Origin: Candidatus Meridianibacter frigidus | GTDB lineage: Bacteria; Vulcanimicrobiota; Vulcanimicrobiia; Vulcanimicrobiales; Vulcanimicrobiaceae | NCBI GenBank assembly: GCA_003243975.1 | Contig: QHBJ01000005.1 | Location: forward strand, 62,001 to 126,000 | Reading direction: 5' to 3' | Length of the DNA: 64,000 nt | Shown: positions 1 to 64,000 of the stretch, piece after piece | Position numbering within the stretch: position 1 is the stretch's first letter | Layout of the letters: each line of letters begins with the position of its first letter | Made by a program: the position numbers and the translations under genes | Notes under the pieces: model-generated | Databases searched by the model: none | Told to the model about the DNA's origin: nothing | What the model saw: the letters and a program-made list of their open reading frames with translations, nothing else

Positions 1-1
1 G

Positions 2-502
2 CTACGCCCGGGCTTTGGCGCTTGGCTCTCGATCGCTCCGGGACTTCGAGCCGAACGGTTCGCAGAGGTCTTTGCGGCTGACGGATGGGAAGTCCATCCG
101 GTGAACGACCCTCAATCGCCGTTTGCGTTGCATAGCGGCAAGGTCGAAGTCCTCCGCGCGTGGACGGGCGAGCCGGGCTCCCTCTTGCATTCCGCAGCGG
201 TCGTCCTAGGCCAAGCCGGAACGGCAAACGAAGCGGCGGCCGCCGCGGGCATTCCGATTCTGGCATTCGAGCATTCTGGGAACCGCGCTCATCCTTGGTA
301 CCGCAAGCGCCAGCGCGGATTGCTCGGAGACGCGATGATGGTGGTGCGCGGCGAAAGGGAAGAGGCAGCAGCTGCTCTGCTGCAGCTGCTCGACGACCCG
401 CACCGGCGCGCACGCATGGGCGATGCCGGGCGCGAGCGCATGGGCGCGCGGGGCGGCACGCGGCGCGTCGCGCAGGGAATCGCCGAGCTCATCGGGTGCT
501 AA
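2..502 (+). CDS. LpxB-like glycosyltransferase, C-terminal part (5' end outside window)
   Basis: Open in frame from the first bases and stops at 500-502 (TAA), so only the last ~166 residues are present. The fragment has the C-terminal pattern of lipid-A-disaccharide-synthase-related proteins: a segment reading GQAGTANEAAAAAGIP (a G-x-G-T-x-x-E nucleotide-sugar-site motif), then the P-ILAFE strand and a helical tail. Bona fide LpxB makes lipid A disaccharide from UDP-diacylglucosamine and lipid X. The shorter 'LpxB-related' family found in cyanobacteria and other diderms is an equally good fit, and I cannot separate them from this fragment. It heads the envelope operon that continues through the Lpt genes and overlaps the next gene's GTG start. 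Confidence 0.7.
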   Translation, partial: LRPGFGAWLSIAPGLRAERFAEVFAADGWEVHPVNDPQSPFALHSGKVEVLRAWTGEPGSLLHSAAVVLGQAGTANEAAAAAGIPILAFEHSGNRAHPWYRKRQRGLLGDAMMVVRGEREEAAAALLQLLDDPHRRARMGDAGRERMGARGGTRRVAQGIAELIGC

Positions 503-1695
503 AGAAGCAAATCGGGCCCGCGCTGGGCATCACGTTTTTTGTGCTGCCGCTCTTTCCGTCGTTCATCACGTTGACGGGGGCCAGCGTTCCAGGCATCTCG
601 CTGCTGCCGAAGTCTGTCACCCTGCTTCTTCTGGGCGTGGTGTTCTTGGCGGTGGTCTATGGCATCGCCACGCTGTGTAGTGAGGCCTGGCATCCCGGAC
701 CACTTTTCGGACCCCTTCTCTGGTGGCTCGGAGCGGCGATCGTTAGCGCGCTCCTCGGATTTGATCCCGCAGCGGGAGCACTCTTCATCGCCATCTTCGC
801 GTTCGGAGTGGTGTGGCACGCGGGCGTCATGCGTTTCTATAATGAACCCGGAGTCGCGCGGATCATCTTTGGAAGCTTTCTGCTTTCGGGCGCGCTGGCC
901 GCCGGCGCAGCGATCGCCATGGTGCTTGCGAAATGGCCGGTCGCGCAGTACACATTTCAGCACGGCCGTGCGACTGGCACGTTCATTTTACCGGGAGAAC
1001 TCGCCGGCTACCTGATCATCTACCTGCCGGTCGCGTTTGCCGTGCTGCGCACGGCGCCTACGAAATTGCTCCGCGGTCTCGCCTCCGCCGGGCTTCTTCT
1101 GGGTTCTATCGCCTTTCTGATGACGGTATCGCGTGCGGGCTGGATTGGCATGGCCGTCGGCGTCGCATTCTTGGCTGTAGTCATTCGGCAACGGGCGCGC
1201 TTGCGGACCGCGGCGAGCATTCTCATCGTCGCGGGCGCGGCGGTTTTATTGTTCTTTAACGCCCGCCATAATCCGTCGGAGAACTATACGCGCATCTCTA
1301 TTTGGCAAGCCGCGGTGGAGATGATCGAGCGCTTTCCGTTGACCGGCGTCGGGCCGTTTGATTTTGCACGCGTCTACGCACTCGTGCGACTCCCGGGCGG
1401 GGAGGCAAGTGCATTTCACGCGCATAGTTTCTTACTAACGGTTGCTGCCGAAACCGGCTTGCTTGGACTCGTAGCCGTGTTGTATACCTGGTGGCGCTTT
1501 ATCGTTCTCTTGCACCAGCGCTTGCTCGCGGCCGGTACGCCGGCGCGTTCGCTGGCGCTCGCGGTCGCGGCGGGACTTCTCGGAACCTGGGTGCAAGGGC
1601 TGATCGACACCGTGAGCGTTGTAATTTTCGGTTTATGGCTGCCGTTTCTGGCGGTGGCTCTCTCGAGCGCGCAGTATGGTTGGGGCGAAGCGTGA
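496..1695 (+). CDS. O-antigen ligase / Wzy-family membrane protein
   Basis: 399 residues starting at GTG 496, inside the end of the upstream gene; longer in-frame readings are shadow sequence of that gene. It is strongly hydrophobic, with about ten membrane segments. The Wzy_C hallmarks are visible: TVSRAGWIGMAVG in the middle, then a soluble loop with RISIWQAAVEMIERFPLTGVG and FHAHSFLLTVAAETGLLG, the H-containing loop typical of O-antigen ligases. The family transfers or polymerises undecaprenyl-linked glycans on the periplasmic face of the inner membrane. Position between an LpxB-like gene and lptC supports a role in LPS or surface-glycan assembly. Ligase versus polymerase cannot be decided from sequence alone. 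Confidence 0.8.
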   Translation: MLKKQIGPALGITFFVLPLFPSFITLTGASVPGISLLPKSVTLLLLGVVFLAVVYGIATLCSEAWHPGPLFGPLLWWLGAAIVSALLGFDPAAGALFIAIFAFGVVWHAGVMRFYNEPGVARIIFGSFLLSGALAAGAAIAMVLAKWPVAQYTFQHGRATGTFILPGELAGYLIIYLPVAFAVLRTAPTKLLRGLASAGLLLGSIAFLMTVSRAGWIGMAVGVAFLAVVIRQRARLRTAASILIVAGAAVLLFFNARHNPSENYTRISIWQAAVEMIERFPLTGVGPFDFARVYALVRLPGGEASAFHAHSFLLTVAAETGLLGLVAVLYTWWRFIVLLHQRLLAAGTPARSLALAVAAGLLGTWVQGLIDTVSVVIFGLWLPFLAVALSSAQYGWGEA

Positions 1696-2249
1696 AGCGG
1701 CGCGTTCTCTTCAGCGTGGCGCTTGCGCTACTGTGCGCATGCAATCCGAAACCCGCGCAACATCCCCGAGAGCTCGCCTCGGCCGCGCCCTCCGTCAGCC
1801 CATCGGGACTGCCGCCTTTTCGCATTTCGAGCAAAGGGAGCTCCACGCAACCGGTACGCATCGTCGAGCAACAAGGCAATCGGAAACTTTATGAGCTCGT
1901 GGCGCGTTCCACCGAATCGACCGTGCAATCGCAAACGAACTTTCGCGGAACCTTCCGCCAAACACAGGTGACATTTTACGCGGCCGACGGCGGCCGCCTT
2001 GATGGGAAGGCGCCCACGACCGCCATCGATCGCGCAAGCGAACTGGTAATCATGTCGGGCGGCGTTGCGGCCCGTACCTCGGACGGCGTGCTGCTCACGT
2101 GCGATCAGTTGCAGTACGATCGGCGCACCGGGTTGTTGAACGGCAATGGCAATGTGAAAATCGTGAAGCCGGCGCCCGACGGATCGTTGACGCTCACCGG
2201 CGCAAGCTTCGAGAGCGACCTGCACCTCTCACATCTTAAGGTGCAATGA
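1692..2249 (+). CDS. lptC: LptC-family LPS export protein (lipoprotein-like)
   Basis: 185 residues. The GTG start at 1692 overlaps the previous TGA (GTGA). The N-terminus is a short basic/hydrophobic signal ending LALLCACNPK, so it may be lipidated on Cys, unlike the membrane-anchored E. coli LptC. The remainder fits the LptC/OstA beta-jellyroll: it has the alternating pattern around FRQTQVTFYAADG, a segment ASELVIMSGGVAARTSDG, and QLQYDRRTGLLNGNGNV, typical of LPS-binding jellyrolls. LptC hands LPS from the LptBFG transporter to LptA. It sits directly upstream of lptB with an ATGA overlap, which supports the call. Sequence conservation in this family is weak, so the fold is inferred. Confidence 0.75.
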   Translation: MKRRVLFSVALALLCACNPKPAQHPRELASAAPSVSPSGLPPFRISSKGSSTQPVRIVEQQGNRKLYELVARSTESTVQSQTNFRGTFRQTQVTFYAADGGRLDGKAPTTAIDRASELVIMSGGVAARTSDGVLLTCDQLQYDRRTGLLNGNGNVKIVKPAPDGSLTLTGASFESDLHLSHLKVQ

Positions 2250-2995
2250 GCGGGGGAAATGGGCGCAGAATCGTGCTGCGCGATCTAAGCAAGCGCTACG
2301 GCGAACGAACGGTCGTCGACCACGTCAATGCCGACGTGGGAACCGGGGAGATCGTCGGATTGCTGGGTCCCAACGGCGCCGGAAAGACGACGACGTTCTA
2401 TATGGTCGTAGGGTTGGTCAAAGCCGAGAGCGGGACGGTGGAATTACGCGACGGCGACGTTACCTATGCGCTAACGCGCGCTCCTATGTACATGCGCGCG
2501 CGCCGCGGTATCGGATACCTGGCGCAGGAGAACTCGATCTTCCGAAAGTTATCCGTCGGTGACAACATTCGGCTCATTTGGGAGATGAACAAGGTGCCCA
2601 AGGCCGAGCAGGAGCAGCGTTTGCCCGCGCTGCTCGATGAGTTCGGCCTCCTGCGGTTCATCAACGCGCGCGGAGACAGTCTGTCCGGCGGCGAGCGCCG
2701 GCGCGTCGAGATCGCCCGGGCAATCGCCACCGAGCCTGCCTTTCTGCTGTTGGACGAGCCGTTTACGGGCATCGACCCCATTGCGGTCGCCGATATCCAG
2801 ACGATGATCCGCCAGCTGCGCGACCGCGGTTTGGGCGTTCTCATTACCGACCATCAAGTGCGCGAAACTCTGGCTATCGTGGACCGTGCCTACATTCTTA
2901 ACGAAGGTCGCATTGAAGTTTCGGGCACAGCCGCGGAGGTGCTAGAGAGCCCGGTCGCGCGCCGATTTTACCTGGGCGAGAGCTTTCGACTGTAG
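2246..2995 (+). CDS. lptB: LPS export ABC transporter ATP-binding protein LptB
   Basis: 249 residues, the usual LptB length. All ABC ATPase motifs are present: Walker A GPNGAGKT (41-48), Q-loop Gln around 94, signature LSGGE (146-150), Walker B LLLDEP (167-172) and the switch His in LITDHQVRET. The sequences YLAQENSIFRKLSV and DEPFTGIDPIAVADIQ are LptB-typical and separate it from general ABC ATPases. It powers extraction of LPS from the inner membrane together with LptF/G. ATG 2246 overlaps the lptC stop, and the stop shares one base with the next GTG. Confidence 0.95.
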   Translation: MSGGNGRRIVLRDLSKRYGERTVVDHVNADVGTGEIVGLLGPNGAGKTTTFYMVVGLVKAESGTVELRDGDVTYALTRAPMYMRARRGIGYLAQENSIFRKLSVGDNIRLIWEMNKVPKAEQEQRLPALLDEFGLLRFINARGDSLSGGERRRVEIARAIATEPAFLLLDEPFTGIDPIAVADIQTMIRQLRDRGLGVLITDHQVRETLAIVDRAYILNEGRIEVSGTAAEVLESPVARRFYLGESFRL

Positions 2996-4110
2996 TGCCG
3001 CCGCTCTCATGGCGGTTGAAGATTCTCGACCGTTACATGCTCACGGAACTGAGCGGGCCATTTTTCTTCGGCCTTTCGGCCTTCACGATGATCATTGCGG
3101 CGGCCAACATCTTGAATATCGGCAAGCTGGTGTCAAACGACCGGGCCCCTCTGTGGGCGGCGATCGAAGTCTTCGTCTGGTCGCTGCCCACCACGATCGT
3201 ACTGGTCATTCCGATGGCGCTGCTGCTGGGAACGCTCCTGGCCATGCAGCGGCTGTCGGGCGAAAGCGAGATAACCGCGATGAAGGCCGGAGGGATTGCG
3301 GTCGTGCGAATCGTTGCGCCCCTGCTGGTGGCCGGCTTTCTGATTTCATTCCTGACGCTGCTGCTGCAAGAAGAGGTCGTGCCGTACGCGCAAGATCAGC
3401 AGACCTACCTCGTCAACGAGGTTATCAATCACACTAGTCCGTTTAACCGCGACCTTACCGTTACGGCCCCGCTGCCCGGCGGCGGACGCCAAGTCATGGT
3501 GGCCACGTCCATGGAGAAGCGTTCGCTGGCGCTCTTAAAAGTGACGCTCATCCAGTATAACCGGCAAAACGAACCGACGCAGATCGTTTTCGCAGACCGC
3601 GCGGAGTTTACGGCGGACCGTTGGCAGCTTCAGAATGCCAGTACCTATCGCTTCAATTCCGACGGCTCGATCTTCTCGGAACCGCGCGTTCCGGTGACGG
3701 AGGTCGCGATTGCCGAGCGGCCAACAGAGCTGATCAAACGGGTCGCGCACGATGATCCCGAGCAGATTCCGCGCGCGCAGATTGCGGACATCATTGGTTC
3801 CGGTCAGCTGACGGAAAGCGAGCAGCGAAAATACACCACCGCTTTTCACGAAAAACTCGCGCGCCCGTTCGCCTGCTTCGTCTTTACCCTGCTGGCCATT
3901 CCGTTCGGCATTCGCCAGACGCGCGGCGGATCGAGCATGGGAATCGGCTTTGGCTTGGCGGTTGCGATCATCTTCGTTTACTACGTTGTCTCCTCAATTT
4001 TTTCGTATATCGGAGATGCGTCGCTCGCGCTCAGTTCGCTGGCGGCATGGGCGCCCAATCTGCTTTTCACCTATATCGGCCTTCACCGGCTGGTTAAGGC
4101 AGCGGTCTAG
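2995..4110 (+). CDS. LptF/LptG-family LPS export permease
   Basis: 371 residues from GTG 2995. The topology is that of YjgP/YjgQ: an N-terminal LKILDRYMLTELSGPFFFGL segment, three N-terminal membrane helices, a large periplasmic jellyroll (about residues 130-250), and three C-terminal helices beginning around LARPFACFVFTLLAIPFGIR. E. coli needs an LptF-LptG heterodimer. Only one such gene lies here, so either the partner is elsewhere or this protein works as a homodimer. The gene is translationally linked to lptB, which supports assignment to the LPS transporter. Confidence 0.88.
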   Translation: MPPLSWRLKILDRYMLTELSGPFFFGLSAFTMIIAAANILNIGKLVSNDRAPLWAAIEVFVWSLPTTIVLVIPMALLLGTLLAMQRLSGESEITAMKAGGIAVVRIVAPLLVAGFLISFLTLLLQEEVVPYAQDQQTYLVNEVINHTSPFNRDLTVTAPLPGGGRQVMVATSMEKRSLALLKVTLIQYNRQNEPTQIVFADRAEFTADRWQLQNASTYRFNSDGSIFSEPRVPVTEVAIAERPTELIKRVAHDDPEQIPRAQIADIIGSGQLTESEQRKYTTAFHEKLARPFACFVFTLLAIPFGIRQTRGGSSMGIGFGLAVAIIFVYYVVSSIFSYIGDASLALSSLAAWAPNLLFTYIGLHRLVKAAV

Positions 4111-4112
4111 TC

Positions 4113-5048
4113 GTGGGTGATTTCTTACGCGGCATGTTGTGGATTATCGGCATCATTCTGCTGTGCGGCGGCATCGCGTATATCGGCGACCGTGTCGGCC
4201 ACCAAGTGGGCCGCAAGCGGCTCTCCCTCTTCGGGATCCGCCCGCGTTACACGTCTACCATCGTGGCGGTGGGCACGGGAATGCTGATTGCGCTTGTGGT
4301 CGTCAGCGGGGCGATCATCGCCAGCAACAGCGTCAAGAACGCCTTCTTTCATATCAACGCCCTTAACACGCGGGTCTTGCAGCTCGAAGCGCAGGCCAAC
4401 GAGATGCAGAAGCATGTTCGAAATCAGCAAGTGGTCTTAGGAGTTGGCGACTTGGTGACGCCCGAGATCGCGCTCTTGCGCCAAAATGCATCGCCTGAAG
4501 ACCGTTACCGAACGCTACGAGACTTCGCGAACCGCGTTTCGGCAGACGCCAATGCGATATACGTGCAGCGCGGTTTGCGCCGGCTAGTTCCGCCTGCCGA
4601 CGCCGACAAGAAAATGCGCGATCTTGCAAACTCCGTGGACCTGACGGCGGAACTTGCGCAGTACCCGGTCCTAGTCATCGCGCAGAGCGATCAGAATCAG
4701 TTCGTCAACGACACGCTGCAATTCAATCTGCACTTCATACCCGACCGGCTGACGTTTGCAGCTGGGAGCCCGATTGCATCGCTCGTCATCACTGCCGGTC
4801 CGCTACTCAACATCGGCTTCATTATTCGCACGCTCGAAGAGAACGTAACATCGGCCGCCATCTCCAATTCGATGCCGGCGTACTTTGCGCAGAACGTGCA
4901 AATCGTCAGCGGGCCGACGCCAGCCGAACTGCAGACTACCCTGCACGGAAGCGGCCGCTATCGCTACCGCATTACCGCGTCTGCGGTGGACAACGTCTAT
5001 CCGCATACCGGGGGCGTGCCGGTGGCCATCTCGGTCGCCAAGTTTTAG
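4113..5048 (+). CDS. DUF3084-type membrane/coiled-coil protein
   Basis: 311 residues from GTG 4113, two bases after the previous stop. Two membrane helices lie near the N-terminus (about 7-27 and 49-70). Between them is the conserved DUF3084 segment GDRVGHQVGRKRLSLFGIRPRYTST. After the second helix comes a coiled coil (HINALNTRVLQLEAQANEMQKH) and a soluble alpha/beta region. DUF3084 has no established biochemical function and is best known from cyanobacteria, often next to a RuvC-fold gene, as here. Operon position after lptF/G suggests an envelope role, but that is inference. Confidence 0.8.
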   Translation: MGDFLRGMLWIIGIILLCGGIAYIGDRVGHQVGRKRLSLFGIRPRYTSTIVAVGTGMLIALVVVSGAIIASNSVKNAFFHINALNTRVLQLEAQANEMQKHVRNQQVVLGVGDLVTPEIALLRQNASPEDRYRTLRDFANRVSADANAIYVQRGLRRLVPPADADKKMRDLANSVDLTAELAQYPVLVIAQSDQNQFVNDTLQFNLHFIPDRLTFAAGSPIASLVITAGPLLNIGFIIRTLEENVTSAAISNSMPAYFAQNVQIVSGPTPAELQTTLHGSGRYRYRITASAVDNVYPHTGGVPVAISVAKF

Positions 5049-5051
5049 GGC

Positions 5052-5447
5052 GTGGCCATTCTCGGGATCGATCCGGGAACCCAGAAAGCCGGATATGCGG
5101 TGATTGAAGAGGGGGCGGCCGCCCCGCTTGCGGTCGGCATAACGGCCCTGGAAGACCTGCCGGCCGCAATTGCCGGCTTGATGCAAACCTACTCGATCAG
5201 TGCGGTCGCACTCGGCCGAGGAACGCACGCGGACGCGGTTCGAGCCCTGCTCGAGGACGTCGGCGCGCCGATCCATCTCATCGACGAGCGGGAGACCACG
5301 CTGCGTGCGCGCGCGCTCTACTTCGCGGACAATCCTCCGCGGGGGTGGCGGCGCCTGATACCCCTGGGCATGCAGTTGCCGCCGCGCCCTGTCGACGATT
5401 ACGCTGCCGTGCTCATCGCCCGGCGGTTCCTGGCCTTGCAGCGCTAG
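5052..5447 (+). CDS. RuvC-fold (YqgF/RuvX-like) putative nuclease
   Basis: 131 residues from GTG 5052. The N-terminal MAILGIDPGTQKAGYAV is the RNase-H/RuvC-fold first strand with catalytic Asp (D7) in GIDPG. HLIDERETTLRA corresponds to the conserved DE-x-x-T motif, and a C-terminal DDYAAVLIA supplies another acidic position. The length fits YqgF/RuvX (about 130-150), whose members process pre-16S rRNA. The variant next to DUF3084 genes is a divergent branch often simply called resolvase. The fold is clear; the substrate is uncertain. Confidence 0.75.
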   Translation: MAILGIDPGTQKAGYAVIEEGAAAPLAVGITALEDLPAAIAGLMQTYSISAVALGRGTHADAVRALLEDVGAPIHLIDERETTLRARALYFADNPPRGWRRLIPLGMQLPPRPVDDYAAVLIARRFLALQR

Positions 5448-5481
5448 AAGGGCAGCGGTTCTGGGTACGAAATGAGATAGC

Positions 5482-6483
5482 ATGAAGTATGCGGCCGCGA
5501 TGCTTGCGACGGTGGCGCTTTTCGCAGCGCCGCCCGCGCAGGCTATTGCCGCGCCGCCCTCCTTCGAGGCCCCTCCGCATCAGAATCTCATCGTCAATGC
5601 CGTCCTTGGCCTACCCTTCAGCGTGCCCGCAGCATTCTCACCGCGCAGTTTGGACCACAGCGCGCTGGCCGGGCTGAACTTTTCGGTGCGCCCCGCAGTA
5701 CTGCACCCGACCCGAAACGCCGGGGTCGTACTGGCTGCTGCGCCGGAATTAAACGCTTCGTTCGCATCCGCGTATTTGCACGATCCGGTTTGGGTGGAAA
5801 ACCAGAGCGCTGCATTGACGAGCCCGAGCCTGCATTCGCTGCCCGTAGAGCAAGTCGCCTCACCCTCGCCGGTCGAATTGCAACGCTTCAGCGCACCGGA
5901 GGTTCTGCCCGAGCATTTTGTGAGCGGAACGGCACTTGCGGCACTCGGTGCTCCGCAACCAGTCTTGGAAACCGGCAACCCACTCGTGACGGTGCCCGAT
6001 TTTTCGGCTCCCGCAACGAGCGGATCGTCACTCCAAGCCTCGACCGCCGTGAACCTGCCGGTGCTTGGCCGGTCCGTCGCGCTCAAGTTCAGTGGTTCGT
6101 CGTCGCAAACGTCCGCGGCGCAAACCCTCTCGGGCACCGCGCTGCCCCAGCTTCCGGGGAGTTTCAGCGCGCAAGACTTGACGCCGAATGCCAACACGGC
6201 CCGTCTACGCGCGGTAGGCGCTGGCGCGGCGGTTCCGCTCGGGAACCGCCTTCTGCTGGATCTCAAGTACAATCGAGAGTACTACGCGGGCACGTACTTG
6301 GACCCGTACCTCAGCATCGATGCGCGCAAGGAGCAGTATCTCGGAAATCTTACGTATGCCGTACCGCGGATGGGTGGAACGCTCACGCTGAGCGCTCGGC
6401 AATACCGCTACCGGGACGGCTTGACGGCCGGTAACAACCTGACACAAAATCGGGCCGATCTCAACTTCACCATCAAATTCTAA
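5482..6483 (+). CDS. Exported hypothetical protein, putative outer-membrane barrel end
   Basis: 333 residues with a clear Sec signal peptide (basic start, hydrophobic core, AQAIAAPP cleavage region near residue 20-25). The middle is low-complexity, rich in Ser, Ala, Pro and Val, with recurring SLHSLPVEQVA/FSAPEVLPEHF-type segments. The last ~80 residues alternate polar/hydrophobic (LLLDLKYNREYYAGTYL, GNLTYAVPRMGGTLTLSARQYRYRDG) and the chain ends NFTIKF; a C-terminal aromatic residue is a common outer-membrane barrel signal. I do not recognise a named family. It lies just downstream of the LPS operon, so an envelope role is plausible. Confidence 0.6.
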   Translation: MKYAAAMLATVALFAAPPAQAIAAPPSFEAPPHQNLIVNAVLGLPFSVPAAFSPRSLDHSALAGLNFSVRPAVLHPTRNAGVVLAAAPELNASFASAYLHDPVWVENQSAALTSPSLHSLPVEQVASPSPVELQRFSAPEVLPEHFVSGTALAALGAPQPVLETGNPLVTVPDFSAPATSGSSLQASTAVNLPVLGRSVALKFSGSSSQTSAAQTLSGTALPQLPGSFSAQDLTPNANTARLRAVGAGAAVPLGNRLLLDLKYNREYYAGTYLDPYLSIDARKEQYLGNLTYAVPRMGGTLTLSARQYRYRDGLTAGNNLTQNRADLNFTIKF

Positions 6484-6502
6484 GCTGCAGCCGGCGCTGC
6501 TG

Positions 6503-7321
6503 ATGGCCGCCGCATGCGCGGTGGCGGTGCTCCTTTCCATCGTGCAGTTTGCTTCGAGCGCCATTTTTGCGCGCGTTGCAGCCCGAGGTGCGCTCCCTTC
6601 CCACTACGGCATCACGCAGGGCGAGCGTATCTATCGGTCCATCGAGCGCGTCGCCCCCTTTCCGTTTGTGGAGGACATGCTCGCTCGCGCCGCGTTGAAT
6701 CGTCACGATCCCGCCGAGGCTCAGGCGCATATCGAACGGATGCCGCCGACCGTGGTGCGCAACGAACTTCGAGCACAGTTGGAGGATATGCGCGGCAACC
6801 GTCCGGCGGCGTTGCGACACTACCTGGCAGCGGTAGATGTCGATTCGGTGCAATTCGAAATCGACCGGTTCGCAGATGCAGGGCAGATTGCGCGGGCCTA
6901 TGCGCTAGAGAGCGCGCTGCGCGAGCGGTTGAGCCAGGCCGGGACCCATCTCGATGCGCTGGCGGAAACGTACTGGCATTTGGGCGTGCTCGCCGCGCGT
7001 CAGTCTTCCGCGCAAGAACAGCCTTGGAAGCGCACGGCGCTGACGCATTATCAGCAGGCGCTCGCGCTCGCGCCATTTTCGGAGAAGTATTTGCTGGCGG
7101 CCGGCACGCAAGCTCTCGATCTGGGGGATTTTTCCGAAGCGCGTCTGTATTATGAGCGCGGCACCGAGGTCGATCCAGCAAGCGCAGACGCATACGCGGG
7201 CCTGGCGCTCGTTGCCTATCGTGCGGGGGATCGCAATGCCGCGGTGCGGCTGGCGCACATCAGCGCGCATTACGATCCACATTCGCGAATGCTCGCGCGC
7301 CTTTACGCTACGTGGCGCTAA
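6503..7321 (+). CDS. Membrane-anchored TPR-repeat protein
   Basis: 272 residues from ATG 6503; the frame is open upstream to 6482, but no better start with a ribosome site is visible. A hydrophobic segment at residues 3-25 (CAVAVLLSIVQFASSAIFA) is an uncleaved anchor or signal. The rest is helical with tetratricopeptide repeats, best seen in ALTHYQQALALAPFSEKYLLAAG, DFSEARLYYERGTEVDPASADAYAGLALVAYRAGD and the following helix pair. TPR proteins act as scaffolds, so no specific partner can be named. The end overlaps the next glycosyltransferase start by 10 bases, suggesting a shared transcript and a role in surface-glycan assembly. Confidence 0.65.
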   Translation: MAAACAVAVLLSIVQFASSAIFARVAARGALPSHYGITQGERIYRSIERVAPFPFVEDMLARAALNRHDPAEAQAHIERMPPTVVRNELRAQLEDMRGNRPAALRHYLAAVDVDSVQFEIDRFADAGQIARAYALESALRERLSQAGTHLDALAETYWHLGVLAARQSSAQEQPWKRTALTHYQQALALAPFSEKYLLAAGTQALDLGDFSEARLYYERGTEVDPASADAYAGLALVAYRAGDRNAAVRLAHISAHYDPHSRMLARLYATWR

Positions 7322-8349
7322 GAGTTGGCATCGATGCGCAGCTGACGGTCGGCACGCCGACGGGTATCGGCGAGTACGTGACCGGATTGATGCGGGCTTT
7401 GCGCGAGCGTGGGGCGGACATCGTGGAGTTTCGTGCGCGTGGCTATAATCCGTGGCGTTTCGATCGCCGGGTGGTGTGGGACCAGTTGCTCTTGCCGCTG
7501 CAGGCGGCTCGTCGCGCAATCGACGTGCTGCACTGTGCCTCTGGCACGATGCCACTCGTGCGCACGAAGCCCGTCATCGTAACCGTGCACGACGTCGCCT
7601 GGATGCGCACGCAGGGGCATGCGCGCGCCTACGCTCGTTACTACTTCGGTGCCTTTTCGATGAAGCGCTACACGAGCGCTCGCCACGTGGTTTTGGATAG
7701 TGAGTTTTCCCAGCGCGAACTGATGCGTTTCTTACCACTGGACCCGGCGCGAACGCATGTCGTCTATCCCGGCGTCGCCGCAGATTATTGCACGCTGCGA
7801 CGACGGCGCGCGACGATTCGAAACGTCGTGGTCATCGGGACGGTGGAGCGCCGGAAGAACCTCGCGGTCGTCATCGCGGCGCTTGCAAAACTCCCGCAAG
7901 AAGTTCGCTTGGTCGTCGCGGGACCGCGCACCCCCTATGAAGACGAATGCCGGGCGCTGGCATCGGCGTTGGGGGTGGATGCGCGCATCGATTGGATGGG
8001 ATACATTTTACGCCCCGAGCTCCTTAACTTGGTTGCCGGCGCGCATGTGATTGCGGTTCCGTCGCGCTACGAAGGCTTCGGATACGCGGCGGCCCAGGCA
8101 TTGTGCGCGGGGGTCCCCGTGGTGGTTTCCGCGGGGGGCTCATTGCAGGAGCTCGTAGCCGGCGACGGTGTCTGCGTCGACTCGGACGACGTTAGCGGGT
8201 GGGCCGGCGCGCTCGCGCAATTGTTGGACAACCCGGAGTATGCCGATGCACACGCGGAGGCGGTGCGAGCGGGCGCCATCGCCCGTTTCTCTTGGGCGGT
8301 TGCCGCCGGAAAGATGGCGCAAATCTACGCCGCTGCTAAGCGCTCCTAA
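7312..8349 (+). CDS. GT4-family glycosyltransferase
   Basis: 345 residues from GTG 7312. The N-terminal Rossmann half starts LRVGIDAQLTVGTPTGIGEYV and includes VIVTVHDVAWMR. The C-terminal half has the GT-B donor site: VVVIGTVERRKNLAVVIAAL, VAGPRTPYEDE, the WMGY loop, and the GT4 motif VPSRYEGFGYAAAQALCAGVPVV with E-x7-E arrangement. Family members use NDP-sugars to extend cell-surface glycans at the inner face of the membrane; the sugar cannot be inferred. It is convergent with the following minus-strand gene (4-base overlap). Confidence 0.85.
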   Translation: MALRVGIDAQLTVGTPTGIGEYVTGLMRALRERGADIVEFRARGYNPWRFDRRVVWDQLLLPLQAARRAIDVLHCASGTMPLVRTKPVIVTVHDVAWMRTQGHARAYARYYFGAFSMKRYTSARHVVLDSEFSQRELMRFLPLDPARTHVVYPGVAADYCTLRRRRATIRNVVVIGTVERRKNLAVVIAALAKLPQEVRLVVAGPRTPYEDECRALASALGVDARIDWMGYILRPELLNLVAGAHVIAVPSRYEGFGYAAAQALCAGVPVVVSAGGSLQELVAGDGVCVDSDDVSGWAGALAQLLDNPEYADAHAEAVRAGAIARFSWAVAAGKMAQIYAAAKRS

Positions 8350-10031
8350 TACACGGGTGATCCCGGCGCGCCGGGGGGCACGCTTCCATCGTCGGGAGCG
8401 ATCTCCAAGCGCAACGGGTAGCTAGATCCGGGCTCCGGGAAGGTGACAAGGTTTCGGATGTTGATGAAGCCGCGCGCCGGCACGACGTACTGGCGAATTT
8501 TGTAGCGTGAAAACGCGGGGACGCCATGGGATTGCACTAAAACGCCGTCAATCAAGAACGTGGCGGTCGCTCGCCCGCCTCGGGGGTTTTCGTAGATCGC
8601 AATGGGCTGCGGCGCTGCGGTCGGATTGACGATCTTGATATTGAACGTTTGTTTGACCCCGTAATCGCCGGAGAGCGCTTCGCCGCTTTGGATTTGGTTC
8701 TGTAATGGAATCTGTCCGATGGGAAGATCTAGATAGGGGCTCGTGGTGTTCCAGCTCACGTCATACTTGAATTCGGGAATTCTGTAGACCCCGCGCGCGT
8801 GCCGTACCGTGCTGCTGAGCAAGCCATCGGTCGAAAGCGCTGCGGCGGGATCCTGCGATGCAGTTTGGGCAAAGAGCGTGAGATGAACGGTGGGCCCCGA
8901 AAGGACGCGCAATTGCAGAATGTTGCTGACCACGCTCTTAGCCGGCATCGGTTGTTCTACCAGATTGAGCGAACTGTTGCCGGGAATCTGCATCAGCGTG
9001 CCTTGATTCTGCACCAGGCGCAAGAGAAAGCGCGAGGTGGAGAGATGTCCGACTTCCATCTCGTTGGCGCCGGGGCCGCCGCTGCCGCTGATAAATTGCA
9101 CTAAGGCGGGTGCGGACGAGGTGTTGACGGCGCGCAGGACGATGCGCCGGTCGGGCTGATCTCCCGGATTGTAATGAAAATACAGGAACCGGGTCGGCAG
9201 TCCGCGGTCCAAATCGCGCGTGAACAGGATGCCATCGGCGGTCAAGCGTTCGGGAAAATCGCTCACCATCAAGAGATCGGGTGAGATGCGCGGCGCTGCA
9301 TCGTTGTCGATGCGAACAACCGTGTCTCTCTGCACGCTGAACATGCCGTTCCCCTGAATGAGAACGGGAACGTTGAGGTTGAGCACGTTATCTTGCGGTA
9401 GCGGCGAGCGGACGTCGATGCCGTCGGACGGAGCGATGATCTGCGCGCCGGGCCGAGCTTGCGCAACTCGGATTGCCGCCTGCGAGGCAATTTCGCGTAA
9501 GAAGTCGGCCGATGCGGGGTCGCCCGTTATATGGACCACGATGCCGGGCCCGACCGTGCCGGCGTTGTAGGCCACGCGTACGGGAATGTCGAGCGTGACG
9601 CCGCGACCGTCTTGGACCCTAACCGCCGTAACCCCAGCCGCCTTTCCCGAAAGCGTAAGCTTGCGTGTATCCTGGTCGACGACGGCATCCAGTAGGTGCG
9701 GGTCGGCGACGGTGGCGTGCGCGTCGCCGAAAACCCCATTCAAGTGCACGGTCGCCGTGCCCCCGACCGGGACGCCCGCACTGGCGGGATCCGCGGCCAT
9801 CGGCACCGGAGTTGCGCCCGCGCTTGGTTGAGGCGGAGCCGTTGCAGCGGGCATCGGGGTTTCAATCGGCGACGGTGTTCCCGTCGGCGAAGGGGTCCCC
9901 AGGGGTGAGGGCGTGGGCGCACTCTGCGCGTGCGACGCGTGCGACGAAGCCAGCAGCGTGGCGCTCAGAGCGAAGACTCCCAGCACAGAGCTAGGGGCGC
10001 GCCGGAGGGTAGGGATGAGGTGCAGCTTCAA
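8346..10031 (-). CDS. Exported protein with pilus-secretin-like N-terminal domain
   Basis: 561 residues. A signal peptide ends at SHASHAQS (about residue 36). It is followed by a Pro/Thr/Ser linker with near-repeats of (L/T/I)GTPSP to about residue 75. Residues about 88-160 (VPVGGTATVHLNGVFGDAHATVADPHLLDAVV, then LTLSGKAAGVTAVRVQDGRG) resemble the T2SS/T3SS secretin-associated pilus N-terminal domain (RhcC/CpaC N-domain). No secretin barrel follows. The remaining ~380 residues are beta-rich and look like Ig-type or adhesin-type extracellular domains. It lies 15 bases downstream of recQ on the same strand, but a shared function is unlikely. Confidence 0.6.
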   Translation of the reverse strand: MKLHLIPTLRRAPSSVLGVFALSATLLASSHASHAQSAPTPSPLGTPSPTGTPSPIETPMPAATAPPQPSAGATPVPMAADPASAGVPVGGTATVHLNGVFGDAHATVADPHLLDAVVDQDTRKLTLSGKAAGVTAVRVQDGRGVTLDIPVRVAYNAGTVGPGIVVHITGDPASADFLREIASQAAIRVAQARPGAQIIAPSDGIDVRSPLPQDNVLNLNVPVLIQGNGMFSVQRDTVVRIDNDAAPRISPDLLMVSDFPERLTADGILFTRDLDRGLPTRFLYFHYNPGDQPDRRIVLRAVNTSSAPALVQFISGSGGPGANEMEVGHLSTSRFLLRLVQNQGTLMQIPGNSSLNLVEQPMPAKSVVSNILQLRVLSGPTVHLTLFAQTASQDPAAALSTDGLLSSTVRHARGVYRIPEFKYDVSWNTTSPYLDLPIGQIPLQNQIQSGEALSGDYGVKQTFNIKIVNPTAAPQPIAIYENPRGGRATATFLIDGVLVQSHGVPAFSRYKIRQYVVPARGFINIRNLVTFPEPGSSYPLRLEIAPDDGSVPPGAPGSPVY

Positions 10032-10046
10032 ACCCTTTGCGAGATA

Positions 10047-11663
10047 CTAAGCGATCTTTGCTTCCCGCCTGATGGCCGATGCCAGCAGCGTCTTGTAGCC
10101 GACCGCCGGAAAGAGCACGGTAACGAGGTCTTTTTCGGTTCGCTCCACGGTGCCCTGTCCAAGCTTGGGATGGAGGACGACGTCACCCATGCGGAAGCCG
10201 GACTCACCGACTCGACTGCGCCCGCGCACGCAATTGTCGCACGCCCCGCAGTTGGGCGCATCGTAGTCTTCGCCGAAGTAATTCAGAATGAAACGGCGCC
10301 GGCAGGACGATGTTTCCGCATACTGCAGCATCATGGCCAGCTTGCTCTGATCGTACGATTTTTTCGTTTCATAATTGGCCAGGTTGAGGACTAGTGCGCG
10401 GTTTTTTAAGGCGGCATCGGTGAGCACGTACTTCGAACGGGAACTGGTTTCGATGAAGCCCGACTTTTTAAGAAGTGCCAAGATGACTTTTAGTTTCGTG
10501 AGCGGCAGCTGTGAGATCTTGCGCAGATCGGTGAGCGACACACCGCCGGTTTGCGTGGCGAAATATTCCAGCGTGCCGAAGACTTTCTGCACCTCTTCTA
10601 CGTCTGGATATTTGCCGGTGAGAAAGTAGTTTTGCACCCGCGTGTCGCTGGTGCGGTAGATCAGGATGCAGCGGGACGGATCGCCGTCGCGTCCCGCGCG
10701 GCCTGCCTCCTGCGTGTAAGCCTCGACGGAACCCGGCAGATCGTAGTGCACGACAAACCGTATATTTGATTTGTCAATCCCCAAACCGAACGCGTTGGTG
10801 GCCACCACGGCCCGAATGGATTCGTTCATGAAGAGTTCGTGCACCGAGACGCGCTCTTGCTTCTGCAGTTTGGAATGATAAACCGCGGCGGGGATATCCA
10901 AAGCGTCTTGTAGATACTTCTGAACTTCGTGCGCGTTCTTGATGGTTGCCGTATAGATGATACCGGTGCCTTCCAAGTCGTCGTTTTCGAAGAGCGAGCG
11001 TAGTATCTTATACTTGTCGTTCTCTGATTCGGCCCGCCGCACTTCGTAAACCAAGTTCGGGCGATCAAACCCCTTGACGATGGGCTTGGTATTGGGGATG
11101 CCGAGCTGTTGCAGGATGTCTTCGCGCACCGCCGGCGTCGCGGTGGCCGTGAGCGCTAGCACCGCGGGCCGCCCCAGCTTTTCGATAACATGGCCCAGCG
11201 CTAGATAGGCGGGCCGAAAGTCGTGTCCCCAATGGCTTATGCAGTGCGCTTCGTCGACGACGAAGAGCGGAATGTGCAGGGTTTCCAAGAGCTTCAGGAA
11301 TGCTTCGTCTTCGAGTTTTTCCGGAGTCACGAAAACGATTTTGATCTTACCGGTGCGCACGCGCTCCAGGCACGCCAGCTCCTGCTCCTCGCTCAGCGTT
11401 GAGTTCAGCGCGACCACCTCCGTCACTCCGCGCTCCGTGAGCATGTCCAGCTGATCTTTCATCAGCGCGATGAGCGGGCTCACCACCACTGTGGTTCCTT
11501 CGAGCAGAAGGGCAGGCAGCTGATAGGTTAAGCTCTTGCCCGCGCCCGTCGCCAAAATCGCCAGCGTGTCCACTCCGGCGATCACGCGGGCGACCACTTC
11601 CTCCTGCCCCGGCTGGAAGGTTTCGAACCCGAACTTTTCGCTGAGCGCAGCGCGGAAATCCAA
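10047..11663 (-). CDS. recQ: RecQ-family ATP-dependent DNA helicase
   Basis: 538 residues. SF2 helicase motifs are all readable: ATGAGKSL (Walker A, 38-45), VDEAHCISHWGHDFR (DEAH 137-140 plus the RecQ aromatic loop), LTATAT, GIIYTAT, ATNAFGLGIDK and QEAGRAGRDG (motif VI). The RecQ zinc module follows (C-RRRFILNYFGE...NCGACDNC) and the winged-helix segment precedes it in linear order (TGGVSLTDLRKISQLPL). Instead of an HRDC domain, the C-terminus carries FRMGDVVLHPKLGQGTV, a Tudor-like fold known from the PcrA/UvrD tail. RecQ unwinds DNA in recombination and fork repair. Divergent from dnaX. Confidence 0.92.
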   Translation of the reverse strand: MDFRAALSEKFGFETFQPGQEEVVARVIAGVDTLAILATGAGKSLTYQLPALLLEGTTVVVSPLIALMKDQLDMLTERGVTEVVALNSTLSEEQELACLERVRTGKIKIVFVTPEKLEDEAFLKLLETLHIPLFVVDEAHCISHWGHDFRPAYLALGHVIEKLGRPAVLALTATATPAVREDILQQLGIPNTKPIVKGFDRPNLVYEVRRAESENDKYKILRSLFENDDLEGTGIIYTATIKNAHEVQKYLQDALDIPAAVYHSKLQKQERVSVHELFMNESIRAVVATNAFGLGIDKSNIRFVVHYDLPGSVEAYTQEAGRAGRDGDPSRCILIYRTSDTRVQNYFLTGKYPDVEEVQKVFGTLEYFATQTGGVSLTDLRKISQLPLTKLKVILALLKKSGFIETSSRSKYVLTDAALKNRALVLNLANYETKKSYDQSKLAMMLQYAETSSCRRRFILNYFGEDYDAPNCGACDNCVRGRSRVGESGFRMGDVVLHPKLGQGTVERTEKDLVTVLFPAVGYKTLLASAIRREAKIA

Positions 11664-11735
11664 AGACGGTTACCCCGATTTCTATAGCAGAATCGCGTAC
11701 GCGCGCACGATGTCGCAACGGCGCTTCTTCATACG

Positions 11736-11754
11736 AAGAAACGGGCCGTTTCTT
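11736..11754. promoter_or_regulatory. 19-bp perfect inverted repeat in the recQ-dnaX gap
   Basis: AAGAAACGG-G-CCGTTTCTT: two perfect 9-base arms around one base, in the 175-base divergent region between recQ (start 11663) and dnaX (GTG 11839). It overlaps a second dyad, TTCTTC-ATAC-GAAGAA (11725-11740), so the two structures are mutually exclusive as hairpins. The symmetry and divergent placement fit an operator for a dimeric repressor. No regulator is identifiable. Confidence 0.5.
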
Positions 11755-11838
11755 GGATTGTACCACGCGGCCGAGGCCTTCAAACGCGCCAAGCCGCCCA
11801 AGAGGGGTCCGAAAACTTACTCGCAATTTCCCCGGACA

Positions 11839-13398
11839 GTGTCTCTATACCGCACTTGGCGCCCAAAGAGTTTCAAGGACTTGGTGGGCCAGGACGCCGT
11901 CGTAAAAACCCTCACCAGTGCCCTGCAAAGCGGCCGGTTGGCGCACGCCTATCTCTTTTCCGGGCCGCGCGGTTCCGGTAAGACATCGGCGGCCAAGATT
12001 CTGGCGCGCTGCATCAACTGCGTTACGGGTCCCACGTCCACTCCCGATAACACGTGCGAAAACTGTGAGGCCATCCTGGGCGGTACGGCGCTCGACGTTC
12101 TGGAAATCGACGCGGCCAGTAACCGAGGAATCGATGAGATCCGCGCCCTGCGCGAAGCCGTGAAATTTGCTCCCAGTTCGATGCGCAACAAAGTCTATAT
12201 CGTGGACGAAGCACACATGCTGACCAAAGAGGGCGCCAACGCGTTCTTGAAAACGCTCGAAGAGCCACCCGCGCACGCGGTGTTCATTCTGGCGACGACC
12301 GAGCCGGAGAAGCTGCCGCCTACCATCCTTTCCCGCTGCCAGCGCTACGCGTTTGCCCGTATCTCCATTCCGGTCATGATCGAGCGGATGCGCGAGATCG
12401 CCGCCGGAGAATCGATAGAGATTGAAGACCCCGCGCTCTCCGCGATTGCGTACCGGGCCGACGGCGGGCTGCGCGACGCACTGACCATGCTCGAGCAAGC
12501 GGCCGCATTTTCAGATGGAAAGATCTCGTCACAAACCATCGATGCGGCATTTGGAACCACCGGTCGCAACTACGCGCGAGCGTTGATCGACCTGCTCATC
12601 GAAGGAAATGCGGCGGGAACGCTGCGATGTATCGACGAGGCCAGTGACGCCGGCACGGACATGGCCGTGCTTCTGCGCGGCCTGATCGCAGAGTTTCGCA
12701 ATCTCTTGGTCGGGCGCATTGACGCTACGTTGCTTTCCTCCGACTTAGCTCCGGAAGACGAACAAGCGACCGCGCAGCGGGCAGCCCGCGTGACGCAGGC
12801 TCAGGCCATTCGCGCACTGCGACTGCTTACCGAGGCACTGGCCACCGCGCGCACCTCGGGGCATCCGCGTTTGGAGTTGGAGAGCGCGTTGCTGCGCTAC
12901 CTTTTGGCTGCCGAAGATCCAACGCTCGATGCGCTCGCCGCGCGCATCGGCGCGCTTGAGGAAGGGACAACGGCTTCCAAGCCGGCGAAGGCCGAGCCCC
13001 TCCCCAAAGCGCAACCCGCCGCCGTAACGCCGCCCGAGCGGGCGCCAAAAGTCAGCGGCCCACTATCTCTGCAAAAGATTCGCGCCAGCTGGAGCACCGT
13101 GCGCACACGCATTGAGGGCGAAAAACAATCGCTGCGGGGCGCACTCGCGCGCGGTGTCCTGGACTCTTTTGATGGCTCGACGTTGGAGATCAAACTCCCC
13201 AACAGTGTCGAAGCCGAGATCCTCAAGGATAATTCCGGTTTAGTCGAAGCCGCATTGGGCGAAGTTTTGGGCACGAAAATTCACGTTGTCGTGCGCGCCG
13301 AGGGGCGCGCCGCCGCTCGTCGGGAGCCCGTCGAACCCGCGCAACCGGATGAAGATCCGACGGATTTGTTGCATTACGCCAGCGAGCGGATACGATAA
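11839..13398 (+). CDS. dnaX: DNA polymerase III subunit gamma/tau
   Basis: 519 residues from GTG 11839, chosen because the product then begins MSLYRTWRPKSFKDLVGQ, the canonical DnaX start; the frame is open further upstream, including an ATG at 11710. AAA+ motifs: Walker A GPRGSGKT (42-49), a four-Cys zinc module C58-x2-C61-x11-C73-x2-C76, Walker B IVDEAHMLT, and sensor 1 FILATTEPEKLPPTILSRCQ. Domain III and a C-terminal DnaX-type tail (SLQKIRASWSTVR) follow an Ala/Pro-rich linker. It loads the sliding clamp. The dnaX-ybaB-recR order is a classic conserved operon. Confidence 0.95.
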   Translation: MSLYRTWRPKSFKDLVGQDAVVKTLTSALQSGRLAHAYLFSGPRGSGKTSAAKILARCINCVTGPTSTPDNTCENCEAILGGTALDVLEIDAASNRGIDEIRALREAVKFAPSSMRNKVYIVDEAHMLTKEGANAFLKTLEEPPAHAVFILATTEPEKLPPTILSRCQRYAFARISIPVMIERMREIAAGESIEIEDPALSAIAYRADGGLRDALTMLEQAAAFSDGKISSQTIDAAFGTTGRNYARALIDLLIEGNAAGTLRCIDEASDAGTDMAVLLRGLIAEFRNLLVGRIDATLLSSDLAPEDEQATAQRAARVTQAQAIRALRLLTEALATARTSGHPRLELESALLRYLLAAEDPTLDALAARIGALEEGTTASKPAKAEPLPKAQPAAVTPPERAPKVSGPLSLQKIRASWSTVRTRIEGEKQSLRGALARGVLDSFDGSTLEIKLPNSVEAEILKDNSGLVEAALGEVLGTKIHVVVRAEGRAAARREPVEPAQPDEDPTDLLHYASERIR

Positions 13399-13401
13399 GT
13401 C

Positions 13402-13707
13402 ATGAATCAAGCTCAACTGATGCAACAGATGCGCAATATGCAGGCGCAGATGGCAAAGGCCCAAGAAGAACTGGCCAATACGGTTGTGACCGGGGTGGCC
13501 GCAAACGGCGCGGTGCAAATCGAAATGACGGCTGACCATCGGGTCAAGTCAGTCAAGCTCGCCAAGGAAGCCGTCGATACGGAAGACATTGAAACGCTTG
13601 AAGATCTCCTCGTCGTCGCCGTCAACGACGCGGTGCAGAAAGCGCAAGCGGAATCCGAAAAGCGGATGAGCGCGGTAACGGGCGGCTTGCGGATTCCGGG
13701 AATGTAG
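13402..13707 (+). CDS. YbaB/EbfC family nucleoid-associated protein
   Basis: 101 residues, three bases after dnaX. It starts with MNQAQLMQQMRNMQAQMAKA (the N-terminal helix) and continues VVTGVAANGAVQIEMTADHRVKSVKL, the family beta-hairpin core. It ends with the typical helix plus a Gly-rich, Met-terminated tail (VTGGLRIPGM). Members dimerise and bind DNA with low specificity. The gene is conserved between dnaX and recR in many phyla, and that is its position here. Confidence 0.93.
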   Translation: MNQAQLMQQMRNMQAQMAKAQEELANTVVTGVAANGAVQIEMTADHRVKSVKLAKEAVDTEDIETLEDLLVVAVNDAVQKAQAESEKRMSAVTGGLRIPGM

Positions 13708-13740
13708 CGGAACCTGTCCAATTCGATCGCCGGGCCGGTT

Positions 13741-14316
13741 GTGGCCCTCATCAATGAGTTTAGCAAGCTCCCGACCGTCGGCCCGAAAACTGCGGCACGG
13801 CTGGTGTTCTATCTCCTGAACCGTCCCCGCAATGAAGCCCAAGCGTTGGCCGAGGCCATTCTCGCCGTCAAAGACCGCGTTCGCCTCTGCTCGATCTGTT
13901 TCTCAATCACCGAAGAGGACCCGTGCCCATTTTGCACCGACCAACGGCGTGATGCAACGCTGCTGTGCGTGGTGGCTGAAGCCAAAGACATCTTCGCACT
14001 CGAGCGTACGTCGGCATACAAAGGACGCTACCATGTAATCGGCGGCTTAATCTCGCCCATGGACGGCATCGGTCCCGCGCAGTTGCGCGTGAAGGAGTTG
14101 ATCGAACGCGTCGGCAGCGAGAGCCCGCAAGAGATTATTCTCGCAACCAATCCCAACGCGGAAGGGGAGGCCACGGCACTCTACCTCTCGCGTCTGATAA
14201 CGCCACTGGGCGTGAGCGTTACGCGCTTGGCGTACGGGTTGCCGATCGGCGGCGATCTGGATTACGCCGACGAAGTCACTCTCGCCAAAGCCATCGAGGG
14301 CCGCCGCGCGCTTTAA
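13741..14316 (+). CDS. recR: Recombination mediator protein RecR
   Basis: 191 residues from GTG 13741. The frame runs in from the ybaB stop, and a CTG at 13714 would add nine residues and give the family-typical ~200, so the true start may be non-standard. The helix-hairpin-helix FSKLPTVGPKTAARLVFYLL, a Cys4 zinc finger (C50, C53, C62, C65) and a Toprim domain (LLCVVAEAKDIFALE; ILATNPNAEGEATALYL) are all present. RecR works with RecF/RecO to load RecA on gapped DNA. Neither partner is in this window. Confidence 0.93.
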   Translation: MALINEFSKLPTVGPKTAARLVFYLLNRPRNEAQALAEAILAVKDRVRLCSICFSITEEDPCPFCTDQRRDATLLCVVAEAKDIFALERTSAYKGRYHVIGGLISPMDGIGPAQLRVKELIERVGSESPQEIILATNPNAEGEATALYLSRLITPLGVSVTRLAYGLPIGGDLDYADEVTLAKAIEGRRAL

Positions 14317-14318
14317 GC

Positions 14319-14346
14319 TTGCGTTCTCAATTTACTTTGTGATACA
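14319..14346 (+). promoter_or_regulatory. Tentative sigma-70-like promoter for the membrane protein/regulator pair
   Basis: TTGCGT (14319-14324) and GATACA (14341-14346) are separated by 16 bases, and the -10 is preceded by TGT (extended -10-like). The -10 lies inside the palindrome at 14333-14351, so binding there would occlude polymerase. The predicted start is only a few bases before the ATG at 14359. Confidence 0.35.
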
Positions 14347-14351
14347 AAGTA
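14333..14351. promoter_or_regulatory. Perfect palindromic operator TACTTTG-N5-CAAAGTA
   Basis: Two perfect 7-base arms around TGATA, ending 8 bases before the ATG of a small operon whose second gene is a winged-helix regulator. The arrangement is typical of autoregulation by a dimeric winged-helix protein; binding itself is inferred. Confidence 0.6.
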
Positions 14352-14358
14352 GACGGAA

Positions 14359-14967
14359 ATGACGGAATTGGAACGCGCTCTCGGCGATATTGCGGAGGTC
14401 CGCGACCGCTTAGCCGCCGCGCAGCGATTCAAGGGATACTCGGGACTGGCCGCCATCATCAGTGGAATTTTTGCCTTGGCTGCCGGCGTCGTGCAGGCGG
14501 TTCTCATTGGCATGCCGCGCACGGTCCACGATGGACGGGTGTACTTTGCGATCTGGTTCGTATGCTGTGCGCTCTCGCTAGCCATAAATTACGGCGCCAT
14601 CGCACATTGGTTCGTCAACGATGCAAGTGCACGCGACCGTTGGCAAACGCGCACCGTCGGATTCTCCATTTTGCCAGCCGTGCTTTTCGGCGCGGCGCTC
14701 TCGCTGGCCATGCTCCGTTTCGAAGGCATTGCGCTCTTGCCCGGCATTTGGTACGGCATCTACGGTATCGGGCTGATCGCTTCGCGCTTGACGGTTCCTC
14801 GTGGCGTTCTGCTCATCGGCTTCGCGTTTCTGGCGCTGGGCTTTGTGCTGCTTTTCGTTTCTGCATCCATCGCGTTGCAACCATGGACCATGGCCGCCGG
14901 CTTCGGCGCCGGGCAGATTGCAATTGGTATTCTCGTCGTGCGCGAGCGAAACGAGATTCCCTCGTGA
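14359..14967 (+). CDS. Multi-pass membrane protein of unknown function
   Basis: 202 residues. A short helical N-terminus (MTELERALGDIAEVRDRLAAAQRF) precedes about five or six membrane segments (GLAAIISGIFALAAGVVQAVL; FAIWFVCCALSLAINYGAI; FSILPAVLFGAALSLAM; IWYGIYGIGLIASRL; VLLIGFAFLALGFVLLFVSASI; and a last one). No catalytic motif is visible. It overlaps the following winged-helix regulator (GTGA), a pairing seen in many genomes in which the regulator controls the membrane partner. Function unknown. Confidence 0.75.
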   Translation: MTELERALGDIAEVRDRLAAAQRFKGYSGLAAIISGIFALAAGVVQAVLIGMPRTVHDGRVYFAIWFVCCALSLAINYGAIAHWFVNDASARDRWQTRTVGFSILPAVLFGAALSLAMLRFEGIALLPGIWYGIYGIGLIASRLTVPRGVLLIGFAFLALGFVLLFVSASIALQPWTMAAGFGAGQIAIGILVVRERNEIPS

Positions 14968-15299
14968 GCACATTCGATAGTATCCAGCGAGTTTTCCACG
15001 AGCGCGGACGCTTGGCAATCTGCAGCGCGCTGGTCGGGGCGCCCCGGGGCCTTTCGTTTCGCCAGTTGCAAGAAAGCTGCGAACTCACCGATGGAAATCT
15101 CAACCGCCACCTGCATGCGCTGGGCGAAGTAGGCATCGTCACAGCGGAGCGCAAGACCGGGGCCGGACGCCCGCAAACACTCGTTCGCATTACGGCAGCC
15201 GGACGCGAGCGCTTCTTGAACTACATTGACGCCCTGGAAGCGGTCGTACGGGATGTGCGGTCGGCAGCGCGCGCCGGTGCCGTTCCTAAACCTGTTTAA
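14964..15299 (+). CDS. Winged-helix transcriptional regulator (HTH_34-like)
   Basis: 111 residues from GTG 14964, overlapping the upstream TGA. The sequence has a compact winged-helix: FHERGRLAICSALVGAPRGLSFRQLQESCELTDGNLNRHLHALGEVGIV (helix-turn-helix), then the wing TAERKTGAGRPQTLVRITAAGRERFLNYIDALEAVV. This is the ArsR/MarR-like HTH_34 group, lacking ligand or sensor domains. It is the obvious candidate to bind the palindrome at 14333-14351 in front of its own operon. Confidence 0.85.
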   Translation: MSTFDSIQRVFHERGRLAICSALVGAPRGLSFRQLQESCELTDGNLNRHLHALGEVGIVTAERKTGAGRPQTLVRITAAGRERFLNYIDALEAVVRDVRSAARAGAVPKPV

Positions 15300-15300
15300 G

Positions 15301-15744
15301 GTGGTCTTCCGCCTCGCTGCCCTCGCGGTTGTTTTTACAAGCATCGCCGCGTATGCGCATGCCTCTGCCGCACCGATGGTCGTGCCGCGCGGAACTGCGA
15401 TCCGGCACGACGACTTCATATTTACGGTTGTGCGAGCAAAGCGCAGCCCGTCTTTTCAAGGCGATCGGTACAGCGTGGTGGTGCGGATCGACAACCATGC
15501 GTTGCGCGTCCCGTACCAATGGAGCGACAGCATCGTCTTCGTGAGCGACGCCGCGGGCAACCGCTACGCAGCGCAATCCAAAGGTGAGTGCGAACTCCCA
15601 CCCGGAGCCAGCAGAAACGTCCGCGTGGATTTCGACCTTCCGCGGGGGGCCGCACGCCCGGTGTTACACTTTTGGGATGGCGTGTTGATGGGCGATCTTT
15701 TCGACGGCGTCGCTTACGCGCGCGTGGGCGTGCGCCTTTACTGA
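15301..15744 (+). CDS. Small exported protein, beta-rich
   Basis: 147 residues from GTG 15301, one base after the regulator stop. The signal peptide (FRLAALAVVFTSIAAYAHASA) is cleaved near residue 24. The mature part has an alternating beta pattern (RHDDFIFTVVRAKRSPSFQGDRYSVVVRIDN, then YQWSDSIVFVSDAAGNRY and a single Cys in GECELPPG), like the DUF4352-type immunoprotective fold. That resemblance is only suggestive. It overlaps the convergent MOSC gene by 7 bases. Confidence 0.55.
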   Translation: MVFRLAALAVVFTSIAAYAHASAAPMVVPRGTAIRHDDFIFTVVRAKRSPSFQGDRYSVVVRIDNHALRVPYQWSDSIVFVSDAAGNRYAAQSKGECELPPGASRNVRVDFDLPRGAARPVLHFWDGVLMGDLFDGVAYARVGVRLY

Positions 15745-16379
15745 AGCCGCTCGATCGCGTCGCCGACAGAGCAAGAGCCCGGACTCGAGACCTCGCAGTA
15801 AACGCCCATCACGTTGTCGCGTCGCTGCGCGAGTTCGCTCAAGATGCGCGGATCGGGTTCACCGGTGGCTACGTCGTACGTGATCGTAACGCAGCGATCG
15901 ATCGTGTCGCTGACGCGAAACTCCGCATCGCCAACTTTCAAGTGGAATCCGAGCAACTCTCTCTCCGCAAAGTCAAAAGAATTCTGCGCGTGCACGAAAA
16001 AGTTCGGGCGGTACCGTAGCGGTTCCAGCGGGTAGCCGACAAGCTCGGAGCCCTGCGCGAGCCACGTATCAAACAGAATGGAAATTGGCGCAGCATCGAA
16101 GTAATGCGCTTCTTCATGCTCGAGCGTGACGGTCGCGCCGCGCTCCTTGGCCAGCTCGGTGGCGTGCTGCGTCGATGCGCTCAGATGCAGCAGGTTGTTC
16201 TCCTTGCCGCGATAGGTCTTTCCCAGGCGCGCATGCCCGGCGCGAACTATCAGCGCGCGAGCGCGGTCGCCTGGAACTCCACCCGAATCCACGAAGACAC
16301 CCGGCAGGGCTTCGGGCGCCAAACTTTTTACCGGATATCGCCAGATAGACGCTATGCGTCCCAGTTGCTGCATGCGCAT
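15738..16379 (-). CDS. MOSC-domain protein
   Basis: 213 residues. It starts GRIASIWRYPVKSLAPEAL, the MOSC N-terminal beta-barrel motif (WRYPVKS), followed by GVPGDRARALIVR. The C-terminal MOSC core includes YRPNFFV, the conserved Cys in SDTIDRCVTITYDVATGEPDP, and a further Cys in MGVYCEV. MOSC proteins bind molybdenum cofactor or act as sulfur carriers, for example in N-hydroxylated compound reduction. The conserved cofactor Cys is present. No molybdopterin gene lies nearby. Confidence 0.82.
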   Translation of the reverse strand: MRMQQLGRIASIWRYPVKSLAPEALPGVFVDSGGVPGDRARALIVRAGHARLGKTYRGKENNLLHLSASTQHATELAKERGATVTLEHEEAHYFDAAPISILFDTWLAQGSELVGYPLEPLRYRPNFFVHAQNSFDFAERELLGFHLKVGDAEFRVSDTIDRCVTITYDVATGEPDPRILSELAQRRDNVMGVYCEVSSPGSCSVGDAIERLQ

Positions 16380-16426
16380 TAGTACCCCAGGACCGTGCCA
16401 AACTCCTCAAGAAAGCGCTGGCCACC

Positions 16427-17398
16427 ATGTCGAGTACTCCGGCCATTTTTATGCCGTCTGGACCGCTTTCCATCGGCGAGTTGCTCGACCGTGCGGTAAC
16501 GCTCTTGGTGCGCAACTTCTGGATCTTTGCCGTTTTGGCGGGAGTTCTGTACGTGCCCATCGCCTTGACGCAACTCGGGATGCTGGACCTTTACAAGATG
16601 TACGCCGACCTGATGAGTGCTGCCATGGGTGGTTCGATCGAAAAGGTACGCACGATCAACCAGACGATGGCGCAGTCCATGGTCACGAAGTTCGGCATTT
16701 CATTTCTGCTGCAGTTCGCCGTGGCGCTCACCCTGTCGCCGATCGTAACCGCCGCGATAACGCATGCCACCAGCAACCTGCTTCTGGGACAGACCGGAAA
16801 TGCGGCGGAGGCACTGCGCTATGCGTTGCCGCGTTGGGGACGAGTCATGCTTTATGTCTTGCTATGGGTGGTCGCGACGATCGCCGCCTTCATTGCACTT
16901 GCGCTGGTTACGGCGCTGGCTGCGTCCGCCGCCATGCTCTTTGCCAAACCGACGGCGGCAATCGCGCTGGTTATCATCGCCATCGTTTTGTTCTACCTTG
17001 CGCTAGCCGTCCTCGGACTCGCCGCGTGGGTCGCGTTCGGAGTTGGCCTGACCGCTTCAACCGTCGAGGGGCTCGGCGCCGGTGCGGCCTTCGCAACTGC
17101 GTTCAAGCGGACCTGGACGCGCGCGTATTTTTGGCGCAGCGTACTTATTGGGTTGGTGCTCCTTGCTATCTCGATGGGGATATCCACGGTTACCAGCGCT
17201 GCCGGGTTTGGTTTGCTCGCGCTGCTACACACGGGGATACCGCTGGTCATTCTTAATTCCGTTTTTGCGATCGTAAATTTGGCTATTACCGTTATTGTGA
17301 TCGTGCTGTACTACTACGACCTTCGGGTACGCGGCGAAGGGGCGGATCTGCACGTTTTGCTCGGACAAGTCGCGCAACGACCGCCCGCGACCGCGTGA
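16427..17398 (+). CDS. Multi-pass membrane protein (glycerophosphodiester-phosphodiesterase-type membrane domain)
   Basis: 323 residues with about six to seven membrane helices, beginning SIGELLDRAVTLLVRNFWIFAVLAGVLYVPIAL. This N-terminal pattern (GELLDRA..LVRRNFW) is shared with the membrane domain of GdpP-like/DUF7544 proteins, whose role is unclear. It heads the DUF4129-DUF4350-MoxR-DUF58 run and overlaps the next start (GTGA at 17395), so it is likely part of that membrane machinery. Confidence 0.65.
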   Translation: MSSTPAIFMPSGPLSIGELLDRAVTLLVRNFWIFAVLAGVLYVPIALTQLGMLDLYKMYADLMSAAMGGSIEKVRTINQTMAQSMVTKFGISFLLQFAVALTLSPIVTAAITHATSNLLLGQTGNAAEALRYALPRWGRVMLYVLLWVVATIAAFIALALVTALAASAAMLFAKPTAAIALVIIAIVLFYLALAVLGLAAWVAFGVGLTASTVEGLGAGAAFATAFKRTWTRAYFWRSVLIGLVLLAISMGISTVTSAAGFGLLALLHTGIPLVILNSVFAIVNLAITVIVIVLYYYDLRVRGEGADLHVLLGQVAQRPPATA

Positions 17399-18246
17399 TT
17401 TTCGACCGGGGCGTCATTTTCGCGCTCTTAGTCATTGCCGCGGCGCAAGCTCCGGCGCCCGCCGGTGTGCAGAACGCGCAGCAACGATGGACGAGCTCAA
17501 ACCTGCGTTCGATAGCAGCCACCAAGGACGCCCACAAGAGAGCGGCCATTCGTGCCTCTTTCGAGCAAGTTTTGCAAGCGGCGCGCATAGCTGCGGTCGT
17601 GCCCGCTCCCCACAGCGATCCGCGAACGACCGCCGCTGCGATTCTCTCAAATCATCGCCTCTATCACTTTACTACCGGTTCGGCTTCGCAACCTGAGAGC
17701 TGGCTGGTGCGGGCATGGAATTGGTTCACCGACCGCTGGAGCCGCCTTTTGCGCCTGTTATTTAGCCGCGGCCAGGGCGGTACGCTCGCATCGGGCCTTG
17801 GCGATCTCATCTTACTGCTCGCAGGGCTCGGCTTTCTATACTTCCTTGCCCGCATTGCATACGCTTACGTGCGACCGCAGGGCGCAGCCGCAACGGGCTC
17901 GATTCCCATGCGCAGGACGCCCACTAGTGACGACCTCTACGTGCAGGCCCAAGGAGCAGCGCGGAGCGGGGAATACGTTCGTGCCGTCGCGCTGCTTTTC
18001 CAAGCCGCGCTTGCGGCTTTGGGATTGAATAACGAACGGGCCCTCCGACCCGAAACGGTGGGCGCGCTGCGCCGGCGCGTGCGCGCGAACTCGGCGGAAC
18101 TCAGCATCTCGTTCGACGTTATTGCAAAGGCGCTGACCGCAGCGATCTATGCGGAGCGCCCCATGGGCGAGGCGGATTTTGCCACCAGTAGCCGCGCGTT
18201 CGAGCGGCTGCGCCACAGCGCCGGTCAGCTTGCAGCCGGCCAATAG
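17395..18246 (+). CDS. DUF4129-domain membrane protein
   Basis: 283 residues from GTG 17395. A signal-like N-terminus is followed by a ~100-residue periplasmic region, one central membrane helix (LILLLAGLGFLYFLARIAYAYV, about 141-162) and a C-terminal cytoplasmic DUF4129 domain (DDLYVQAQGAARSGEYVRAVALLFQAALAALG...RPETVGALRRRV). The domain is often found with MoxR/DUF58 and transglutaminase genes. Biochemical role unknown. Directly precedes DUF4350. Confidence 0.8.
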   Translation: MIFDRGVIFALLVIAAAQAPAPAGVQNAQQRWTSSNLRSIAATKDAHKRAAIRASFEQVLQAARIAAVVPAPHSDPRTTAAAILSNHRLYHFTTGSASQPESWLVRAWNWFTDRWSRLLRLLFSRGQGGTLASGLGDLILLLAGLGFLYFLARIAYAYVRPQGAAATGSIPMRRTPTSDDLYVQAQGAARSGEYVRAVALLFQAALAALGLNNERALRPETVGALRRRVRANSAELSISFDVIAKALTAAIYAERPMGEADFATSSRAFERLRHSAGQLAAGQ

Positions 18247-19360
18247 GCGCGACATCTTCCTGGGCATGCTGGCGCTAGCAGTTTTCGCTGCGCTCGCTTT
18301 CGTTCGTCAGGCGCAAGAACGGGCTGCGCCCTCTTCGGTTCCATCTTCCTACGATACCGGGCGTTTGGGATATCGCGCGCTCTACGACTTGCTCGGGCAG
18401 CAAGGGTTTCAGGTCTCTCGGTTTGAGGACCATCATCAGCTTTTGAACGCAAGCATTACGACGCTGGTGTTTGCAACCGGGGAGGGCGCGCCCGATCCCC
18501 AAGCGTTTACCCGCAACGATGTCATCGCGATCAAGCGTTGGACGGCAGCGGGCGGCCATTTGATCGTGCTTTCTTCGCGTTACGATCTTGGCGATGCCGT
18601 GCTGGGGTTGCCGGCCAGCCGGTCGCAACAACTCATGACCGTTGCGCACCCGGTCTTTCCGGCGCTCTTGCCGGGAGTGCGCAGCGTGCGTGGCATCTTT
18701 GCCGGCGGTTTTGCCTACGATGCGGCGCCCAAAGCGGTTCCGCTGCTGGCGACGCACAAGAATCTCGTCGCGCTGCGTTACCGCATGGGCAAGGGATTCG
18801 TCGTGGCCTTCACGGACGCAGCGCTCTTCGGAAACCAGCGGTTGGCGCTTGCCGACAATGCGCGGTTGGCGTACGACCTGTTTGCTGCAGCGCCCGGCGC
18901 GATCGCTTTTGATGAAGCCATTCACGGAAATATTGGGGGCGATTCTTTTTGGAGCGTACTGCCCGCGCCCGCGCACGCGGCCGCGTACCTGCTGTTGGTT
19001 GCAACGCTGCTGGCGGCGCTTGGCAGCGCCGTCCGTTTTGCGCCACCGGTGGAACTAGCGCCCGCAGACGAACGCGGGTCCGGCGACTACATTTCCGCTA
19101 TGGGGCGGTTGCTGGCGCGCGCCAAAGCCGCGGGCAAAGCCGTACGGGACGATGCGGAGCCGGTGATGCGTGCGGTGCGCCGTTCGGTCAATGCGCCGGC
19201 CGATGCGCCGATGAAGGTTGTGGTGGAACGTTTGAAATCCGGCGCTTTGCAGCGCTCGGTGCGCGAATTGCACCATTTGACGCAACTCGACCATCCGAGC
19301 GACAGAGAATTGCTGCGCGCCGGCGCGCTTTGCGCGCGACTTCGAAAGGACTTTACATGA
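18230..19360 (+). CDS. DUF4350-domain membrane protein
   Basis: 376 residues if started at TTG 18230, which gives a basic N-terminus (QPANRRD) before the first membrane helix (IFLGMLALAVFAALAFV); ATG 18266 is the alternative. The core shows the DUF4350 features: YDTGRLGYRALYDLLGQQGFQV, IKRWTAAGGHLIVLSSRY, GKGFVVAFTDAALFGNQRL, FDEAIHGN. This Rossmann-like GATase1 relative faces the periplasm. A second helix (AHAAAYLLLVATLLAALGSAV) leads to a cytoplasmic helical tail. It ends in an ATGA overlap with the MoxR gene. Confidence 0.78.
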   Translation: MQPANRRDIFLGMLALAVFAALAFVRQAQERAAPSSVPSSYDTGRLGYRALYDLLGQQGFQVSRFEDHHQLLNASITTLVFATGEGAPDPQAFTRNDVIAIKRWTAAGGHLIVLSSRYDLGDAVLGLPASRSQQLMTVAHPVFPALLPGVRSVRGIFAGGFAYDAAPKAVPLLATHKNLVALRYRMGKGFVVAFTDAALFGNQRLALADNARLAYDLFAAAPGAIAFDEAIHGNIGGDSFWSVLPAPAHAAAYLLLVATLLAALGSAVRFAPPVELAPADERGSGDYISAMGRLLARAKAAGKAVRDDAEPVMRAVRRSVNAPADAPMKVVVERLKSGALQRSVRELHHLTQLDHPSDRELLRAGALCARLRKDFT

Positions 19361-20328
19361 CCGATTCGGTTCAATCTCTGGCGCAACGGATCGATGCCGG
19401 CGTGGCGAAGGTGTTGGTGGGCGCGGAGCGGTCCGCATTCGCCCTCGAGCTCGCGCTCTTCGGCCGGGGTCACGTGTTGATCGAAGGGGTCCCCGGCACC
19501 GGGAAAACCCTGCTCGTGCGCACCATGGCGCTGCTCTTGGGTTTGGACTTTCGGCGCATTCAGTTTACGCCCGATCTGATGCCTGCCGACGTCACCGGCA
19601 CCACCGTATTCAACCCCAAGACCGCAGAGTTTAGCCTGCGTCCCGGCCCCCTTGTGGCAAATATCGTGCTGGCTGATGAAATAAATCGCACTCCTCCTAA
19701 GACGCAGTCTGCGCTCCTGGAAGCGATGGAAGAAGGGCGCGTCACCATCGACGGAACGCCCATCGAGTTGCCGAAGCCGTTTCTCATCTGTGCGACTCAA
19801 AATCCGATCGAGTATGAAGGCACCTATCCGCTCCCCGAGGCGCAAGTCGACCGCTTTATGGTTAAGGTGGAGTCGGCATATCCAACGCGCGAGCAGGAAC
19901 TGGATTTGATCGCGCGCGTGGCGGACGGCTTTGATGCGCAAGCGCTCGAGAGCGGCGGCATCGTCCCGGTGACGACGGCGGCTGAAATCTTGCAGGCGCA
20001 GCGCGCCGCGCGCCGCGTCCATGTCTCCGCCGTGGTGCAAACCTACATTTACGATTTGATCGCTGCCACGCGTAATAGCGGACAACTCTCGCTGGGTGCA
20101 AGTCCACGGGCAGCCATTACCCTGGTGGTCGCGGCACAAGTCGCCGCCGCCATCGACGGGCGCGAGTACGCGACGCCGGACGACGTCAAAGATGTCTCGC
20201 AATTAGTGCTGGCACACCGTTTTATTCTGCATCCCCATGCGGAGGTTGAGGGGCGTACGAGCTCCGACATTCTGCAGAGCATTCTGCTTTCAACGCCGGT
20301 TCCTAAAGACACAGCCGCCGTTTCTTGA
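19357..20328 (+). CDS. MoxR-family AAA ATPase
   Basis: 323 residues from ATG 19357, with a good Shine-Dalgarno (GAAAGGA, 19344-19350). Walker A GVPGTGKT (44-51), FTPDLMPADVTGTTVF, Walker B VLADEINR, the MoxR-specific TPPKTQSALLEAMEE, sensor 1 FLICATQNPIEYEGTYPLPEAQVDRF, and the lid domain with sensor 2 SPRAAITL are present. MoxR ATPases act as chaperones that activate or assemble partner complexes, typically with a DUF58/VWA protein, which follows immediately. Confidence 0.93.
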   Translation: MTDSVQSLAQRIDAGVAKVLVGAERSAFALELALFGRGHVLIEGVPGTGKTLLVRTMALLLGLDFRRIQFTPDLMPADVTGTTVFNPKTAEFSLRPGPLVANIVLADEINRTPPKTQSALLEAMEEGRVTIDGTPIELPKPFLICATQNPIEYEGTYPLPEAQVDRFMVKVESAYPTREQELDLIARVADGFDAQALESGGIVPVTTAAEILQAQRAARRVHVSAVVQTYIYDLIAATRNSGQLSLGASPRAAITLVVAAQVAAAIDGREYATPDDVKDVSQLVLAHRFILHPHAEVEGRTSSDILQSILLSTPVPKDTAAVS

Positions 20329-21656
20329 AGCGCTTTCGGCTCTCGATTTGGGCGGGGTCGCGCTTGATCGCAGCAATCTGCGTGCTGGCATTCTTGTACG
20401 TCCTTGCCGGTGCGGTCCCGGCGCTTCTTCTGCCCGCGCACGCATGCGCCGTGTTGCTCGCGGCGTTCATAATCGCGGACATTGGAATCGGCCCCCCCGC
20501 CGGGGCCTTGCGCATCGAGCGCTTGCAAATCGAACACTTCGCGCTGCGCGTTCCGGCTCGCTTGCGCTATCGCGTGACGAACACCGGCAATTGCGCGGTC
20601 CATTTCGGCCTGATTGAAACGCCGGCGTTTCGGCTGCACTACGATATCGACGAACTGCGCGGTGGAGTGGCTGCTCGCAGCTATCGTGAATTGGAGCGCG
20701 CCGTCACACCGCTGGACCGCGGCGAGGTGCGCCTGGGGGAGCTTTACGCCTGGTTTGAAAATCCCATCGGCCTCTTGCGCAGACGCACTCGCTTCTCGCT
20801 GCCGGCGGAGCTGCGGATATATCCCGACCTTTCGGCGGTCCAACGTTACGGACGCCTGCACGTACGCAACCGGCTGATCGAGGCCGGCTTGCGTAAGATG
20901 CGCCTGCGCGGCACCGGTACGGAATTCGAGAGCTTGCGAGAGTACGCAAGCGGCGATCAATTTCGCGCTATCGATTGGAAGGCTACCGCTAAGCGCGGAA
21001 AACTTATGATCGCGCAATATGAGGTCGAACGTTCCCAGAATATCATGCTGGTATTGGATTGCGGACGCCTTATGACGCCGCGCATCGAGGGACAGCGCAA
21101 ACTCGATTATGCCGTAACCGCAGCGCTCTCGGTGGCGACTATCGCCGGATTGGCGAGCGATAAAGTCGGTTTTTTAGCTTTTGCAAACGGGATCATCACC
21201 GTTTCGGCGCCGCGGCCAAGCCGGATAGCACTGGCGCTCGCCTCCGAGCAGTTGTACGGGCTGCAGTCTCGCTTTGAGGAATCGGATTATAGCCGCGCCT
21301 TCGGTTACTTACGCAACCGTCTGCACAAACGCAGTTTGATCGTCTTCTTTACGGACATGTTCGATCCGGTGGCGTCGGCGGCACTCCTGGCAGAGATCGG
21401 CACGCTTGCAAAGCGCCACATGATCGTCTGCGTTTTTATGAACGATGCGGCGGTCGAAAGCGTGCTAGCCGCGCCGCCTGCGCACCCGCTCGATGTGTAT
21501 AGCGCCGCCGTCGCCGCCACGCTCTCGGAAGAGCGCCGCACGGCGGCCACGATTCTGGGTCAGCTCGGCGTACGCGTGGTGGACGTTCCGGCCCCCCGGT
21601 TGAGCGTTTCTTTGATCGACGCTTACCTAGAGATCAAGCAGCGCGCGTTACTTTAG
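20325..21656 (+). CDS. DUF58 (VWA-like) membrane protein
   Basis: 443 residues from TTG 20325, overlapping the MoxR stop (TTGA). Two N-terminal membrane helices are followed by a beta-rich ectodomain-like stretch. The diagnostic DUF58 segment is GTGTEFESLREYASGDQFRAIDWKATAKRGKLMIAQYEVERSQNIMLVLD (quoted here as 20-residue parts: GTGTEFESLREYASGDQFRA, then IDWKATAKRGKLM). The C-terminal von Willebrand A-like fold has a degenerate MIDAS (LVLDCGRLM). DUF58 proteins are MoxR partners. The end overlaps the convergent SpoIIM-like gene by 23 bases. Confidence 0.88.
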   Translation: MKRFRLSIWAGSRLIAAICVLAFLYVLAGAVPALLLPAHACAVLLAAFIIADIGIGPPAGALRIERLQIEHFALRVPARLRYRVTNTGNCAVHFGLIETPAFRLHYDIDELRGGVAARSYRELERAVTPLDRGEVRLGELYAWFENPIGLLRRRTRFSLPAELRIYPDLSAVQRYGRLHVRNRLIEAGLRKMRLRGTGTEFESLREYASGDQFRAIDWKATAKRGKLMIAQYEVERSQNIMLVLDCGRLMTPRIEGQRKLDYAVTAALSVATIAGLASDKVGFLAFANGIITVSAPRPSRIALALASEQLYGLQSRFEESDYSRAFGYLRNRLHKRSLIVFFTDMFDPVASAALLAEIGTLAKRHMIVCVFMNDAAVESVLAAPPAHPLDVYSAAVAATLSEERRTAATILGQLGVRVVDVPAPRLSVSLIDAYLEIKQRALL

Positions 21657-22611
21657 CGGTTCCCGCAAGAGAAAAGTAGGCGAGCATCGCCACCCCTGTC
21701 AGCGCGCCGACGGCGATGCGGATCTCGGGTGCGAACCGTAACGGCGAAAAGAAACCCTCGATCGTGCCGGCCACGCACAGCATTGCAGCCACGCCGGCTA
21801 TGAGCGTTCCCGCCCGCCGGCCGTTTTCGCGCAAGGCGTCCCCCCGATGCCTGCGACCCGGCGCGATGACCGCCGCCGCCAGCAGCAGTCCCGCCGCTCC
21901 CGAGATTTGAATGGCGGTCAGCTCGATGAGCCCGTGCGGCGCCACCGTGGCCCAGAAGTCGAATCCAAAGCCAGCGTGTGCGAAGAGTGCCCCCATGCCG
22001 CCCAGCATCAAGCCGTTGAAGATGATGATATAGGCGGTGAGAATCCCCAGTGTCATTCCGCCGCCAAAAGCTACGACCGACACCTTGATGTTGTTGGTGA
22101 TGATCAACGCAGACATTGCCGCCGATTCCTCGGGTTTGACCGCAAAGTTCGAATCGTGCAAACTCTTTTGAATGTGAGCTGGAACCATTTCGGAAGGAAG
22201 CAGCGCAAAGGCCTTGTCCGGGTGCGCGGCGACGATGGCATAGGCAAGCATGGCCGAGCAGACGGTGAGCGCGATGCAGGTTGCGACGTACCAAAACGAC
22301 CGCCGAAACTCTTGCGGAAAGGTTCGTGAGAAAAAATGGGTTAGACGCTCCCGCCCCGATTCCACACTTCCACGGTAGACGGCGGCGTGCGCGCGAGCAA
22401 CTAACCGGTTGAGATAGGCCTGCAATTTTGGATCGAAAGCGTGCCCTTGCGCGTACGCAAAGTCCGAGGTGACCCAACGGTAAAGGCGACCTAATTGCTC
22501 GACTTGGTCCGGCTGCAAACGTCGCACGCCTCGCACGCCCGCACTCGCCAGCAGCGACTCCAGTTGGTCCCACGCGGGTCCTCGGCGCGCGATGAAAAGC
22601 GTTTGGTTCAA
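21634..22611 (-). CDS. Stage II sporulation protein M (SpoIIM)-family membrane protein
   Basis: 325 residues. A soluble helical N-terminus (LESLLASAGVRGVRRLQPDQ, LGRLYRWVTSDFAYAQGHAF) is followed by about five membrane helices. The SpoIIM-family signatures ALIITNNIKVSVVAFGGGMTLG and FWATVAPHGLIELTAIQISGAAGLLLA are present. The name derives from Bacillus; no sporulation is implied. Such proteins recur with RDD, MoxR and DUF58 genes, as here, but this one lies on the opposite strand, divergent from RDD and convergent with DUF58. Confidence 0.88.
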   Translation of the reverse strand: MNQTLFIARRGPAWDQLESLLASAGVRGVRRLQPDQVEQLGRLYRWVTSDFAYAQGHAFDPKLQAYLNRLVARAHAAVYRGSVESGRERLTHFFSRTFPQEFRRSFWYVATCIALTVCSAMLAYAIVAAHPDKAFALLPSEMVPAHIQKSLHDSNFAVKPEESAAMSALIITNNIKVSVVAFGGGMTLGILTAYIIIFNGLMLGGMGALFAHAGFGFDFWATVAPHGLIELTAIQISGAAGLLLAAAVIAPGRRHRGDALRENGRRAGTLIAGVAAMLCVAGTIEGFFSPLRFAPEIRIAVGALTGVAMLAYFSLAGTAKVTRAA

Positions 22612-22695
22612 GGAGCGGCGGGCCGTTCCGTATTCACTTCCAAAGCTTTTTCTTTAGCCAATGGATTCGCACCCGCGGGGGCGTAGAACCGGGCC

Positions 22696-23430
22696 ATGGA
22701 CCGGACGCTGTCGGTACGTACGCCCGAAAGCATTGCATTCTCGTACGAACTGGCGGGCCTCGGCAGCCGCTTTTTGGCAGTGCTATTGGACTTGCTTATC
22801 CAGGTTATCGTTGCGATGGCGGTGTTTTGGGCCTTGGTGGCCGTCGCGGGGCATGCCCACCCTTTGCCGCTGCCGCCGCGCGAAGAGAAGCTGGCGCAAT
22901 CGCTCGCGATCGCCTTTATCGCTTTTGGCTTATTTACGATATTTTTCGGTTACTTCATCATCTTTGAGGCGTTTTGGAACGGCCAAACTCCCGGAAAGCG
23001 TCTTCTCGGCGTTCGCGTAGTGCGCGACGGCGGCTTTCCTGTCGACTTCATGAGTTCGCTGATCCGCAATTTCGTGCGCATCGTCGAGATGGGCCTCGCA
23101 TTTTACGCAGTAAGCGCGATCTGCACGCTGCTCTCTCCGGAGAACAAACGCCTGGGTGATTATGCCGCCGGTACGATCGTCGTGCGCGATAGCCGCGCCG
23201 CGGTACCCGCTCGTTTGAACGAGGTGTTGCAAACGGCCCTACATCTTTCGCTAACCTCGCAGGAACGCGCGCTTATCACGCGTTTTCTCGACCGCCGAAG
23301 TTCGCTGCTTCCCGAATCGCGCAGCGCGCTAGCATCGCAGATCGCGGCACTCCTGCGCCCCCGCGTCCACGGCGACCTGGCGGCGCTTCCGAATGAAACC
23401 CTGATCGAACGCATCGACGCGTCGCTTTAG
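22696..23430 (+). CDS. RDD-family membrane protein
   Basis: 244 residues. It carries the family motif region ALPESIAFSYELAGLGSRFLAVLLDLLIQ-type (here SIAFSYELAGLGSRFLAVLL), three membrane helices, and the second conserved stretch WNGQTPGKRLLGVRVVRDGG, then LIRNFVRIVE. A cytoplasmic helical tail of ~90 residues follows. RDD proteins are small membrane proteins of uncertain, possibly transport, function. Divergent from the SpoIIM-like gene across an 84-base gap that must hold both promoters. Confidence 0.85.
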   Translation: MDRTLSVRTPESIAFSYELAGLGSRFLAVLLDLLIQVIVAMAVFWALVAVAGHAHPLPLPPREEKLAQSLAIAFIAFGLFTIFFGYFIIFEAFWNGQTPGKRLLGVRVVRDGGFPVDFMSSLIRNFVRIVEMGLAFYAVSAICTLLSPENKRLGDYAAGTIVVRDSRAAVPARLNEVLQTALHLSLTSQERALITRFLDRRSSLLPESRSALASQIAALLRPRVHGDLAALPNETLIERIDASL

Positions 23431-23453
23431 GTCTGCAGAACTGCGCACCAAGA

Positions 23454-24446
23454 TTACTTCGTAAAGCGCGAGGCCAGGTCACGCGCGAACGCAAGCGCGT
23501 CACTCTTGGTGCGCTCGTACATGGCCGAGGCCTCGCCCTTGGACATGTGTGCGCCGTGTTCGTGATAAAACGTAACGCCCTCTCCGACGACGATCGTACC
23601 CGCGTAGGCGATTGCACCTTTGATCGCGATCCCGGCCACCGGTATGAAGCCGGAGAGTTCGCGCGCGAGCATGCGCCATCCAAATCCGCCACCGACCACC
23701 GGTAGCAACTGCCATAGCCGCTGAAGGTCTGGGTCTTTTCCGTAAGCCGCCTCGATGTGCAGCAAGAGCATCATCTGAATGCCGGTGATCGCCACGGTGT
23801 CGCCGGCCGATGCCAGGGCGCCCAACACAATACCGACCACCGGCACGTGATCCACCAAGGCGCTAGCGAGCGCAACTTTGAGCGCGCTGTTGGCCGCATC
23901 GCGTGTCAGCTTGGCGGCCACGGTTTCGCGAAGCGCCGGCAGATTGCGCCCAATCGCAATCTCAACGCTCTTACAAACGTCGATGAGCTGTGGGAAGAAT
24001 CGTCCGCGAAGCGCATCGCGGCTGATCTCAGGCACAACGTATTCGGCCCAGGTTCCGGGCGCGGGCGCGCTAGGCGGCCCGCTCGCTTGCGCCTCCGGGT
24101 CGACGGTGATCGCGAAAATAGGCAGGCGCGCGGAGCGCAAGCTACCCAGGTTCGCCTCGTGAACGTCGGAGCCGCGCGAACCCAGAAAGATAATGCAGCG
24201 CGCATCGCCGGTTTGCAGCTGCGTGCGCCCGGCATCGATCGTTTCAAGCGTGGAGGCGGCTTCTAGCGGTACGACCCCGTCGGTATGCCCGCGCAAGAGG
24301 AGCGTACGCATTGCAGTTACCAGAAGCGGATCGCCGCACAGAAGAAACCGGAAGGGTCTTCGCGTGTGCGCCTGAACCGCGCGCACGTCGATGCCTTTGC
24401 GAACGAGGCGAAAGAGATCGCCGGCGGCGCCTATACTTGCGGCCAT
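23454..24446 (-). CDS. DUF697 protein with GTPase-like N-terminal region lacking a P-loop
   Basis: 330 residues from ATG 24446, fixed by a strong AAGGAG seven bases upstream; the longer frame is shadow. Residues ~35-170 look like an alpha/beta domain (FRFLLCGDPLLVTAMRTLL, IIFLGSRGSD, PIFAITVDP), with no GxxxxGK[ST] P-loop. Residues ~185-300 are DUF697: LTRDAANSALKVALASALVDHVPVVG, hydrophobic helices, FIPVAGIAIKGAIAYAGTIVVGEG. DUF697 usually sits C-terminal to Era-like GTPases. This may be a degenerate GTPase relative that associates with the membrane. Upstream in the same direction is the M48 protease end (58-base gap). Confidence 0.65.
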   Translation of the reverse strand: MAASIGAAGDLFRLVRKGIDVRAVQAHTRRPFRFLLCGDPLLVTAMRTLLLRGHTDGVVPLEAASTLETIDAGRTQLQTGDARCIIFLGSRGSDVHEANLGSLRSARLPIFAITVDPEAQASGPPSAPAPGTWAEYVVPEISRDALRGRFFPQLIDVCKSVEIAIGRNLPALRETVAAKLTRDAANSALKVALASALVDHVPVVGIVLGALASAGDTVAITGIQMMLLLHIEAAYGKDPDLQRLWQLLPVVGGGFGWRMLARELSGFIPVAGIAIKGAIAYAGTIVVGEGVTFYHEHGAHMSKGEASAMYERTKSDALAFARDLASRFTK

Positions 24447-24504
24447 GTCAACTCCTTTTTGGCGTACCCTGCCGTAGTACCCAAAAGGGAGCGGGATGTT
24501 TCCG

Positions 24505-26514
24505 CTAGGTGTGCAGTTCTTTTTGGGGGTCGTCCGCGTAGTCGAGATAGACCAGCCCCAAGAAGATCTCCAGCGCCTGCTCCGACATGCCGCGCACATT
24601 GGCAACTTCGGCAATGGTGCGGTGCGATGAAGCCGCTTCCGCGACGATCTCGGCCGGCGTGGAATTCGTGTCGGCAGCTACGATGGTAGCGGCCACGACG
24701 TCGCCCGGAGCGATGCCGTCGTGCAGCATCGCAGTGTAATCGATGCCCGAACTGTCGAAGCGAACCTGGAGAGCCCTTTGCAGCGTCGCATAGCGTTGCG
24801 CAGAGGTGCCCACTCCCAACATAGTGATGCGCGCGCCCAGCTGGCGTGAACGGGCCATGTTGTAGAGTTGAACCGCCTGTGAAGATGCGATGGCGGCTTT
24901 GCCGAGCGAATCGTTTGCCTTTCGCATCAGGGGAATCAGCAGATTGTAATCGCTCGCGTTAATATCGCCGAAATTATCCAGCTGCGAGTGCTGCAGTTGT
25001 TTGAGAAACTCGTCCAGGTCACCCAGGGCGACGTCCAGCATGGCTAGCGAGGCGCGCGCGGCGTCGTTGGCGCGTATGAGATCGGCGTTGCTGGCATTGA
25101 TATCGGAAAGCATGCGCGGATAGTTGGGTAGTATCGCGATGGAGTCGGCCGTCATCGGCGTTTGCTCCAGCGGCGCGCGCAGCTCATGCAGAATGTCCTG
25201 CGTGTCCTTCAGAACGCCGCCCTCTTTGTTCTTGTCAATCGAACCGGTGCTCGAGATGACTAGCTGCGTGTGGTCGAGCGCCGCGTCCACCGAGCGCGAC
25301 ATGACTTCCAGGTCTTTGTAGACCGCTTCCACGCGCGAGCCGGGACGGATCTGAATGTGGCTGAAATCCGGAATTTCATAGGAGATGTTCTGCAGCCGGT
25401 TCTGCATGGATTTTATTTGATCGCGACCCTCGTCGCGGCGGCTTGAGATCTCGGCGCCGGCTTGCGCTAGCGTACTCTGCGCGGCGTCGATTTGCGTGCG
25501 CAACGGAGCGAGATTCGGTTGCGTGAGATTCACGCGCTTGCGCTCGATGGCGCGTAACGCTGCAATTCCCGCGGCGGCAACGCCCCGCGTTTGCTCGTTT
25601 CCGTTTTGCGCGGCTGCGGCCAGCGTCTGTTCGCTTTTGTTTACCTGACCGAGCGCCAGCTGCGATTGACCCAAGTCGAGGAGCGCTTGGGCATTCGTCG
25701 GGTCCTTGGCCAGAATCTTCTGGAAGTTTAGCGCGGCTATGCTGTAGCGCGCCGTTTCATAGTCGTGCACTGCGGCGACGAGCTGCTGCTGCAGCGTAAC
25801 CTTCGTGGGATCCAGTTGCTCGTATCCGAGCAAATGGCCGATGCGTTTATCCGGCTCGGGATGAGATTCCAAATACTTGGTCAGCAGGTCCGGACGGTTT
25901 TTATCCAGCGTGCCCAGGTGCTGCATGAACGTGACCATCGCTTGCGGATCGTAGCCGGCGCGGGACATGAGCAACAGCCCATACTGGTCGGCTTGCAATT
26001 CGTCTACCCGCGCCATCTTAGCCAGTAGTCCCGCCTGCGCGATCTGGCCGAAGCGGTAGATAAAGGGCGAGAATAAAGAGGCAATGCCGAAGAGCAGGTT
26101 GAGAATCTGCGCCTTGGTATTGCTGGTCACCGCGTGGCGGCGCTCGATATGGCCCGTTTCGTGGCCGATCACACCCGCAAGCTCGTCGTCCGACTGCACG
26201 AAGTCCAGCAGGCCCTCTTCGAGGTACAGGTATCCGCCCAGCGTCGAAAATGCGTTGATCGTGGAATCATTGATGATCTTGATGTTGTATGGCACATCTT
26301 TGCGCGCGGTCTGCGCCCAAAGTTTTTCCGAAACCGTGTTCACCCACTTGTTTAGCAGCGGGTCGCCGTCGATCACGCTGGTCCGCACGATGTCGTCGTC
26401 GGCTTGTTTTCCAAGCTGAACTTCACCACTGGTGGAAAGGGCATACGCGGGTGCCGGGACGGTGGCACTGAACAGCGCTACAATCAGCGCGATGGGAACA
26501 AGGCGGCGAATCAT
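24505..26514 (-). CDS. M48-family zinc metalloprotease with TPR and coiled-coil regions
   Basis: 669 residues. Signal peptide (LVPIALIVALFSATVPAPAYA), then the M48 domain with the zinc site HETGH (118-122) and third ligand in RVDELQADQYG; NAFSTLGGYLYLEEGLLD is family-typical. A TPR segment follows (YSIAALNFQKILAKDPTNAQALLDLGQSQLALGQ) as in the periplasmic protease/chaperone BepA. Beyond ~330 residues it carries a long helical, coiled-coil-like extension (AAQSTLAQAGAEISSRRDEG...), not present in BepA. Probable role: outer-membrane protein quality control. Divergent from minC. Confidence 0.85.
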   Translation of the reverse strand: MIRRLVPIALIVALFSATVPAPAYALSTSGEVQLGKQADDDIVRTSVIDGDPLLNKWVNTVSEKLWAQTARKDVPYNIKIINDSTINAFSTLGGYLYLEEGLLDFVQSDDELAGVIGHETGHIERRHAVTSNTKAQILNLLFGIASLFSPFIYRFGQIAQAGLLAKMARVDELQADQYGLLLMSRAGYDPQAMVTFMQHLGTLDKNRPDLLTKYLESHPEPDKRIGHLLGYEQLDPTKVTLQQQLVAAVHDYETARYSIAALNFQKILAKDPTNAQALLDLGQSQLALGQVNKSEQTLAAAAQNGNEQTRGVAAAGIAALRAIERKRVNLTQPNLAPLRTQIDAAQSTLAQAGAEISSRRDEGRDQIKSMQNRLQNISYEIPDFSHIQIRPGSRVEAVYKDLEVMSRSVDAALDHTQLVISSTGSIDKNKEGGVLKDTQDILHELRAPLEQTPMTADSIAILPNYPRMLSDINASNADLIRANDAARASLAMLDVALGDLDEFLKQLQHSQLDNFGDINASDYNLLIPLMRKANDSLGKAAIASSQAVQLYNMARSRQLGARITMLGVGTSAQRYATLQRALQVRFDSSGIDYTAMLHDGIAPGDVVAATIVAADTNSTPAEIVAEAASSHRTIAEVANVRGMSEQALEIFLGLVYLDYADDPQKELHT

Positions 26515-26611
26515 CTTATTTGCGGGGTCCTTGCCGGGCAGGGCCGGAGCAGCGAGCAGGTCTCAGACATTCGGACAACGTCCGGGAGGCCTTTGGCGTT
26601 ACGCAGCATCC

Positions 26612-26662
26612 CTTGTGAATTGGGTGTGGATAATTCCACGAACTTGTGAACCTGTTGTGGAT
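26612..26662. repeat. Two-copy composite repeat CTTGTGAA-N5-TGTGGAT (DnaA-box-like array)
   Basis: CTTGTGAA (26612-26619), five bases, TGTGGAT (26625-26631). The same arrangement recurs exactly 31 bases later: CTTGTGAA (26643-26650), five bases, TGTGGAT (26656-26662). The first TGTGGAT extends to TGTGGATAA, a perfect DnaA box (reverse of TTATCCACA); the second is TGTGGATGG. The TGTG cores start at 26614, 26625, 26645 and 26656 (spacings 11, 20, 11), so all lie on one DNA face. Located in the divergent M48 protease/minC promoter region. Confidence 0.6.
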
Positions 26663-26759
26663 GGTAAAGGGTGGCGTCTCGCGCCTGCGAACCCGCCACA
26701 ATTGCTTTTCCCAAGAGCTGCCGGATTGCCCTATAGAGGAAGGAAGCGGCCCCAATTTC

Positions 26760-27569
26760 ATGAGCGTCTTGCGCGGTAAGGGCCGCGGCCTGGAATTGTT
26801 CTTTGCTTACCGGCCGTTTGAAGAGGCCCTCTCCGAGTTGCGCCTTCAATTGGAGGAAAGCGCCGGCTTCTACCGCGGTTCGGTCGTCGATGCGGTCTTT
26901 GATGAAGAGCCCACCGAGGAGGACCTCTTGCGATTGCGCGAGCTGCTGGAGCCGGCGGGACTTCGCCTGGAGACCGTGCGAAGCGGGGTGCCGGGCGACG
27001 GCGAACTCGCTCGCCGGCGTGCCGCCAGGCCCAAACGCGAGATCCAGCTCTCGGACGCCGCTCGGTCGCTGGTAGCCGACTTTGCCGGCGCGCGCGCCGA
27101 TTTGGCGGCGCGGCGCGACCGCCCGCTGCCGCAGTTTACACCCGCTCCCAAGATCGCGCCGATGCCCGCGGCAGCCACGGTCGTTTCCATCGCGCCGTTT
27201 GAACGCGCAAGCGCCACCCTGTACCATGTCGGCACGGTGCGCGGCGGCCAATCTTTGCACCACGTCGGCAACATCGTGGTGGTGGGCGACGTGAACCCGG
27301 GCTCGGAGCTGGTCGCTAGCGGCGACATCTTGGTTTTCGGTTCGCTGCGCGGAGTTGCGCATGCGGGCGCCCAAGGCGACGCGGGGGCGCGCGTGTACGC
27401 ATTGGAACTGGCAGCAACGCAACTGCGCATAGCAACCTTTATTGCTGCCGAGGAGCAAACGCACAAACGAATCGGGGTCTGCCCGGAAGTCGCCTGCGTG
27501 CTGGAGGGTCGAATCACCATTGCCGCGCACGACCGCGCGGCTGAGTTGCCACGGGAGGATGCGCATTGA
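26760..27569 (+). CDS. minC: Septum site-determining protein MinC
   Basis: 269 residues from ATG 26760; an AGGAAGGAAG lies upstream, and the longer frame is non-coding. N-domain (LELFFAYRPFEEALSELRLQLEE, then GFYRGSVVDAVF) and a C-terminal beta-helix (TLYHVGTVRGGQSLHHVGNIVVVGDVNPGSELVASGDILVFGSLRG in 20-residue pieces) joined by an Ala/Pro linker. GSELVASGDI-VFGSLRG is the MinC_C hallmark that binds MinD and FtsZ. It starts the minC-minD-minD-minE-rodA operon. MinC inhibits FtsZ polymerisation away from mid-cell. Confidence 0.93.
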   Translation: MSVLRGKGRGLELFFAYRPFEEALSELRLQLEESAGFYRGSVVDAVFDEEPTEEDLLRLRELLEPAGLRLETVRSGVPGDGELARRRAARPKREIQLSDAARSLVADFAGARADLAARRDRPLPQFTPAPKIAPMPAAATVVSIAPFERASATLYHVGTVRGGQSLHHVGNIVVVGDVNPGSELVASGDILVFGSLRGVAHAGAQGDAGARVYALELAATQLRIATFIAAEEQTHKRIGVCPEVACVLEGRITIAAHDRAAELPREDAH

Positions 27570-28357
27570 GCGCTCGCAAGATCGTCTTGACCTCTGGAAA
27601 GGGCGGCGTCGGTAAGACGACGACGACCGTGAATCTCGGTGCTGCCTTGGCACGGCGCGGGCAACGGGTAATTCTGGTCGATGCCGACATCGGTTTGCGC
27701 AATCTCGATCTGGTCCTCGGTTTGGAGAAGCGCATCGTTTTCGATTTGGTCGAGGTGGTGGAAGGTCGCTGCCAGCTGCGCCAAGCGCTCATCAGGGACA
27801 AACGGTTCGAATCGCTCCACATGCTGCCGGCTGCCCAGACGCGCGACAAAGAAGCCGTGTCAGAAGAACAGATGGCAGCCGTCATGGAACAGCTGGCCGA
27901 ATTGGCAGATTACGTGCTGATCGATTGCCCTGCGGGCATCGAGCACGGTTTTCGCAACGCCGTAGCCGGAGCCGGTGAAGCGATTATTGTCACGACTCCC
28001 GAGGTCAGCGCAATTCGTGACGCGGATCGCGTGATCGGCAAGCTCAACGCCAAACAGCTTCCGACGCGGTTGATCATCAATCGCATTCGCCCGGAGATGG
28101 TGCGCAGCGGCGATATGCTTTCCATAGATGACGTCTGCGAAATTCTCTCCGCGGAGCTGCTCGGCATTATTCCGGACGACGAAGAGGTGATCGACACCAC
28201 AAATCGTGGCGAACCGATTGTGCTGGATCAGAACAATCGGCTGGCGGTCATGTACGACAAGATCGCTCGCCGGCTTGAAGGCGAGATCGTCCCTTTTAGC
28301 AACCTCGAATCGCGAGGATTCTTCGACCGGCTGCTGGCCGGCTTGAAAGCGGGCTAA
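27566..28357 (+). CDS. minD: Septum site-determining protein MinD (first copy)
   Basis: 263 residues from TTG 27566 overlapping the minC stop (TTGA). Deviant Walker A with signature lysine: SGKGGVGKTTTT (10-21). ILVDADIGLRNLDLVLGLE and DYVLIDCPAGIEHGFRNA are MinD-specific. The tail FSNLESRGFFDRLLAGLKAG is the amphipathic membrane-targeting helix. MinD recruits MinC to the membrane and is released by MinE. A second MinD follows eight bases later. Confidence 0.95.
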   Translation: MSARKIVLTSGKGGVGKTTTTVNLGAALARRGQRVILVDADIGLRNLDLVLGLEKRIVFDLVEVVEGRCQLRQALIRDKRFESLHMLPAAQTRDKEAVSEEQMAAVMEQLAELADYVLIDCPAGIEHGFRNAVAGAGEAIIVTTPEVSAIRDADRVIGKLNAKQLPTRLIINRIRPEMVRSGDMLSIDDVCEILSAELLGIIPDDEEVIDTTNRGEPIVLDQNNRLAVMYDKIARRLEGEIVPFSNLESRGFFDRLLAGLKAG

Positions 28358-28364
28358 CGTAAAG

Positions 28365-29216
28365 ATGCACGACGTGGAAATTCAAGACACACCCGCTGCC
28401 CTTCCAATTTCGACGAAACGCGGGACGGCGATCGTCATAACATCAGGCAAAGGCGGCGTGGGCAAGACAACAGCCACTGCGAATCTCGGAACCGCCCTAG
28501 CGCAGCGGGGAGCGCGAGTGGCGCTGGTGGATGCCGACGTCGGCCTGCGCAATCTGGATATCGTCCTGGGCTTGGAGAGCCGCGTGCGCCATCACCTCCT
28601 GGACGTGCTCGAAGAGAAAGTCAGCATTGAGGACGCGCTCGTACCAGACAAACACTCTCCAACCCTAAGTTTGTTGGCGGCCGCGCAAGCCCGCGAAAAA
28701 GAGGAAGTTGATACGGAGAAAATGCGCGAGCTGATCGAACAGTTGTGCGTGCGTTTTGACTACGTGCTCATCGACTGTCCTGCGGGCATCGAAAAGGGCT
28801 TCCGAAACGCCGTGGTTGGTGCGGACCAGGCGATCGTGATCTGCACGCCAGAGGTTTCGGCCGTGCGCGACGTTGACCGTGTGGTGGGGTTGCTCGGCAA
28901 TCGCTTTCGGCCGCAACTGATAATCAACCGCGTCCGGCCGCGTCTCGTGCAAAAGGGCAAGATGCTCTCGGTGGATGACGTGAACTCGATCTTGCGGCTA
29001 CCGCTGCTGGGCGTCATCGCCGACGAGCCCGATGTCGTCATCGCCTCGAACAAGGGCGAACCGCTTGCACTGCGTTCCGATTCAAAGACCGGCGCCGCTT
29101 TCCGCGCCATTGCCGCGCGCATGGCCGGCGAGGACGTCCCCGCACCGACGGCCGAGTTGGAGCAAAAAGGATTCATCGCAAAACTGGGATCGATATTTGG
29201 AGGACGCCGCTCATGA
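28365..29216 (+). CDS. MinD paralogue (second copy in the min operon)
   Basis: 283 residues. An N-terminal extension of ~20 residues precedes SGKGGVGKTTATANLG (27-42). ALVDADVGLRNLDIVLGLE and DYVLIDCPAGIEKGFRNAV match MinD, and the C-terminus LEQKGFIAKLGSIFGGRRS is again an amphipathic membrane helix. It is clearly homologous to the preceding MinD (long identical motif blocks) but differs over much of its length, so the duplication is not recent. Its last bases overlap the minE start (ATGA). Both copies keep all nucleotide-binding residues, so neither looks dead. Confidence 0.92.
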   Translation: MHDVEIQDTPAALPISTKRGTAIVITSGKGGVGKTTATANLGTALAQRGARVALVDADVGLRNLDIVLGLESRVRHHLLDVLEEKVSIEDALVPDKHSPTLSLLAAAQAREKEEVDTEKMRELIEQLCVRFDYVLIDCPAGIEKGFRNAVVGADQAIVICTPEVSAVRDVDRVVGLLGNRFRPQLIINRVRPRLVQKGKMLSVDDVNSILRLPLLGVIADEPDVVIASNKGEPLALRSDSKTGAAFRAIAARMAGEDVPAPTAELEQKGFIAKLGSIFGGRRS

Positions 29217-29575
29217 TCGAATTCTTCAACCGCATCTTCGGACGGCACAGCTCCAGTTCGACCGCCAAAGAGCGGCTGCGTTTGGTGCTGCTTTCGGATC
29301 ATATAGCGCTGGCGCCCGAACTGATCGAGGATCTCAAGCGCGAACTGGTAGACGTGATCTCACGCTTCGTCGAAGTTGACCGCAGCAAGATCGAAGTAAA
29401 CTTCGAACAGCAAGACAAAGCGGTTGCGATGCTGGCGAATATTCCAATTCTTTCCGTCCGCCCGACTCCGCCCCCGGTTCCCCCGCCAACAACTTCAAAC
29501 GGCCAAACGCCGCCCAAACCGCGCAAACGTCGCAAGCGCACCACCCCAACGAGTAATCCGGCCCCGGCAACGTAG
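29213..29575 (+). CDS. minE: Cell division topological specificity factor MinE, with basic C-terminal tail
   Basis: 120 residues; ordinary MinE is 85-90. Residues 1-12 (MIEFFNRIFGRH) are the membrane-binding helix, then AKERLRLVLLSDHIALAPELI (MinD-contact region) and ELVDVISRFVEVDRSKIEVNFEQQD, the dimeric anti-MinCD core. Residues after ~80 are an added Pro-rich segment ending in a basic stretch (PKPRKRRKRTT). MinE displaces MinC and triggers MinD ATPase. The tail is not part of the known family core. Confidence 0.88.
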   Translation: MIEFFNRIFGRHSSSSTAKERLRLVLLSDHIALAPELIEDLKRELVDVISRFVEVDRSKIEVNFEQQDKAVAMLANIPILSVRPTPPPVPPPTTSNGQTPPKPRKRRKRTTPTSNPAPAT

Positions 29576-29586
29576 AAGAGGGCGGC

Positions 29587-30693
29587 ATGCGCCGCTGGAT
29601 CACATCTTTTTATTGGCCGCTGGCCGTGGGCAGCGTACTCCTCTCGTTTTTGGGTATCGTCATCATTCAGTCGGCCGGGCTGCATACGTCCGCGGCGCTC
29701 TTCGAATATAAAAGGCAAGAACTCTACACGGTGCTGGGCATCGCTCTGATGCTCGGATTTTCGTATTTCGATTACCGAATCTGGCAGCGATGGGCGCCGG
29801 GCATTTACGCTCTGAACTTGGTCTTGCTGCTCGTCATTTTGGTGGCCGGGCACCGCGCCCTGGGAGCGCAGCGCTGGATATCTTTGGGACCCCTTGGAAC
29901 GTTCCAGCCATCGGAACCGGCCAAGCTCTTCTTGGCAATTTCCATCGCGGCCATTCTATGCCGGGGCCAATACCGCCGGCTGCGCGATCTATGGCTACCG
30001 CTGGTTGCAGCCGGGATTCCCATGCTCTTGATTTTGCGTCAGCCGGATTTGGGAACAATGTTGGTGATCCTGGCGATCTTGAGCGTGCAGTTATTCTTCG
30101 GGTTGCCCGACGTTCGCCATTTTGCGCTCTTCCTCGGAAGCGTGATCGCGGCGGCGGTGTTTACCGTCGGCACGAACTTCATCCTCAAACCATTCCAAAA
30201 GGCGCGGTTGCTCGTGTTTCTCAATCCGAAGCTCGATCCGCAGGGCGCCGGCTACAGTCTTCATCAAGCCAAAATCGCGGTTGGCAACGGCGGATGGTTC
30301 GGGCGCGGACTGCACCAGGGCACGCAAACGCAGCTCAATTTCGTTCCCGAACACTCGACGGACTTCATTTTCACGGTATTGGGAGAAGAGCTTGGTTTTG
30401 CCGGCGCGTTGCTCTTGCTGGGTCTATACGCCCTCATTTTTCTCGGCGGAATACGCGCCATGCTTTTTGCGCGCGACCGCTTTGGATTCTTGCTGGCCGC
30501 CGGGCTGGTAACCATGTTCGTTTTCCACATCATGGTAAATGTTGGCATGACCGTGGGCATCATGCCGATCACCGGCATCCCGCTCCCGCTGGTTTCGTTC
30601 GGCGGTTCATCGGTGTTGACCAACTACGCCGCCATCGGAATTCTGCTGAACATCTATGCGCAGAAAGACCGCACCGTTTTGGGAAACGCCTAA
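29587..30693 (+). CDS. rodA: Rod shape-determining glycosyltransferase RodA (SEDS family)
   Basis: 368 residues with about ten membrane helices. The SEDS signature is present: FVPEHSTDFIFTVLGEELGF in the second half, and the C-terminal NVGMTVGIMPITGIPLPLVSFGGSS. RQPDLGTMLVIL and GAQRWISLGPLGTFQPSEPAKL are also typical; DYRIWQRWAPGIYALNLVLL favours RodA over FtsW. SEDS proteins polymerise peptidoglycan glycan strands with a partner class B PBP, which is not in this window. Last gene of the min operon. Confidence 0.9.
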   Translation: MRRWITSFYWPLAVGSVLLSFLGIVIIQSAGLHTSAALFEYKRQELYTVLGIALMLGFSYFDYRIWQRWAPGIYALNLVLLLVILVAGHRALGAQRWISLGPLGTFQPSEPAKLFLAISIAAILCRGQYRRLRDLWLPLVAAGIPMLLILRQPDLGTMLVILAILSVQLFFGLPDVRHFALFLGSVIAAAVFTVGTNFILKPFQKARLLVFLNPKLDPQGAGYSLHQAKIAVGNGGWFGRGLHQGTQTQLNFVPEHSTDFIFTVLGEELGFAGALLLLGLYALIFLGGIRAMLFARDRFGFLLAAGLVTMFVFHIMVNVGMTVGIMPITGIPLPLVSFGGSSVLTNYAAIGILLNIYAQKDRTVLGNA

Positions 30694-30732
30694 AACAGAA
30701 GCATCAATTTAGCAAGCGTCGTCAGGGAGACG

Positions 30733-30747
30733 CACTGACGTTCAGTG
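30733..30747. terminator. Stem-loop between convergent rodA and the DUF1579-like gene
   Basis: CACTGA-CGT-TCAGTG: a perfect six-base stem with three-base loop in the 55-base gap between convergent genes. No clear T-run follows on either strand, so an intrinsic terminator is only a possibility; it overlaps a longer alternative stem CGTCAG (30719-30724)/CTGACG (30735-30740). Confidence 0.35.
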
Positions 30748-30748
30748 T

Positions 30749-31279
30749 CTACTGCCCGCCGGTATACTGGTCCGGTGATAATGGGGTGCGTGCGACGGTT
30801 CCGGAATTCATGAGCGTCCACACCTTCTGGTCCGTGCTAAACTCGGTGCGCCATAGATAGTGGCCCGCATCCAAAAAAGTGTTCAATGTGCGCGTATATA
30901 TGGTCTTCCCTTTGTCAACGAATGAATCGCTGAACGTAAAAGTGTTTCCGGAGAAAGCCAACTTTGTCGAATTTGCGTCGGCCTGACGAACGTTGTAGAA
31001 GTGGTAGAGGCGCTTTTTGGGATCGTACGTGAAAATCGTGACGTCGTGATCGGTCATCGCATTATACGAGCCGGTCTGTTCGCAGATGACGAAAAAGTGG
31101 TCGCCCGACCAACGGCAATACGTTGTGCCGTGGAGCGAGCCCCCCTCGCTATAGGGCGTTTTCACCGCGGTTCCGGAGCCGGACCAGCCTCCGACGAAAC
31201 GCTCGAGGGCGTCGAGCGGGCTCGCGGCCGCGGCACGCAGAGGCAGACAAAAGAGCAGCAGGGTTGCAACGATTCGCAT
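30749..31279 (-). CDS. Small exported protein (DUF1579-like)
   Basis: 176 residues with a signal peptide (IVATLLLFCLPLRAAAAS). The mature part starts PLDALERFVGGWSGSGTAV, then WSGDHFFVICEQTGS, VTIFTYDPKKRLYHFYNV and a late YLWRTEFSTDQKVW; this is the lipocalin-like pattern of DUF1579/nitrobindin-type small beta-barrels (W-x-G near the N-terminus, alternating strands). It might bind a small hydrophobic ligand in the periplasm. Convergent with rodA. Function unknown. Confidence 0.6.
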   Translation of the reverse strand: MRIVATLLLFCLPLRAAAASPLDALERFVGGWSGSGTAVKTPYSEGGSLHGTTYCRWSGDHFFVICEQTGSYNAMTDHDVTIFTYDPKKRLYHFYNVRQADANSTKLAFSGNTFTFSDSFVDKGKTIYTRTLNTFLDAGHYLWRTEFSTDQKVWTLMNSGTVARTPLSPDQYTGGQ

Positions 31280-31329
31280 GCGTGAAGGTCCTGCGTTCAG
31301 CCGGCGGGAACCTGGTAGAAACCGCGAGG

Positions 31330-31453
31330 CGGACCCCTTCGTTATGGTCCGGCCCGGTTACGATTTAGGAATGAGCCCGCTGGCTCATGTGGCTCCCCTG
31401 GGGCGCGCAACAAGTGCAGCGCCGGACGATGCAACATCGTCCTCTACAAGAGG
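31330..31453 (+). promoter_or_regulatory. Hairpin-rich leader upstream of rne
   Basis: Four perfect stems in ~125 bases: CGGACC/GGTCCG (31330-31335, 31346-31351); ATGAGCC-CGCT-GGCTCAT (31371-31388); GGACGAT-GCAAC-ATCGTCC (31424-31442); CCTCT-ACA-AGAGG (31441-31453). The last two share bases 31441-31442 and so compete. The final stem contains the AGAGGA ribosome site of the overlapping small ORF at 31460. An RNase-E-type autoregulatory leader is plausible by analogy with the E. coli rne 5' UTR. Confidence 0.5.
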
Positions 31454-31459
31454 AACGCA

Positions 31460-31552
31460 ATGAGCGCCGGCTCGGCTGCAAAGGGGCACATCTTTGTCTA
31501 CGGAGATTCTGATCTCCAGCGACCCGTGGGAGAACCGGGTGGCCATCCTTGA
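31460..31552 (+). CDS. 30-codon ORF overlapping the start of rne
   Basis: ATG 31460 follows a strong Shine-Dalgarno (AAGAGGA, 31448-31454) inside the last leader hairpin. The reading frame (begins MSAGSAAKGHIFVYGDS) ends at TGA 31550-31552, inside rne in a different frame. rne's own TTG has AAGGGG in front. It could be a coupling or leader peptide, or noise. Composition is not distinctive. Confidence 0.3.
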   Translation: MSAGSAAKGHIFVYGDSDLQRPVGEPGGHP

Positions 31553-34121
31553 GGATGGCATGCTGAGTGAGATTTACATCGAGCGCGAAGAGAAAGTCAT
31601 CGGTTCGATCTACAAGGGAAAAGTTCAAAACGTTCTGCCCGGCATGGGCGCAAGTTTCGTCGATATCGGGCTCGGCCGAAATGCTTTTCTCTACGTCGAC
31701 GACATTAATCGAACGCCGCTCAATATTGGAGACGTCGAGATAACGTCTGGCCGCTCCGGCTGGACCATCAGCGAGAAAGTCAACCGCGGCGATGACGTGC
31801 TGGTGCAAATTGTCAAGGAGCCGCGCGGACTCAAGGGCGCGCGTATCAGCACAAATATCTCGCTTCCCGGCCGGTACCTCATCCTAATGCCGACCGGCAA
31901 ATACAGCGGTGTTTCGCGAAAGATCGATTCCACCGACGAGCGCAACCGCCTCAAAGCGGTCATGAAGCGCATTCGGCCAGAGGGAATGGCCACCGTGGTG
32001 CGTACGGCGGCGGCGGGCGTTAGCGAAGCCGAACTTATTGCCGATCTAGGCGTGCTCATTCGCATGTGGCACGGTATTCTGGAAACCTACAAACGCGCTC
32101 CATCGCCGTCGCTTCTGCACAAAGATATGAATCTTGTGTTCAAGGCGGCGCGCGACTTTATCACCGCCGACGTGGACAAAGTCCTCATTGACGACCCCGA
32201 AGAGTATCGCAAGGTACGTGAATTCTTACAGCTGCTTGGGCCGCAGTATTTGGACCGGGTCGAACACTACAACTCCGGAAGGGCGCTCTTCAAGGATTTT
32301 AAGGTGGACGAAGAGCTGCAGAAGCTGATGCGGCCGAAGATCAATCTACCCTCGGGCGGCTCAATTGTTATCGAAACCACCGAAGCGCTGACCGTTATCG
32401 ACGTCAACAGCGGCAAGTTTACCGGCGGCAAGAATCTAGAAGACACGATTGTCAAGACCAACATCGAAGCGGCGGCTGAAATTGCACGCCAGGTGCGCTT
32501 GCGCGACATCGGCGGCATTATCGTCTGCGATTTCATCGATATGAACACCGAGGGTGCGCGCAGCAAGGTCATCGCGACGCTGGAGGGTGGACTGCGAAAG
32601 GATCGCACCCGTGCTACCATCCAGTCATTCTCGAATCTCGGGCTCTTAGAGTTTACACGAAAACGCGTCGGGAAAGACCTGGGCTCGCAACTTCGCAACA
32701 GCTGTCCCACGTGCAGTGGCTTGGGCAGCGTCCTCTCACCGCAATCCGTTGCAATCGAAGCGTTCCGCAAAATTAAGTTGCAAGCGGGAACGAACGGCGG
32801 CCACACCCACCCGATCGTCGTCGACACCTTCCCGACGGTGGCGGCGCAGCTGGAGTATTGGTATCAAGACGACTGCAAGACGCTCGCGAACGAGATCAAC
32901 ACACCGATTAAAGTACGCGTCGACGCGCTTCTGCATCCCGAGCGCACCAAAGTGCATGCCCTCAAAGATGCCAAGCTTGTCGAGAAGACTTTGCGCGTCG
33001 GCGACGAGCACGAGGTGGACCTGCTCAACGCGCGGCTCCCGAATCAAACCTCCGCGGTGGCCGTCATCGAAAATCAGTTGATCGAAGTAGAGAATGCCGC
33101 CAACTATGCCGGACAAACCATTCGTATTCGCATCTTGGATGTGGACGAAGACACCGTGCTCGCCGAGCCGGTGGGCATGGTGGCGGCCGTGCCGCTCGAC
33201 GGTAAGAAGAAGCGCCGGCGCGGCGGCCGTAAGGTCCCGCTCACGGCTCACGAGCAAGCGCGCCAGTTGCGCGAACTGGCCGAAGAAGCGGCTAAGGGCG
33301 CGGCCGGGCGTCCCGCGGCGATCGGCATCTCCACCGAGGCCGAAGCCGAAGATGAAGCCGCGCGAGAGCAAGAAAGCAAGCTCGCGGCGGCCGAAGAGAA
33401 GGGCGTTGAAGTGCACGAGGCGGGAAGCGGCGACGAAGAAAGCGCGCACCGTCGCCGTCGTCGCCGTCGTCGCCGCGGTGGTCGGGGTGGGTCGGTAGAT
33501 CCGATGCAGGCCGGTATCCCGCGGGAGTCTGCTCGCGCTCAAGTAGAGGTCGCACCGCTCGAGGTTGTTGCCATCGAGGAGCCACGGGCCACCGCAACGC
33601 CGCCGGACGAGTTTGATTCGAAGGGCCGGCGCCGTCGCCGTCGTCGCCGCCGCAGCGGCGGGGGAGGCGTTGAACGCGAGCCGTCAGTGCACGCCTCCGA
33701 GACGCCAAGCGTCCCCGACCGGCACATTTTCCGCGTGAATGCCCAAGGGGCGGCCGAACCAACTGGCCGGACCGCGCCACGCGAACCGTCGCGCTCAATT
33801 GCACCGTGGAATCGGCGTCCGGCTCCGCCCGCGGTTGAGGCGCCGCCACCATCCATAAAGGTCCCCGAGGAGCCCGCTAAGGTTACGAAACCCGCACGCC
33901 GCCGGCGTACCGTAACGGCTGCAACCGGCGAGCTTCAAACGTCTACAATCGCGGCATTGCCGTCACCGCAAGATGGTGCGAAGCTAAAACGCACGCGTAC
34001 CAAAGTTGCGTCGTCCGCCGAGGCTGACAGCAAGCCCAAGCGCCCCGCGACCAAGGCGAGCGGGAGTACAACTCGCAAGAAATCCACCGCTACAAAGACA
34101 ACCCGCAAGAAGAAGACCTAA
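31494..34121 (+). CDS. rne: Ribonuclease E/G
   Basis: 875 residues from TTG 31494 with AAGGGG seven bases upstream; the start then reads MSTEILISSDPWENRVAILE, as in the family. An S1 domain (EEKVIGSIYKGKVQNVLPGMGASFVDIGLGRNAFLY, in two parts) precedes the catalytic region with metal-binding Asp in DVNSGKF (D303) and CDFIDM (D346). A Zn-link C404-P-T-C407 mediates dimerisation. After ~510 the tail is disordered: Glu/Ala-rich helix, then Arg blocks (RRRRRRRRGGRGG; RRRRRRRRSGGGG) and a Lys/Thr-rich end, likely for RNA binding. It starts mRNA decay and processes rRNA. Confidence 0.93.
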   Translation: MSTEILISSDPWENRVAILEDGMLSEIYIEREEKVIGSIYKGKVQNVLPGMGASFVDIGLGRNAFLYVDDINRTPLNIGDVEITSGRSGWTISEKVNRGDDVLVQIVKEPRGLKGARISTNISLPGRYLILMPTGKYSGVSRKIDSTDERNRLKAVMKRIRPEGMATVVRTAAAGVSEAELIADLGVLIRMWHGILETYKRAPSPSLLHKDMNLVFKAARDFITADVDKVLIDDPEEYRKVREFLQLLGPQYLDRVEHYNSGRALFKDFKVDEELQKLMRPKINLPSGGSIVIETTEALTVIDVNSGKFTGGKNLEDTIVKTNIEAAAEIARQVRLRDIGGIIVCDFIDMNTEGARSKVIATLEGGLRKDRTRATIQSFSNLGLLEFTRKRVGKDLGSQLRNSCPTCSGLGSVLSPQSVAIEAFRKIKLQAGTNGGHTHPIVVDTFPTVAAQLEYWYQDDCKTLANEINTPIKVRVDALLHPERTKVHALKDAKLVEKTLRVGDEHEVDLLNARLPNQTSAVAVIENQLIEVENAANYAGQTIRIRILDVDEDTVLAEPVGMVAAVPLDGKKKRRRGGRKVPLTAHEQARQLRELAEEAAKGAAGRPAAIGISTEAEAEDEAAREQESKLAAAEEKGVEVHEAGSGDEESAHRRRRRRRRRGGRGGSVDPMQAGIPRESARAQVEVAPLEVVAIEEPRATATPPDEFDSKGRRRRRRRRRSGGGGVEREPSVHASETPSVPDRHIFRVNAQGAAEPTGRTAPREPSRSIAPWNRRPAPPAVEAPPPSIKVPEEPAKVTKPARRRRTVTAATGELQTSTIAALPSPQDGAKLKRTRTKVASSAEADSKPKRPATKASGSTTRKKSTATKTTRKKKT

Positions 34122-34125
34122 CGAA

Positions 34126-34151
34126 AAGAGGCCGCTGCTGAGCGACCTCTT
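34126..34151. terminator. Bidirectional stem-loop terminator between rne and the S41 gene
   Basis: AAGAGG-C-CGCT-GCTG-AGCG-A-CCTCTT: ten base pairs with one mismatch and a GCTG loop, starting five bases after the rne stop in the gap between convergent genes. An A-run precedes and a T/C stretch follows, so it can serve both strands. Confidence 0.6.
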
Positions 34152-34175
34152 CTCACTAGTTAGTCGCGGCGGTAG

Positions 34176-35540
34176 CTACTGCGAGCCGGGTGCCGGGCTA
34201 CTCAACTGCGCGATCTTGTTTTGCAAGAATTGCACGGCTTTCTGCAACTGGTCGTCGCGACCTAACGTGCCGTAGCGCGGTTTTGGATTCTCCGGTGTGA
34301 CAACGTCGGGTTGGATGCCGACCGTGTTGATGTCGCGATTGCGCGGCGTCAGGTAACGGGCCGTTGTGATCTTCACAGCCGAGCCATCCGGCAATGCCCA
34401 AACGTTTTGCACGACACCCTTTCCGAAGGTCTTAGTTCCCATGATAGTGCCGACGCCGCTGTCCTGAATTGCCCCGGACGTAATCTCGGATGCCGAGGCG
34501 GTGTGGCCGTTCACCAGCACCACGAGCGGCGCCGGCGGGATGGCATCGTTATCGGCCTCGATGGTATCGATCTGCGATTGGCGGGATTCTACCGAAACAA
34601 TCGGGCCGCTGGGAATGAACTTCGAACTCACCTGCACGGCCGCTTGCAGATAGCCGCCGCCGTTCTCGCGCAGATCGAGCACGAACGCGCGTGCGCCCTG
34701 CGTTTGCAAGCGATCCAGCGCCGTCGTCAGTTCCGCACCAGTATCGCGTCCGAAGACTGTGAGCGCGACGTATCCGATCTTGTTGGGCAGCATCTTGGAG
34801 TACACGCTGAGTTGGTGAATCGGTGCGCGCACAATCGAAATGGGGTTGGCGAGCAAGGCGCCATCGCGCTGAACCTGGAGCGTCACCGTGGTGCCTTGTT
34901 TTCCGCGCAACAGCGAGGACGCCTGATCGATGGTCAATCCCTTCGTGGTCTTGCCGTCAACGGTGTACAGCACGTCATCTTGCTGGATGCCCGCTTTATC
35001 CGCCGGACCATCGGGTACGACGTTGCTCACCGTGATGAACTTGGTGGTCTCGTCGCTTTGGATGACAATGCCGGTACCACTAAAGGTCGTGCCGTCCAGG
35101 CCTTCGTTCAGTGCCGCAAACTCTTTCGGCGTGAGAAAAACCGTGTAACGATCTTTGACCGAGCCGAGCATTCCCGCAATGGTCGCGTAGGTTAGATCAC
35201 GCGGCGTAAAGCGCGCGCTGTGATAGGCAGTTACCGCATTGCTGACTTCGCGGTCCAGCTCGCGCACGTTCTGGGATGAGTCATCGACGGCATGGAGCGA
35301 CGGCACCTTGGGGTCGGCCACGCCTTCATGCTGCAAATACGCTATGAGATTGTCGTGCGCCCCATCGAGCACGGCCTGCGCGTCCACCTTCTTGTAGAAC
35401 TCGCTGATCAGTTTTTGATAGGTGAATTGCAATTCTTCAGCGTCGAGCAGTCCGAAACCATGGGCCGGCGTAGCAGCCGGAAGCTGCGCAGTGCTGAATG
35501 CGAAGATACCGAGGAAGAGGAGCGTAATAATTCGTTTCAT
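34176..35540 (-). CDS. S41-family C-terminal processing protease (second copy)
   Basis: 454 residues with signal peptide (IITLLFLGIFAFSTAQLPAA). A PDZ domain (GIVIQSDETTKFITVSNVVPDGPADKAGIQQDDVLYTVDGKTTKGL in pieces) inserts before the protease core. The catalytic Ser lies in TASASEITSGAIQDSGVGT and the Lys in GTKTFGKGVVQ (Ser-Lys dyad). Tail-specific proteases of this type trim secreted or envelope proteins. Last gene of the ftsEX-M23-S41 minus-strand operon; the gap to the upstream paralogue is two bases. Confidence 0.88.
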   Translation of the reverse strand: MKRIITLLFLGIFAFSTAQLPAATPAHGFGLLDAEELQFTYQKLISEFYKKVDAQAVLDGAHDNLIAYLQHEGVADPKVPSLHAVDDSSQNVRELDREVSNAVTAYHSARFTPRDLTYATIAGMLGSVKDRYTVFLTPKEFAALNEGLDGTTFSGTGIVIQSDETTKFITVSNVVPDGPADKAGIQQDDVLYTVDGKTTKGLTIDQASSLLRGKQGTTVTLQVQRDGALLANPISIVRAPIHQLSVYSKMLPNKIGYVALTVFGRDTGAELTTALDRLQTQGARAFVLDLRENGGGYLQAAVQVSSKFIPSGPIVSVESRQSQIDTIEADNDAIPPAPLVVLVNGHTASASEITSGAIQDSGVGTIMGTKTFGKGVVQNVWALPDGSAVKITTARYLTPRNRDINTVGIQPDVVTPENPKPRYGTLGRDDQLQKAVQFLQNKIAQLSSPAPGSQ

Positions 35541-35542
35541 GT

Positions 35543-36955
35543 CTACCTAGTTGCGGCCCGGCGTAGATACGCTTTGGCAGCGGCAAGCTGTTTATCTTTG
35601 GGTGTATCGATAATCGAGAGATCGGGGTTCTGTGTGACCAGGATGTCCGGCTGGATGCCCTTGTGCTGAATGTCGCGGTCCTTCGGGGTTAGGTAGCGAG
35701 CGGTGGTGATCTTCAGGGCGCCGTTGTCGGGGAGTGGATAGATACTTTGGACAACGCCTTTTCCAAACGTTTTGGTTCCGACCAGTTTGCCGATCCCATA
35801 GTCCTGGATAGCCCCCGAGGTGATCTCGGAAGCGCTGGCGGTGTACTGATTGACCAGCACGACGAGCGGCGAGAGCCCGCCGATCGCGTCACCCAGTGCA
35901 CTGCGCGTATCCCGCTCGCCCTGACGATCTACCGTGGAGACGATGGTGCCAGTTGGAATGAAGTAGCTCGATATCTGCACGGCCGCATCCAATAGGCCAC
36001 CGCCGTTATCTCGCAGATCCAGGATGTATCCCCGCGCGTTATGCGCTTTTCCGTCCAGCAGCGCTTTCTTTATTTCATCAGCTGAGGTTTCGCCGAAATC
36101 GGCCAGCCGGATATACTCGACGCGATCGACCAGCTTGGCTTTGACGGTGGGCACGCGAATGGTTTCGCGAACAATGCGATATGGGCGCGGTGCCACATTC
36201 TTCTCCCGTCGCACGGCGATGTACACCGTCGTTCCCGCTGGCCCGCGAATCAGGTGCTCAACCGCGTCGAGCTTTTGACCTTTCGTGCTGTGCCCGTCCA
36301 CGCTGACGACTGTGTCGCCCGGTTTGATCCCAGCGCGCGCTGCGGGCAGTCCGTCGATGGGCGCGACGATGATCGAGCCGTTTTTCTGCAGCTCGATGTA
36401 CACGCCGATGCCACCAAAGTTTCCGCCGGAGAGCGACTCGTTGAGCCCTTGAATTTCCTTTGGCGAAAGATACACGGTGTAGGGGTCTTTCAGCGCGTTG
36501 AGCATGCCGCTGACCGCGGCTTCGGTAAGTTCGATACCGGGCGAGTTACCGGCATAGTGCTTCTGCGCAAACGCCAACTCGTCGAAAATCTTCTGGCGGT
36601 CCTGCACTTGGTCGCCCGACGCGCGGTAGGTTGGCAGCGTCGCGTGCTTGACGTGTTTGTACTGCAAGTACGCGAGCAGTCCCTGACGCTCGCCGGCGAT
36701 AAGAGCCTGCGGATCCACTGGTTTGTAGAAGCTTTCTTGAGCGCGGCGGTACGCTCGGCCGAGCAGTTGTTGGTCGAGACTCGCGCCCTCGCCGAGCATC
36801 GAACCGAGATCCACACTCGCGATGTCGGTTGAATTCGAAAGCAACGATGTCTGAGCGGCCTGGATACCCTGCTTGTAACCAACATAGAGCGCGCCTGCGA
36901 GGGCGACGCCGATGACGAGCAGTGCCGCCATGATGGCGCGAGATTTTGAAGACAA
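35543..36955 (-). CDS. S41-family C-terminal processing protease (first copy)
   Basis: 470 residues with an N-terminal membrane anchor (IMAALLVIGVALAGALYVGYKQG). It has the same layout as the next gene: PDZ (GGIGVYIELQKNGSIIVAPIDGLPAARAGIKPGD in pieces), catalytic Ser in TASASEITSGAIQDYGIG and Lys in GTKTFGKGVVQSIYPLPDNG. It differs from the neighbour in its anchor, suggesting one soluble periplasmic and one membrane-tethered enzyme. S41 (CtpA-like) genes commonly follow the M23 activator of FtsEX, as here. Confidence 0.9.
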   Translation of the reverse strand: MSSKSRAIMAALLVIGVALAGALYVGYKQGIQAAQTSLLSNSTDIASVDLGSMLGEGASLDQQLLGRAYRRAQESFYKPVDPQALIAGERQGLLAYLQYKHVKHATLPTYRASGDQVQDRQKIFDELAFAQKHYAGNSPGIELTEAAVSGMLNALKDPYTVYLSPKEIQGLNESLSGGNFGGIGVYIELQKNGSIIVAPIDGLPAARAGIKPGDTVVSVDGHSTKGQKLDAVEHLIRGPAGTTVYIAVRREKNVAPRPYRIVRETIRVPTVKAKLVDRVEYIRLADFGETSADEIKKALLDGKAHNARGYILDLRDNGGGLLDAAVQISSYFIPTGTIVSTVDRQGERDTRSALGDAIGGLSPLVVLVNQYTASASEITSGAIQDYGIGKLVGTKTFGKGVVQSIYPLPDNGALKITTARYLTPKDRDIQHKGIQPDILVTQNPDLSIIDTPKDKQLAAAKAYLRRAATR

Positions 36956-37050
36956 AAGAGCGCTCGGTCCTTCCTATGAATGCGGTATGACTCTAGACAC
37001 CGGTGCGGGCAGCATGAGTTGCCGCCGGCCCTAAGGGTACCCCGCGAACC

Positions 37051-38271
37051 TTAGCGGAGCCTTGGGGCGGGGTCGACGGGCTTACCGTTTATGCGCACCT
37101 CGAAGTGCAGATGGGGGCCGGTCGACGCTCCCGTCGATCCCACCGCACCGATGGCCTGGCCTTTCTGAACCTGCTGGCCATTGGCGACGAAAATCTGCGA
37201 GCAGTGGCCATAGCCCGTCGAGATGCCGCCACCGTGGTCGATCAGGATGTAGTTTCCGTATCCGCCGTACCATCCGGCGTTGATGACGGTGCCGCCGGCG
37301 GCGGCGGTGATGGTCGCGCCCATTGGTGCGCCGATGTCCAAGCCCTGGTGAAACTCGAGGCCGCTTCCGAACGGACTGTGCCGCCAGCCGAAGGGAGAGG
37401 TGATCGTGCCCGAAACGGGCCAGCTGAGCCCCCCAGGGGCGCCCTCAGGTGGAGGGTTGCCGGCAACGCCCTGAGCACGCGCCCGCGCGGCCGCCGCCGC
37501 GCGCTCGGCGGCCAACTCGCGTTCGCGCTCGACGATGAGTGCTTCGAGTTGCGCTTCTTCATTGGAAGAAAGGTCTTCCATTTCAGCGACTTGGCTAGCG
37601 ACGTGTCGACGCTGCTCGTCGGCAATGGTAACCAACTGCGCACGCTCGTTTGCCAGCATGGAGAGTTGATTTTTCGCGCGTTCCTGCGCTTGCTCGGATG
37701 CCTGCACTGCGGCTTGCGCGGCTTGCAACTGCGATTGAATTGCTGCGACTCTCTTCTCGGCCGCTTTGCGTTCGCGCACGGCGCGCTGATTGGCCGCGAT
37801 CACCAAACGCAGATCGTCCCAGCGTTCCACGAAATCGGCGAACGAGGTTGCTGCCAGCAGCACTTCGAGGTAGCCCAAGTCACCGTGCTCGTAAATGTCA
37901 ACCAGGCGACGGTTCAGTGCATCGCTGTGGCGCTTGAGTGTTTGTTGCGCAGCCGTAAGCTGCACGGTGTTCCAAGCCAGCTGCCGCTGCGTTACCGCTT
38001 CCTGAGCGGCAAGTTCACCAATATGGACATTGACGCTGGAGATTGCCGCGCTGGTTTGCGCCAGCTGTCCTTGCAGGTTCCCGACCCGCACTTGAGCGGC
38101 ATGTAACTCGCCGCGCTTTTCGTGCAGGCGAGCCTGCGTGTGCAACGCCTTCTGGCGCTGGGCTTCGATACGCTCTTGCAGGGTCGAGCGCGACAGCGCG
38201 GGCTGCGCCATCACGAGCACCGCCAGCAACATGGCTGTCAAGCGCAGCATTGCTGTGTGCATGTTATTCAC
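37051..38271 (-). CDS. EnvC-like M23 peptidase with coiled coil (murein hydrolase activator)
   Basis: 406 residues from GTG 38271, which overlaps the ftsX stop; ATG 38262 is possible. A signal peptide (MLRLTAMLLAVLVMAQPALS) precedes a long coiled coil (TLQERIEAQRQKALHTQARL to about residue 260), then a Pro/Gly linker and LytM/M23 domain: SPFGWRHSPFGSGLEFHQGLDIGAPMG (H, D zinc positions), GHCSQIF, and HLHFEVRINGKPVDP. Zinc ligands look intact, so it could be an active endopeptidase or an amidase activator. Coupling with FtsEX is standard. Confidence 0.9.
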   Translation of the reverse strand: MNNMHTAMLRLTAMLLAVLVMAQPALSRSTLQERIEAQRQKALHTQARLHEKRGELHAAQVRVGNLQGQLAQTSAAISSVNVHIGELAAQEAVTQRQLAWNTVQLTAAQQTLKRHSDALNRRLVDIYEHGDLGYLEVLLAATSFADFVERWDDLRLVIAANQRAVRERKAAEKRVAAIQSQLQAAQAAVQASEQAQERAKNQLSMLANERAQLVTIADEQRRHVASQVAEMEDLSSNEEAQLEALIVERERELAAERAAAAARARAQGVAGNPPPEGAPGGLSWPVSGTITSPFGWRHSPFGSGLEFHQGLDIGAPMGATITAAAGGTVINAGWYGGYGNYILIDHGGGISTGYGHCSQIFVANGQQVQKGQAIGAVGSTGASTGPHLHFEVRINGKPVDPAPRLR

Positions 38272-39176
38272 TAGGTGCGCAGGTAGCGCCCGACGGAAAG
38301 CCATGAGGCAACAATCCCGACCGCCGCGCCTACGGATAACAGCTCCCACGTCAGCACCAGTGGATCGACGGCTCCGGCGTTCAAGCGAACGAACGGCAGT
38401 GCCGCGGCAAGCTTTGGAAAGAGTTCGGCTTGCGCGACCGCCAGCAGTAGCACAGCCACCAAAGCGCCCGCCAAACCATCCAGGAATCCTTCGCAAATGA
38501 ATGGGAGCCGAATGTAGGCGTTGGTTGCGCCGACCAGCTGCATGATTGAAATTTCGCGGCGTCGGGCAAAGACGGTCAGGCGGATTGTATTCGAAATAAT
38601 GATTGACGCTACCAGCAAGAACAGCGCGATCACGCCAACTCCGATGCGTCCCAGAACATTACTAAGCTGTAAGAGCTTTGTGAGCACGTCTTGGCCATAT
38701 TGAACGTTGGCCAGGGCGGACATTCGCTCCATCCGCTTGGCCAGCGCGGCAACCTCTTCGGGCGTGCGCACGCGCACCCGCATCTTGTCGGGAAGCGGAT
38801 TCTCCGTGAGAATGGTAGTGTCGATTTGCCCGCGCACGCGCGCGCGTAGTTCCCTGAGCCCTTCTTTCTTTGAGATAAAGGTTGCGGAGAGTACGCGCGG
38901 GTCTTGAGCCAGCGCCGTGCGCACGCTTTCTTCCTGAGCGGGCGACGCGTTCGGTACGAAGTACGCGGAGATTTCGATCTGTTCGAAAACTTGAGCACCG
39001 ACGTGCATGAGCATGCCACGCACGAAAAGGAAGACTCCCAGCAGGATGATGGTAACGGTGACCGTGCCGATGGCAGTGGCCTGCATCCCGGCATTGCGGG
39101 TGAAGTTGCGCGCAACCTCACCCAGAAAGAACTTTACTCTGCCCCAGTCCAAGGAAATAGTATCCTCGCTCCTCAT
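38271..39176 (-). CDS. ftsX: Cell division protein FtsX
   Basis: 301 residues from ATG 39176; TTG 39152, preceded by GAGGA, is an alternative. Start choice affects the overlap with ftsE (59 bases with the ATG). One N-terminal helix (ATAIGTVTVTIILLGVFLFV) precedes the periplasmic loop (FEQIEISAYFVPNASPAQEES ... ISKKEGL). Three further helices follow in the FtsX core, including ARRREISIMQLVGATNAYIRLPFICEG. FtsX transmits ATP hydrolysis by FtsE to the periplasmic EnvC-like activator encoded next. Confidence 0.92.
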   Translation of the reverse strand: MRSEDTISLDWGRVKFFLGEVARNFTRNAGMQATAIGTVTVTIILLGVFLFVRGMLMHVGAQVFEQIEISAYFVPNASPAQEESVRTALAQDPRVLSATFISKKEGLRELRARVRGQIDTTILTENPLPDKMRVRVRTPEEVAALAKRMERMSALANVQYGQDVLTKLLQLSNVLGRIGVGVIALFLLVASIIISNTIRLTVFARRREISIMQLVGATNAYIRLPFICEGFLDGLAGALVAVLLLAVAQAELFPKLAAALPFVRLNAGAVDPLVLTWELLSVGAAVGIVASWLSVGRYLRT

Positions 39177-39828
39177 CGGTGACGATGCGGCCATCTTCCA
39201 GCCGCACGACTCTCCTGCGCATGCGATCGACCACGGCTTGGTTGTGCGTTGCCACCACGACGGTGGTGCCTTTCAAGTTGATCCGCAGAAGCAATTCCAT
39301 GATCTCGGTACTGTTGGAGGGATCCAGGTTACCGGTCGGCTCGTCGCACAAAAGAATCTTCGGGTTGTTTACCAAGGCGCGCGCGATTGCGGTCCGTTGC
39401 TGCTCGCCGCCGGAAAGCTCGCCCGGATACATGCGGCTCTTATGCGAGAGCCCCACCAGATCCAGCGCGCGCGGCACTTGGCGCCGCACGTCTCGGGTCC
39501 TGGCACCGGTAACCTGCATCGCAAAGGCCACGTTTTCCCAAACCGTCTTGTCGATAAGTAGTTTGTAATCTTGGAACACCACGCCCAGATGACGGCGCAA
39601 CGCAGGAACGCGGCTGCGCCGTAACCGGTCGACGCGAATTCCGTCCACCATTATCTCGCCACCGGTGGGCCGCATCTCGCGGTACAGCACGCGAAGAAGG
39701 CTCGACTTGCCGGTTCCGGAGTGGCCGACTAAAAAGACGAAGGCGCCTTTTTCGATCTCGAGGTCCACGTTGTCAAGAGCGCGCACCCCGTTTGGATAAA
39801 CGAGTGACACGCGGCGAAGAGAGATCAT
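39118..39828 (-). CDS. ftsE: Cell division ATP-binding protein FtsE
   Basis: 236 residues from ATG 39828; the upstream frame is not coding. It begins MISLRRVSLVYPNGVRALDN, which is typical of FtsE. Walker A GHSGTGKS (35-42), the Q-loop in GVVFQDYKLL, signature LSGGEQQR and Walker B ILLCDEPTGNLDP are present. FtsE drives FtsX and couples peptidoglycan hydrolysis to the divisome. Its end overlaps ftsX. Divergent from an acyl-CoA dehydrogenase gene across a 47-base gap. Confidence 0.94.
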   Translation of the reverse strand: MISLRRVSLVYPNGVRALDNVDLEIEKGAFVFLVGHSGTGKSSLLRVLYREMRPTGGEIMVDGIRVDRLRRSRVPALRRHLGVVFQDYKLLIDKTVWENVAFAMQVTGARTRDVRRQVPRALDLVGLSHKSRMYPGELSGGEQQRTAIARALVNNPKILLCDEPTGNLDPSNSTEIMELLLRINLKGTTVVVATHNQAVVDRMRRRVVRLEDGRIVTDEERGYYFLGLGQSKVLSG

Positions 39829-39875
39829 CGGTGTAGGAGGGTTTTTCCGAGCATGCGGGCGGATACCTCCGGGCA

Positions 39876-41024
39876 ATGAATTTCGATTTGTCCGACGAGC
39901 AGAAGGCAATCCAGAGTCTTGTCAGAGAGTTCGCGCAAGCCGAGGTCGTTCCGCGCGCTGAAGAGATGGATCGGCAGGAAGCATTTCCGTACGATCTCGT
40001 GAAGCAGATGGCCGAACTCGGGCTGATGGGCTTGCCGTTTCCGGAAGAGTACGGGGGCGCGGGTGCGGACACCGTAAGCTACGCGCTCGCGGTCATGGAG
40101 CTGGGCCGTGCCGACGCGTCCACGGGAATCACGATGGCGGCTCACGTTTCGCTGGGCGCCACGCCGTTCTACCTTTATGGTACGAAGGCGCAGAAGGAAA
40201 AATACTTAATTCCGCTGGCGCAGGGCAGCATGCTTTGGGGTTTCGGACTAACCGAACCCGGCGCCGGGAGCGACGCCGCGAACGTGCAAACCAAAGCGCA
40301 GCTGCGCGAGGGCAAGTGGATCATCAACGGCACCAAAGCTTTCATCACGAACAGCGGCACGGACATTAGCGGTGGCAGCACGATTACCGCGGTGACGGGC
40401 GCTCGGCCGGAGGGCAAACCTGAGATTACCAATCTGATCGTGCCGCAAGATACCCACGGTTTCTCGCGCAGCCGCAAGTATAAGAAGATGGGCTGGCGCG
40501 CCTCAGATACCCGTGAGTTGTCATTCGTGGATGCCGAAGTGCCCGAGGAGAATGTGCTCGGAGCCCGCGGCAAGGGACTCCAGAACTTTTTAACCGTCCT
40601 GGATGGCGGCCGAATCTCGGTGGCGGCGCTGTCGGTCGGCCTTTCGATGGGCGCGTACGATGAATCGCTCAAGTATGCCAAAGAGCGTCAGGCCTTTGGG
40701 AAGTCCATTTCGAAGTTTCAGGCGATCCAATTCAAGCTCGTCGACATGCTCAGCGAGATCGAGCATGCCAAGAATATGGTGCTCAAGGCCGCGTGGGAGA
40801 AAGACCAAGGTCGCGACTTTGCGATGACCGCAAGTTTCGCGAAATTGTACTCGGCCGAAGTTTCGCGCCGCGTCGTCAACGAAGCCGTTCAGATTCACGG
40901 CGGCTACGGTTTTATGGACGAATACCCGGTCTCGCGGATGTACCGGGATCAAAAGATCAACGAAATCGGCGAAGGCACCAACGAAGTGCAACGCATGATC
41001 ATCGCCAAAATGCTCGGCCTATAA
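39876..41024 (+). CDS. Acyl-CoA dehydrogenase
   Basis: 382 residues, the standard length. The three-domain family pattern is clear: MNFDLSDEQKAIQSLVREFA, then GLMGLPFPEEYGGAGAD, the FAD-contact GFGLTEPGAGSDAAN and KWIINGTKAFITNSGTD. In the C-terminal domain are DGGRISVAALSVG, AFGKSISKFQAIQFKLVDM, QIHGGYGFMDEYPVSRMYRD and the ending NEIGEGTNEVQRMIIAK. The Glu in NEIGEGTNE is in the position of the catalytic base of short/medium-chain enzymes. It dehydrogenates acyl-CoA with electron-transfer flavoprotein as acceptor. The chain-length preference is unknown. Confidence 0.93.
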   Translation: MNFDLSDEQKAIQSLVREFAQAEVVPRAEEMDRQEAFPYDLVKQMAELGLMGLPFPEEYGGAGADTVSYALAVMELGRADASTGITMAAHVSLGATPFYLYGTKAQKEKYLIPLAQGSMLWGFGLTEPGAGSDAANVQTKAQLREGKWIINGTKAFITNSGTDISGGSTITAVTGARPEGKPEITNLIVPQDTHGFSRSRKYKKMGWRASDTRELSFVDAEVPEENVLGARGKGLQNFLTVLDGGRISVAALSVGLSMGAYDESLKYAKERQAFGKSISKFQAIQFKLVDMLSEIEHAKNMVLKAAWEKDQGRDFAMTASFAKLYSAEVSRRVVNEAVQIHGGYGFMDEYPVSRMYRDQKINEIGEGTNEVQRMIIAKMLGL

Positions 41025-41041
41025 GCCCATGTCACCTCGAC

Positions 41042-41291
41042 TTTTCGACGTCGCTACGCGGCGCCCGAAGTGACCGCGTGTCACCCTGAGCCCGTCGAAG
41101 GGTCGTCCCGAGCTGAGCCGAGGAAAGCTTGCCGACAATCGTGTCGGTTCGAGCTTGTCGAGAACGAGCGATAAGCGCCGCTTTTCGACTCCGCCTCGCG
41201 GCGCTCGAAGTGACATCGGTGCCTGAGCTTGTGGAAGGTTCGTCCCGAGCTTTGTTTAGGGAAGCTTATCAGTTCGAGCTTGTCGAGAACG
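41042..41291. repeat. Two copies of an intergenic palindromic repeat unit
   Basis: Unit A (41042-41166) and unit B (41182-41291) share the same order of blocks: TTTTCGAC-n-TCGC..GCGGCGC-CGAAGTGAC, CCTGAGC-(n)-GAAGG, TCGTCCCGAGCT, GGAAAGCTT or GGGAAGCTT, and an identical 20-base end GTTCGAGCTTGTCGAGAACG (41147-41166, 41272-41291). The CCTGAGC..TCGAAGGG type of element is a widespread REP-like intergenic repeat in bacterial genomes. No ORF of note covers it. Confidence 0.65.
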
Positions 41292-41443
41292 CGCTTGTGC
41301 GAATGAGATTTTGGGCTTCCTAAAGCCTGAGTTTGAAAAGTTTTATCATTGGCAGCATTAGCGCTTTAGCGATATTGATGGTAATCGCATTTTCTTAGGG
41401 CTTACCGTCGATTCGGCGATTTAGTTAGGGAAAACACTACGAT

Positions 41444-41457
41444 TGTTCGCTCGAACA
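41444..41457. promoter_or_regulatory. Palindrome TGTTCG-CT-CGAACA ahead of a TACAAT box
   Basis: A perfect 14-base dyad, 20 bases upstream of TACAAT at 41478-41483. If that is the -10 of the promoter, the dyad covers its -35 region, so a dimeric regulator could repress or activate. The regulator is unknown. Confidence 0.35.
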
Positions 41458-41498
41458 CCGTCCGACCTTAAGCCGCGTACAATATTTTCTGCAGGCGT

Positions 41499-41523
41499 GG
41501 TGCCCGGTGGAGTCCCGGGCGCT
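41499..41523 (+). ncRNA. Strong hairpin in the peroxiredoxin leader
   Basis: GGTGCCCGG (41499-41507), loop TGGAGTC (41508-41514), CCGGGCGCT (41515-41523): nine pairs including two G-U, about 16 bases after the TACAAT box. It could be a 5' stabilising structure, or the 5' domain of a small RNA or leader. No known riboswitch is recognised. Confidence 0.3.
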
Positions 41524-41596
41524 CCTGGGTGTATTGCCAAGCATAGGGCTCAGCACAAACATGCGCTGCGCTCGCGAATGCAGGTAAGTCTTCACA

Positions 41597-41662
41597 ATGA
41601 GTTTCGACAACAATGAAACCTTGAAACCCTGGAAAGTCGAGAACGGAGTTGGCGAATATTGA
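41597..41662 (+). CDS. Possible 21-codon ORF
   Basis: ATG 41597 to TGA 41660-41662, beginning MSFDNNETLKPWKVENG, with CAGGTAAG about 11 bases upstream. Composition (Asn, Glu, Lys, Trp) is protein-like, but the length alone gives little weight. It lies in the leader of the exported peroxiredoxin. Confidence 0.2.
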   Translation: MSFDNNETLKPWKVENGVGEY

Positions 41663-41776
41663 TTTTTGCGCGAGCGTGGACTCGTTGCGGCCCGTTTGAG
41701 AGGCTTCAGAGAAAACTCATAAAAGGCGCTCCCGCCGGAGGCCAGAATATGGCGTTCTCTTCCTGGAGGATTCATA

Positions 41777-42316
41777 ATGAGACGGTTCGCGCTTGCCCTG
41801 GTTGCCGCGCTGCTTTGCGCCACATTACCCGCGTTTGCCGCGTTGGAAGCCGGAACCCCGGCTCCAACATTCAAAACCCAGGCGTCGCTGGGAGGCAAAG
41901 TTTTTGATTTCGATTTGGCCGCGGCACTCAAGAATGGCCCGGTTGTGCTGTATTTCTATCCTGCCGCATTTACGCCCGGCTGCACAATGGAAGCGCACGA
42001 CTTTGCCGAGGCAATCGATTCGTACAAGAAACTCGGCGCCACAGTGATCGGCGTCTCGCACGATAACATCGACACCTTGAACAAATTCTCGGTCAGCGAA
42101 TGCAGGAGCAAGTTTCCGGTAGCGGCCGATCCCGACTTAGTTGTTGCCAAGCAATACGACGCCATTCTTGCGAAAATGCCGAAGTACGCGAACCGGATTT
42201 CGTATGTGATCTCGCAAGATGGCAAGATCGTGTACTCCTACGAGAGTCTCAACCCGGACAAACACGTGGAGAACACGCTGCGCGCTCTTTCCCAACTGAA
42301 AGCTGGCAACAAGTAG
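41777..42316 (+). CDS. Exported peroxiredoxin (Bcp/PrxQ-like)
   Basis: 179 residues with GGAGG seven bases before ATG. A signal peptide (MRRFALALVAALLCATLPAFA) means it acts outside the cytoplasm, unusual for Bcp. The thioredoxin fold contains YPAAFTPGCTMEA with T66 and peroxidatic Cys69 (P-x3-T-x2-C). There is no Cys five residues later, as in classical PrxQ; the only other mature Cys is C109 (SVSECRSKF), which may resolve the sulfenic acid. It reduces peroxides using a periplasmic thiol donor, unidentified here. Confidence 0.88.
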   Translation: MRRFALALVAALLCATLPAFAALEAGTPAPTFKTQASLGGKVFDFDLAAALKNGPVVLYFYPAAFTPGCTMEAHDFAEAIDSYKKLGATVIGVSHDNIDTLNKFSVSECRSKFPVAADPDLVVAKQYDAILAKMPKYANRISYVISQDGKIVYSYESLNPDKHVENTLRALSQLKAGNK

Positions 42317-42320
42317 CCCG

Positions 42321-43700
42321 CTAAGCGCCCTCGGCGGGAAACCGCATACGTCCTTGGCGCGGTCCGCGTTCCGATTTCGGTGCGGCATCCAACGCGGTAA
42401 GTTCGCGCGGCGCAATCTCGATTGTTGGGGTCTCCGGAATCTCGGCGTCCGCCAGCGAGGCCACTTCCTTCAAGCGGCGGCCTTGGGGCAGGACCCGCGT
42501 TTCGAAAGAACCCGCCGCGTTGTTGTACGCTTTAAGCGCGCGCCCGAGTGCGCTACCGACATCGGTAAAGTGCGCTGCAAAGATGCGCACGCGATCGTAA
42601 AGTTCTCGCCCGATCTCGGCAATTTTCTTTGCATTCTCTTCCTGTCGCCGTTGCTGCCATCCGAGCGCGTACGAACGTAGCAAAGCCATTAGCGTGAGAG
42701 GGCTGGCAATATACACGCCTCTGCTTGCGCCGTGTTCTATGAGGCCGGGGTTCTCCGTGCACGCGGCGCTCAAAAAGGCCTCACCTGGAACGAACATCAC
42801 TACAAACTCCGCCGAGCCATCGGCGTGATGGTAGTTCTTCTTAGCCAACGCGTCGACGTGATTCTTCATGGCCTGAGCGTGAGCACGTAAGCGCTCTTTT
42901 TTCGCCGGCTCTTCGGGGGCTTCAATAGCGTCCAGGTAGGCCGCCAACGGCACTTTGGCGTCAACGAAAATCATCGAGTTTCCGGGAAGGGTGACGGTCA
43001 TGTCCGGCCGGCCGGCTTGATCGCTCGCCATCAGCGTTTGCTGCTCGGAGAAATCGCAGTAGGCCTCCATGCCTGCCAGCTCAACCACTCGGCGCAGTTG
43101 CACTTCGCCCCACTTTCCGCGCGTTGTTGGATTTCGTAGTGCTCCAACCAAGACCGAAGTTTGCGAAGTCAATTGATTGGCTGCCGCGTCAAGTTTGTCG
43201 GTACGCGACAAAAGGCCGGCGATTTGTTCCTTGAGAGTTTGGTCGGCGCCGTGTCGCTGGCGCTCGATCTCACGCACGAGCGTATCGAACTCGGTCAACT
43301 TCTGCGCGACCGGCGTCACTAGTTCGCTGAGCTTTGCGTTAGCGCGTTCTTCCGCCGCGGAGAACCGCGCGTTTGCAAGCTCCAAGAACCGGTCGCTCTG
43401 CATCTGCGTCATGCGCGCGTTGCCTTCATGCAACTCGTTCTTCAATTGTTGCGCGATGGCGGCGATCTGCTCGCGGTGTGTTTCTCCGCTTTCGCTTAGG
43501 CGCGCTTCGGCGGCCGATCGTTTCTGTTCGGATTCCAAATAGCGGCTTTGCAGCTCTTCATGTTGAGCGCGCAGGCGTTCGGAGACGGCTGCCCGCTCGC
43601 CCAACCGTGCTGCCTGAGCCCGCGCCGCCAGCCACATAACGAGCGCGCCCAGCGCAAATGCCAGCGCGAGCCAGAGTGGTGAAAGAGCCGTCATGAGCAA
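42321..43700 (-). CDS. rmuC: DNA recombination protein RmuC family
   Basis: 459 residues. One N-terminal membrane helix (LWLALAFALGALVMWLAARA) is followed by a long coiled coil (AVSERLRAQHEELQSRYLES to about 180), then the RmuC nuclease-like core: GKWGEVQLRRVVELAGM, RPDMTVTLPGNSMIFVDAKVPLAAYLDA (PD-(D/E)xK-like elements), VMFVPGEAFLSAA and ASPLTLMALLRSYALGW. It limits DNA inversions by an unclear mechanism. Convergent with the peroxiredoxin (4-base gap). Confidence 0.9.
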   Translation of the reverse strand: MLMTALSPLWLALAFALGALVMWLAARAQAARLGERAAVSERLRAQHEELQSRYLESEQKRSAAEARLSESGETHREQIAAIAQQLKNELHEGNARMTQMQSDRFLELANARFSAAEERANAKLSELVTPVAQKLTEFDTLVREIERQRHGADQTLKEQIAGLLSRTDKLDAAANQLTSQTSVLVGALRNPTTRGKWGEVQLRRVVELAGMEAYCDFSEQQTLMASDQAGRPDMTVTLPGNSMIFVDAKVPLAAYLDAIEAPEEPAKKERLRAHAQAMKNHVDALAKKNYHHADGSAEFVVMFVPGEAFLSAACTENPGLIEHGASRGVYIASPLTLMALLRSYALGWQQRRQEENAKKIAEIGRELYDRVRIFAAHFTDVGSALGRALKAYNNAAGSFETRVLPQGRRLKEVASLADAEIPETPTIEIAPRELTALDAAPKSERGPRQGRMRFPAEGA

Positions 43701-43808
43701 TGATACTTCGTGATGTGGAGCGTGGTTTGCTGCCGTCGTGTCGAAATCAACCGTCTAATGCCGATTGCGGCCGGATAGAGGTCGTAGGCGGGATCCCAAG
43801 TACGGCGT

Positions 43809-43822
43809 ACGATGAGCATCGT
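43809..43822. promoter_or_regulatory. Dyad ACGATG-AG-CATCGT in the rmuC/kgd-like divergent gap
   Basis: A perfect 14-base inverted repeat in the 196-base region between rmuC (start 43700) and the 2-oxoglutarate dehydrogenase gene (GTG 43897). Position fits an operator for the latter; no regulator is proposed. Confidence 0.25.
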
Positions 43823-43896
43823 GAGGCAGGCGGTTTTCGCGAAACTTGAAAAGCAACAAACCAGCGTGATGACAAACTCCGGCGGAGTTGACTCCG

Positions 43897-46800
43897 GTGC
43901 CTGAAACGATCTCCCAAGTCACTTTCCCCGAGATGGGGGAGTCGGTTTCGCAAGGCACGATCGTGCAATGGCGCAAGCAGGCCGGCGACTATATCTCCGA
44001 GGGCGACCCGCTGGTAGAAGTGACCACCGATAAGGTTGATGTTGAAGTACCTGCCACAATCTCCGGTGTGATCAGGCAAATTCTTGCTGCCGAAGGGAGC
44101 ACGGTCGCGGTCGGTTCCGTGCTAGCCGAAATCGATACTAGTGCAAAGCCAAGGAACGGAGCCCCCCAATCGGCAGCGGGCCAAGCGCCGGTTGCGGCCG
44201 CCGCGCCGCAGCTTGTGACGGTTGACATGCCCGAGATGGGCGAGTCCGTCACGCAAGGTACGATCGTGGAATGGAAGCGCAAGGTCGGCGACCACGTCAC
44301 GATGGGCGATGCGCTGGTCGAGATAACCACCGATAAAGTTGATGTTGAGGTTCCGGCCACAAGCGCAGGCGTAGTCACAAGAATTCTGGCCGCCGAAGGT
44401 GCGACCGTAGCCGTGGGTGCACCGCTCGTCGAACTCGATACAAATGCGCAGGCCCCGCTTGATAGCACGCAAGTCAACGGTCATGCCGCTGCTCCAAGAA
44501 CTCCAACCGCAAGAACGACCGTGGACAAAGCAGCGCCGCCGCCTGCAAAAGCGCGCGCTGGCGACATTGTAGCCACTCCCCGAGCGAAGCGGTTGGCGCG
44601 CAAACTGGGCGCGGATCTGTCGGCCGTACGCGGCAGCGGTCCGGAGGGCCTCATTCTGCACGAGGATGTGGAGCAACAGGCGGATCGCGCGAGACCGCGT
44701 AACGGCGCGACCGTCGTCGAATTGCCGCCGCTGTCGCAAGAGGCAAAAGTGACGCCGCTCAAAGGCCCGGTCGGCATGCTCGCCACGTACATGGAGCAAT
44801 CGCTGAGCGTTCCGACGGCGACGAGCTTCCGTACGCTCTCGGTCGACGTTCTTGATGCGCGCCGGAAAGAACTCAATGCGGCCATCAAAGCGGCCGGACG
44901 CTCCGAGAAAGTTTCGTTCACCCACTTGGTGGCGTTTGCGCTGGTGCGTGCCGCGCACGAGCAGCCCGGTATCACCGCGCATTTTCGCCGCGACGGTGAT
45001 GTGGCACAGCGCGTCGAGCCCGGCATTCATTTAGGGCTAGCCGTCGATGCGCAGCGCAAAGACGGTCAACGATTCCTTCTCGTACCGGTGATCAAGAATG
45101 CAGATGCGCTGGATTTCGCGCAATTTCGCAGCGAGTACGAAACGCTCGTTTCCAAGACACGCGACAACAAGCTTTCAGCCGACGAACTATCCGGCGCATC
45201 CTTTACCCTCACGAATCCAGGTGGCATAGGCACCGTCGCTTCGGTTCCACGGTTGATGGCCGGACAAGGCGCCATTATCGCCACCGGCGCGATTGGATTT
45301 CCGTCGGGCTTCGGGAGCGCAAACGACGCCACGCTACGCTCGTTTGGCGTGCAGAAAGTCATGACGATGACGAGCACCTACGATCATCGCGTCATTCAGG
45401 GTGCGCAGTCCGGCGAGTACTTGCGGCGCGTTGAAGAATTGCTCGCCGGCAAGGACGGCTTCTACGAGATGGTCTTTGCATCGCTCAGGTTGCAAGCCAA
45501 GGCGACACCGCAAATTGAAGGCGAAGCGCGCGCCGCCAAAGGCGGGCTGGCTGCGAGTGCCTCCGACGAAATGCTGCGCGCAGTAGCTTCGGGAATGTCG
45601 ATCGTTTCATCGTACCGCACGCATGGACACTTGGCCGCCACCTTGGATCCGTTAGGCGCCGAACCGGTGGGCGACCCGGCATTGGATCCGCGCAATTACG
45701 GGCTTACGCCCGCGTTGCAAGCGGCCATTCCCGCATCCGTGTTGCGCGTCAAGGTTCCGGGCGACACTTTGGCCGACGTGCTGCCGCGTTTGCGCGAGAC
45801 GTACAGTTCGACCATCGCCTACGAAGTCGAGCATATATCCAATACGGCGCAGCGCGAGTGGTTACGCGATCGCATCGAATCCGGCAAGAATCGCGTAAAG
45901 ATTCCACCCGCGCGCCAGATCGAGGTGCTACAACGGCTAACACGCGTTGAAACCCTCGAGCGTTACATGCGCAAGATGTTCTTAGGACAGAAGACCTTTT
46001 CGATCGAAGGCCTGGACGTCATGATCCCGATGCTTGAAGAGATGCTCGTCATGCTGGGACAGGACGGCATTAACCATGCGGTCATCGGCATGGCGCACCG
46101 CGGCCGCTTAAATACGATCGCGCACGTCGTAAACGTTCCCTACGAAGAGATCCTGTCCGAGTTCGAAGCGGCCAATCTGCGGGGAGAGGTCCCCGGCGAC
46201 GCCGACGTTACGGGCGACGTGAAGTATCACCACGGTGCAGACGGTGAGTACGAAACGCCTTCCGGCGCCAAGATTTCCGTGCATCTCGCCAACAACCCGA
46301 GTCACTTGGAAGCCGTTGACCCGGTGGTCGAAGGATACACGCGCGCGTTCCAGACCGATCACTCCACGCCCATGGCGACATTGGATTTCAAGAAGGCCGC
46401 GCCAATTCTCATTCACGGTGACGCCGCCTTTACCGCGCAAGGCGTGGTTGCCGAGGTCTTCAATTTGCAGGCCCTCGCGGGCTACGCCACCGGCGGAACG
46501 CTTCACGTCATTTCCAACAATCAGATCGGTTTCACGACCGATGCCAAGGAATCGCGTTCCACGCGCTACTCCAGTGACTTAGCCAAGGGATTCGACGTGC
46601 CGATCGTGCACGTCAATGCCGACGACGTCGACGCGTGCACCGGAGCGGTGCACTTGGCGATGGAATTTCGGCGCCAGTTCGGGCGCGATATCATCATCGA
46701 TCTCATCGGCTACCGGCGTTTCGGACATAACGAGCAAGACGAGCCGTCCTACACGCAGCCCGAGACATACGAACGGATAAAAACGCACCCGACTGCGCGC

Positions 46801-48144
46801 GAACTTTTCGCAAACAAGCTGGTTGCCCAAGGGTTGCTCAGCGGCGAACAGGTTTCCGAAATGGTCGCGCAAGCCACTGCACGACTGCAGGAGGCGCACA
46901 AAGCGGTCAAGGGCGCACCTGCGGGCGGTACGTTGGGAATCAAACAGTCCGGTTACACCGGTGAACTTCCGCAGGTTGATACAAAAATCGATCGAGCGCG
47001 ATTGCTCGCCTGGAGCGATGAACTGGTAACTGTACCCGACGATTACCAACTCAACAAGAAGCTGAGCGGACAATTCGAACGCCGCAAAGCGCTCATTCAC
47101 GACCAGGGTCTCGTGGACTGGGGAATGTCCGAAGCGTTGGCGTTCGCATCGCTGCTGGCCGAAGGGACGCCGGTGCGTCTGACCGGGCAAGATACCGAGC
47201 GCGGTACCTTCAGCCACCGCCATGCCGTACTACACGACCGGCGCGGCGTTAAGCAATATGTACCGCTGCAGCATCTAAACGATGCCCGAGCGTCCTTTGA
47301 AATCTACAACAGCCCGCTTTCCGAGTACGCTTGCTTGGGCTTCGAGTACGGCTACAGTGGCGTCGTCCCAAATGCGCTCGTGCTATGGGAAGCGCAATTT
47401 GGAGACTTCAATAACGGCGCGCAGATCATCGTGGACCAATTCATTGCCTCCGGACATGCGAAATGGTCGCAGAATTCGCGCCTGACCCTGCTCTTGCCGC
47501 ACGGCTACGAAGGCGCCGGACCCGAGCACTCCAGCGCCCGGTTGGAGCGCTTTCTGCAGCTTACCGCCGAAGGAAACCTGCGCGTCGCCAATTGCTCGAA
47601 CGCAGCAAACTACTTCCATCTCTTACGGTTGCAGGCCCGCGACCGTCAGGCGGCGCCGCTGGTCATCATGACGCCCAAGAGCTTGCTGCGTGCTGAGGTT
47701 TCATATGGGTCGTTGGATGAAATGGCAACCGGCGGCTTCCGCCCCGTGGTCGACGATCCGAGGTTCGCCGAACGCAAAGGCGACGTCGAGCGCCTGATTC
47801 TGTGCAGTGGAAAGATTTATTACGATCTCATCGGGCATGCCACGTATGCCGGCACGACGAAGACTGCCATAGCCCGCGTCGAGATGCTTTCACCACTTCC
47901 ATATCGAGAACTCAATGCACTGATTGCGACGTATTCTAATCTTAAAAAACTGATCTGGGTTCAGGAAGAACCCAAGAATATGGGCGCCCGAGCTTTCGTA
48001 CGCCGCCGCCTGCTGGAGCGTAAAACGGACGCAATGGACATCGAATACATCGGCCGCGGATACCGCGCTTCGCCCTCCGAGGGTTACCCGGGCGCACACG
48101 CGGTGGAGCAAGAGCGCATTTTGACGGCGGCCTTAGCGGAGTAG
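43897..48144 (+). CDS. Fused 2-oxoglutarate dehydrogenase E2-E1 with two lipoyl domains
   Basis: 1415 residues from GTG 43897, nine bases after GGCGGAG; TTG 43888 would add three residues. Order: lipoyl domain 1 (lysine K46 in TTDKVDVEVPA), lipoyl domain 2 (K147, same motif), E1/E3-binding domain (224-259, ATPRAKRLARKLGADL), E2 acyltransferase core (~283-525) with DHR-x-x-QG (His497; the usual Asp replaced by Gln, as in mycobacterial Kgd), then E1o (~545-end). In E1: YRTHGHLAATLDPLG, AHRGRLN, GDAAFTAQGVVAE...NNQIGFTTD (ThDP). It converts 2-oxoglutarate to succinyl-CoA; E3 is not adjacent. Actinobacterial Kgd lacks lipoyl domains. Confidence 0.93.
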   Translation: MPETISQVTFPEMGESVSQGTIVQWRKQAGDYISEGDPLVEVTTDKVDVEVPATISGVIRQILAAEGSTVAVGSVLAEIDTSAKPRNGAPQSAAGQAPVAAAAPQLVTVDMPEMGESVTQGTIVEWKRKVGDHVTMGDALVEITTDKVDVEVPATSAGVVTRILAAEGATVAVGAPLVELDTNAQAPLDSTQVNGHAAAPRTPTARTTVDKAAPPPAKARAGDIVATPRAKRLARKLGADLSAVRGSGPEGLILHEDVEQQADRARPRNGATVVELPPLSQEAKVTPLKGPVGMLATYMEQSLSVPTATSFRTLSVDVLDARRKELNAAIKAAGRSEKVSFTHLVAFALVRAAHEQPGITAHFRRDGDVAQRVEPGIHLGLAVDAQRKDGQRFLLVPVIKNADALDFAQFRSEYETLVSKTRDNKLSADELSGASFTLTNPGGIGTVASVPRLMAGQGAIIATGAIGFPSGFGSANDATLRSFGVQKVMTMTSTYDHRVIQGAQSGEYLRRVEELLAGKDGFYEMVFASLRLQAKATPQIEGEARAAKGGLAASASDEMLRAVASGMSIVSSYRTHGHLAATLDPLGAEPVGDPALDPRNYGLTPALQAAIPASVLRVKVPGDTLADVLPRLRETYSSTIAYEVEHISNTAQREWLRDRIESGKNRVKIPPARQIEVLQRLTRVETLERYMRKMFLGQKTFSIEGLDVMIPMLEEMLVMLGQDGINHAVIGMAHRGRLNTIAHVVNVPYEEILSEFEAANLRGEVPGDADVTGDVKYHHGADGEYETPSGAKISVHLANNPSHLEAVDPVVEGYTRAFQTDHSTPMATLDFKKAAPILIHGDAAFTAQGVVAEVFNLQALAGYATGGTLHVISNNQIGFTTDAKESRSTRYSSDLAKGFDVPIVHVNADDVDACTGAVHLAMEFRRQFGRDIIIDLIGYRRFGHNEQDEPSYTQPETYERIKTHPTARELFANKLVAQGLLSGEQVSEMVAQATARLQEAHKAVKGAPAGGTLGIKQSGYTGELPQVDTKIDRARLLAWSDELVTVPDDYQLNKKLSGQFERRKALIHDQGLVDWGMSEALAFASLLAEGTPVRLTGQDTERGTFSHRHAVLHDRRGVKQYVPLQHLNDARASFEIYNSPLSEYACLGFEYGYSGVVPNALVLWEAQFGDFNNGAQIIVDQFIASGHAKWSQNSRLTLLLPHGYEGAGPEHSSARLERFLQLTAEGNLRVANCSNAANYFHLLRLQARDRQAAPLVIMTPKSLLRAEVSYGSLDEMATGGFRPVVDDPRFAERKGDVERLILCSGKIYYDLIGHATYAGTTKTAIARVEMLSPLPYRELNALIATYSNLKKLIWVQEEPKNMGARAFVRRRLLERKTDAMDIEYIGRGYRASPSEGYPGAHAVEQERILTAALAE

Positions 48145-48518
48145 TGTCGGCGTACGAGCGCGGCATGGCCATGCTGCGCAAGGTGGACGGCGACAGAGTC
48201 GCCGACAATCTACTGGCGGCCTACGAACGGATTGCCCCGGATTTCACGCGCTACTTAATCGAGTTTGCCTTTGGCGAGATTTACGCGCGCAAGGGCGATT
48301 TGCAGCATCGCGAGTTGGTGGCAATTTCATCGCTCGCGACCATGGGTGGTTGCGACGCGCAGCTGGAAACTCACGTGCACGGCGCGTTGAATGTCGGATT
48401 GTCGCAAGAGGAAGTCATCGAAGGCGTGATGACCCTGATTCCATACGTTGGGTTTCCCAAGACCCCCAACGCAATGGCGGTCGTAAAACGTGTTATCGAC
48501 AAACGCGCCGCGAGCTGA
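48144..48518 (+). CDS. Carboxymuconolactone decarboxylase (CMD)-family protein
   Basis: 124 residues from GTG 48144, overlapping the previous stop by one base. Typical CMD helical fold: YERIAPDFTRYLIEFAFGEIYARKGDLQHRELVAISSLATMGGCDAQLETHVHGALNVGLSQEEVIE (in parts), then PYVGFPKTPNAM. It has GGCDAQL where AhpD-type members carry CxxC, so only one Cys remains and a disulfide reductase role is unlikely. The family includes gamma-carboxymuconolactone decarboxylases. Role here unknown; co-transcribed with the dehydrogenase fusion. Confidence 0.85.
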   Translation: MSAYERGMAMLRKVDGDRVADNLLAAYERIAPDFTRYLIEFAFGEIYARKGDLQHRELVAISSLATMGGCDAQLETHVHGALNVGLSQEEVIEGVMTLIPYVGFPKTPNAMAVVKRVIDKRAAS

Positions 48519-49569
48519 GATTTTAGCGGGCTGCACCCGTTTTTTCGGACACGCGCCGCAGACGATGCAGCAGCGTTTTCGAGCGCTTGCATCCACGGTT
48601 TCGGCCGAAGAGCGACCGGATCGCTACGGAGGCGGCGATATGCTCGAGGCGTTCGAAGAACAAATCGCGGTCCTTCTTGGAAAAGAGGCCGCGGTATTCA
48701 TGCCGAGCGGCACAATGGCGCAACAGATCGCTCTGCGCATTCATGCCGAAGATTCGGTGAACGATCGCGTAGCGCTTCATCCTCAAAGCCATCTTGTCGT
48801 GGCGGAGGAGGACGCCTACCAGCAGTTATCGGGATTGCGCGGTATCCAGCTGGGTGAGCGCAATAGGCTTTTCGCACTTGACGACCTGCGCGCAGCCCGC
48901 GAACCGTTCGGCTCGATTTTGATCGAGTTGCCCGAGCGCAATATCGGGGGCGCTTTACGTTCGTGGGAGGAGTTGCACCAACTGTGCGCCTGGGCGCGCG
49001 ACCACTGCGTGCGATTACACATGGACGGCGCGCGCCTTTGGGAATCGCAGCCCTTCTACGGCAGATCGCACGCAGATATTAGTGCACTCTTCGATTCCGT
49101 TTACGTTTCTTTCTATAAGGGGTTGGATGCAATTGCTGGCGCCGCACTGGCCGGCGAAAAAGCCTTCGTGGAACGCGCTCGCCTATGGCAGCACCGGCAT
49201 GGCGGCCGCATGGTTCAACTATTTCCTTTTGTCATCTCAGCCCGGGACGGATTGAAACGCTATCTCAAGCGCATGCCGGATTATGTGCGGCGGGCGCGAG
49301 AAATCGCACGCATTATCAGGGATGTGGGCCTCACCGTGACCCCAGACCCGCCCCCAACGAATATGATGCACGTTTATCTGCGGGGTGACGCAAAAATCTT
49401 CGATGCCACGATGGTGGAGCTTGCCCGCGATCGCAAGATCCGGTTGTTCAATTCGCTAAGAGCGACGGATACGCCGAGCGTGCATATGTTCGAGCTGAAC
49501 GTCGCTGAAGCTGCGTTCGCCATATCGAATCAGGAAATCGAGGAAATGTTCAGCCGGCTAGCCGGTTAG
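48490..49569 (+). CDS. Threonine-aldolase-like beta-eliminating lyase (PLP)
   Basis: 359 residues if started at GTG 48490, which has GGCGG nine bases upstream and overlaps the CMD gene by 29 bases; ATG 48565 would be a shorter start. Fold type I PLP features: FMPSGTMAQQIALRIHAE, the Asp in HMDGARLWES, and the Schiff-base Lys in VSFYKGLDAIAGAALAG, plus the C-terminal VHMFELNVAEA. The GLY1/low-specificity threonine aldolase family cleaves threonine to glycine and acetaldehyde. Substrate is inferred from family only. Confidence 0.82.
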   Translation: MLSTNAPRAEILAGCTRFFGHAPQTMQQRFRALASTVSAEERPDRYGGGDMLEAFEEQIAVLLGKEAAVFMPSGTMAQQIALRIHAEDSVNDRVALHPQSHLVVAEEDAYQQLSGLRGIQLGERNRLFALDDLRAAREPFGSILIELPERNIGGALRSWEELHQLCAWARDHCVRLHMDGARLWESQPFYGRSHADISALFDSVYVSFYKGLDAIAGAALAGEKAFVERARLWQHRHGGRMVQLFPFVISARDGLKRYLKRMPDYVRRAREIARIIRDVGLTVTPDPPPTNMMHVYLRGDAKIFDATMVELARDRKIRLFNSLRATDTPSVHMFELNVAEAAFAISNQEIEEMFSRLAG

Positions 49570-50106
49570 ACCACCGCAGACCATCGCGAGCAACTGGTCC
49601 AGGTCCTCGCGGGCGCAAAGCAGTCGCCGATTTTCCGGTGAGATGAAGCCGCGCGTTACGGCTGTATCCAGCTGCCCAAGGAGCTGGTCGAAGAATCCAT
49701 CGACGTTCAGCAATCCGATCGGCTTGTCGTGGATGCCCAGCTGCGTCCAGGTGATCACTTCACACAGTTCGTCGAGCGTACCGTAGCCGCCCGGCAGCGC
49801 AACGAATGCGTCGCTCAACTCCGCCATTAGCGCCTTGCGTTCGTGCATGGTTGCGACGACGTGCAGTTCGCTAAGCCCCCGATGCGCGACCTCACGGTCC
49901 GCCAGGGCCTGAGGGATTACGCCGATTACGCGCCCACCTGCCGCCAGCGCTGCGTCGGCAAGAAGGCCCATCAATCCAACGCGCCCGCCACCATAAACGA
50001 GTCCATAACCGCGGTTGACAATGGTCGTTGCCGTTTGCCCGGCTGCTTCCGCGAATAGGGTCCCTTCGCCGGAGTTTGACCCGCAGAAAACACAGATATT
50101 CCTCAC
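49558..50106 (-). CDS. LOG-family (TIGR00730) nucleotide phosphoribohydrolase
   Basis: 182 residues. The motifs are exact: ICVFCGSNSGEG at the start, LVYGGGRVGLMGLLADAALAAGGRVIGVIP, and the PGGYGTLDELCEVITWTQLG signature containing the PGGxGTxxE active-site motif. The family hydrolyses cytokinin riboside monophosphate or AMP-like nucleotides. In bacteria it is often called lysine decarboxylase by mistake; it sits last in a lysine-degradation operon here, but the name similarity is a coincidence. Its end overlaps the aldolase gene convergently by 12 bases. Confidence 0.93.
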   Translation of the reverse strand: MRNICVFCGSNSGEGTLFAEAAGQTATTIVNRGYGLVYGGGRVGLMGLLADAALAAGGRVIGVIPQALADREVAHRGLSELHVVATMHERKALMAELSDAFVALPGGYGTLDELCEVITWTQLGIHDKPIGLLNVDGFFDQLLGQLDTAVTRGFISPENRRLLCAREDLDQLLAMVCGGLTG

Positions 50107-50107
50107 G

Positions 50108-50401
50108 TCAGCCGAGGGGCGTACACTTGTCGGCTAAGCGGCTTTCCATCATTTTCAAGATGCCGTTCTTGATGTGTGTGACGAAATGCGGAGTTTCGCG
50201 ATGCCGCATGAAGGTTGCTTCGTCTTCGTATTGTTCGAACAGAATAAATTTGCGGGGCTGATCGTTCGAACGAAACACTTCGTAGCGAATGTTGCCGGGT
50301 TCTTCGCGAGTTGCCCGCATGCATGCCGAGAAGTGCTGCTGTGCCGCTTCCTCGCTGCCCGGCGCGATCATGTAAGCAACGACAATCGTAAACGTGCTCA
50401 A
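50108..50401 (-). CDS. Antibiotic biosynthesis monooxygenase (ABM)-domain protein
   Basis: 97 residues from TTG 50401, overlapping the upstream stop (TTGA). ABM-domain features: FTIVVAYMIAPGSEEAAQQHFSACMRATREEPGNIRYEVFRS, in pieces, then KFILFEQYEDEATFMRHRETPHF and the C-terminal helix. The dimeric ferredoxin-like fold binds small aromatics or quinones. The family is functionally broad; the role in this operon is unknown. Confidence 0.85.
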   Translation of the reverse strand: MSTFTIVVAYMIAPGSEEAAQQHFSACMRATREEPGNIRYEVFRSNDQPRKFILFEQYEDEATFMRHRETPHFVTHIKNGILKMMESRLADKCTPLG

Positions 50402-51018
50402 GAATGCCCCCGGCGGATTCTCGGGCGCCCTGCGATCCAAACCAGAGCGCTACCGAGCGCCAGCGAGAAGACTGCGATGGCGACAATCATCGCGCAAACG
50501 AATGGGTATCCGTGCAGGCGCGCATTCAAAAAGGGATACGGATACCAGCCGACCACGGCGCCGCGCGCAAGTGAATAGAATACGTATCCAAGCGGATAGA
50601 CGAGCCAGCGTGCAAGGATTGCCGAATAATTCAGCCAGAGCGCCGGCGTGTCGATGAGCCAATCGAAGAGCATCCAAAGCGGGATGACGTAGTGAACCAC
50701 GAGATTCACCCAAGGAATTGTCGTTTGGAGCGCCGCTTCTGACCCGCTCAGTAAGGCGGCGTAGACGATCCCCGTGATCAACATGTACAGGGTGGAAGCG
50801 CCACGCAGGAGCGCGAGTTCGTCACTCGGGCGCTTGCGCAAAGCATAGCTTCCGGCGATCAAGAGAATGATTGCGCAAAACACGTTGCTTTGGATGGTAA
50901 AGAAGCTGAAAAAGTTCGTGGGGCGAAACGTCGGCGATTGTAGCCCGTGCGCAAACTGGACGCCGACCGCTGCCGCCGTTACGAGCGCCAGCACGATGCG
51001 CGCTACCCCAAGAAACAC
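50398..51018 (-). CDS. Pr6Pr-family membrane protein (FAR-17a/AIG1-like)
   Basis: 206 residues with about six membrane helices: VARIVLALVTAAAVGVQFAHGL, FFSFFTIQSNVFCAIILLIAGS (the F-T-x-Q-S-N motif), STLYMLITGIVYAALLSG, WVNLVVHYVIPLWMLFDWL, YVFYSLARGAVVGWYPYPFLN and a final helix. The motif and length match the Pr6Pr/FAR-17a-like family, whose function in bacteria is not known. Starts three bases after kamA's stop. Confidence 0.82.
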   Translation of the reverse strand: MFLGVARIVLALVTAAAVGVQFAHGLQSPTFRPTNFFSFFTIQSNVFCAIILLIAGSYALRKRPSDELALLRGASTLYMLITGIVYAALLSGSEAALQTTIPWVNLVVHYVIPLWMLFDWLIDTPALWLNYSAILARWLVYPLGYVFYSLARGAVVGWYPYPFLNARLHGYPFVCAMIVAIAVFSLALGSALVWIAGRPRIRRGHS

Positions 51019-51021
51019 GAA

Positions 51022-52392
51022 CTACGCCAGCACGAGCTCGTCGGTAGGCAACCCTGCTTTCCGGATAGCGTTACGAATCATCTCTTCTTGCATTTGCGGA
51101 ATAACCCAACGCGCCTGGATCTCGGGTGAAAGCTTGTCGATGGGATCGAAATATACGAATGCCTTTCCTGGCTTTACGCTTGGGGCGCTATAGACGGCAA
51201 TGCCGTTTTCACGGTCGTAGAAATCGTAACTGTGTACGTCCCGCTTTCCGCCTCCGCCGGGTGCATCGCAGACGAACGTCGGGGTGTTGAAGCCGGCAGT
51301 CGAGCCGCGCACGAACTTTTCAATGTCGACTGCGGCTTGAATCGTCGTGCGCAACTCCTCTACGCCCTTCACCAAATCGTGCATGTAAACATAGTACGCG
51401 TGCACGTTGATGTGGCCGAGGCGCTTGACGAGCAGCTGCATGGCGTGCGCGTCGTCGTTTACGCCGCGGATGAGCACCGATTGATTGCGCACAAAGATTC
51501 CGCGCTCGAACAGTACGCGCATGGCTTTTTCAGTGATCCACGTAATTTCGTTCGGGCTATTGAAGTGCGTGTGCAAAACCACTTCCTTACCCAGCTTGCG
51601 CCCGCGGTCGACGATGTTGGTAACGGCGTCCACCCACTGCGGGTGCGTTAGTATCTTCATCGGCATAATGGCCGGCCCTTTGGTTGCAAAACGCATGCGG
51701 CGCACGTGCGGGATGTCCAAGAGCGCGTTGCCGATCAGCTCGATGTTCTTCGGCGGCAGTTGATAGGCGTCACCGCCCGAGATGACGATGTCTTCGAGCT
51801 CCGGTCGCTCGGCAATGTAATTGAAGGCATCGTGCCACTGCGCGGGAGTTTTAGCGAGCGAGACCTTATCGACGTTTTCGGTGTCTGGACCGATGGCGTA
51901 GCTGCGCGTGCAAAACCGGCAGTAGACCGGGCAGACATTCAGCGGCAGGAAGAGCGCCTTGTCGACGTAGCGATGGACCAATCCGGGTACGGGAGAGTCG
52001 TCTTGCTCGTGCAACGAATCCAGCGTGAGCCGGGGATGATCGGAGAGAAGCTTGCTGGCCACCGGAATGAACTGCGTGCGAATGGGATCGTTGTACGGAT
52101 CATTCCAGTCGATCAAGGAAATGGCGTATGGCGAGACGCGCACGGCCATCGGCGCTAGCTCAAAGCCGCGCCGGGCGTCCTCGATAAACTCCTGCGAAGC
52201 CACCGAACCGATCGTGCTCAGTAGTTCTTCCGCCGTCTTGACCGATTGCTTCTGCTGCCACAAATGGTCGAGGAACGTCGCCTCGTCGACCTGTGCGTAA
52301 GCGGGGATCCTGTGCCAGAATTCACCTTGCAAGAGCCGAGTGTGCTCGAACGCATCGGGTGGGGCAGGCGGCTTTTTGTGCATGATGGGCAT
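51022..52392 (-). CDS. kamA: Lysine 2,3-aminomutase (radical SAM, PLP)
   Basis: 456 residues. The radical SAM cluster is C154-PVY-C158-RF-C161 (CPVYCRFCTRS), and the SAM-binding GGDAY follows (ISGGDAYQLPP). MRFATKGPAIMPMKIL, HFNSPNEITWITEKAMRVLFE and SVLIRGVNDDAHAMQLL are typical. The C-terminal GGGGKRD supplies the PLP lysine as in LAM (DAPGGGGK). It isomerises L-lysine to L-beta-lysine. It follows kdd by one base, in a single transcript from lrp. Confidence 0.95.
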   Translation of the reverse strand: MPIMHKKPPAPPDAFEHTRLLQGEFWHRIPAYAQVDEATFLDHLWQQKQSVKTAEELLSTIGSVASQEFIEDARRGFELAPMAVRVSPYAISLIDWNDPYNDPIRTQFIPVASKLLSDHPRLTLDSLHEQDDSPVPGLVHRYVDKALFLPLNVCPVYCRFCTRSYAIGPDTENVDKVSLAKTPAQWHDAFNYIAERPELEDIVISGGDAYQLPPKNIELIGNALLDIPHVRRMRFATKGPAIMPMKILTHPQWVDAVTNIVDRGRKLGKEVVLHTHFNSPNEITWITEKAMRVLFERGIFVRNQSVLIRGVNDDAHAMQLLVKRLGHINVHAYYVYMHDLVKGVEELRTTIQAAVDIEKFVRGSTAGFNTPTFVCDAPGGGGKRDVHSYDFYDRENGIAVYSAPSVKPGKAFVYFDPIDKLSPEIQARWVIPQMQEEMIRNAIRKAGLPTDELVLA

Positions 52393-52393
52393 A

Positions 52394-53476
52394 TTAGTTT
52401 CCTTGTTCGAAGTGTTGCGCGGGAGCGTAGCGCTTGCGAAAGTACGCGTGAATGGCCGGATGGTCGCGCAGGGTCTGCAGCGCGAGCTCTGCGTGGCCTT
52501 TCGCGTAGCCGTTTCCGACGATCATTGTGACGTCTTTGCCCACGCCCTCGGCGCCGAGCGCGGCGGCGGTAAACGACGTTGCCATTGAGAAGAAATACAC
52601 GGTCCCGTTCTCGCGCGTGCAGATGATCGAGCTGAGTTCGGTACCCGCACAATTTACACAGTTAACCGTCAAGTGTGCCAAATCGGGAAGGGCTGCGTGC
52701 ACTTTATCGACCAGGTTGAGCACTTCGCGGGCGTCCGCTTCGACCAGCGCATCCACCAAGTTCTCCTCGATCAGAAGACGCGCCGATTCAGTGCCGGCAT
52801 CCGGCACGACGCCGACCACGCGGCCGCTCCCTCCGGTTGCCATCTTGGCTTGCGCGCATGCGAGCATTCCGGATTTTCCGTCGGCTCCGATCACAAGGAC
52901 GCTGTCGCCTGGCTTTGCCATGCGGCGCACTTGGGCTGGAGCACCGGCGACGTCGAGCGTCGCCAGCACAACTTCGGTTTGAATGTCGCCCGGTAATTTC
53001 GCCCAGATGCCGCTCTCGAAAAGAATGGCTTTGCCGCAAATCCATACCCGTCCGGTGGCCGTGTCGACATCCTTTACCGCATCGATCCACAAGGGCGTTA
53101 GCGTGAGCGACACGAGCGAGGCGATGCGATCGCCGGCACGCAAATCGATGCGTTCTCTTAGCTGTGCCCCGATGCTCAGCACTTCCCCGATGAACATGCC
53201 GCCGCTGCCGGTGACCGGGTTATGTTGTTTGCCGCGCTCTTTGACGGTCTGCATGATGTGATCCCCAATTCGGCGGGCATCACCGTCGTTTGATTCGCTG
53301 ATTTGCCGGAAGGAGGCCGAGTCGATATTGAGCGCCTCAACTTCGCAGAGAATCTCATTCTCAAATGGGATCGGAGTGTTGTCCAGCTTGATTGCATTCT
53401 GCGGCAGCGCGCCGGCGGGTTCGATGACGCGGTGGCTCCCGAGACGGTCGACCTTATGGGCGAAGAGCACGTTCAT
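52394..53476 (-). CDS. kdd: L-erythro-3,5-diaminohexanoate dehydrogenase
   Basis: 360 residues. It has the family start HKVDRLGSHRVIEPAGALPQ, the core GDRIASLVSLTLTPLW, and the NAD-binding-like segment PGDSVLVIGADGKSGMLACAQAK, followed by VNCVNCAGTELSSIICTRENGTVYFFSMATSFTAAALGAEGV in pieces. Kdd oxidatively deaminates 3,5-diaminohexanoate to 5-amino-3-oxohexanoate in lysine fermentation. That needs beta-lysine 5,6-aminomutase (KamDE) from elsewhere. It overlaps lrp by four bases. Confidence 0.93.
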   Translation of the reverse strand: MNVLFAHKVDRLGSHRVIEPAGALPQNAIKLDNTPIPFENEILCEVEALNIDSASFRQISESNDGDARRIGDHIMQTVKERGKQHNPVTGSGGMFIGEVLSIGAQLRERIDLRAGDRIASLVSLTLTPLWIDAVKDVDTATGRVWICGKAILFESGIWAKLPGDIQTEVVLATLDVAGAPAQVRRMAKPGDSVLVIGADGKSGMLACAQAKMATGGSGRVVGVVPDAGTESARLLIEENLVDALVEADAREVLNLVDKVHAALPDLAHLTVNCVNCAGTELSSIICTRENGTVYFFSMATSFTAAALGAEGVGKDVTMIVGNGYAKGHAELALQTLRDHPAIHAYFRKRYAPAQHFEQGN

Positions 53477-53940
53477 CGGACGGAGATTCCTCCGCGCTCG
53501 AACGGCGAGGAGAGAACGATGGTGGTCTTGGTGCGGGCCATGCCCTTGACGGATTTCAAACGCGAGAGCAACTCGTCAAGGTGCGCGGTCGAGCGCGTCA
53601 TCACTTTAAGGACAAACGACTCCTCGCCCGCAACGCTGTGCACCTCGCTTACTTCCGGCAGTTCGGCCAACGTGTGCGTGAATTCATCGTAGTTGCAGTC
53701 GGGCGTCGTGAAGCAGCTCACCAACGCGATCAGTTCGAGTCCAAGAAGGCGGCCGTCCAATTGCGCAGCGTATCCGCGAACGAAGCCGCGCCCTTCGAGA
53801 CGTTTGACCCGGTCGTGAACGGCAGGCGCCTTCAGGCCGACGACGGCCCCCAATTCCGCAAACGTCGAGCGCGCGTTGCGCTGCAACGCGTCGAGCAAGC
53901 GGAGGTCCAACTCGTCCAGGCCGGGAGATTCCATCAGCAT
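53473..53940 (-). CDS. Lrp/AsnC-family transcriptional regulator
   Basis: 155 residues from ATG 53940 (a second ATG at 53934 is equal); the longer frame is not coding. HTH: DELDLRLLDALQRNARSTFAELGAVVGLKAPAVHDRVKRLEGRGFV in pieces. The RAM/ligand-binding domain: LIALVSCFTTPDCNYDEFTHTLAELPEVSEVHSVAGEESFVLKVM. It is the first gene of the kdd-kamA operon and probably responds to lysine or another amino acid and controls it. The divergent region (53941-54062) is the likely binding site. Confidence 0.9.
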   Translation of the reverse strand: MLMESPGLDELDLRLLDALQRNARSTFAELGAVVGLKAPAVHDRVKRLEGRGFVRGYAAQLDGRLLGLELIALVSCFTTPDCNYDEFTHTLAELPEVSEVHSVAGEESFVLKVMTRSTAHLDELLSRLKSVKGMARTKTTIVLSSPFERGGISVR

Positions 53941-54062
53941 ATTCGCTCTAATGCCCAAGTGACCCGAGAAGTTTTCGGGGGTAAGAGGATACCATGCTCT
54001 ATTCATTCGTCGCAAGTTAGATGTTGCAAGACCAGGCTTTCTCGGCGCCAAACCGCCCGGGG

Positions 54063-55661
54063 ATGCGTTCTGTCGTCATCCTCCTGATCTTGGCGATTCT
54101 TGCGGCCTGTTCGCGTGCGGGCCAACCGCTGGACCACCGCGAGCCCGGGTCCGTGCGCTTCGATTTGGCTGCCGACCCGGCTACCCTCAACCCGCTCTTC
54201 GCCCACCAGGACGCTTCGTCGGTAGAGCTGCAGGTCGGGCGATTGGCGTTTGAACCATTCGTCGACATCGACGAACGAGGCCGCGCGCAGCCGGCTCTGC
54301 TGTCGCGCATCCCTTCGCAAGAAAACGGCGACCTGTCCGCGGATGGCCGCACGATCACCTACCGCCTTCGTCAAAACGTGAAGTGGCAAGACGGCGTACC
54401 CGTAACTTCAACCGATGTACTCTTCACCTTGCGCGCGATTATGGACAAGCGCAATCCCGTTCGCTCGCTCGAAGGATACGAGTTAATCGATAGAGCGCGC
54501 GCTCCAGACCCGCGAACGGTGATCTTTCACTTGCGCAAGCCCTGGGCGCCCGCCGTGCGCACACTCTTCTCCTACGGTGCTACCTCGCAGTTCGTTCTGC
54601 CGCAGCATGTTCTCCAGAATCAGCGACCGCTGGCCCAAGGTGCATTCAACGCGGCGCCGGTGGGAGACGGGCCATATAAGCTGGTCTCGTGGTCGCGCGG
54701 TGAAAAGCTCGTGTACGAACGCAATCCCCTGTATTGGCGGGGCGCTGCGAGAATGGCACGCTTGGACATCCGCATCGTTCCGGACCCATCGATAAACTTG
54801 ACGTTGCTCGCCTCGGGCGAGGTAGATTGGAACCTTATCGCTCCCCTCCAGCAGAGATTGCTTGCAGCAAACCCGGACATCGCATATCGCGAGGTGCCGA
54901 CCGCCACCATAGCGGGCGTCGCGATAAACCTGCGACATGCGCCGTTAAATGATGCACGCCTGCGCCGCGCGATCGCGATGTCGATCGACCGGCAGAGCAT
55001 CAGCAAGAGAATAACGCTGGGAAAGTACCCAGTCGCGAACTCGGCGCAGCCATCATTCTCGTTTGCCTACGATCCAACGGTCCGCTTACCGCAATTCAGC
55101 CCTTCGGCTGCGGATGCAATCTTCGATTCCGCCGGCTGGAAACGCGGCCCCGACGGAATCCGCGAAAAGAATGGGACACCGTTGCAGCTCACCTACGTGC
55201 AATTCACCGAGACTGCTTCGGGAATGCATTCGGCGGAGCTGATCGAGAGAAACTTGCGCGACCGCGGTATCGACGTTCAGATAAAGAAAATTAGCAGCGC
55301 GCAGCTCTTCTTGCCGCGCACCGGAGCCCTCGCGGGCGGAGCGTACGACCTTGCCTACGTTCCGTGGCCGATGGGCGCCGACCCCGATGACAGTGCAGTG
55401 CTGAGCTGCGGGGGCGCCTCGAACTACATGCGCTATTGCGATCCACAGGTTGAGCGCTGGGAGCAAGCCGCGCAGGCAGCCGCCTCGCAGTCGCAACGAC
55501 GGGTGCTCTATTCAAAGATCGGGCACGCGGTTGCGCGAGACGTGCCGATCATCTATCTTTTCGAAGCGCACTATATCTATGCGTATCGCAAAGAGCTCCG
55601 CGACTTCTATCCCAATGCGTTTTTGCCGACGTGGGATGCCTGGCGTTGGCACCTCCGCTAA
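54063..55661 (+). CDS. Peptide/solute ABC transporter substrate-binding lipoprotein (SBP_bac_5)
   Basis: 532 residues from ATG 54063, chosen because it gives a clean lipoprotein signal (SVVILLILAILAACSRAG, lipobox LAAC); ATG 54021 would add 14 residues. The family 5 pattern is clear: VRFDLAADPATLNPLFAHQD, LAFEPFVDIDERG, TITYRLRQNVKWQDGVPVTSTDVLFTLRAIMDKRNP, VGDGPYKLVSWSRGEKLVYERNPLYWRG, and AIAMSIDRQSI. It binds peptides or similar solutes for an ABC importer. Permease genes are not adjacent. Divergent from lrp. Confidence 0.9.
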   Translation: MRSVVILLILAILAACSRAGQPLDHREPGSVRFDLAADPATLNPLFAHQDASSVELQVGRLAFEPFVDIDERGRAQPALLSRIPSQENGDLSADGRTITYRLRQNVKWQDGVPVTSTDVLFTLRAIMDKRNPVRSLEGYELIDRARAPDPRTVIFHLRKPWAPAVRTLFSYGATSQFVLPQHVLQNQRPLAQGAFNAAPVGDGPYKLVSWSRGEKLVYERNPLYWRGAARMARLDIRIVPDPSINLTLLASGEVDWNLIAPLQQRLLAANPDIAYREVPTATIAGVAINLRHAPLNDARLRRAIAMSIDRQSISKRITLGKYPVANSAQPSFSFAYDPTVRLPQFSPSAADAIFDSAGWKRGPDGIREKNGTPLQLTYVQFTETASGMHSAELIERNLRDRGIDVQIKKISSAQLFLPRTGALAGGAYDLAYVPWPMGADPDDSAVLSCGGASNYMRYCDPQVERWEQAAQAAASQSQRRVLYSKIGHAVARDVPIIYLFEAHYIYAYRKELRDFYPNAFLPTWDAWRWHLR

Positions 55662-56126
55662 CTAACGCGCTCTTAGGGCGTAAATGAAATAGATCCCGAT
55701 GGTGCCGTATATTGCGAACAAATCCAGCGGCAAGAAGAGGGGGGAGAGCGTGAAGTTCCCGCGCGCGCCAGCGATGACCGCCCATTGCAAATACAGCATC
55801 GTTAGCATGATCTCGAGTTTAAGCGTAGAGATGAGCGTAAGCGTTAACTCGATTTGACGCGGGAGGTTCCGCTCCATGACTCTTACCGGAAAATTCCAAT
55901 AGCGCACCGGCAATTTGCTGACCGCCCCCAGCAGCCCCCAGAGAACGAGCGTGACAATCGGAAGAAGCAGTACGCTGCCCTTGGAACCCCACGCGTTCGG
56001 GTTTCCGGCAAGATCAAAATGGGTGGCAACCGTTTGTGGAAGCCGACCGTAACCCAGGGCCGTAATGAGGAAGATCGCAAGCAGCGCCGCGAGCGCTGCG
56101 GCTTGGGCGGTCCGCCGCCACGTCAT
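55662..56126 (-). CDS. DUF1648-domain membrane protein
   Basis: 154 residues with four membrane helices. The DUF1648 signature GRLPQTVATHFDLAGNPNAWGSKGSVLLLPIVTL lies after the first helix. Similar proteins include SdpI-like immunity/signalling proteins and many orphans. It starts six bases after pntB and may share its transcript. No function is established here. Confidence 0.82.
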   Translation of the reverse strand: MTWRRTAQAAALAALLAIFLITALGYGRLPQTVATHFDLAGNPNAWGSKGSVLLLPIVTLVLWGLLGAVSKLPVRYWNFPVRVMERNLPRQIELTLTLISTLKLEIMLTMLYLQWAVIAGARGNFTLSPLFLPLDLFAIYGTIGIYFIYALRAR

Positions 56127-56132
56127 GGAAGC

Positions 56133-57563
56133 TTAGGCGCCTTTGACCGCGGTGACCAGCCCGTCGACCGAAGATTTTGCATCGCCGAAAAGCATGACGC
56201 AGTTCGGTAGCTCGTAGAGCGGATTATCGATGCCGGCGAAGCCGGAACGCATGCTGCGCTTGAGAACCACGACGTTGTTAGCCCTGTCGACATCCAGAAT
56301 GGGCATGCCGTAAATTGGCGAGCTCTCCACGTTGCGGGCTGCGGGATTCGTGACGTCGTTCGCTCCGATAACCAGAGCGACGTCGGTCTGCGGAAACTCC
56401 GGGTTGATGTCTTCCATATCGTAAAGGGCTGGATAAGGGACGTTTGCTTCGGCCAGCAGCACGTTCATGTGGCCGGGCATGCGCCCCGCGACCGGATGGA
56501 TGGCATACTTGACGGCTACGCCGCGCTTCTCCAGCTCGTCTGCGAGTTTCTTGACGCTGTGCTGCGCCTGCGCGACCGCCATGCCGTATCCCGGCACGAC
56601 CACAACCTGGCCGGCGTATGCGAGCATGGTAGCCACATCATCAAGGGTTGCACTGCGGACATTCTGTGGGCCGCCCGCGCCGGCCGCCGCTGATGTCTTG
56701 ACTGCGCCGAACGCGCCGAAGAGCACGTTGGTGAGCGAGCGATTCATGGCTTTGCCCATCAGAATGGTTAGCAACGTGCCTGATGCACCGACGAGCGCTC
56801 CGCTAATAATGAGCACGTTGTTGCCTAATGCGATTCCCGTAAGCGCAACGGCTAGACCGGTGAAGGAATTCAGAAGCGAGATTACCACCGGCATATCCGC
56901 GCCGCCGATGGGCAACACGAAGAGCACGCCGAGGATTAATGCGAAGGCCAGCATGCCGACAAAGGCAAGGGCGCTGCTCTGAACTGCATATCCGGCCATC
57001 GGCGGTAGGACGCCTTGCCTTGCGATAATCGCAACCGCTGCGCCAAGAATCACCAAGAGAACGAAGGCGTTGACAACCTGTTGGCCGGGATACGTGATGG
57101 GCCGTCCAGTCATCAGCTCTTGTAGCTTCAAGAACGCGATAATGCTGCCGCTGAAACTCAAACAACCGATGATAGCCGAGAGAGCTATGGCGATGCCCTG
57201 ATCGTACGAGATGCCCGCGCGGTATTGCGACAGGAACTCCGCCGTTGAAACGAGCGCTGCGGCCCCGCCGCCGGCGCCGTTGAAGAGCGCCACCATCTGC
57301 GGCATCGCGGTCATCTTGACGCGCAACGCCGAGAACAGCCCGATTGCCGTTCCCAACACCATTCCGGCGACGATAATCCACCACGACACGATGCCGGTTC
57401 CGATGAGGGTTGCAAGCAAACCGACGAGCATGCCGGCAGCCGCAACGCGATTGCCGAGGCGCGCGGTCGCCGGCGAACTCAAATAGCGCAGTCCCAAGAT
57501 GAAAAGAACGCCCGTGACCAAGTAGGCTAAATCAACCCAGTAGGAGCTTACGGCCTCAGTCAT
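56133..57563 (-). CDS. pntB: Proton-translocating NAD(P) transhydrogenase subunit beta
   Basis: 476 residues. About nine membrane helices (SSYWVDLAYLVTGVLFILGL to ~270) followed by the NADP(H)-binding domain dIII: VVVPGYGMAVAQAQHSVKKLADELEKRGVAVKYAIHPVAGRMPGHMNVLLAEANVPY, VALVIGANDVTNPAARN, PIYGMPILDVDRANNVVVLKRSMRSGFAGIDNPLY in pieces. It couples proton re-entry to NADPH formation. Overlaps the upstream small subunit (ATGA). Confidence 0.96.
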   Translation of the reverse strand: MTEAVSSYWVDLAYLVTGVLFILGLRYLSSPATARLGNRVAAAGMLVGLLATLIGTGIVSWWIIVAGMVLGTAIGLFSALRVKMTAMPQMVALFNGAGGGAAALVSTAEFLSQYRAGISYDQGIAIALSAIIGCLSFSGSIIAFLKLQELMTGRPITYPGQQVVNAFVLLVILGAAVAIIARQGVLPPMAGYAVQSSALAFVGMLAFALILGVLFVLPIGGADMPVVISLLNSFTGLAVALTGIALGNNVLIISGALVGASGTLLTILMGKAMNRSLTNVLFGAFGAVKTSAAAGAGGPQNVRSATLDDVATMLAYAGQVVVVPGYGMAVAQAQHSVKKLADELEKRGVAVKYAIHPVAGRMPGHMNVLLAEANVPYPALYDMEDINPEFPQTDVALVIGANDVTNPAARNVESSPIYGMPILDVDRANNVVVLKRSMRSGFAGIDNPLYELPNCVMLFGDAKSSVDGLVTAVKGA

Positions 57564-57853
57564 TTCTTGGCCGGAGCGCGCGCTTTGAACATTTGCAGCA
57601 TGCGTTCGGTCACCGCAAAACCGCCGACGACATTAATCGTCGCCAGCGTAACCGCGATCAACGAAAAAACCGCGCCGAGCGGCGGATACGCAACGCCTGC
57701 CACCAAGAGCGCACCAACGAGGACGATTCCGTGAATGGCGTTGGTGGCCGACATCAGCGGCGTATGCAGCGTCGTCGGCACTTTCGAGATTACTTCGAAT
57801 CCGACGAAGACTGCCAGAATGAAAACCGTGAGTTCGGCGACGAGGTGTGGCAT
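57560..57853 (-). CDS. pntAB: NAD(P) transhydrogenase subunit alpha part 2 (transmembrane)
   Basis: 97 residues with three membrane helices. VAELTVFILAVFVGFEVISKVPTTLHTPLMSATNAIHGIVLVGALLVAG matches the dII fragment of the alpha subunit; the His in NAIHGI is the conserved proton-path residue. The gene is separated from part 1, giving the three-subunit form found in Rhodospirillum rubrum and others. Overlaps pntAA by one base. Confidence 0.93.
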   Translation of the reverse strand: MPHLVAELTVFILAVFVGFEVISKVPTTLHTPLMSATNAIHGIVLVGALLVAGVAYPPLGAVFSLIAVTLATINVVGGFAVTERMLQMFKARAPAKK

Positions 57854-58989
57854 TAGGTGACGGCCGCCGCGCGCTGGGCCAGTGTGGGCTCGTGCGTGAC
57901 CTCGCCGCCGTGCGTGATGGCCGTGCCTTTGGTAATCTCATCGGCGAAATCGAAGTTCAACTTGCCGTCCTTTATTAGGTGTTGCAAGAGCGTGAAGACG
58001 TTGCGGCTATACAGTTGGCTAGCGTGGTAGGGCATCGAGCCGGCCAAATTGGTGACCCCAATTATGGTGACATCCTCAACAACCGCCGTGCGCGCGGGCT
58101 GCGTGAGTTCGCAATTGCCGCCGGCTTCTGCAGCCAAATCCACGATGACCGAGCCGGGGCGCATGGCACGCACCGCTTCGGCAGTAATAAGGCGCGGCGC
58201 AGGGCGGCCGGGAACAAGAGCGGTCGTAATGACCACGTCGGATGCGCCGATGTGCTCCACCATAAAGCGGCGCTGCGTTTCGATTTGTTCGGCGCTCAGC
58301 TCTTTGGCATAACCGCCGGCCCCTTCGGCATCGGCGCCGAGATCGATCTCCAAGAATGTCGCGCCCAAACTTTGCACTTGTTCTTTAACCGCCGCGCGCG
58401 TGTCGTATGCGGAAACCACCGCACCTAAACGCCGCGCGGTAGCGATCGCTTGCAATCCCGCCACTCCGGCTCCGAGAATCAACACCTTCGCCGGTGGAAT
58501 CGTGCCGGCCGCGGTGGTGAGCATGGGGAAAAACTTTGGAAGCGCGCTGGCTGCCAGCAGCACCGCTTTGTAACCCGCGATATTGCTTTGCGAAGAGAGT
58601 GCGTCCATCGACTGCGCGCGCGTGATGCGCGGAATTGCATCCATTGAAAGCGCGGTAACGCCGTGCTTTGAAAGCCGTTCAACGTACTGCGGCGCGCCAA
58701 GCGGAGAGAGGAAACCGATCACGGCGGCGCCTTTAGAGAGCGCGCCGAGTTCTTCATCGCTCGGTCGCCCCAATTTTACCAGGGCATCGGCATCCTTTAA
58801 GAGCGCCGCTTTGGTGGGCGCGATCTGCGCGCCGGCGCTTTCGTAAAACTGGTCAGGAAACGACGCTCCGATACCCGCATCGCGCTCGACGCGAACGATT
58901 ACGCCGCTCTTGATGAGCCGGGCCACGGTTTCGGGAACGAGTGCCACGCGGTTCTCACCGGCGGCCTCACGAGCCACGGCTACGATCAT
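57853..58989 (-). CDS. pntAA: NAD(P) transhydrogenase subunit alpha part 1 (NAD-binding)
   Basis: 378 residues. An AlaDh/PNT fold: VAREAAGENRVALVPETVARLIKSGVIVRVERDAG at the start, then IPRITRAQSMDALSSQSNIAGY and VLILGAGVAGLQAIATARRLGAVVSAYDTRAAVKEQVQSLGA (Rossmann GAGVAG), DVVITTALVPGRPAPRLITAEAVRAMRPGSVIVDLAAEAGGNCE. It ends with PTLAQRAAAVT. It binds NAD(H) and transfers hydride to PntB. First gene of the pnt operon; FAH-family gene upstream after 264 bases. Confidence 0.95.
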   Translation of the reverse strand: MIVAVAREAAGENRVALVPETVARLIKSGVIVRVERDAGIGASFPDQFYESAGAQIAPTKAALLKDADALVKLGRPSDEELGALSKGAAVIGFLSPLGAPQYVERLSKHGVTALSMDAIPRITRAQSMDALSSQSNIAGYKAVLLAASALPKFFPMLTTAAGTIPPAKVLILGAGVAGLQAIATARRLGAVVSAYDTRAAVKEQVQSLGATFLEIDLGADAEGAGGYAKELSAEQIETQRRFMVEHIGASDVVITTALVPGRPAPRLITAEAVRAMRPGSVIVDLAAEAGGNCELTQPARTAVVEDVTIIGVTNLAGSMPYHASQLYSRNVFTLLQHLIKDGKLNFDFADEITKGTAITHGGEVTHEPTLAQRAAAVT

Positions 58990-59253
58990 GCGCGCCGGGT
59001 TTGGCGCAGGAGAATCGCTATCCTACAACGGCAACGCCGCGGGCGCCGATGAGGACGCATCCTGCACCGGCGCTCAGCGCGAGCGTTTCGGCTGGTTTTC
59101 CGTCATGCTCGTACGTTCGCATCTGACGGTCCGCTTGCCGTTAAGGCACCTGCACTCAGGGAACGTTCCGCGGACGGCGTGGGTCGCTGCGGTGCCTCTA
59201 GCAACATAGTAACGAAGGTGTAGGCGGTTTTGTTATGGCGGCCCGTGGCGACG
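58990..59253. promoter_or_regulatory. Leader/promoter region upstream of pntAA
   Basis: 264 bases between the FAH-family stop and the pntAA start (both minus strand). No ORF supported. It contains a perfect palindrome GGAACGTTCC (59160-59169) between six-base arms GGCACC (59145-59150) and GGTGCC (59192-59197), which can form a large stem-loop. The pnt promoter should be here, but I cannot place it. Confidence 0.3.
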
Positions 59254-60090
59254 CTACGTGATTTGGATGGTGTTCCTGAGCGTTCCGATGCCCTCGATTT
59301 CCACTTCAACTTCGTCCCCGTCTTTGAAAAACTCCGGCGGAGTACGTGCGAAGCCCACGCCTTCCGGCGTGCCGGTCGCGATGATATCACCGGGTTCAAG
59401 GGTCAAACCTTTGGAGAGTTCCGCAATGATGCGCGCTACGGAGAAGATCATCGATGATGTATTAGCATGCTGTTTGCGCTCCCCGTTGAGACGTAGCTCG
59501 ATGGGCAGCGTTTGCGGGTCTCCAATCTCATCCGGCGTAACGATCGAAGGTCCAAGCGGACAGCTTTGATCTAAGCTCTTGCCCTTGAACCATTGCAAGT
59601 GAGCGCGTTGGAGATCGCGAGCCGTTATGTCATTCAAACATGTGTAGCCGAAAACGTATTGCAGCGCCGAGGCCTCCTCGACGTCGCGCCCGCGCCTTCC
59701 GATGACGACGGCCAGCTCGGCTTCCCAGTCGTACTCTTTGGATAGTTGCCCCGAGAAGTGGAGCCTTGCGCCCGGAGCCGCAATGGCTGTCGGCGCTTTG
59801 GTAAAGAACGTCGGAACGGCGGGCAGTTTCAGCTCCTTGCCCGAAACGCGCGCCCCCTCTTTCGCATGTTCGAGATAATTGCGGCCGACGCAGAAGATAT
59901 TCTTGCGCGGGAGCAACGGCGCGCACAGATCGATTTCGTGCAGCGAGTAACTTTCGGCATGCTCGGGTTGGACGGCGTTGCCATCCATGTAGTCGACCAG
60001 CGACTGCCCCTTTAGCGCGCGAACGCGGTCCCCATCAATTAGACCTGGGCGACACGCGCCGCCACGCTCCGCAAATCTCACAAGCCGCAC
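59254..60090 (-). CDS. Fumarylacetoacetate hydrolase (FAH)-family protein
   Basis: 278 residues. N-terminal short beta domain (MRLVRFAERGGACRPGLIDGD) then the catalytic fold: NIFCVGRNYLEHAKEG, PTFFTKAPTAIAAPGA, and the metal site E-x-E in DWEAELAVVIG plus Asp in NDITARDLQ; KSLDQSCPLGPSIVTPDE and PGDIIATGTPEGVG follow. The family includes hydrolases, oxaloacetate decarboxylases and acylpyruvases; the exact substrate is not readable. It starts one base after a small zinc-ribbon gene. Confidence 0.88.
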   Translation of the reverse strand: MRLVRFAERGGACRPGLIDGDRVRALKGQSLVDYMDGNAVQPEHAESYSLHEIDLCAPLLPRKNIFCVGRNYLEHAKEGARVSGKELKLPAVPTFFTKAPTAIAAPGARLHFSGQLSKEYDWEAELAVVIGRRGRDVEEASALQYVFGYTCLNDITARDLQRAHLQWFKGKSLDQSCPLGPSIVTPDEIGDPQTLPIELRLNGERKQHANTSSMIFSVARIIAELSKGLTLEPGDIIATGTPEGVGFARTPPEFFKDGDEVEVEIEGIGTLRNTIQIT

Positions 60091-60091
60091 G

Positions 60092-60292
60092 TTACGTTTT
60101 CTGTCGCGTGAGGTGCCAAAACTCGCAGTAGTGGCAGCGGTAGGTGAAGAGTTTGCTGGCCATCCCGTTCATGGCGGCCACCGCGCGGGCCGCTTCTTCG
60201 CTCGGGTAGGCGTCTTTGGAGCCGCAGCTGCGCTCGAGGTCGCGATCGATGGAAGCATCGAAATCGCTGCGATTGCGAAGCCACCAATCCAC
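60092..60292 (-). CDS. Small zinc-ribbon protein
   Basis: 66 residues. Sequence has CGSKDAYPSEEAARAVAAMNG, then the ending TYRCHYCEFWHLTRQK: a CxxC pair preceding W-H-L-T, as in short zinc-binding proteins common in bacterial genomes. The first Cys (C23) may be part of the site. The overlapping frame at 60078-60287 is Arg-rich and non-coding. Function unknown; it precedes the FAH-family gene by one base. Confidence 0.75.
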   Translation of the reverse strand: MDWWLRNRSDFDASIDRDLERSCGSKDAYPSEEAARAVAAMNGMASKLFTYRCHYCEFWHLTRQKT

Positions 60293-60297
60293 GCCGG

Positions 60298-60813
60298 TTA
60301 GTGTTTGGGTTTGGGGGTTGGCGTCGGCCTCATGATTTTGCTCAAATCGGGCAGCGGAATGGAGCGATGCCGCTCGCGGTTGCGCGCATCAACCTCCAGC
60401 ATGTCCTGCACGGCGCTCTTGTCGTTGGCCCACTCGCCTCCGATGCTCAACAGGGCGACGCCTCGGTGCACTTTGTGGCTGCTGGGATTGTAGTCATACA
60501 TCACGCGGTACATGCCGGTCTGAGCGGACCCGTCGGGATGCCGGATCCACATCTGCAACACGTTGCCGTAGGTCTGCGCGTTAAAGGTCGGATTCTTCGA
60601 TTCTTTTCCCGACTTGACTTTGACGATTTGCCCCATATGGTTGACTTCCACAGTAAACTCCGTGTGCAACGGCTCGCGCGGCATGTGCGGGGAGGGAATC
60701 GGCATGGGTTTGACCTGGCGCACCTGCGTTTGAGCCCCAAAGGATGGGGCAGCGAGCGCGAAGAGCGAGAGCGCGGACACCGCAGCGGCGCGCGTAAAAA
60801 AGTTTTTCATCAA
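60298..60813 (-). CDS. Exported hypothetical protein
   Basis: 171 residues with a clear signal peptide (FFTRAAAVSALSLFALAAPSFGA). The mature region includes EFTVEVNHMGQIVKVKSGKESKNPTFNAQTYGNVLQMWIRHPDG and YRVMYDYNPSSHKVHRGVALL, a beta-rich pattern reminiscent of periplasmic TonB/energy-coupling or DUF-type domains, but no family is recognised. The C-terminal tail is PTPTPKPKH. Lies between two zinc-ribbon genes on the minus strand. Confidence 0.65.
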   Translation of the reverse strand: MMKNFFTRAAAVSALSLFALAAPSFGAQTQVRQVKPMPIPSPHMPREPLHTEFTVEVNHMGQIVKVKSGKESKNPTFNAQTYGNVLQMWIRHPDGSAQTGMYRVMYDYNPSSHKVHRGVALLSIGGEWANDKSAVQDMLEVDARNRERHRSIPLPDLSKIMRPTPTPKPKH

Positions 60814-60818
60814 CCTAC

Positions 60819-60989
60819 TTAGTTTCTAGAGATTGCTGCGAAGGCGCACCCGCAGGACGCGCACGCGACGACGATCTGGAAGACGGCGGGCTTTTTGCGA
60901 GCAGAACTCTGCTTTCGCCGCGCTTCGCTGCTGCCGCAGTAACGACAGCGGGTGGCGGTGGAGTTCCCTTGCGAAGCTTGTTCATCCAC
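60819..60989 (-). CDS. Small four-Cys zinc-ribbon protein
   Basis: 56 residues from GTG 60989 to TAA 60821-60819. The product has RCRYC (C15, C18), a basic segment (RRKQSSARKKP), then VFQIVVACASCGCAF (C43, C46, C48): two CxxC knuckles separated by a short basic/hydrophobic stretch, the classic zinc-ribbon layout. An AAGAG lies about nine bases upstream. A competing frame (60815-61012) is low complexity and has no motif. Function unknown. Five bases upstream of the exported-protein start. Confidence 0.65.
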   Translation of the reverse strand: MDEQASQGNSTATRCRYCGSSEARRKQSSARKKPAVFQIVVACASCGCAFAAISRN

Positions 60990-61053
60990 GGTACGCGCTC
61001 TTCTGGCGGCACGGGGGAGGCCCTTTATACGAGGGCCCGAAAGGCGAGCCGCA

Positions 61054-63420
61054 ATGCCGCGCTGCGCACGCCCGGCGGCCGCGATTCTTTCGCTGATTCT
61101 GTTGGGGAACCTGAGCCCGGTCAGCGCCGCGCGCCCGCTCTTGGATTTGCATAAGTGGGACGCTTATTTTGCACTGTTTGCGCCCGACTCAAACGTGCCA
61201 TGGAAGCCCGCTCTCGTGCGCCTCGATACCTACTCTGGTGCGGCCGTTGACTTTGCAGCCTTTCAAGTCGAACCCACCGAGGTGATCGTCGCCGGCAATG
61301 CGCCGGCACGCAGCATTCAAGGCAGACGCGCGCGCCGCGTGGCGCAATGGCGATTTCTCCCCGGCGGGGGATACCAATTTCGCTCGAGTTTCGTGCCGGT
61401 GCCGCTGGGAAACCGCGAGGGATTCTTCGTCGTCGAAGCGCGACGTGCCAACGTGGCCGAACAGGTATGGATAAATCGTACGCGAGTCGGCATAGCCAGC
61501 AAAGAGTCGCCCGGCGAAGTCATGCTCTATGGTGCCGACCTCGGAACCGGAAAGACACTCGCACATATGCGCGTGTCCCTACTGCGCTCGGGCTCGTTTA
61601 TCACGCGCTTTACCGACGAGCATGGCATTTTGCGTATAAATGACCGCCCGCGGCCGGCGTTTGCGTTGGGAGAATGGGGAGCCAGCCGAGCCTTTCTCTC
61701 GCTCTTTCCGCAACCGCCGATGCCTGCGGCGTTGGCCGGTATGGCACTGGAGTCTGCAACAGTGCGCGCGGGCGACGAACTGAAGGTTACCGGATTTGCG
61801 CGCGTTCGTTCGAACCAGGACTATCGTGCAGCGCACGGGGTGGCAGCGCTGAGTTTGCGCTATCGCGGTGCAATCATTTCAACCGCAAGTGTCCCTCTGG
61901 ACGAAGCGGGAAGTTTTGCGACGGGGCTGCGCATTCCGCCGCTGAGTGCAACCGGCGACTATACCGTGTTGCTCGCCGGCGCTGGGGCGAGCGCGGGCGC
62001 AAGCGTTCATGTGGCCGCCGATTCAGGGAATCTCGCCCTGGCGCTCGACTCGCCCTGCGCGCGAGTTTGCGACCTCGCCGTCGATCCACCGGTGACGCTC
62101 ACCGCGCGACGCGATGGAAAACCTTCGTCTCACGAACGCGTGCATCTGCGTGTAGTTCGTTCGCCGCACATCCGTACCGATCGCGATCTGCGCGGCGATG
62201 AGTGGGGAAACACCGTCATTGCGGATGACGACATAACCACGGGGCCGGACGGAAGTACCGTATTCCACATTCCCGCCCCGACCGACGGATTGTCGTCGAC
62301 GTACGGAGTGACGGCAACGCAAGGCGGAGCCACAGCGGCAACGCGCCTAAGCGTTGCAGCGGCGAACGGGGTCGTCTCGTTGCAGTTGGATTCCAGCACT
62401 TTCTCAGCCGACGCTCCAATTGGGTTTGCGGTTCGCGCCGCCGGTTTAGGCGGCGAGCCGCTGGCCGGTGAAGATGTAACCGTACGCCTGCAGCACGGCG
62501 CAAACGCGCAGGAACAGATCCTTCACTTGAACACCGAGGGTGCAGCGCGGGGCTCGTTTGGCTCCCCCAATCTTGGATCGAGTTTGGTCGTGGCACGAAT
62601 GAATGGCCGATATAGCGGAGCGTTGGACGCGGCCGAGGCAATCGTCATTCCGCAAACGCTCGCGGGAGTCACGCGACAAAGCAGCGACGTCGCGCTTGCG
62701 ACGGATCATGCGAGCTATGACGCAGGCGACCGTGTTTCCGTGACCGCACGCAGCGGTGGTGGCCACGGCGACTGCTTGCTCACGTACGAAACGCCGTTCT
62801 TCACGCAAGCCGCGTTGACACCGGTGCACTTGGGCGGTGCTAGCAACGTCTTTCTCGCGCGCAATGTAGGCGGAGAAACAAAAGCCGGCGCGCTATTCGT
62901 CTACGATGGAGAAATGCAGTGGACAACCGTTCCCCTGCACGTGATGGGGCGCGGGCGAAGTGCCGCGGCGCCTCATTCCGTAAGCGAGATAGTGCCTGCG
63001 AACGGCGACATTCGCCTTAAAATAGATGAGGCGCCGTCGCCCGCCCGAACCATTGTCGTCCGCCTGAGTGCCGTGGAAGACACGGGTTCGGCGCGCTTCG
63101 AGAGTTTACCGGATCTCTTGACCGTAGGAGGCACCGCCACGCAGGTTTCCGCGCAGAGCGGCCGTTGGCACGCATGGGTAAGCGCGGGCGGCGCGCGCGC
63201 CGGCACGTTTGAATTCGGCCGGCGCGCAACCCCGCAGCCGCAAGACCTGTCCATTGCCGATGCGCGATCAATGTATGTCACGTGGCACGTCTTGCATCCG
63301 GTTTCCGGTAGGTTTTCGGTTCCCGCCCCTGCGACGGCCGGACGCTATTTCATGTCCGTTCTCGAGTTCGATCCTGACGGCAGCGTGGGCGTGCAGCGTT
63401 CGTGGATAACGGTCCGTTGA
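61054..63420 (+). CDS. Large exported macroglobulin-like (MG-repeat) protein without thioester domain
   Basis: 788 residues from ATG 61054, with AAAGGCGAG upstream; the longer frame is not coding. Signal peptide (AAAILSLILLGNLSPVSAA). Successive beta domains resemble alpha-2-macroglobulin MG units: TYSGAAVDFAAFQVEPTEVIVAGNA; ATVRAGDELKVTGFARVRSNQDY; LQLDSSTFSADAPIGFAVRAAGLGGEPLAGEDVTVRL; LATDHASYDAGDRVSVTARSGGG. No CGEQ-type thioester or helical TED is present, and the protein is half the family length. Overlaps the polA start. Confidence 0.6.
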   Translation: MPRCARPAAAILSLILLGNLSPVSAARPLLDLHKWDAYFALFAPDSNVPWKPALVRLDTYSGAAVDFAAFQVEPTEVIVAGNAPARSIQGRRARRVAQWRFLPGGGYQFRSSFVPVPLGNREGFFVVEARRANVAEQVWINRTRVGIASKESPGEVMLYGADLGTGKTLAHMRVSLLRSGSFITRFTDEHGILRINDRPRPAFALGEWGASRAFLSLFPQPPMPAALAGMALESATVRAGDELKVTGFARVRSNQDYRAAHGVAALSLRYRGAIISTASVPLDEAGSFATGLRIPPLSATGDYTVLLAGAGASAGASVHVAADSGNLALALDSPCARVCDLAVDPPVTLTARRDGKPSSHERVHLRVVRSPHIRTDRDLRGDEWGNTVIADDDITTGPDGSTVFHIPAPTDGLSSTYGVTATQGGATAATRLSVAAANGVVSLQLDSSTFSADAPIGFAVRAAGLGGEPLAGEDVTVRLQHGANAQEQILHLNTEGAARGSFGSPNLGSSLVVARMNGRYSGALDAAEAIVIPQTLAGVTRQSSDVALATDHASYDAGDRVSVTARSGGGHGDCLLTYETPFFTQAALTPVHLGGASNVFLARNVGGETKAGALFVYDGEMQWTTVPLHVMGRGRSAAAPHSVSEIVPANGDIRLKIDEAPSPARTIVVRLSAVEDTGSARFESLPDLLTVGGTATQVSAQSGRWHAWVSAGGARAGTFEFGRRATPQPQDLSIADARSMYVTWHVLHPVSGRFSVPAPATAGRYFMSVLEFDPDGSVGVQRSWITVR

Positions 63421-64000
63421 ACGGCGCGCATCCGAGGCCGGATTCGGCCACCCTCATGCTGCTGGACACCTACGGGTTGGTGTACCGCGCCTACTTTGCG
63501 CTTCCAACGCTGACGACCACCAAAGGCGTTCCGATCAACGCGGCCTACGGTTTCACGATGATGCTGAACAAGCTCATTAATGACGAGAAACCGACGCACG
63601 TTATTGCTGCTTTCGACAAGGGGCTGCCTCAGGGGCGCGTTGATATGTATGCCGACTACAAAGCCAACCGCACCGAGATGCCCGATGATCTTCGCGGCCA
63701 ATTCGTACTGGTGCGCCAAGTCCTCGATGCGTTCAATATTCCCACCGTCGAAGTTTCGGGCCAAGAGGCCGACGATGTGATCGCCACGCTGGCGCGTCAC
63801 GCGCAAAGCGCGGGGCAGAATACGCTGGTGGTGACCGGTGACCTGGACCTGTTGCAGATCGTGGACGAGCGCATAACAGTGCTGGTAACGCGGCGCGGCA
63901 TTACCGAATTGGGACGCTACGATCGGGCGGCCGTGCGCGAGCGTTTTGACTTGGAGCCATCGCAATTACCCGACTACCGGGGTCTGAAAGGCGACCCCTC
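63417..64000 (+). CDS. polA: DNA polymerase I, N-terminal part (cut by window end)
   Basis: Starts at TTG 63417 (TTGA overlap with the previous stop) or ATG 63456. The 195-codon fragment is the 5'-3' exonuclease: LLDTYGLVYRAYFALP, VIAAFDKGLPQGRVDMYADYKANRTEMPDDLRGQFVLVRQVLDAFNIPTVEV, GQEADDVIATLARHAQ (metal site EADD), VVTGDLDLLQIVDERI and the H3TH start YDRAAVRERFDLEPSQLPDYRGLKGDPS. The polymerase domain lies beyond the window. Function: DNA repair and Okazaki fragment processing. Confidence 0.9.
   Translation, partial: MNGAHPRPDSATLMLLDTYGLVYRAYFALPTLTTTKGVPINAAYGFTMMLNKLINDEKPTHVIAAFDKGLPQGRVDMYADYKANRTEMPDDLRGQFVLVRQVLDAFNIPTVEVSGQEADDVIATLARHAQSAGQNTLVVTGDLDLLQIVDERITVLVTRRGITELGRYDRAAVRERFDLEPSQLPDYRGLKGDP

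Follow-up and report, generated by a model that had tools for sequence, protein, structure and literature searches.

In Caulobacter crescentus, DnaA acts on ftsZ, mipZ and gcrA, and in Bacillus subtilis it binds the promoter of the division gene ftsL; DnaA boxes upstream of ftsZ in Escherichia coli exert no action on ftsZ transcription (PMC8203912). Clusters of DnaA boxes that reside outside oriC tune replication initiation in B. subtilis (PMC5295017), where DnaA both activates and represses (PMC4447404).

The locus described here carries a row of four boxes, predicted to be DnaA sites, ahead of a Min operon. It resembles the C. crescentus system in that DnaA would putatively act on the supply of a division-site regulator, the role of MipZ being comparable to that of Min, but it involves other genes in another phylum and employs a conserved multi-box array with fixed spacing. 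The parallel with ftsL is that DnaA is predicted to occupy a division-gene promoter, although the gene differs. As in the B. subtilis clusters, several DnaA boxes are found in intergenic regions and promoters (PMC5295017, PMC4447404). However, the best-known role of those clusters is in initiation timing and the control of sda, ywlC and other genes, with no Min operon among them, whereas the position of the minC array relative to the promoter core is rigid. A cluster of DnaA boxes at a promoter is a known arrangement; the presumed Min target and an associated RNA gene are new. Our literature search, whose coverage was incomplete, returned no title or abstract reporting DnaA control of a Min operon.

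The array sits in a 245-bp gap between a divergent M48 peptidase gene and minC, within the window (the whole 64-kb stretch of DNA that was analysed). The neighbouring genes are as follows.

24505 to 26514, minus strand: M48 peptidase with TPRs (Pfam Peptidase_M48, E=5.7e-31), the alternative target, whose start codon is 100 bp from box 1 of the array
26760 to 27569, plus strand: minC (Pfam MinC_C, E=1.3e-27)
27566 to 28357, plus strand: first MinD-like ATPase (MinD/ParA-type Pfam families)
28365 to 29216, plus strand: second MinD-like ATPase
29213 to 29575, plus strand: minE (Pfam MinE, E=4.7e-20)
29587 to 30693, plus strand: FtsW/RodA/SpoVE-family gene (Pfam FTSW_RODA_SPOVE, E=5.5e-92), the last gene of the presumed operon

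The window belongs to a 1.95-Mb draft genome that is 96% complete, and its closest MinC relatives among named records are from Candidatus Eremiobacterota / WPS-2. The two MinD-like genes form a tandem pair (27566-29216) between minC and minE.

The composite CTTGTGAA-N5-TGTGGAT occurs twice in the array, as CTTGTGAATTGGGTGTGGAT at 26612-26631 and as CTTGTGAACCTGTTGTGGAT at 26643-26662, with a period of 31. Together the two copies supply four TGTG[A/G]A boxes on the same strand, whose TGTG cores at 26614, 26625, 26645 and 26656 are spaced 11/20/11. The nine letters at 26625-26633 read TGTGGATAA, the reverse complement of TTATCCACA, and constitute the sole perfect DnaA box within the window. The initial annotation of this DNA had reported the two-copy composite with its period, the spacing of the cores along one helix face and the perfect DnaA box, and all three were borne out. 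The boxes are listed below, with their information content across the 39 genomes of the same family and order that carry the array.

26614 to 26622, plus strand: box 1, TGTGAATTG, a weak DnaA-box-like site with the consensus TGTGNAT in relatives (0.96 bits per position over the first six columns)
26625 to 26633, plus strand: box 2, which is the perfect DnaA box and probably anchors the array (1.65 bits per position)
26645 to 26653, plus strand: box 3, TGTGAACCT, consensus TTGtGa (1.21 bits per position)
26656 to 26664, plus strand: box 4, TGTGGATGG, TGTG[G/A]A in 39 of 39 genomes and TGTGGA in 37 (1.99 bits per position)

This arrangement is nearly unique in the genome. The four-box pattern has a single match in the 64 kb when three or fewer mismatches are allowed, and exact copies of the composite across the whole genome (1,949,983 bases in 43 contigs) are limited to the two at minC. 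Allowing two mismatches adds three further genome matches (none in a reversed control), two of which are meaningful: one at C1:7545 belongs to the array of the RNA gene discussed below, and another at C20:11812 lies directly before dnaB. The small size of the motif is all that favours chance or a sequence artefact as its source, and this explanation is virtually out of the question because the array is conserved. None of 100 dinucleotide-preserving shuffles reproduced the pattern, and the boxes retain about 1-2 bits per position against just 0.10-0.14 in their flanks, across genera in which MinC shares 47-70% identity with the protein of the window.

An array is present before minC, in oriented upstream DNA, in 39 of the 41 genomes from the same family and the same order; the two without it at minC are G021 and G028. 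Of the 60 related genomes, 57 have an identified minC gene. The separation between boxes 2 and 4 is 31 bp in 31 of the 39 genomes, 30 bp in four and 32 bp in four. A profile built from 35 relatives, with the genome of the window left out, matches the array of the window at E=2.2e-12 with no other strong match there, and the minC promoter is the top match in 39 genomes. The profile was also matched by 62 of the 63 minC loci from Eremiobacterota in a second collection (about 44 of these loci had not been used to build it), as opposed to none of 13 outgroup loci. The profile yields no strong match at mraZ, dnaA or ftsA loci. Thus, the comparison with relatives and the genome-wide scan that the initial annotation had suggested revealed neither loss of the array in close relatives nor many copies unlinked to promoters, and its remark that the array looks designed can be restated in terms of selection, given that position, spacing and sequence are conserved at the minC promoter across the lineage. 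The array is almost certainly a genuine regulatory element.

The sister family (13 genomes) presents a variation on this architecture. No forward-sense match to the profile occurs at minC in these genomes, and the boxes there are carried by the opposite strand. They read TTGTGGA, TGTGAA, TGTGAA and TGTGGA with a spacing of 12/11/11 in most representatives, and the remainder have one or two degenerate boxes. The number of boxes and their phasing are therefore kept, whereas their direction is flipped. Two genomes of this family also have a further conserved three-box array, TGTGGATAA ... TTGTGGA ... TGTGGATA, near the end of a convergent gene.

Between the array and minC lies a bipartite element, AGGG-N18-AA, whose two halves are located in the window as follows.

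26668 to 26671, plus strand: AGGG, which begins 12 bp past the start of box 4 and is proposed as the -35-like part of the core promoter of minC
26690 to 26691, plus strand: AA, 22 bp past the start of AGGG (+22/+23), the proposed -10-like half

AGGG starts 11-13 bp past the start of box 4 in each of the 39 genomes, with its GG invariant and its A retained in 36, and an additional A is found at +24 from the start of AGGG in 27 of them. The sister family has AGG[G/A] directly adjoining the nearest box, and the two A residues at +22 and +23 are present in 11 and 13 of the 13 genomes, respectively. The element thus keeps its direction towards minC although the array flips, and for this reason we infer that AGGG-N18-AA, which is not a standard sigma-70 promoter, serves as the minC core promoter. 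The helical phasing extends from the array to this putative core, a feature that the initial annotation had not noted, any more than the inversion in the sister family or the RNA gene described below. The end of box 4 is 98 bp from the minC start codon in the window, and just 40-45 bp in 22 of the 39 genomes, a distance that would make the transcripts nearly leaderless. The initial annotation had proposed control either of the Min/RodA operon or of the divergent protease. The array keeps a fixed distance to an AGGG-N18-AA element directed towards minC, which makes the former the likelier target. In the few ftsA promoters that were read by eye, AGGG-N18-AATATA recurs.

Two other readings of this region were rejected. 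A sigma-70 promoter inside the array, with GATAAT as the -10 and TTGTGA as the -35 element, has misfitting spacings; moreover, the base after GATAA is not conserved, and a promoter scan finds no such promoter. An N-terminal coding extension of minC from the GTG at 26646 was likewise discarded, given that the distance between the array and the start codon varies without keeping frame.

Weaker matches to the profile (E 1e-8 to 1e-3) include arrays composed of boxes 2, 3 and 4 at 20 and 11 bp, most of which precede a seemingly non-protein gene. This gene carries a sigma-70-like promoter (TTG..., N17-18, TACGAT/TACCAT/TAGCAT), followed by a structured stretch of about 230 nt and then a terminator hairpin. 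Compensatory changes affect 14 of the 25 predicted base pairs in its 3' part among ten sequences. A comparison with Rfam produced no match at gathering scores; when E values up to 5 were admitted, just a chance-level CRISPR repeat model appeared (E=0.63, below the cut-off). The RNA gene is undescribed and represents a new companion of the array. One or two copies are present per genome, and in one relative (G001) two tandem copies each have their own array. The genome of the window holds one copy, detected at C1:7296-7404 (E=7e-16; the gene spans about 7296-7500 on the minus strand), and the array before it reads GGTGAGTAA - TTGTGGA - TGTGGG with spacings as in relatives. In 18 of 18 RNA-gene promoters, boxes 3 and 4 are 11 bp apart and the TTG of the -35 element starts 22 bp past box 4 (23 in one). 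Array and -35 element are thus 22 bp apart at the RNA gene, against 12 bp between array and AGGG at minC, a difference of 10 bp, or one helical turn.

This displacement by a single turn gives the array an activator-like geometry. Activation is our preferred reading, because the array lies upstream both of the presumed minC core and of recognisable RNA-gene promoters, although repression is possible. We regard it as unlikely, but worth weighing, that the array at minC is a repressor site or a roadblock, regardless of which protein binds. If AGGG-N18-AA were not the core, the short distance to the start codon would leave little room for a promoter, which the array would then overlap, and DnaA is known to repress several genes (PMC4447404). 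However, the conserved bipartite element is found downstream of the array in both array orientations, and at RNA-gene promoters the array is again upstream. That the array must repress minC was an initial guess, and it was weakened by the AGGG-N18-AA element downstream.

The genomic position of the array, whose distance from oriC the initial annotation had asked about, proved to be near the origin. On the contig that carries the array (at contig position 88,612), the C-terminal domain of DnaA is encoded at 40,556-40,759 and a perfect DnaA box lies upstream at 39,319, placing the array 49 kb from dnaA. In the 22 relatives with both genes on one contig, dnaA and minC are separated by 40-66 kb on the same strand, with minC downstream. 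The array is not itself oriC, a candidate that was rejected since dnaA and its boxes are 49 kb away and the array does not adjoin dnaA/dnaN. This constant proximity, together with the delay of initiation that DnaA-box clusters away from oriC cause in B. subtilis (PMC5295017), could indicate that the array is a DnaA-titration or control site whose main effect is on initiation and whose place before minC is incidental. It would then be comparable to those clusters or to the datA/DARS sites of E. coli, which are characterised by an IHF-dependent conversion of the nucleotide state of DnaA. We consider such a role quite improbable. Conserved gene order by itself would also yield the observed distances, and the fixed 11-13 bp to AGGG, the 40-45 bp that separate array and start codon in 22 of the 39 genomes and the fixed distance to the -35 element at RNA genes all point to transcription.

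Several observations bear on whether DnaA is the protein that reads the array. Box 2 is a 9-mer fitting TTATNCACA, and across genomes it takes the form TGTGNATAA with all four bases occurring at N; position 5 is G in 28 genomes, A in seven, C in three and T in one, and position 7 can be T, C or A, with a single G. The same 9-mer as in the window, or a close variant, is found upstream of dnaA in 36 genomes, where the dnaA-proximal box reads TGTG[G/T/C]A[T/C/A]AA apart from a single exception at the final position, and its degenerate positions are those of box 2 in the array. In this respect, box 2 behaves like a DnaA box. DnaA of the window's genome has an intact, conserved DNA-binding domain (PF08299, E=3.9e-24) with the motif KKDHTTV. 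The further boxes stand in helical register, at 11/20/11 in all 39 genomes of the family and order and at 12/11/11 in the majority of sister-family genomes, and that this phasing is retained despite inversion counts in favour of a DnaA-bound element. Certain features count against it: boxes 1, 3 and 4 keep only TGTGNA, with box 3 often being TTGCGA, a poor DnaA box; box 2 is TGTGAGTAA, one change from the DnaA consensus, in five genomes; and the boxes of the lineage's oriC are 12 bp apart, with the 20-bp gap of the array absent there. Boxes 1, 3 and 4 might be weaker DnaA sites. On balance, it is likely that DnaA reads the array. One relative (G036, contigs C11 and C19) apparently has two dnaA genes, the second of which showed no upstream DnaA boxes in the same scan.

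The main rival for this role is a response regulator of the OmpR/PhoB family, to which CtrA and MtrA belong. The CtrA site is TTAA-N7-TTAA, and OmpR/PhoB-type sites in general are direct repeats at 11 bp. Such a protein would bind TGTGNA-N5-TGTGGA as a dimer, with two dimers 31 bp apart upstream of the -35 element. Like CtrA/MtrA-type sites, the array has 11-bp direct repeats upstream of cell-cycle genes (boxes 1-2 and 3-4 are same-strand repeats of this kind), and the activator-like positions 12 or 22 bp ahead of the -35 element would suit these regulators. Yet its repeated word is TGTGNA, and box 2, in contrast to its partners, extends to a full DnaA 9-mer and varies as the oriC box does; moreover, about half of the RNA-gene promoters have box 2 without box 1, which would leave a lone half-site. 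We therefore judge a response regulator to be an unlikely binder, though a credible one.

Helically repeated GTG words before division genes also bring to mind the boxes of MraZ, the division-cluster regulator, and the direct repeats with GTG cores ahead of a division operon and the presence of an mraZ gene in the window's genome would suit such a binder. However, mraZ is itself preceded in this lineage by repeats of AGTGGTG with a period of exactly 10 bp (AGTGGTGCAAAGTGGTGTACAGTGGTG in the genome of the window), which presumably are the lineage's MraZ boxes. The array, built from TGTGNA at 11/20/11, has neither this word nor this period, and its profile does not match mraZ loci. MraZ was rejected on the basis of these repeats, and its involvement is very improbable.

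Similar rows of boxes are found at other genes of the same genome. Two TGTGNA boxes lie 9-13 bp apart at ten places, versus five in a reversed control, and these places include the two in the minC array, the dnaA region and rows at ftsA and dnaB. The ftsA row (C11:22690-22720) consists of an inverted TCCACA-N5-TCCACA followed by TTATCCTCAAGGA, about 150-180 bp before ftsA (153-176 bp in the window's genome), and is patchy in relatives. The dnaB row (C20:11802-11830) has three TGTGGA boxes at 12 and 11 bp within an upstream open frame; two or three boxes occur at similar places in several relatives, again patchily, and the row may reflect coding constraint. Both rows constitute weaker evidence. 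Three boxes, including the perfect DnaA box TGTGGAATCTGTGTGAACTGTGGATAA, are also located at C2:16717-16743, ahead of a gene that by eye resembles an ABC-transporter permease.

The reading that we consider reasonably probable is that the array is a DnaA-bound control element, which probably activates the minC-minD-minD-minE-rodA operon. DnaA would bind cooperatively, with box 2 as the strong anchor and boxes 1, 3 and 4 as weaker sites that are occupied at high levels of active DnaA. Lying upstream of AGGG-N18-AA and helically in phase with it, the bound row would most likely aid RNA polymerase in starting transcription at minC. In this manner, the supply of Min and RodA would be tied to the replication-initiation cycle, and the minC locus, at about 50 kb from oriC, would be copied soon after initiation. 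The conservation, spacing and near-uniqueness of the array, the sharing of its box word with oriC, its register with downstream elements and its recurrence before an RNA gene are observed; that DnaA binds it, that the effect is activation and that it follows the cell cycle are what we infer. A more ambitious proposal, offered tentatively and with somewhat less confidence than doubt, is a regulon spanning the class within Eremiobacterota, wherein DnaA on a rigid multi-box array, one or two turns before the core, directly drives both the Min/RodA operon and the undescribed structured RNA, such that initiation times division-site selection via transcription.

How replication initiation is coupled to the division site in bacteria is a long-standing question. 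The element described here is short, exactly defined and conserved in a hardly studied, uncultured lineage, so that a single protein and a single DNA fragment suffice for an in vitro test of its proposed function; the array before the undescribed RNA gene offers a second, independent read-out. The presence of a conserved array both at the Min operon and before this RNA gene suggests a direct link between replication and division in these organisms.
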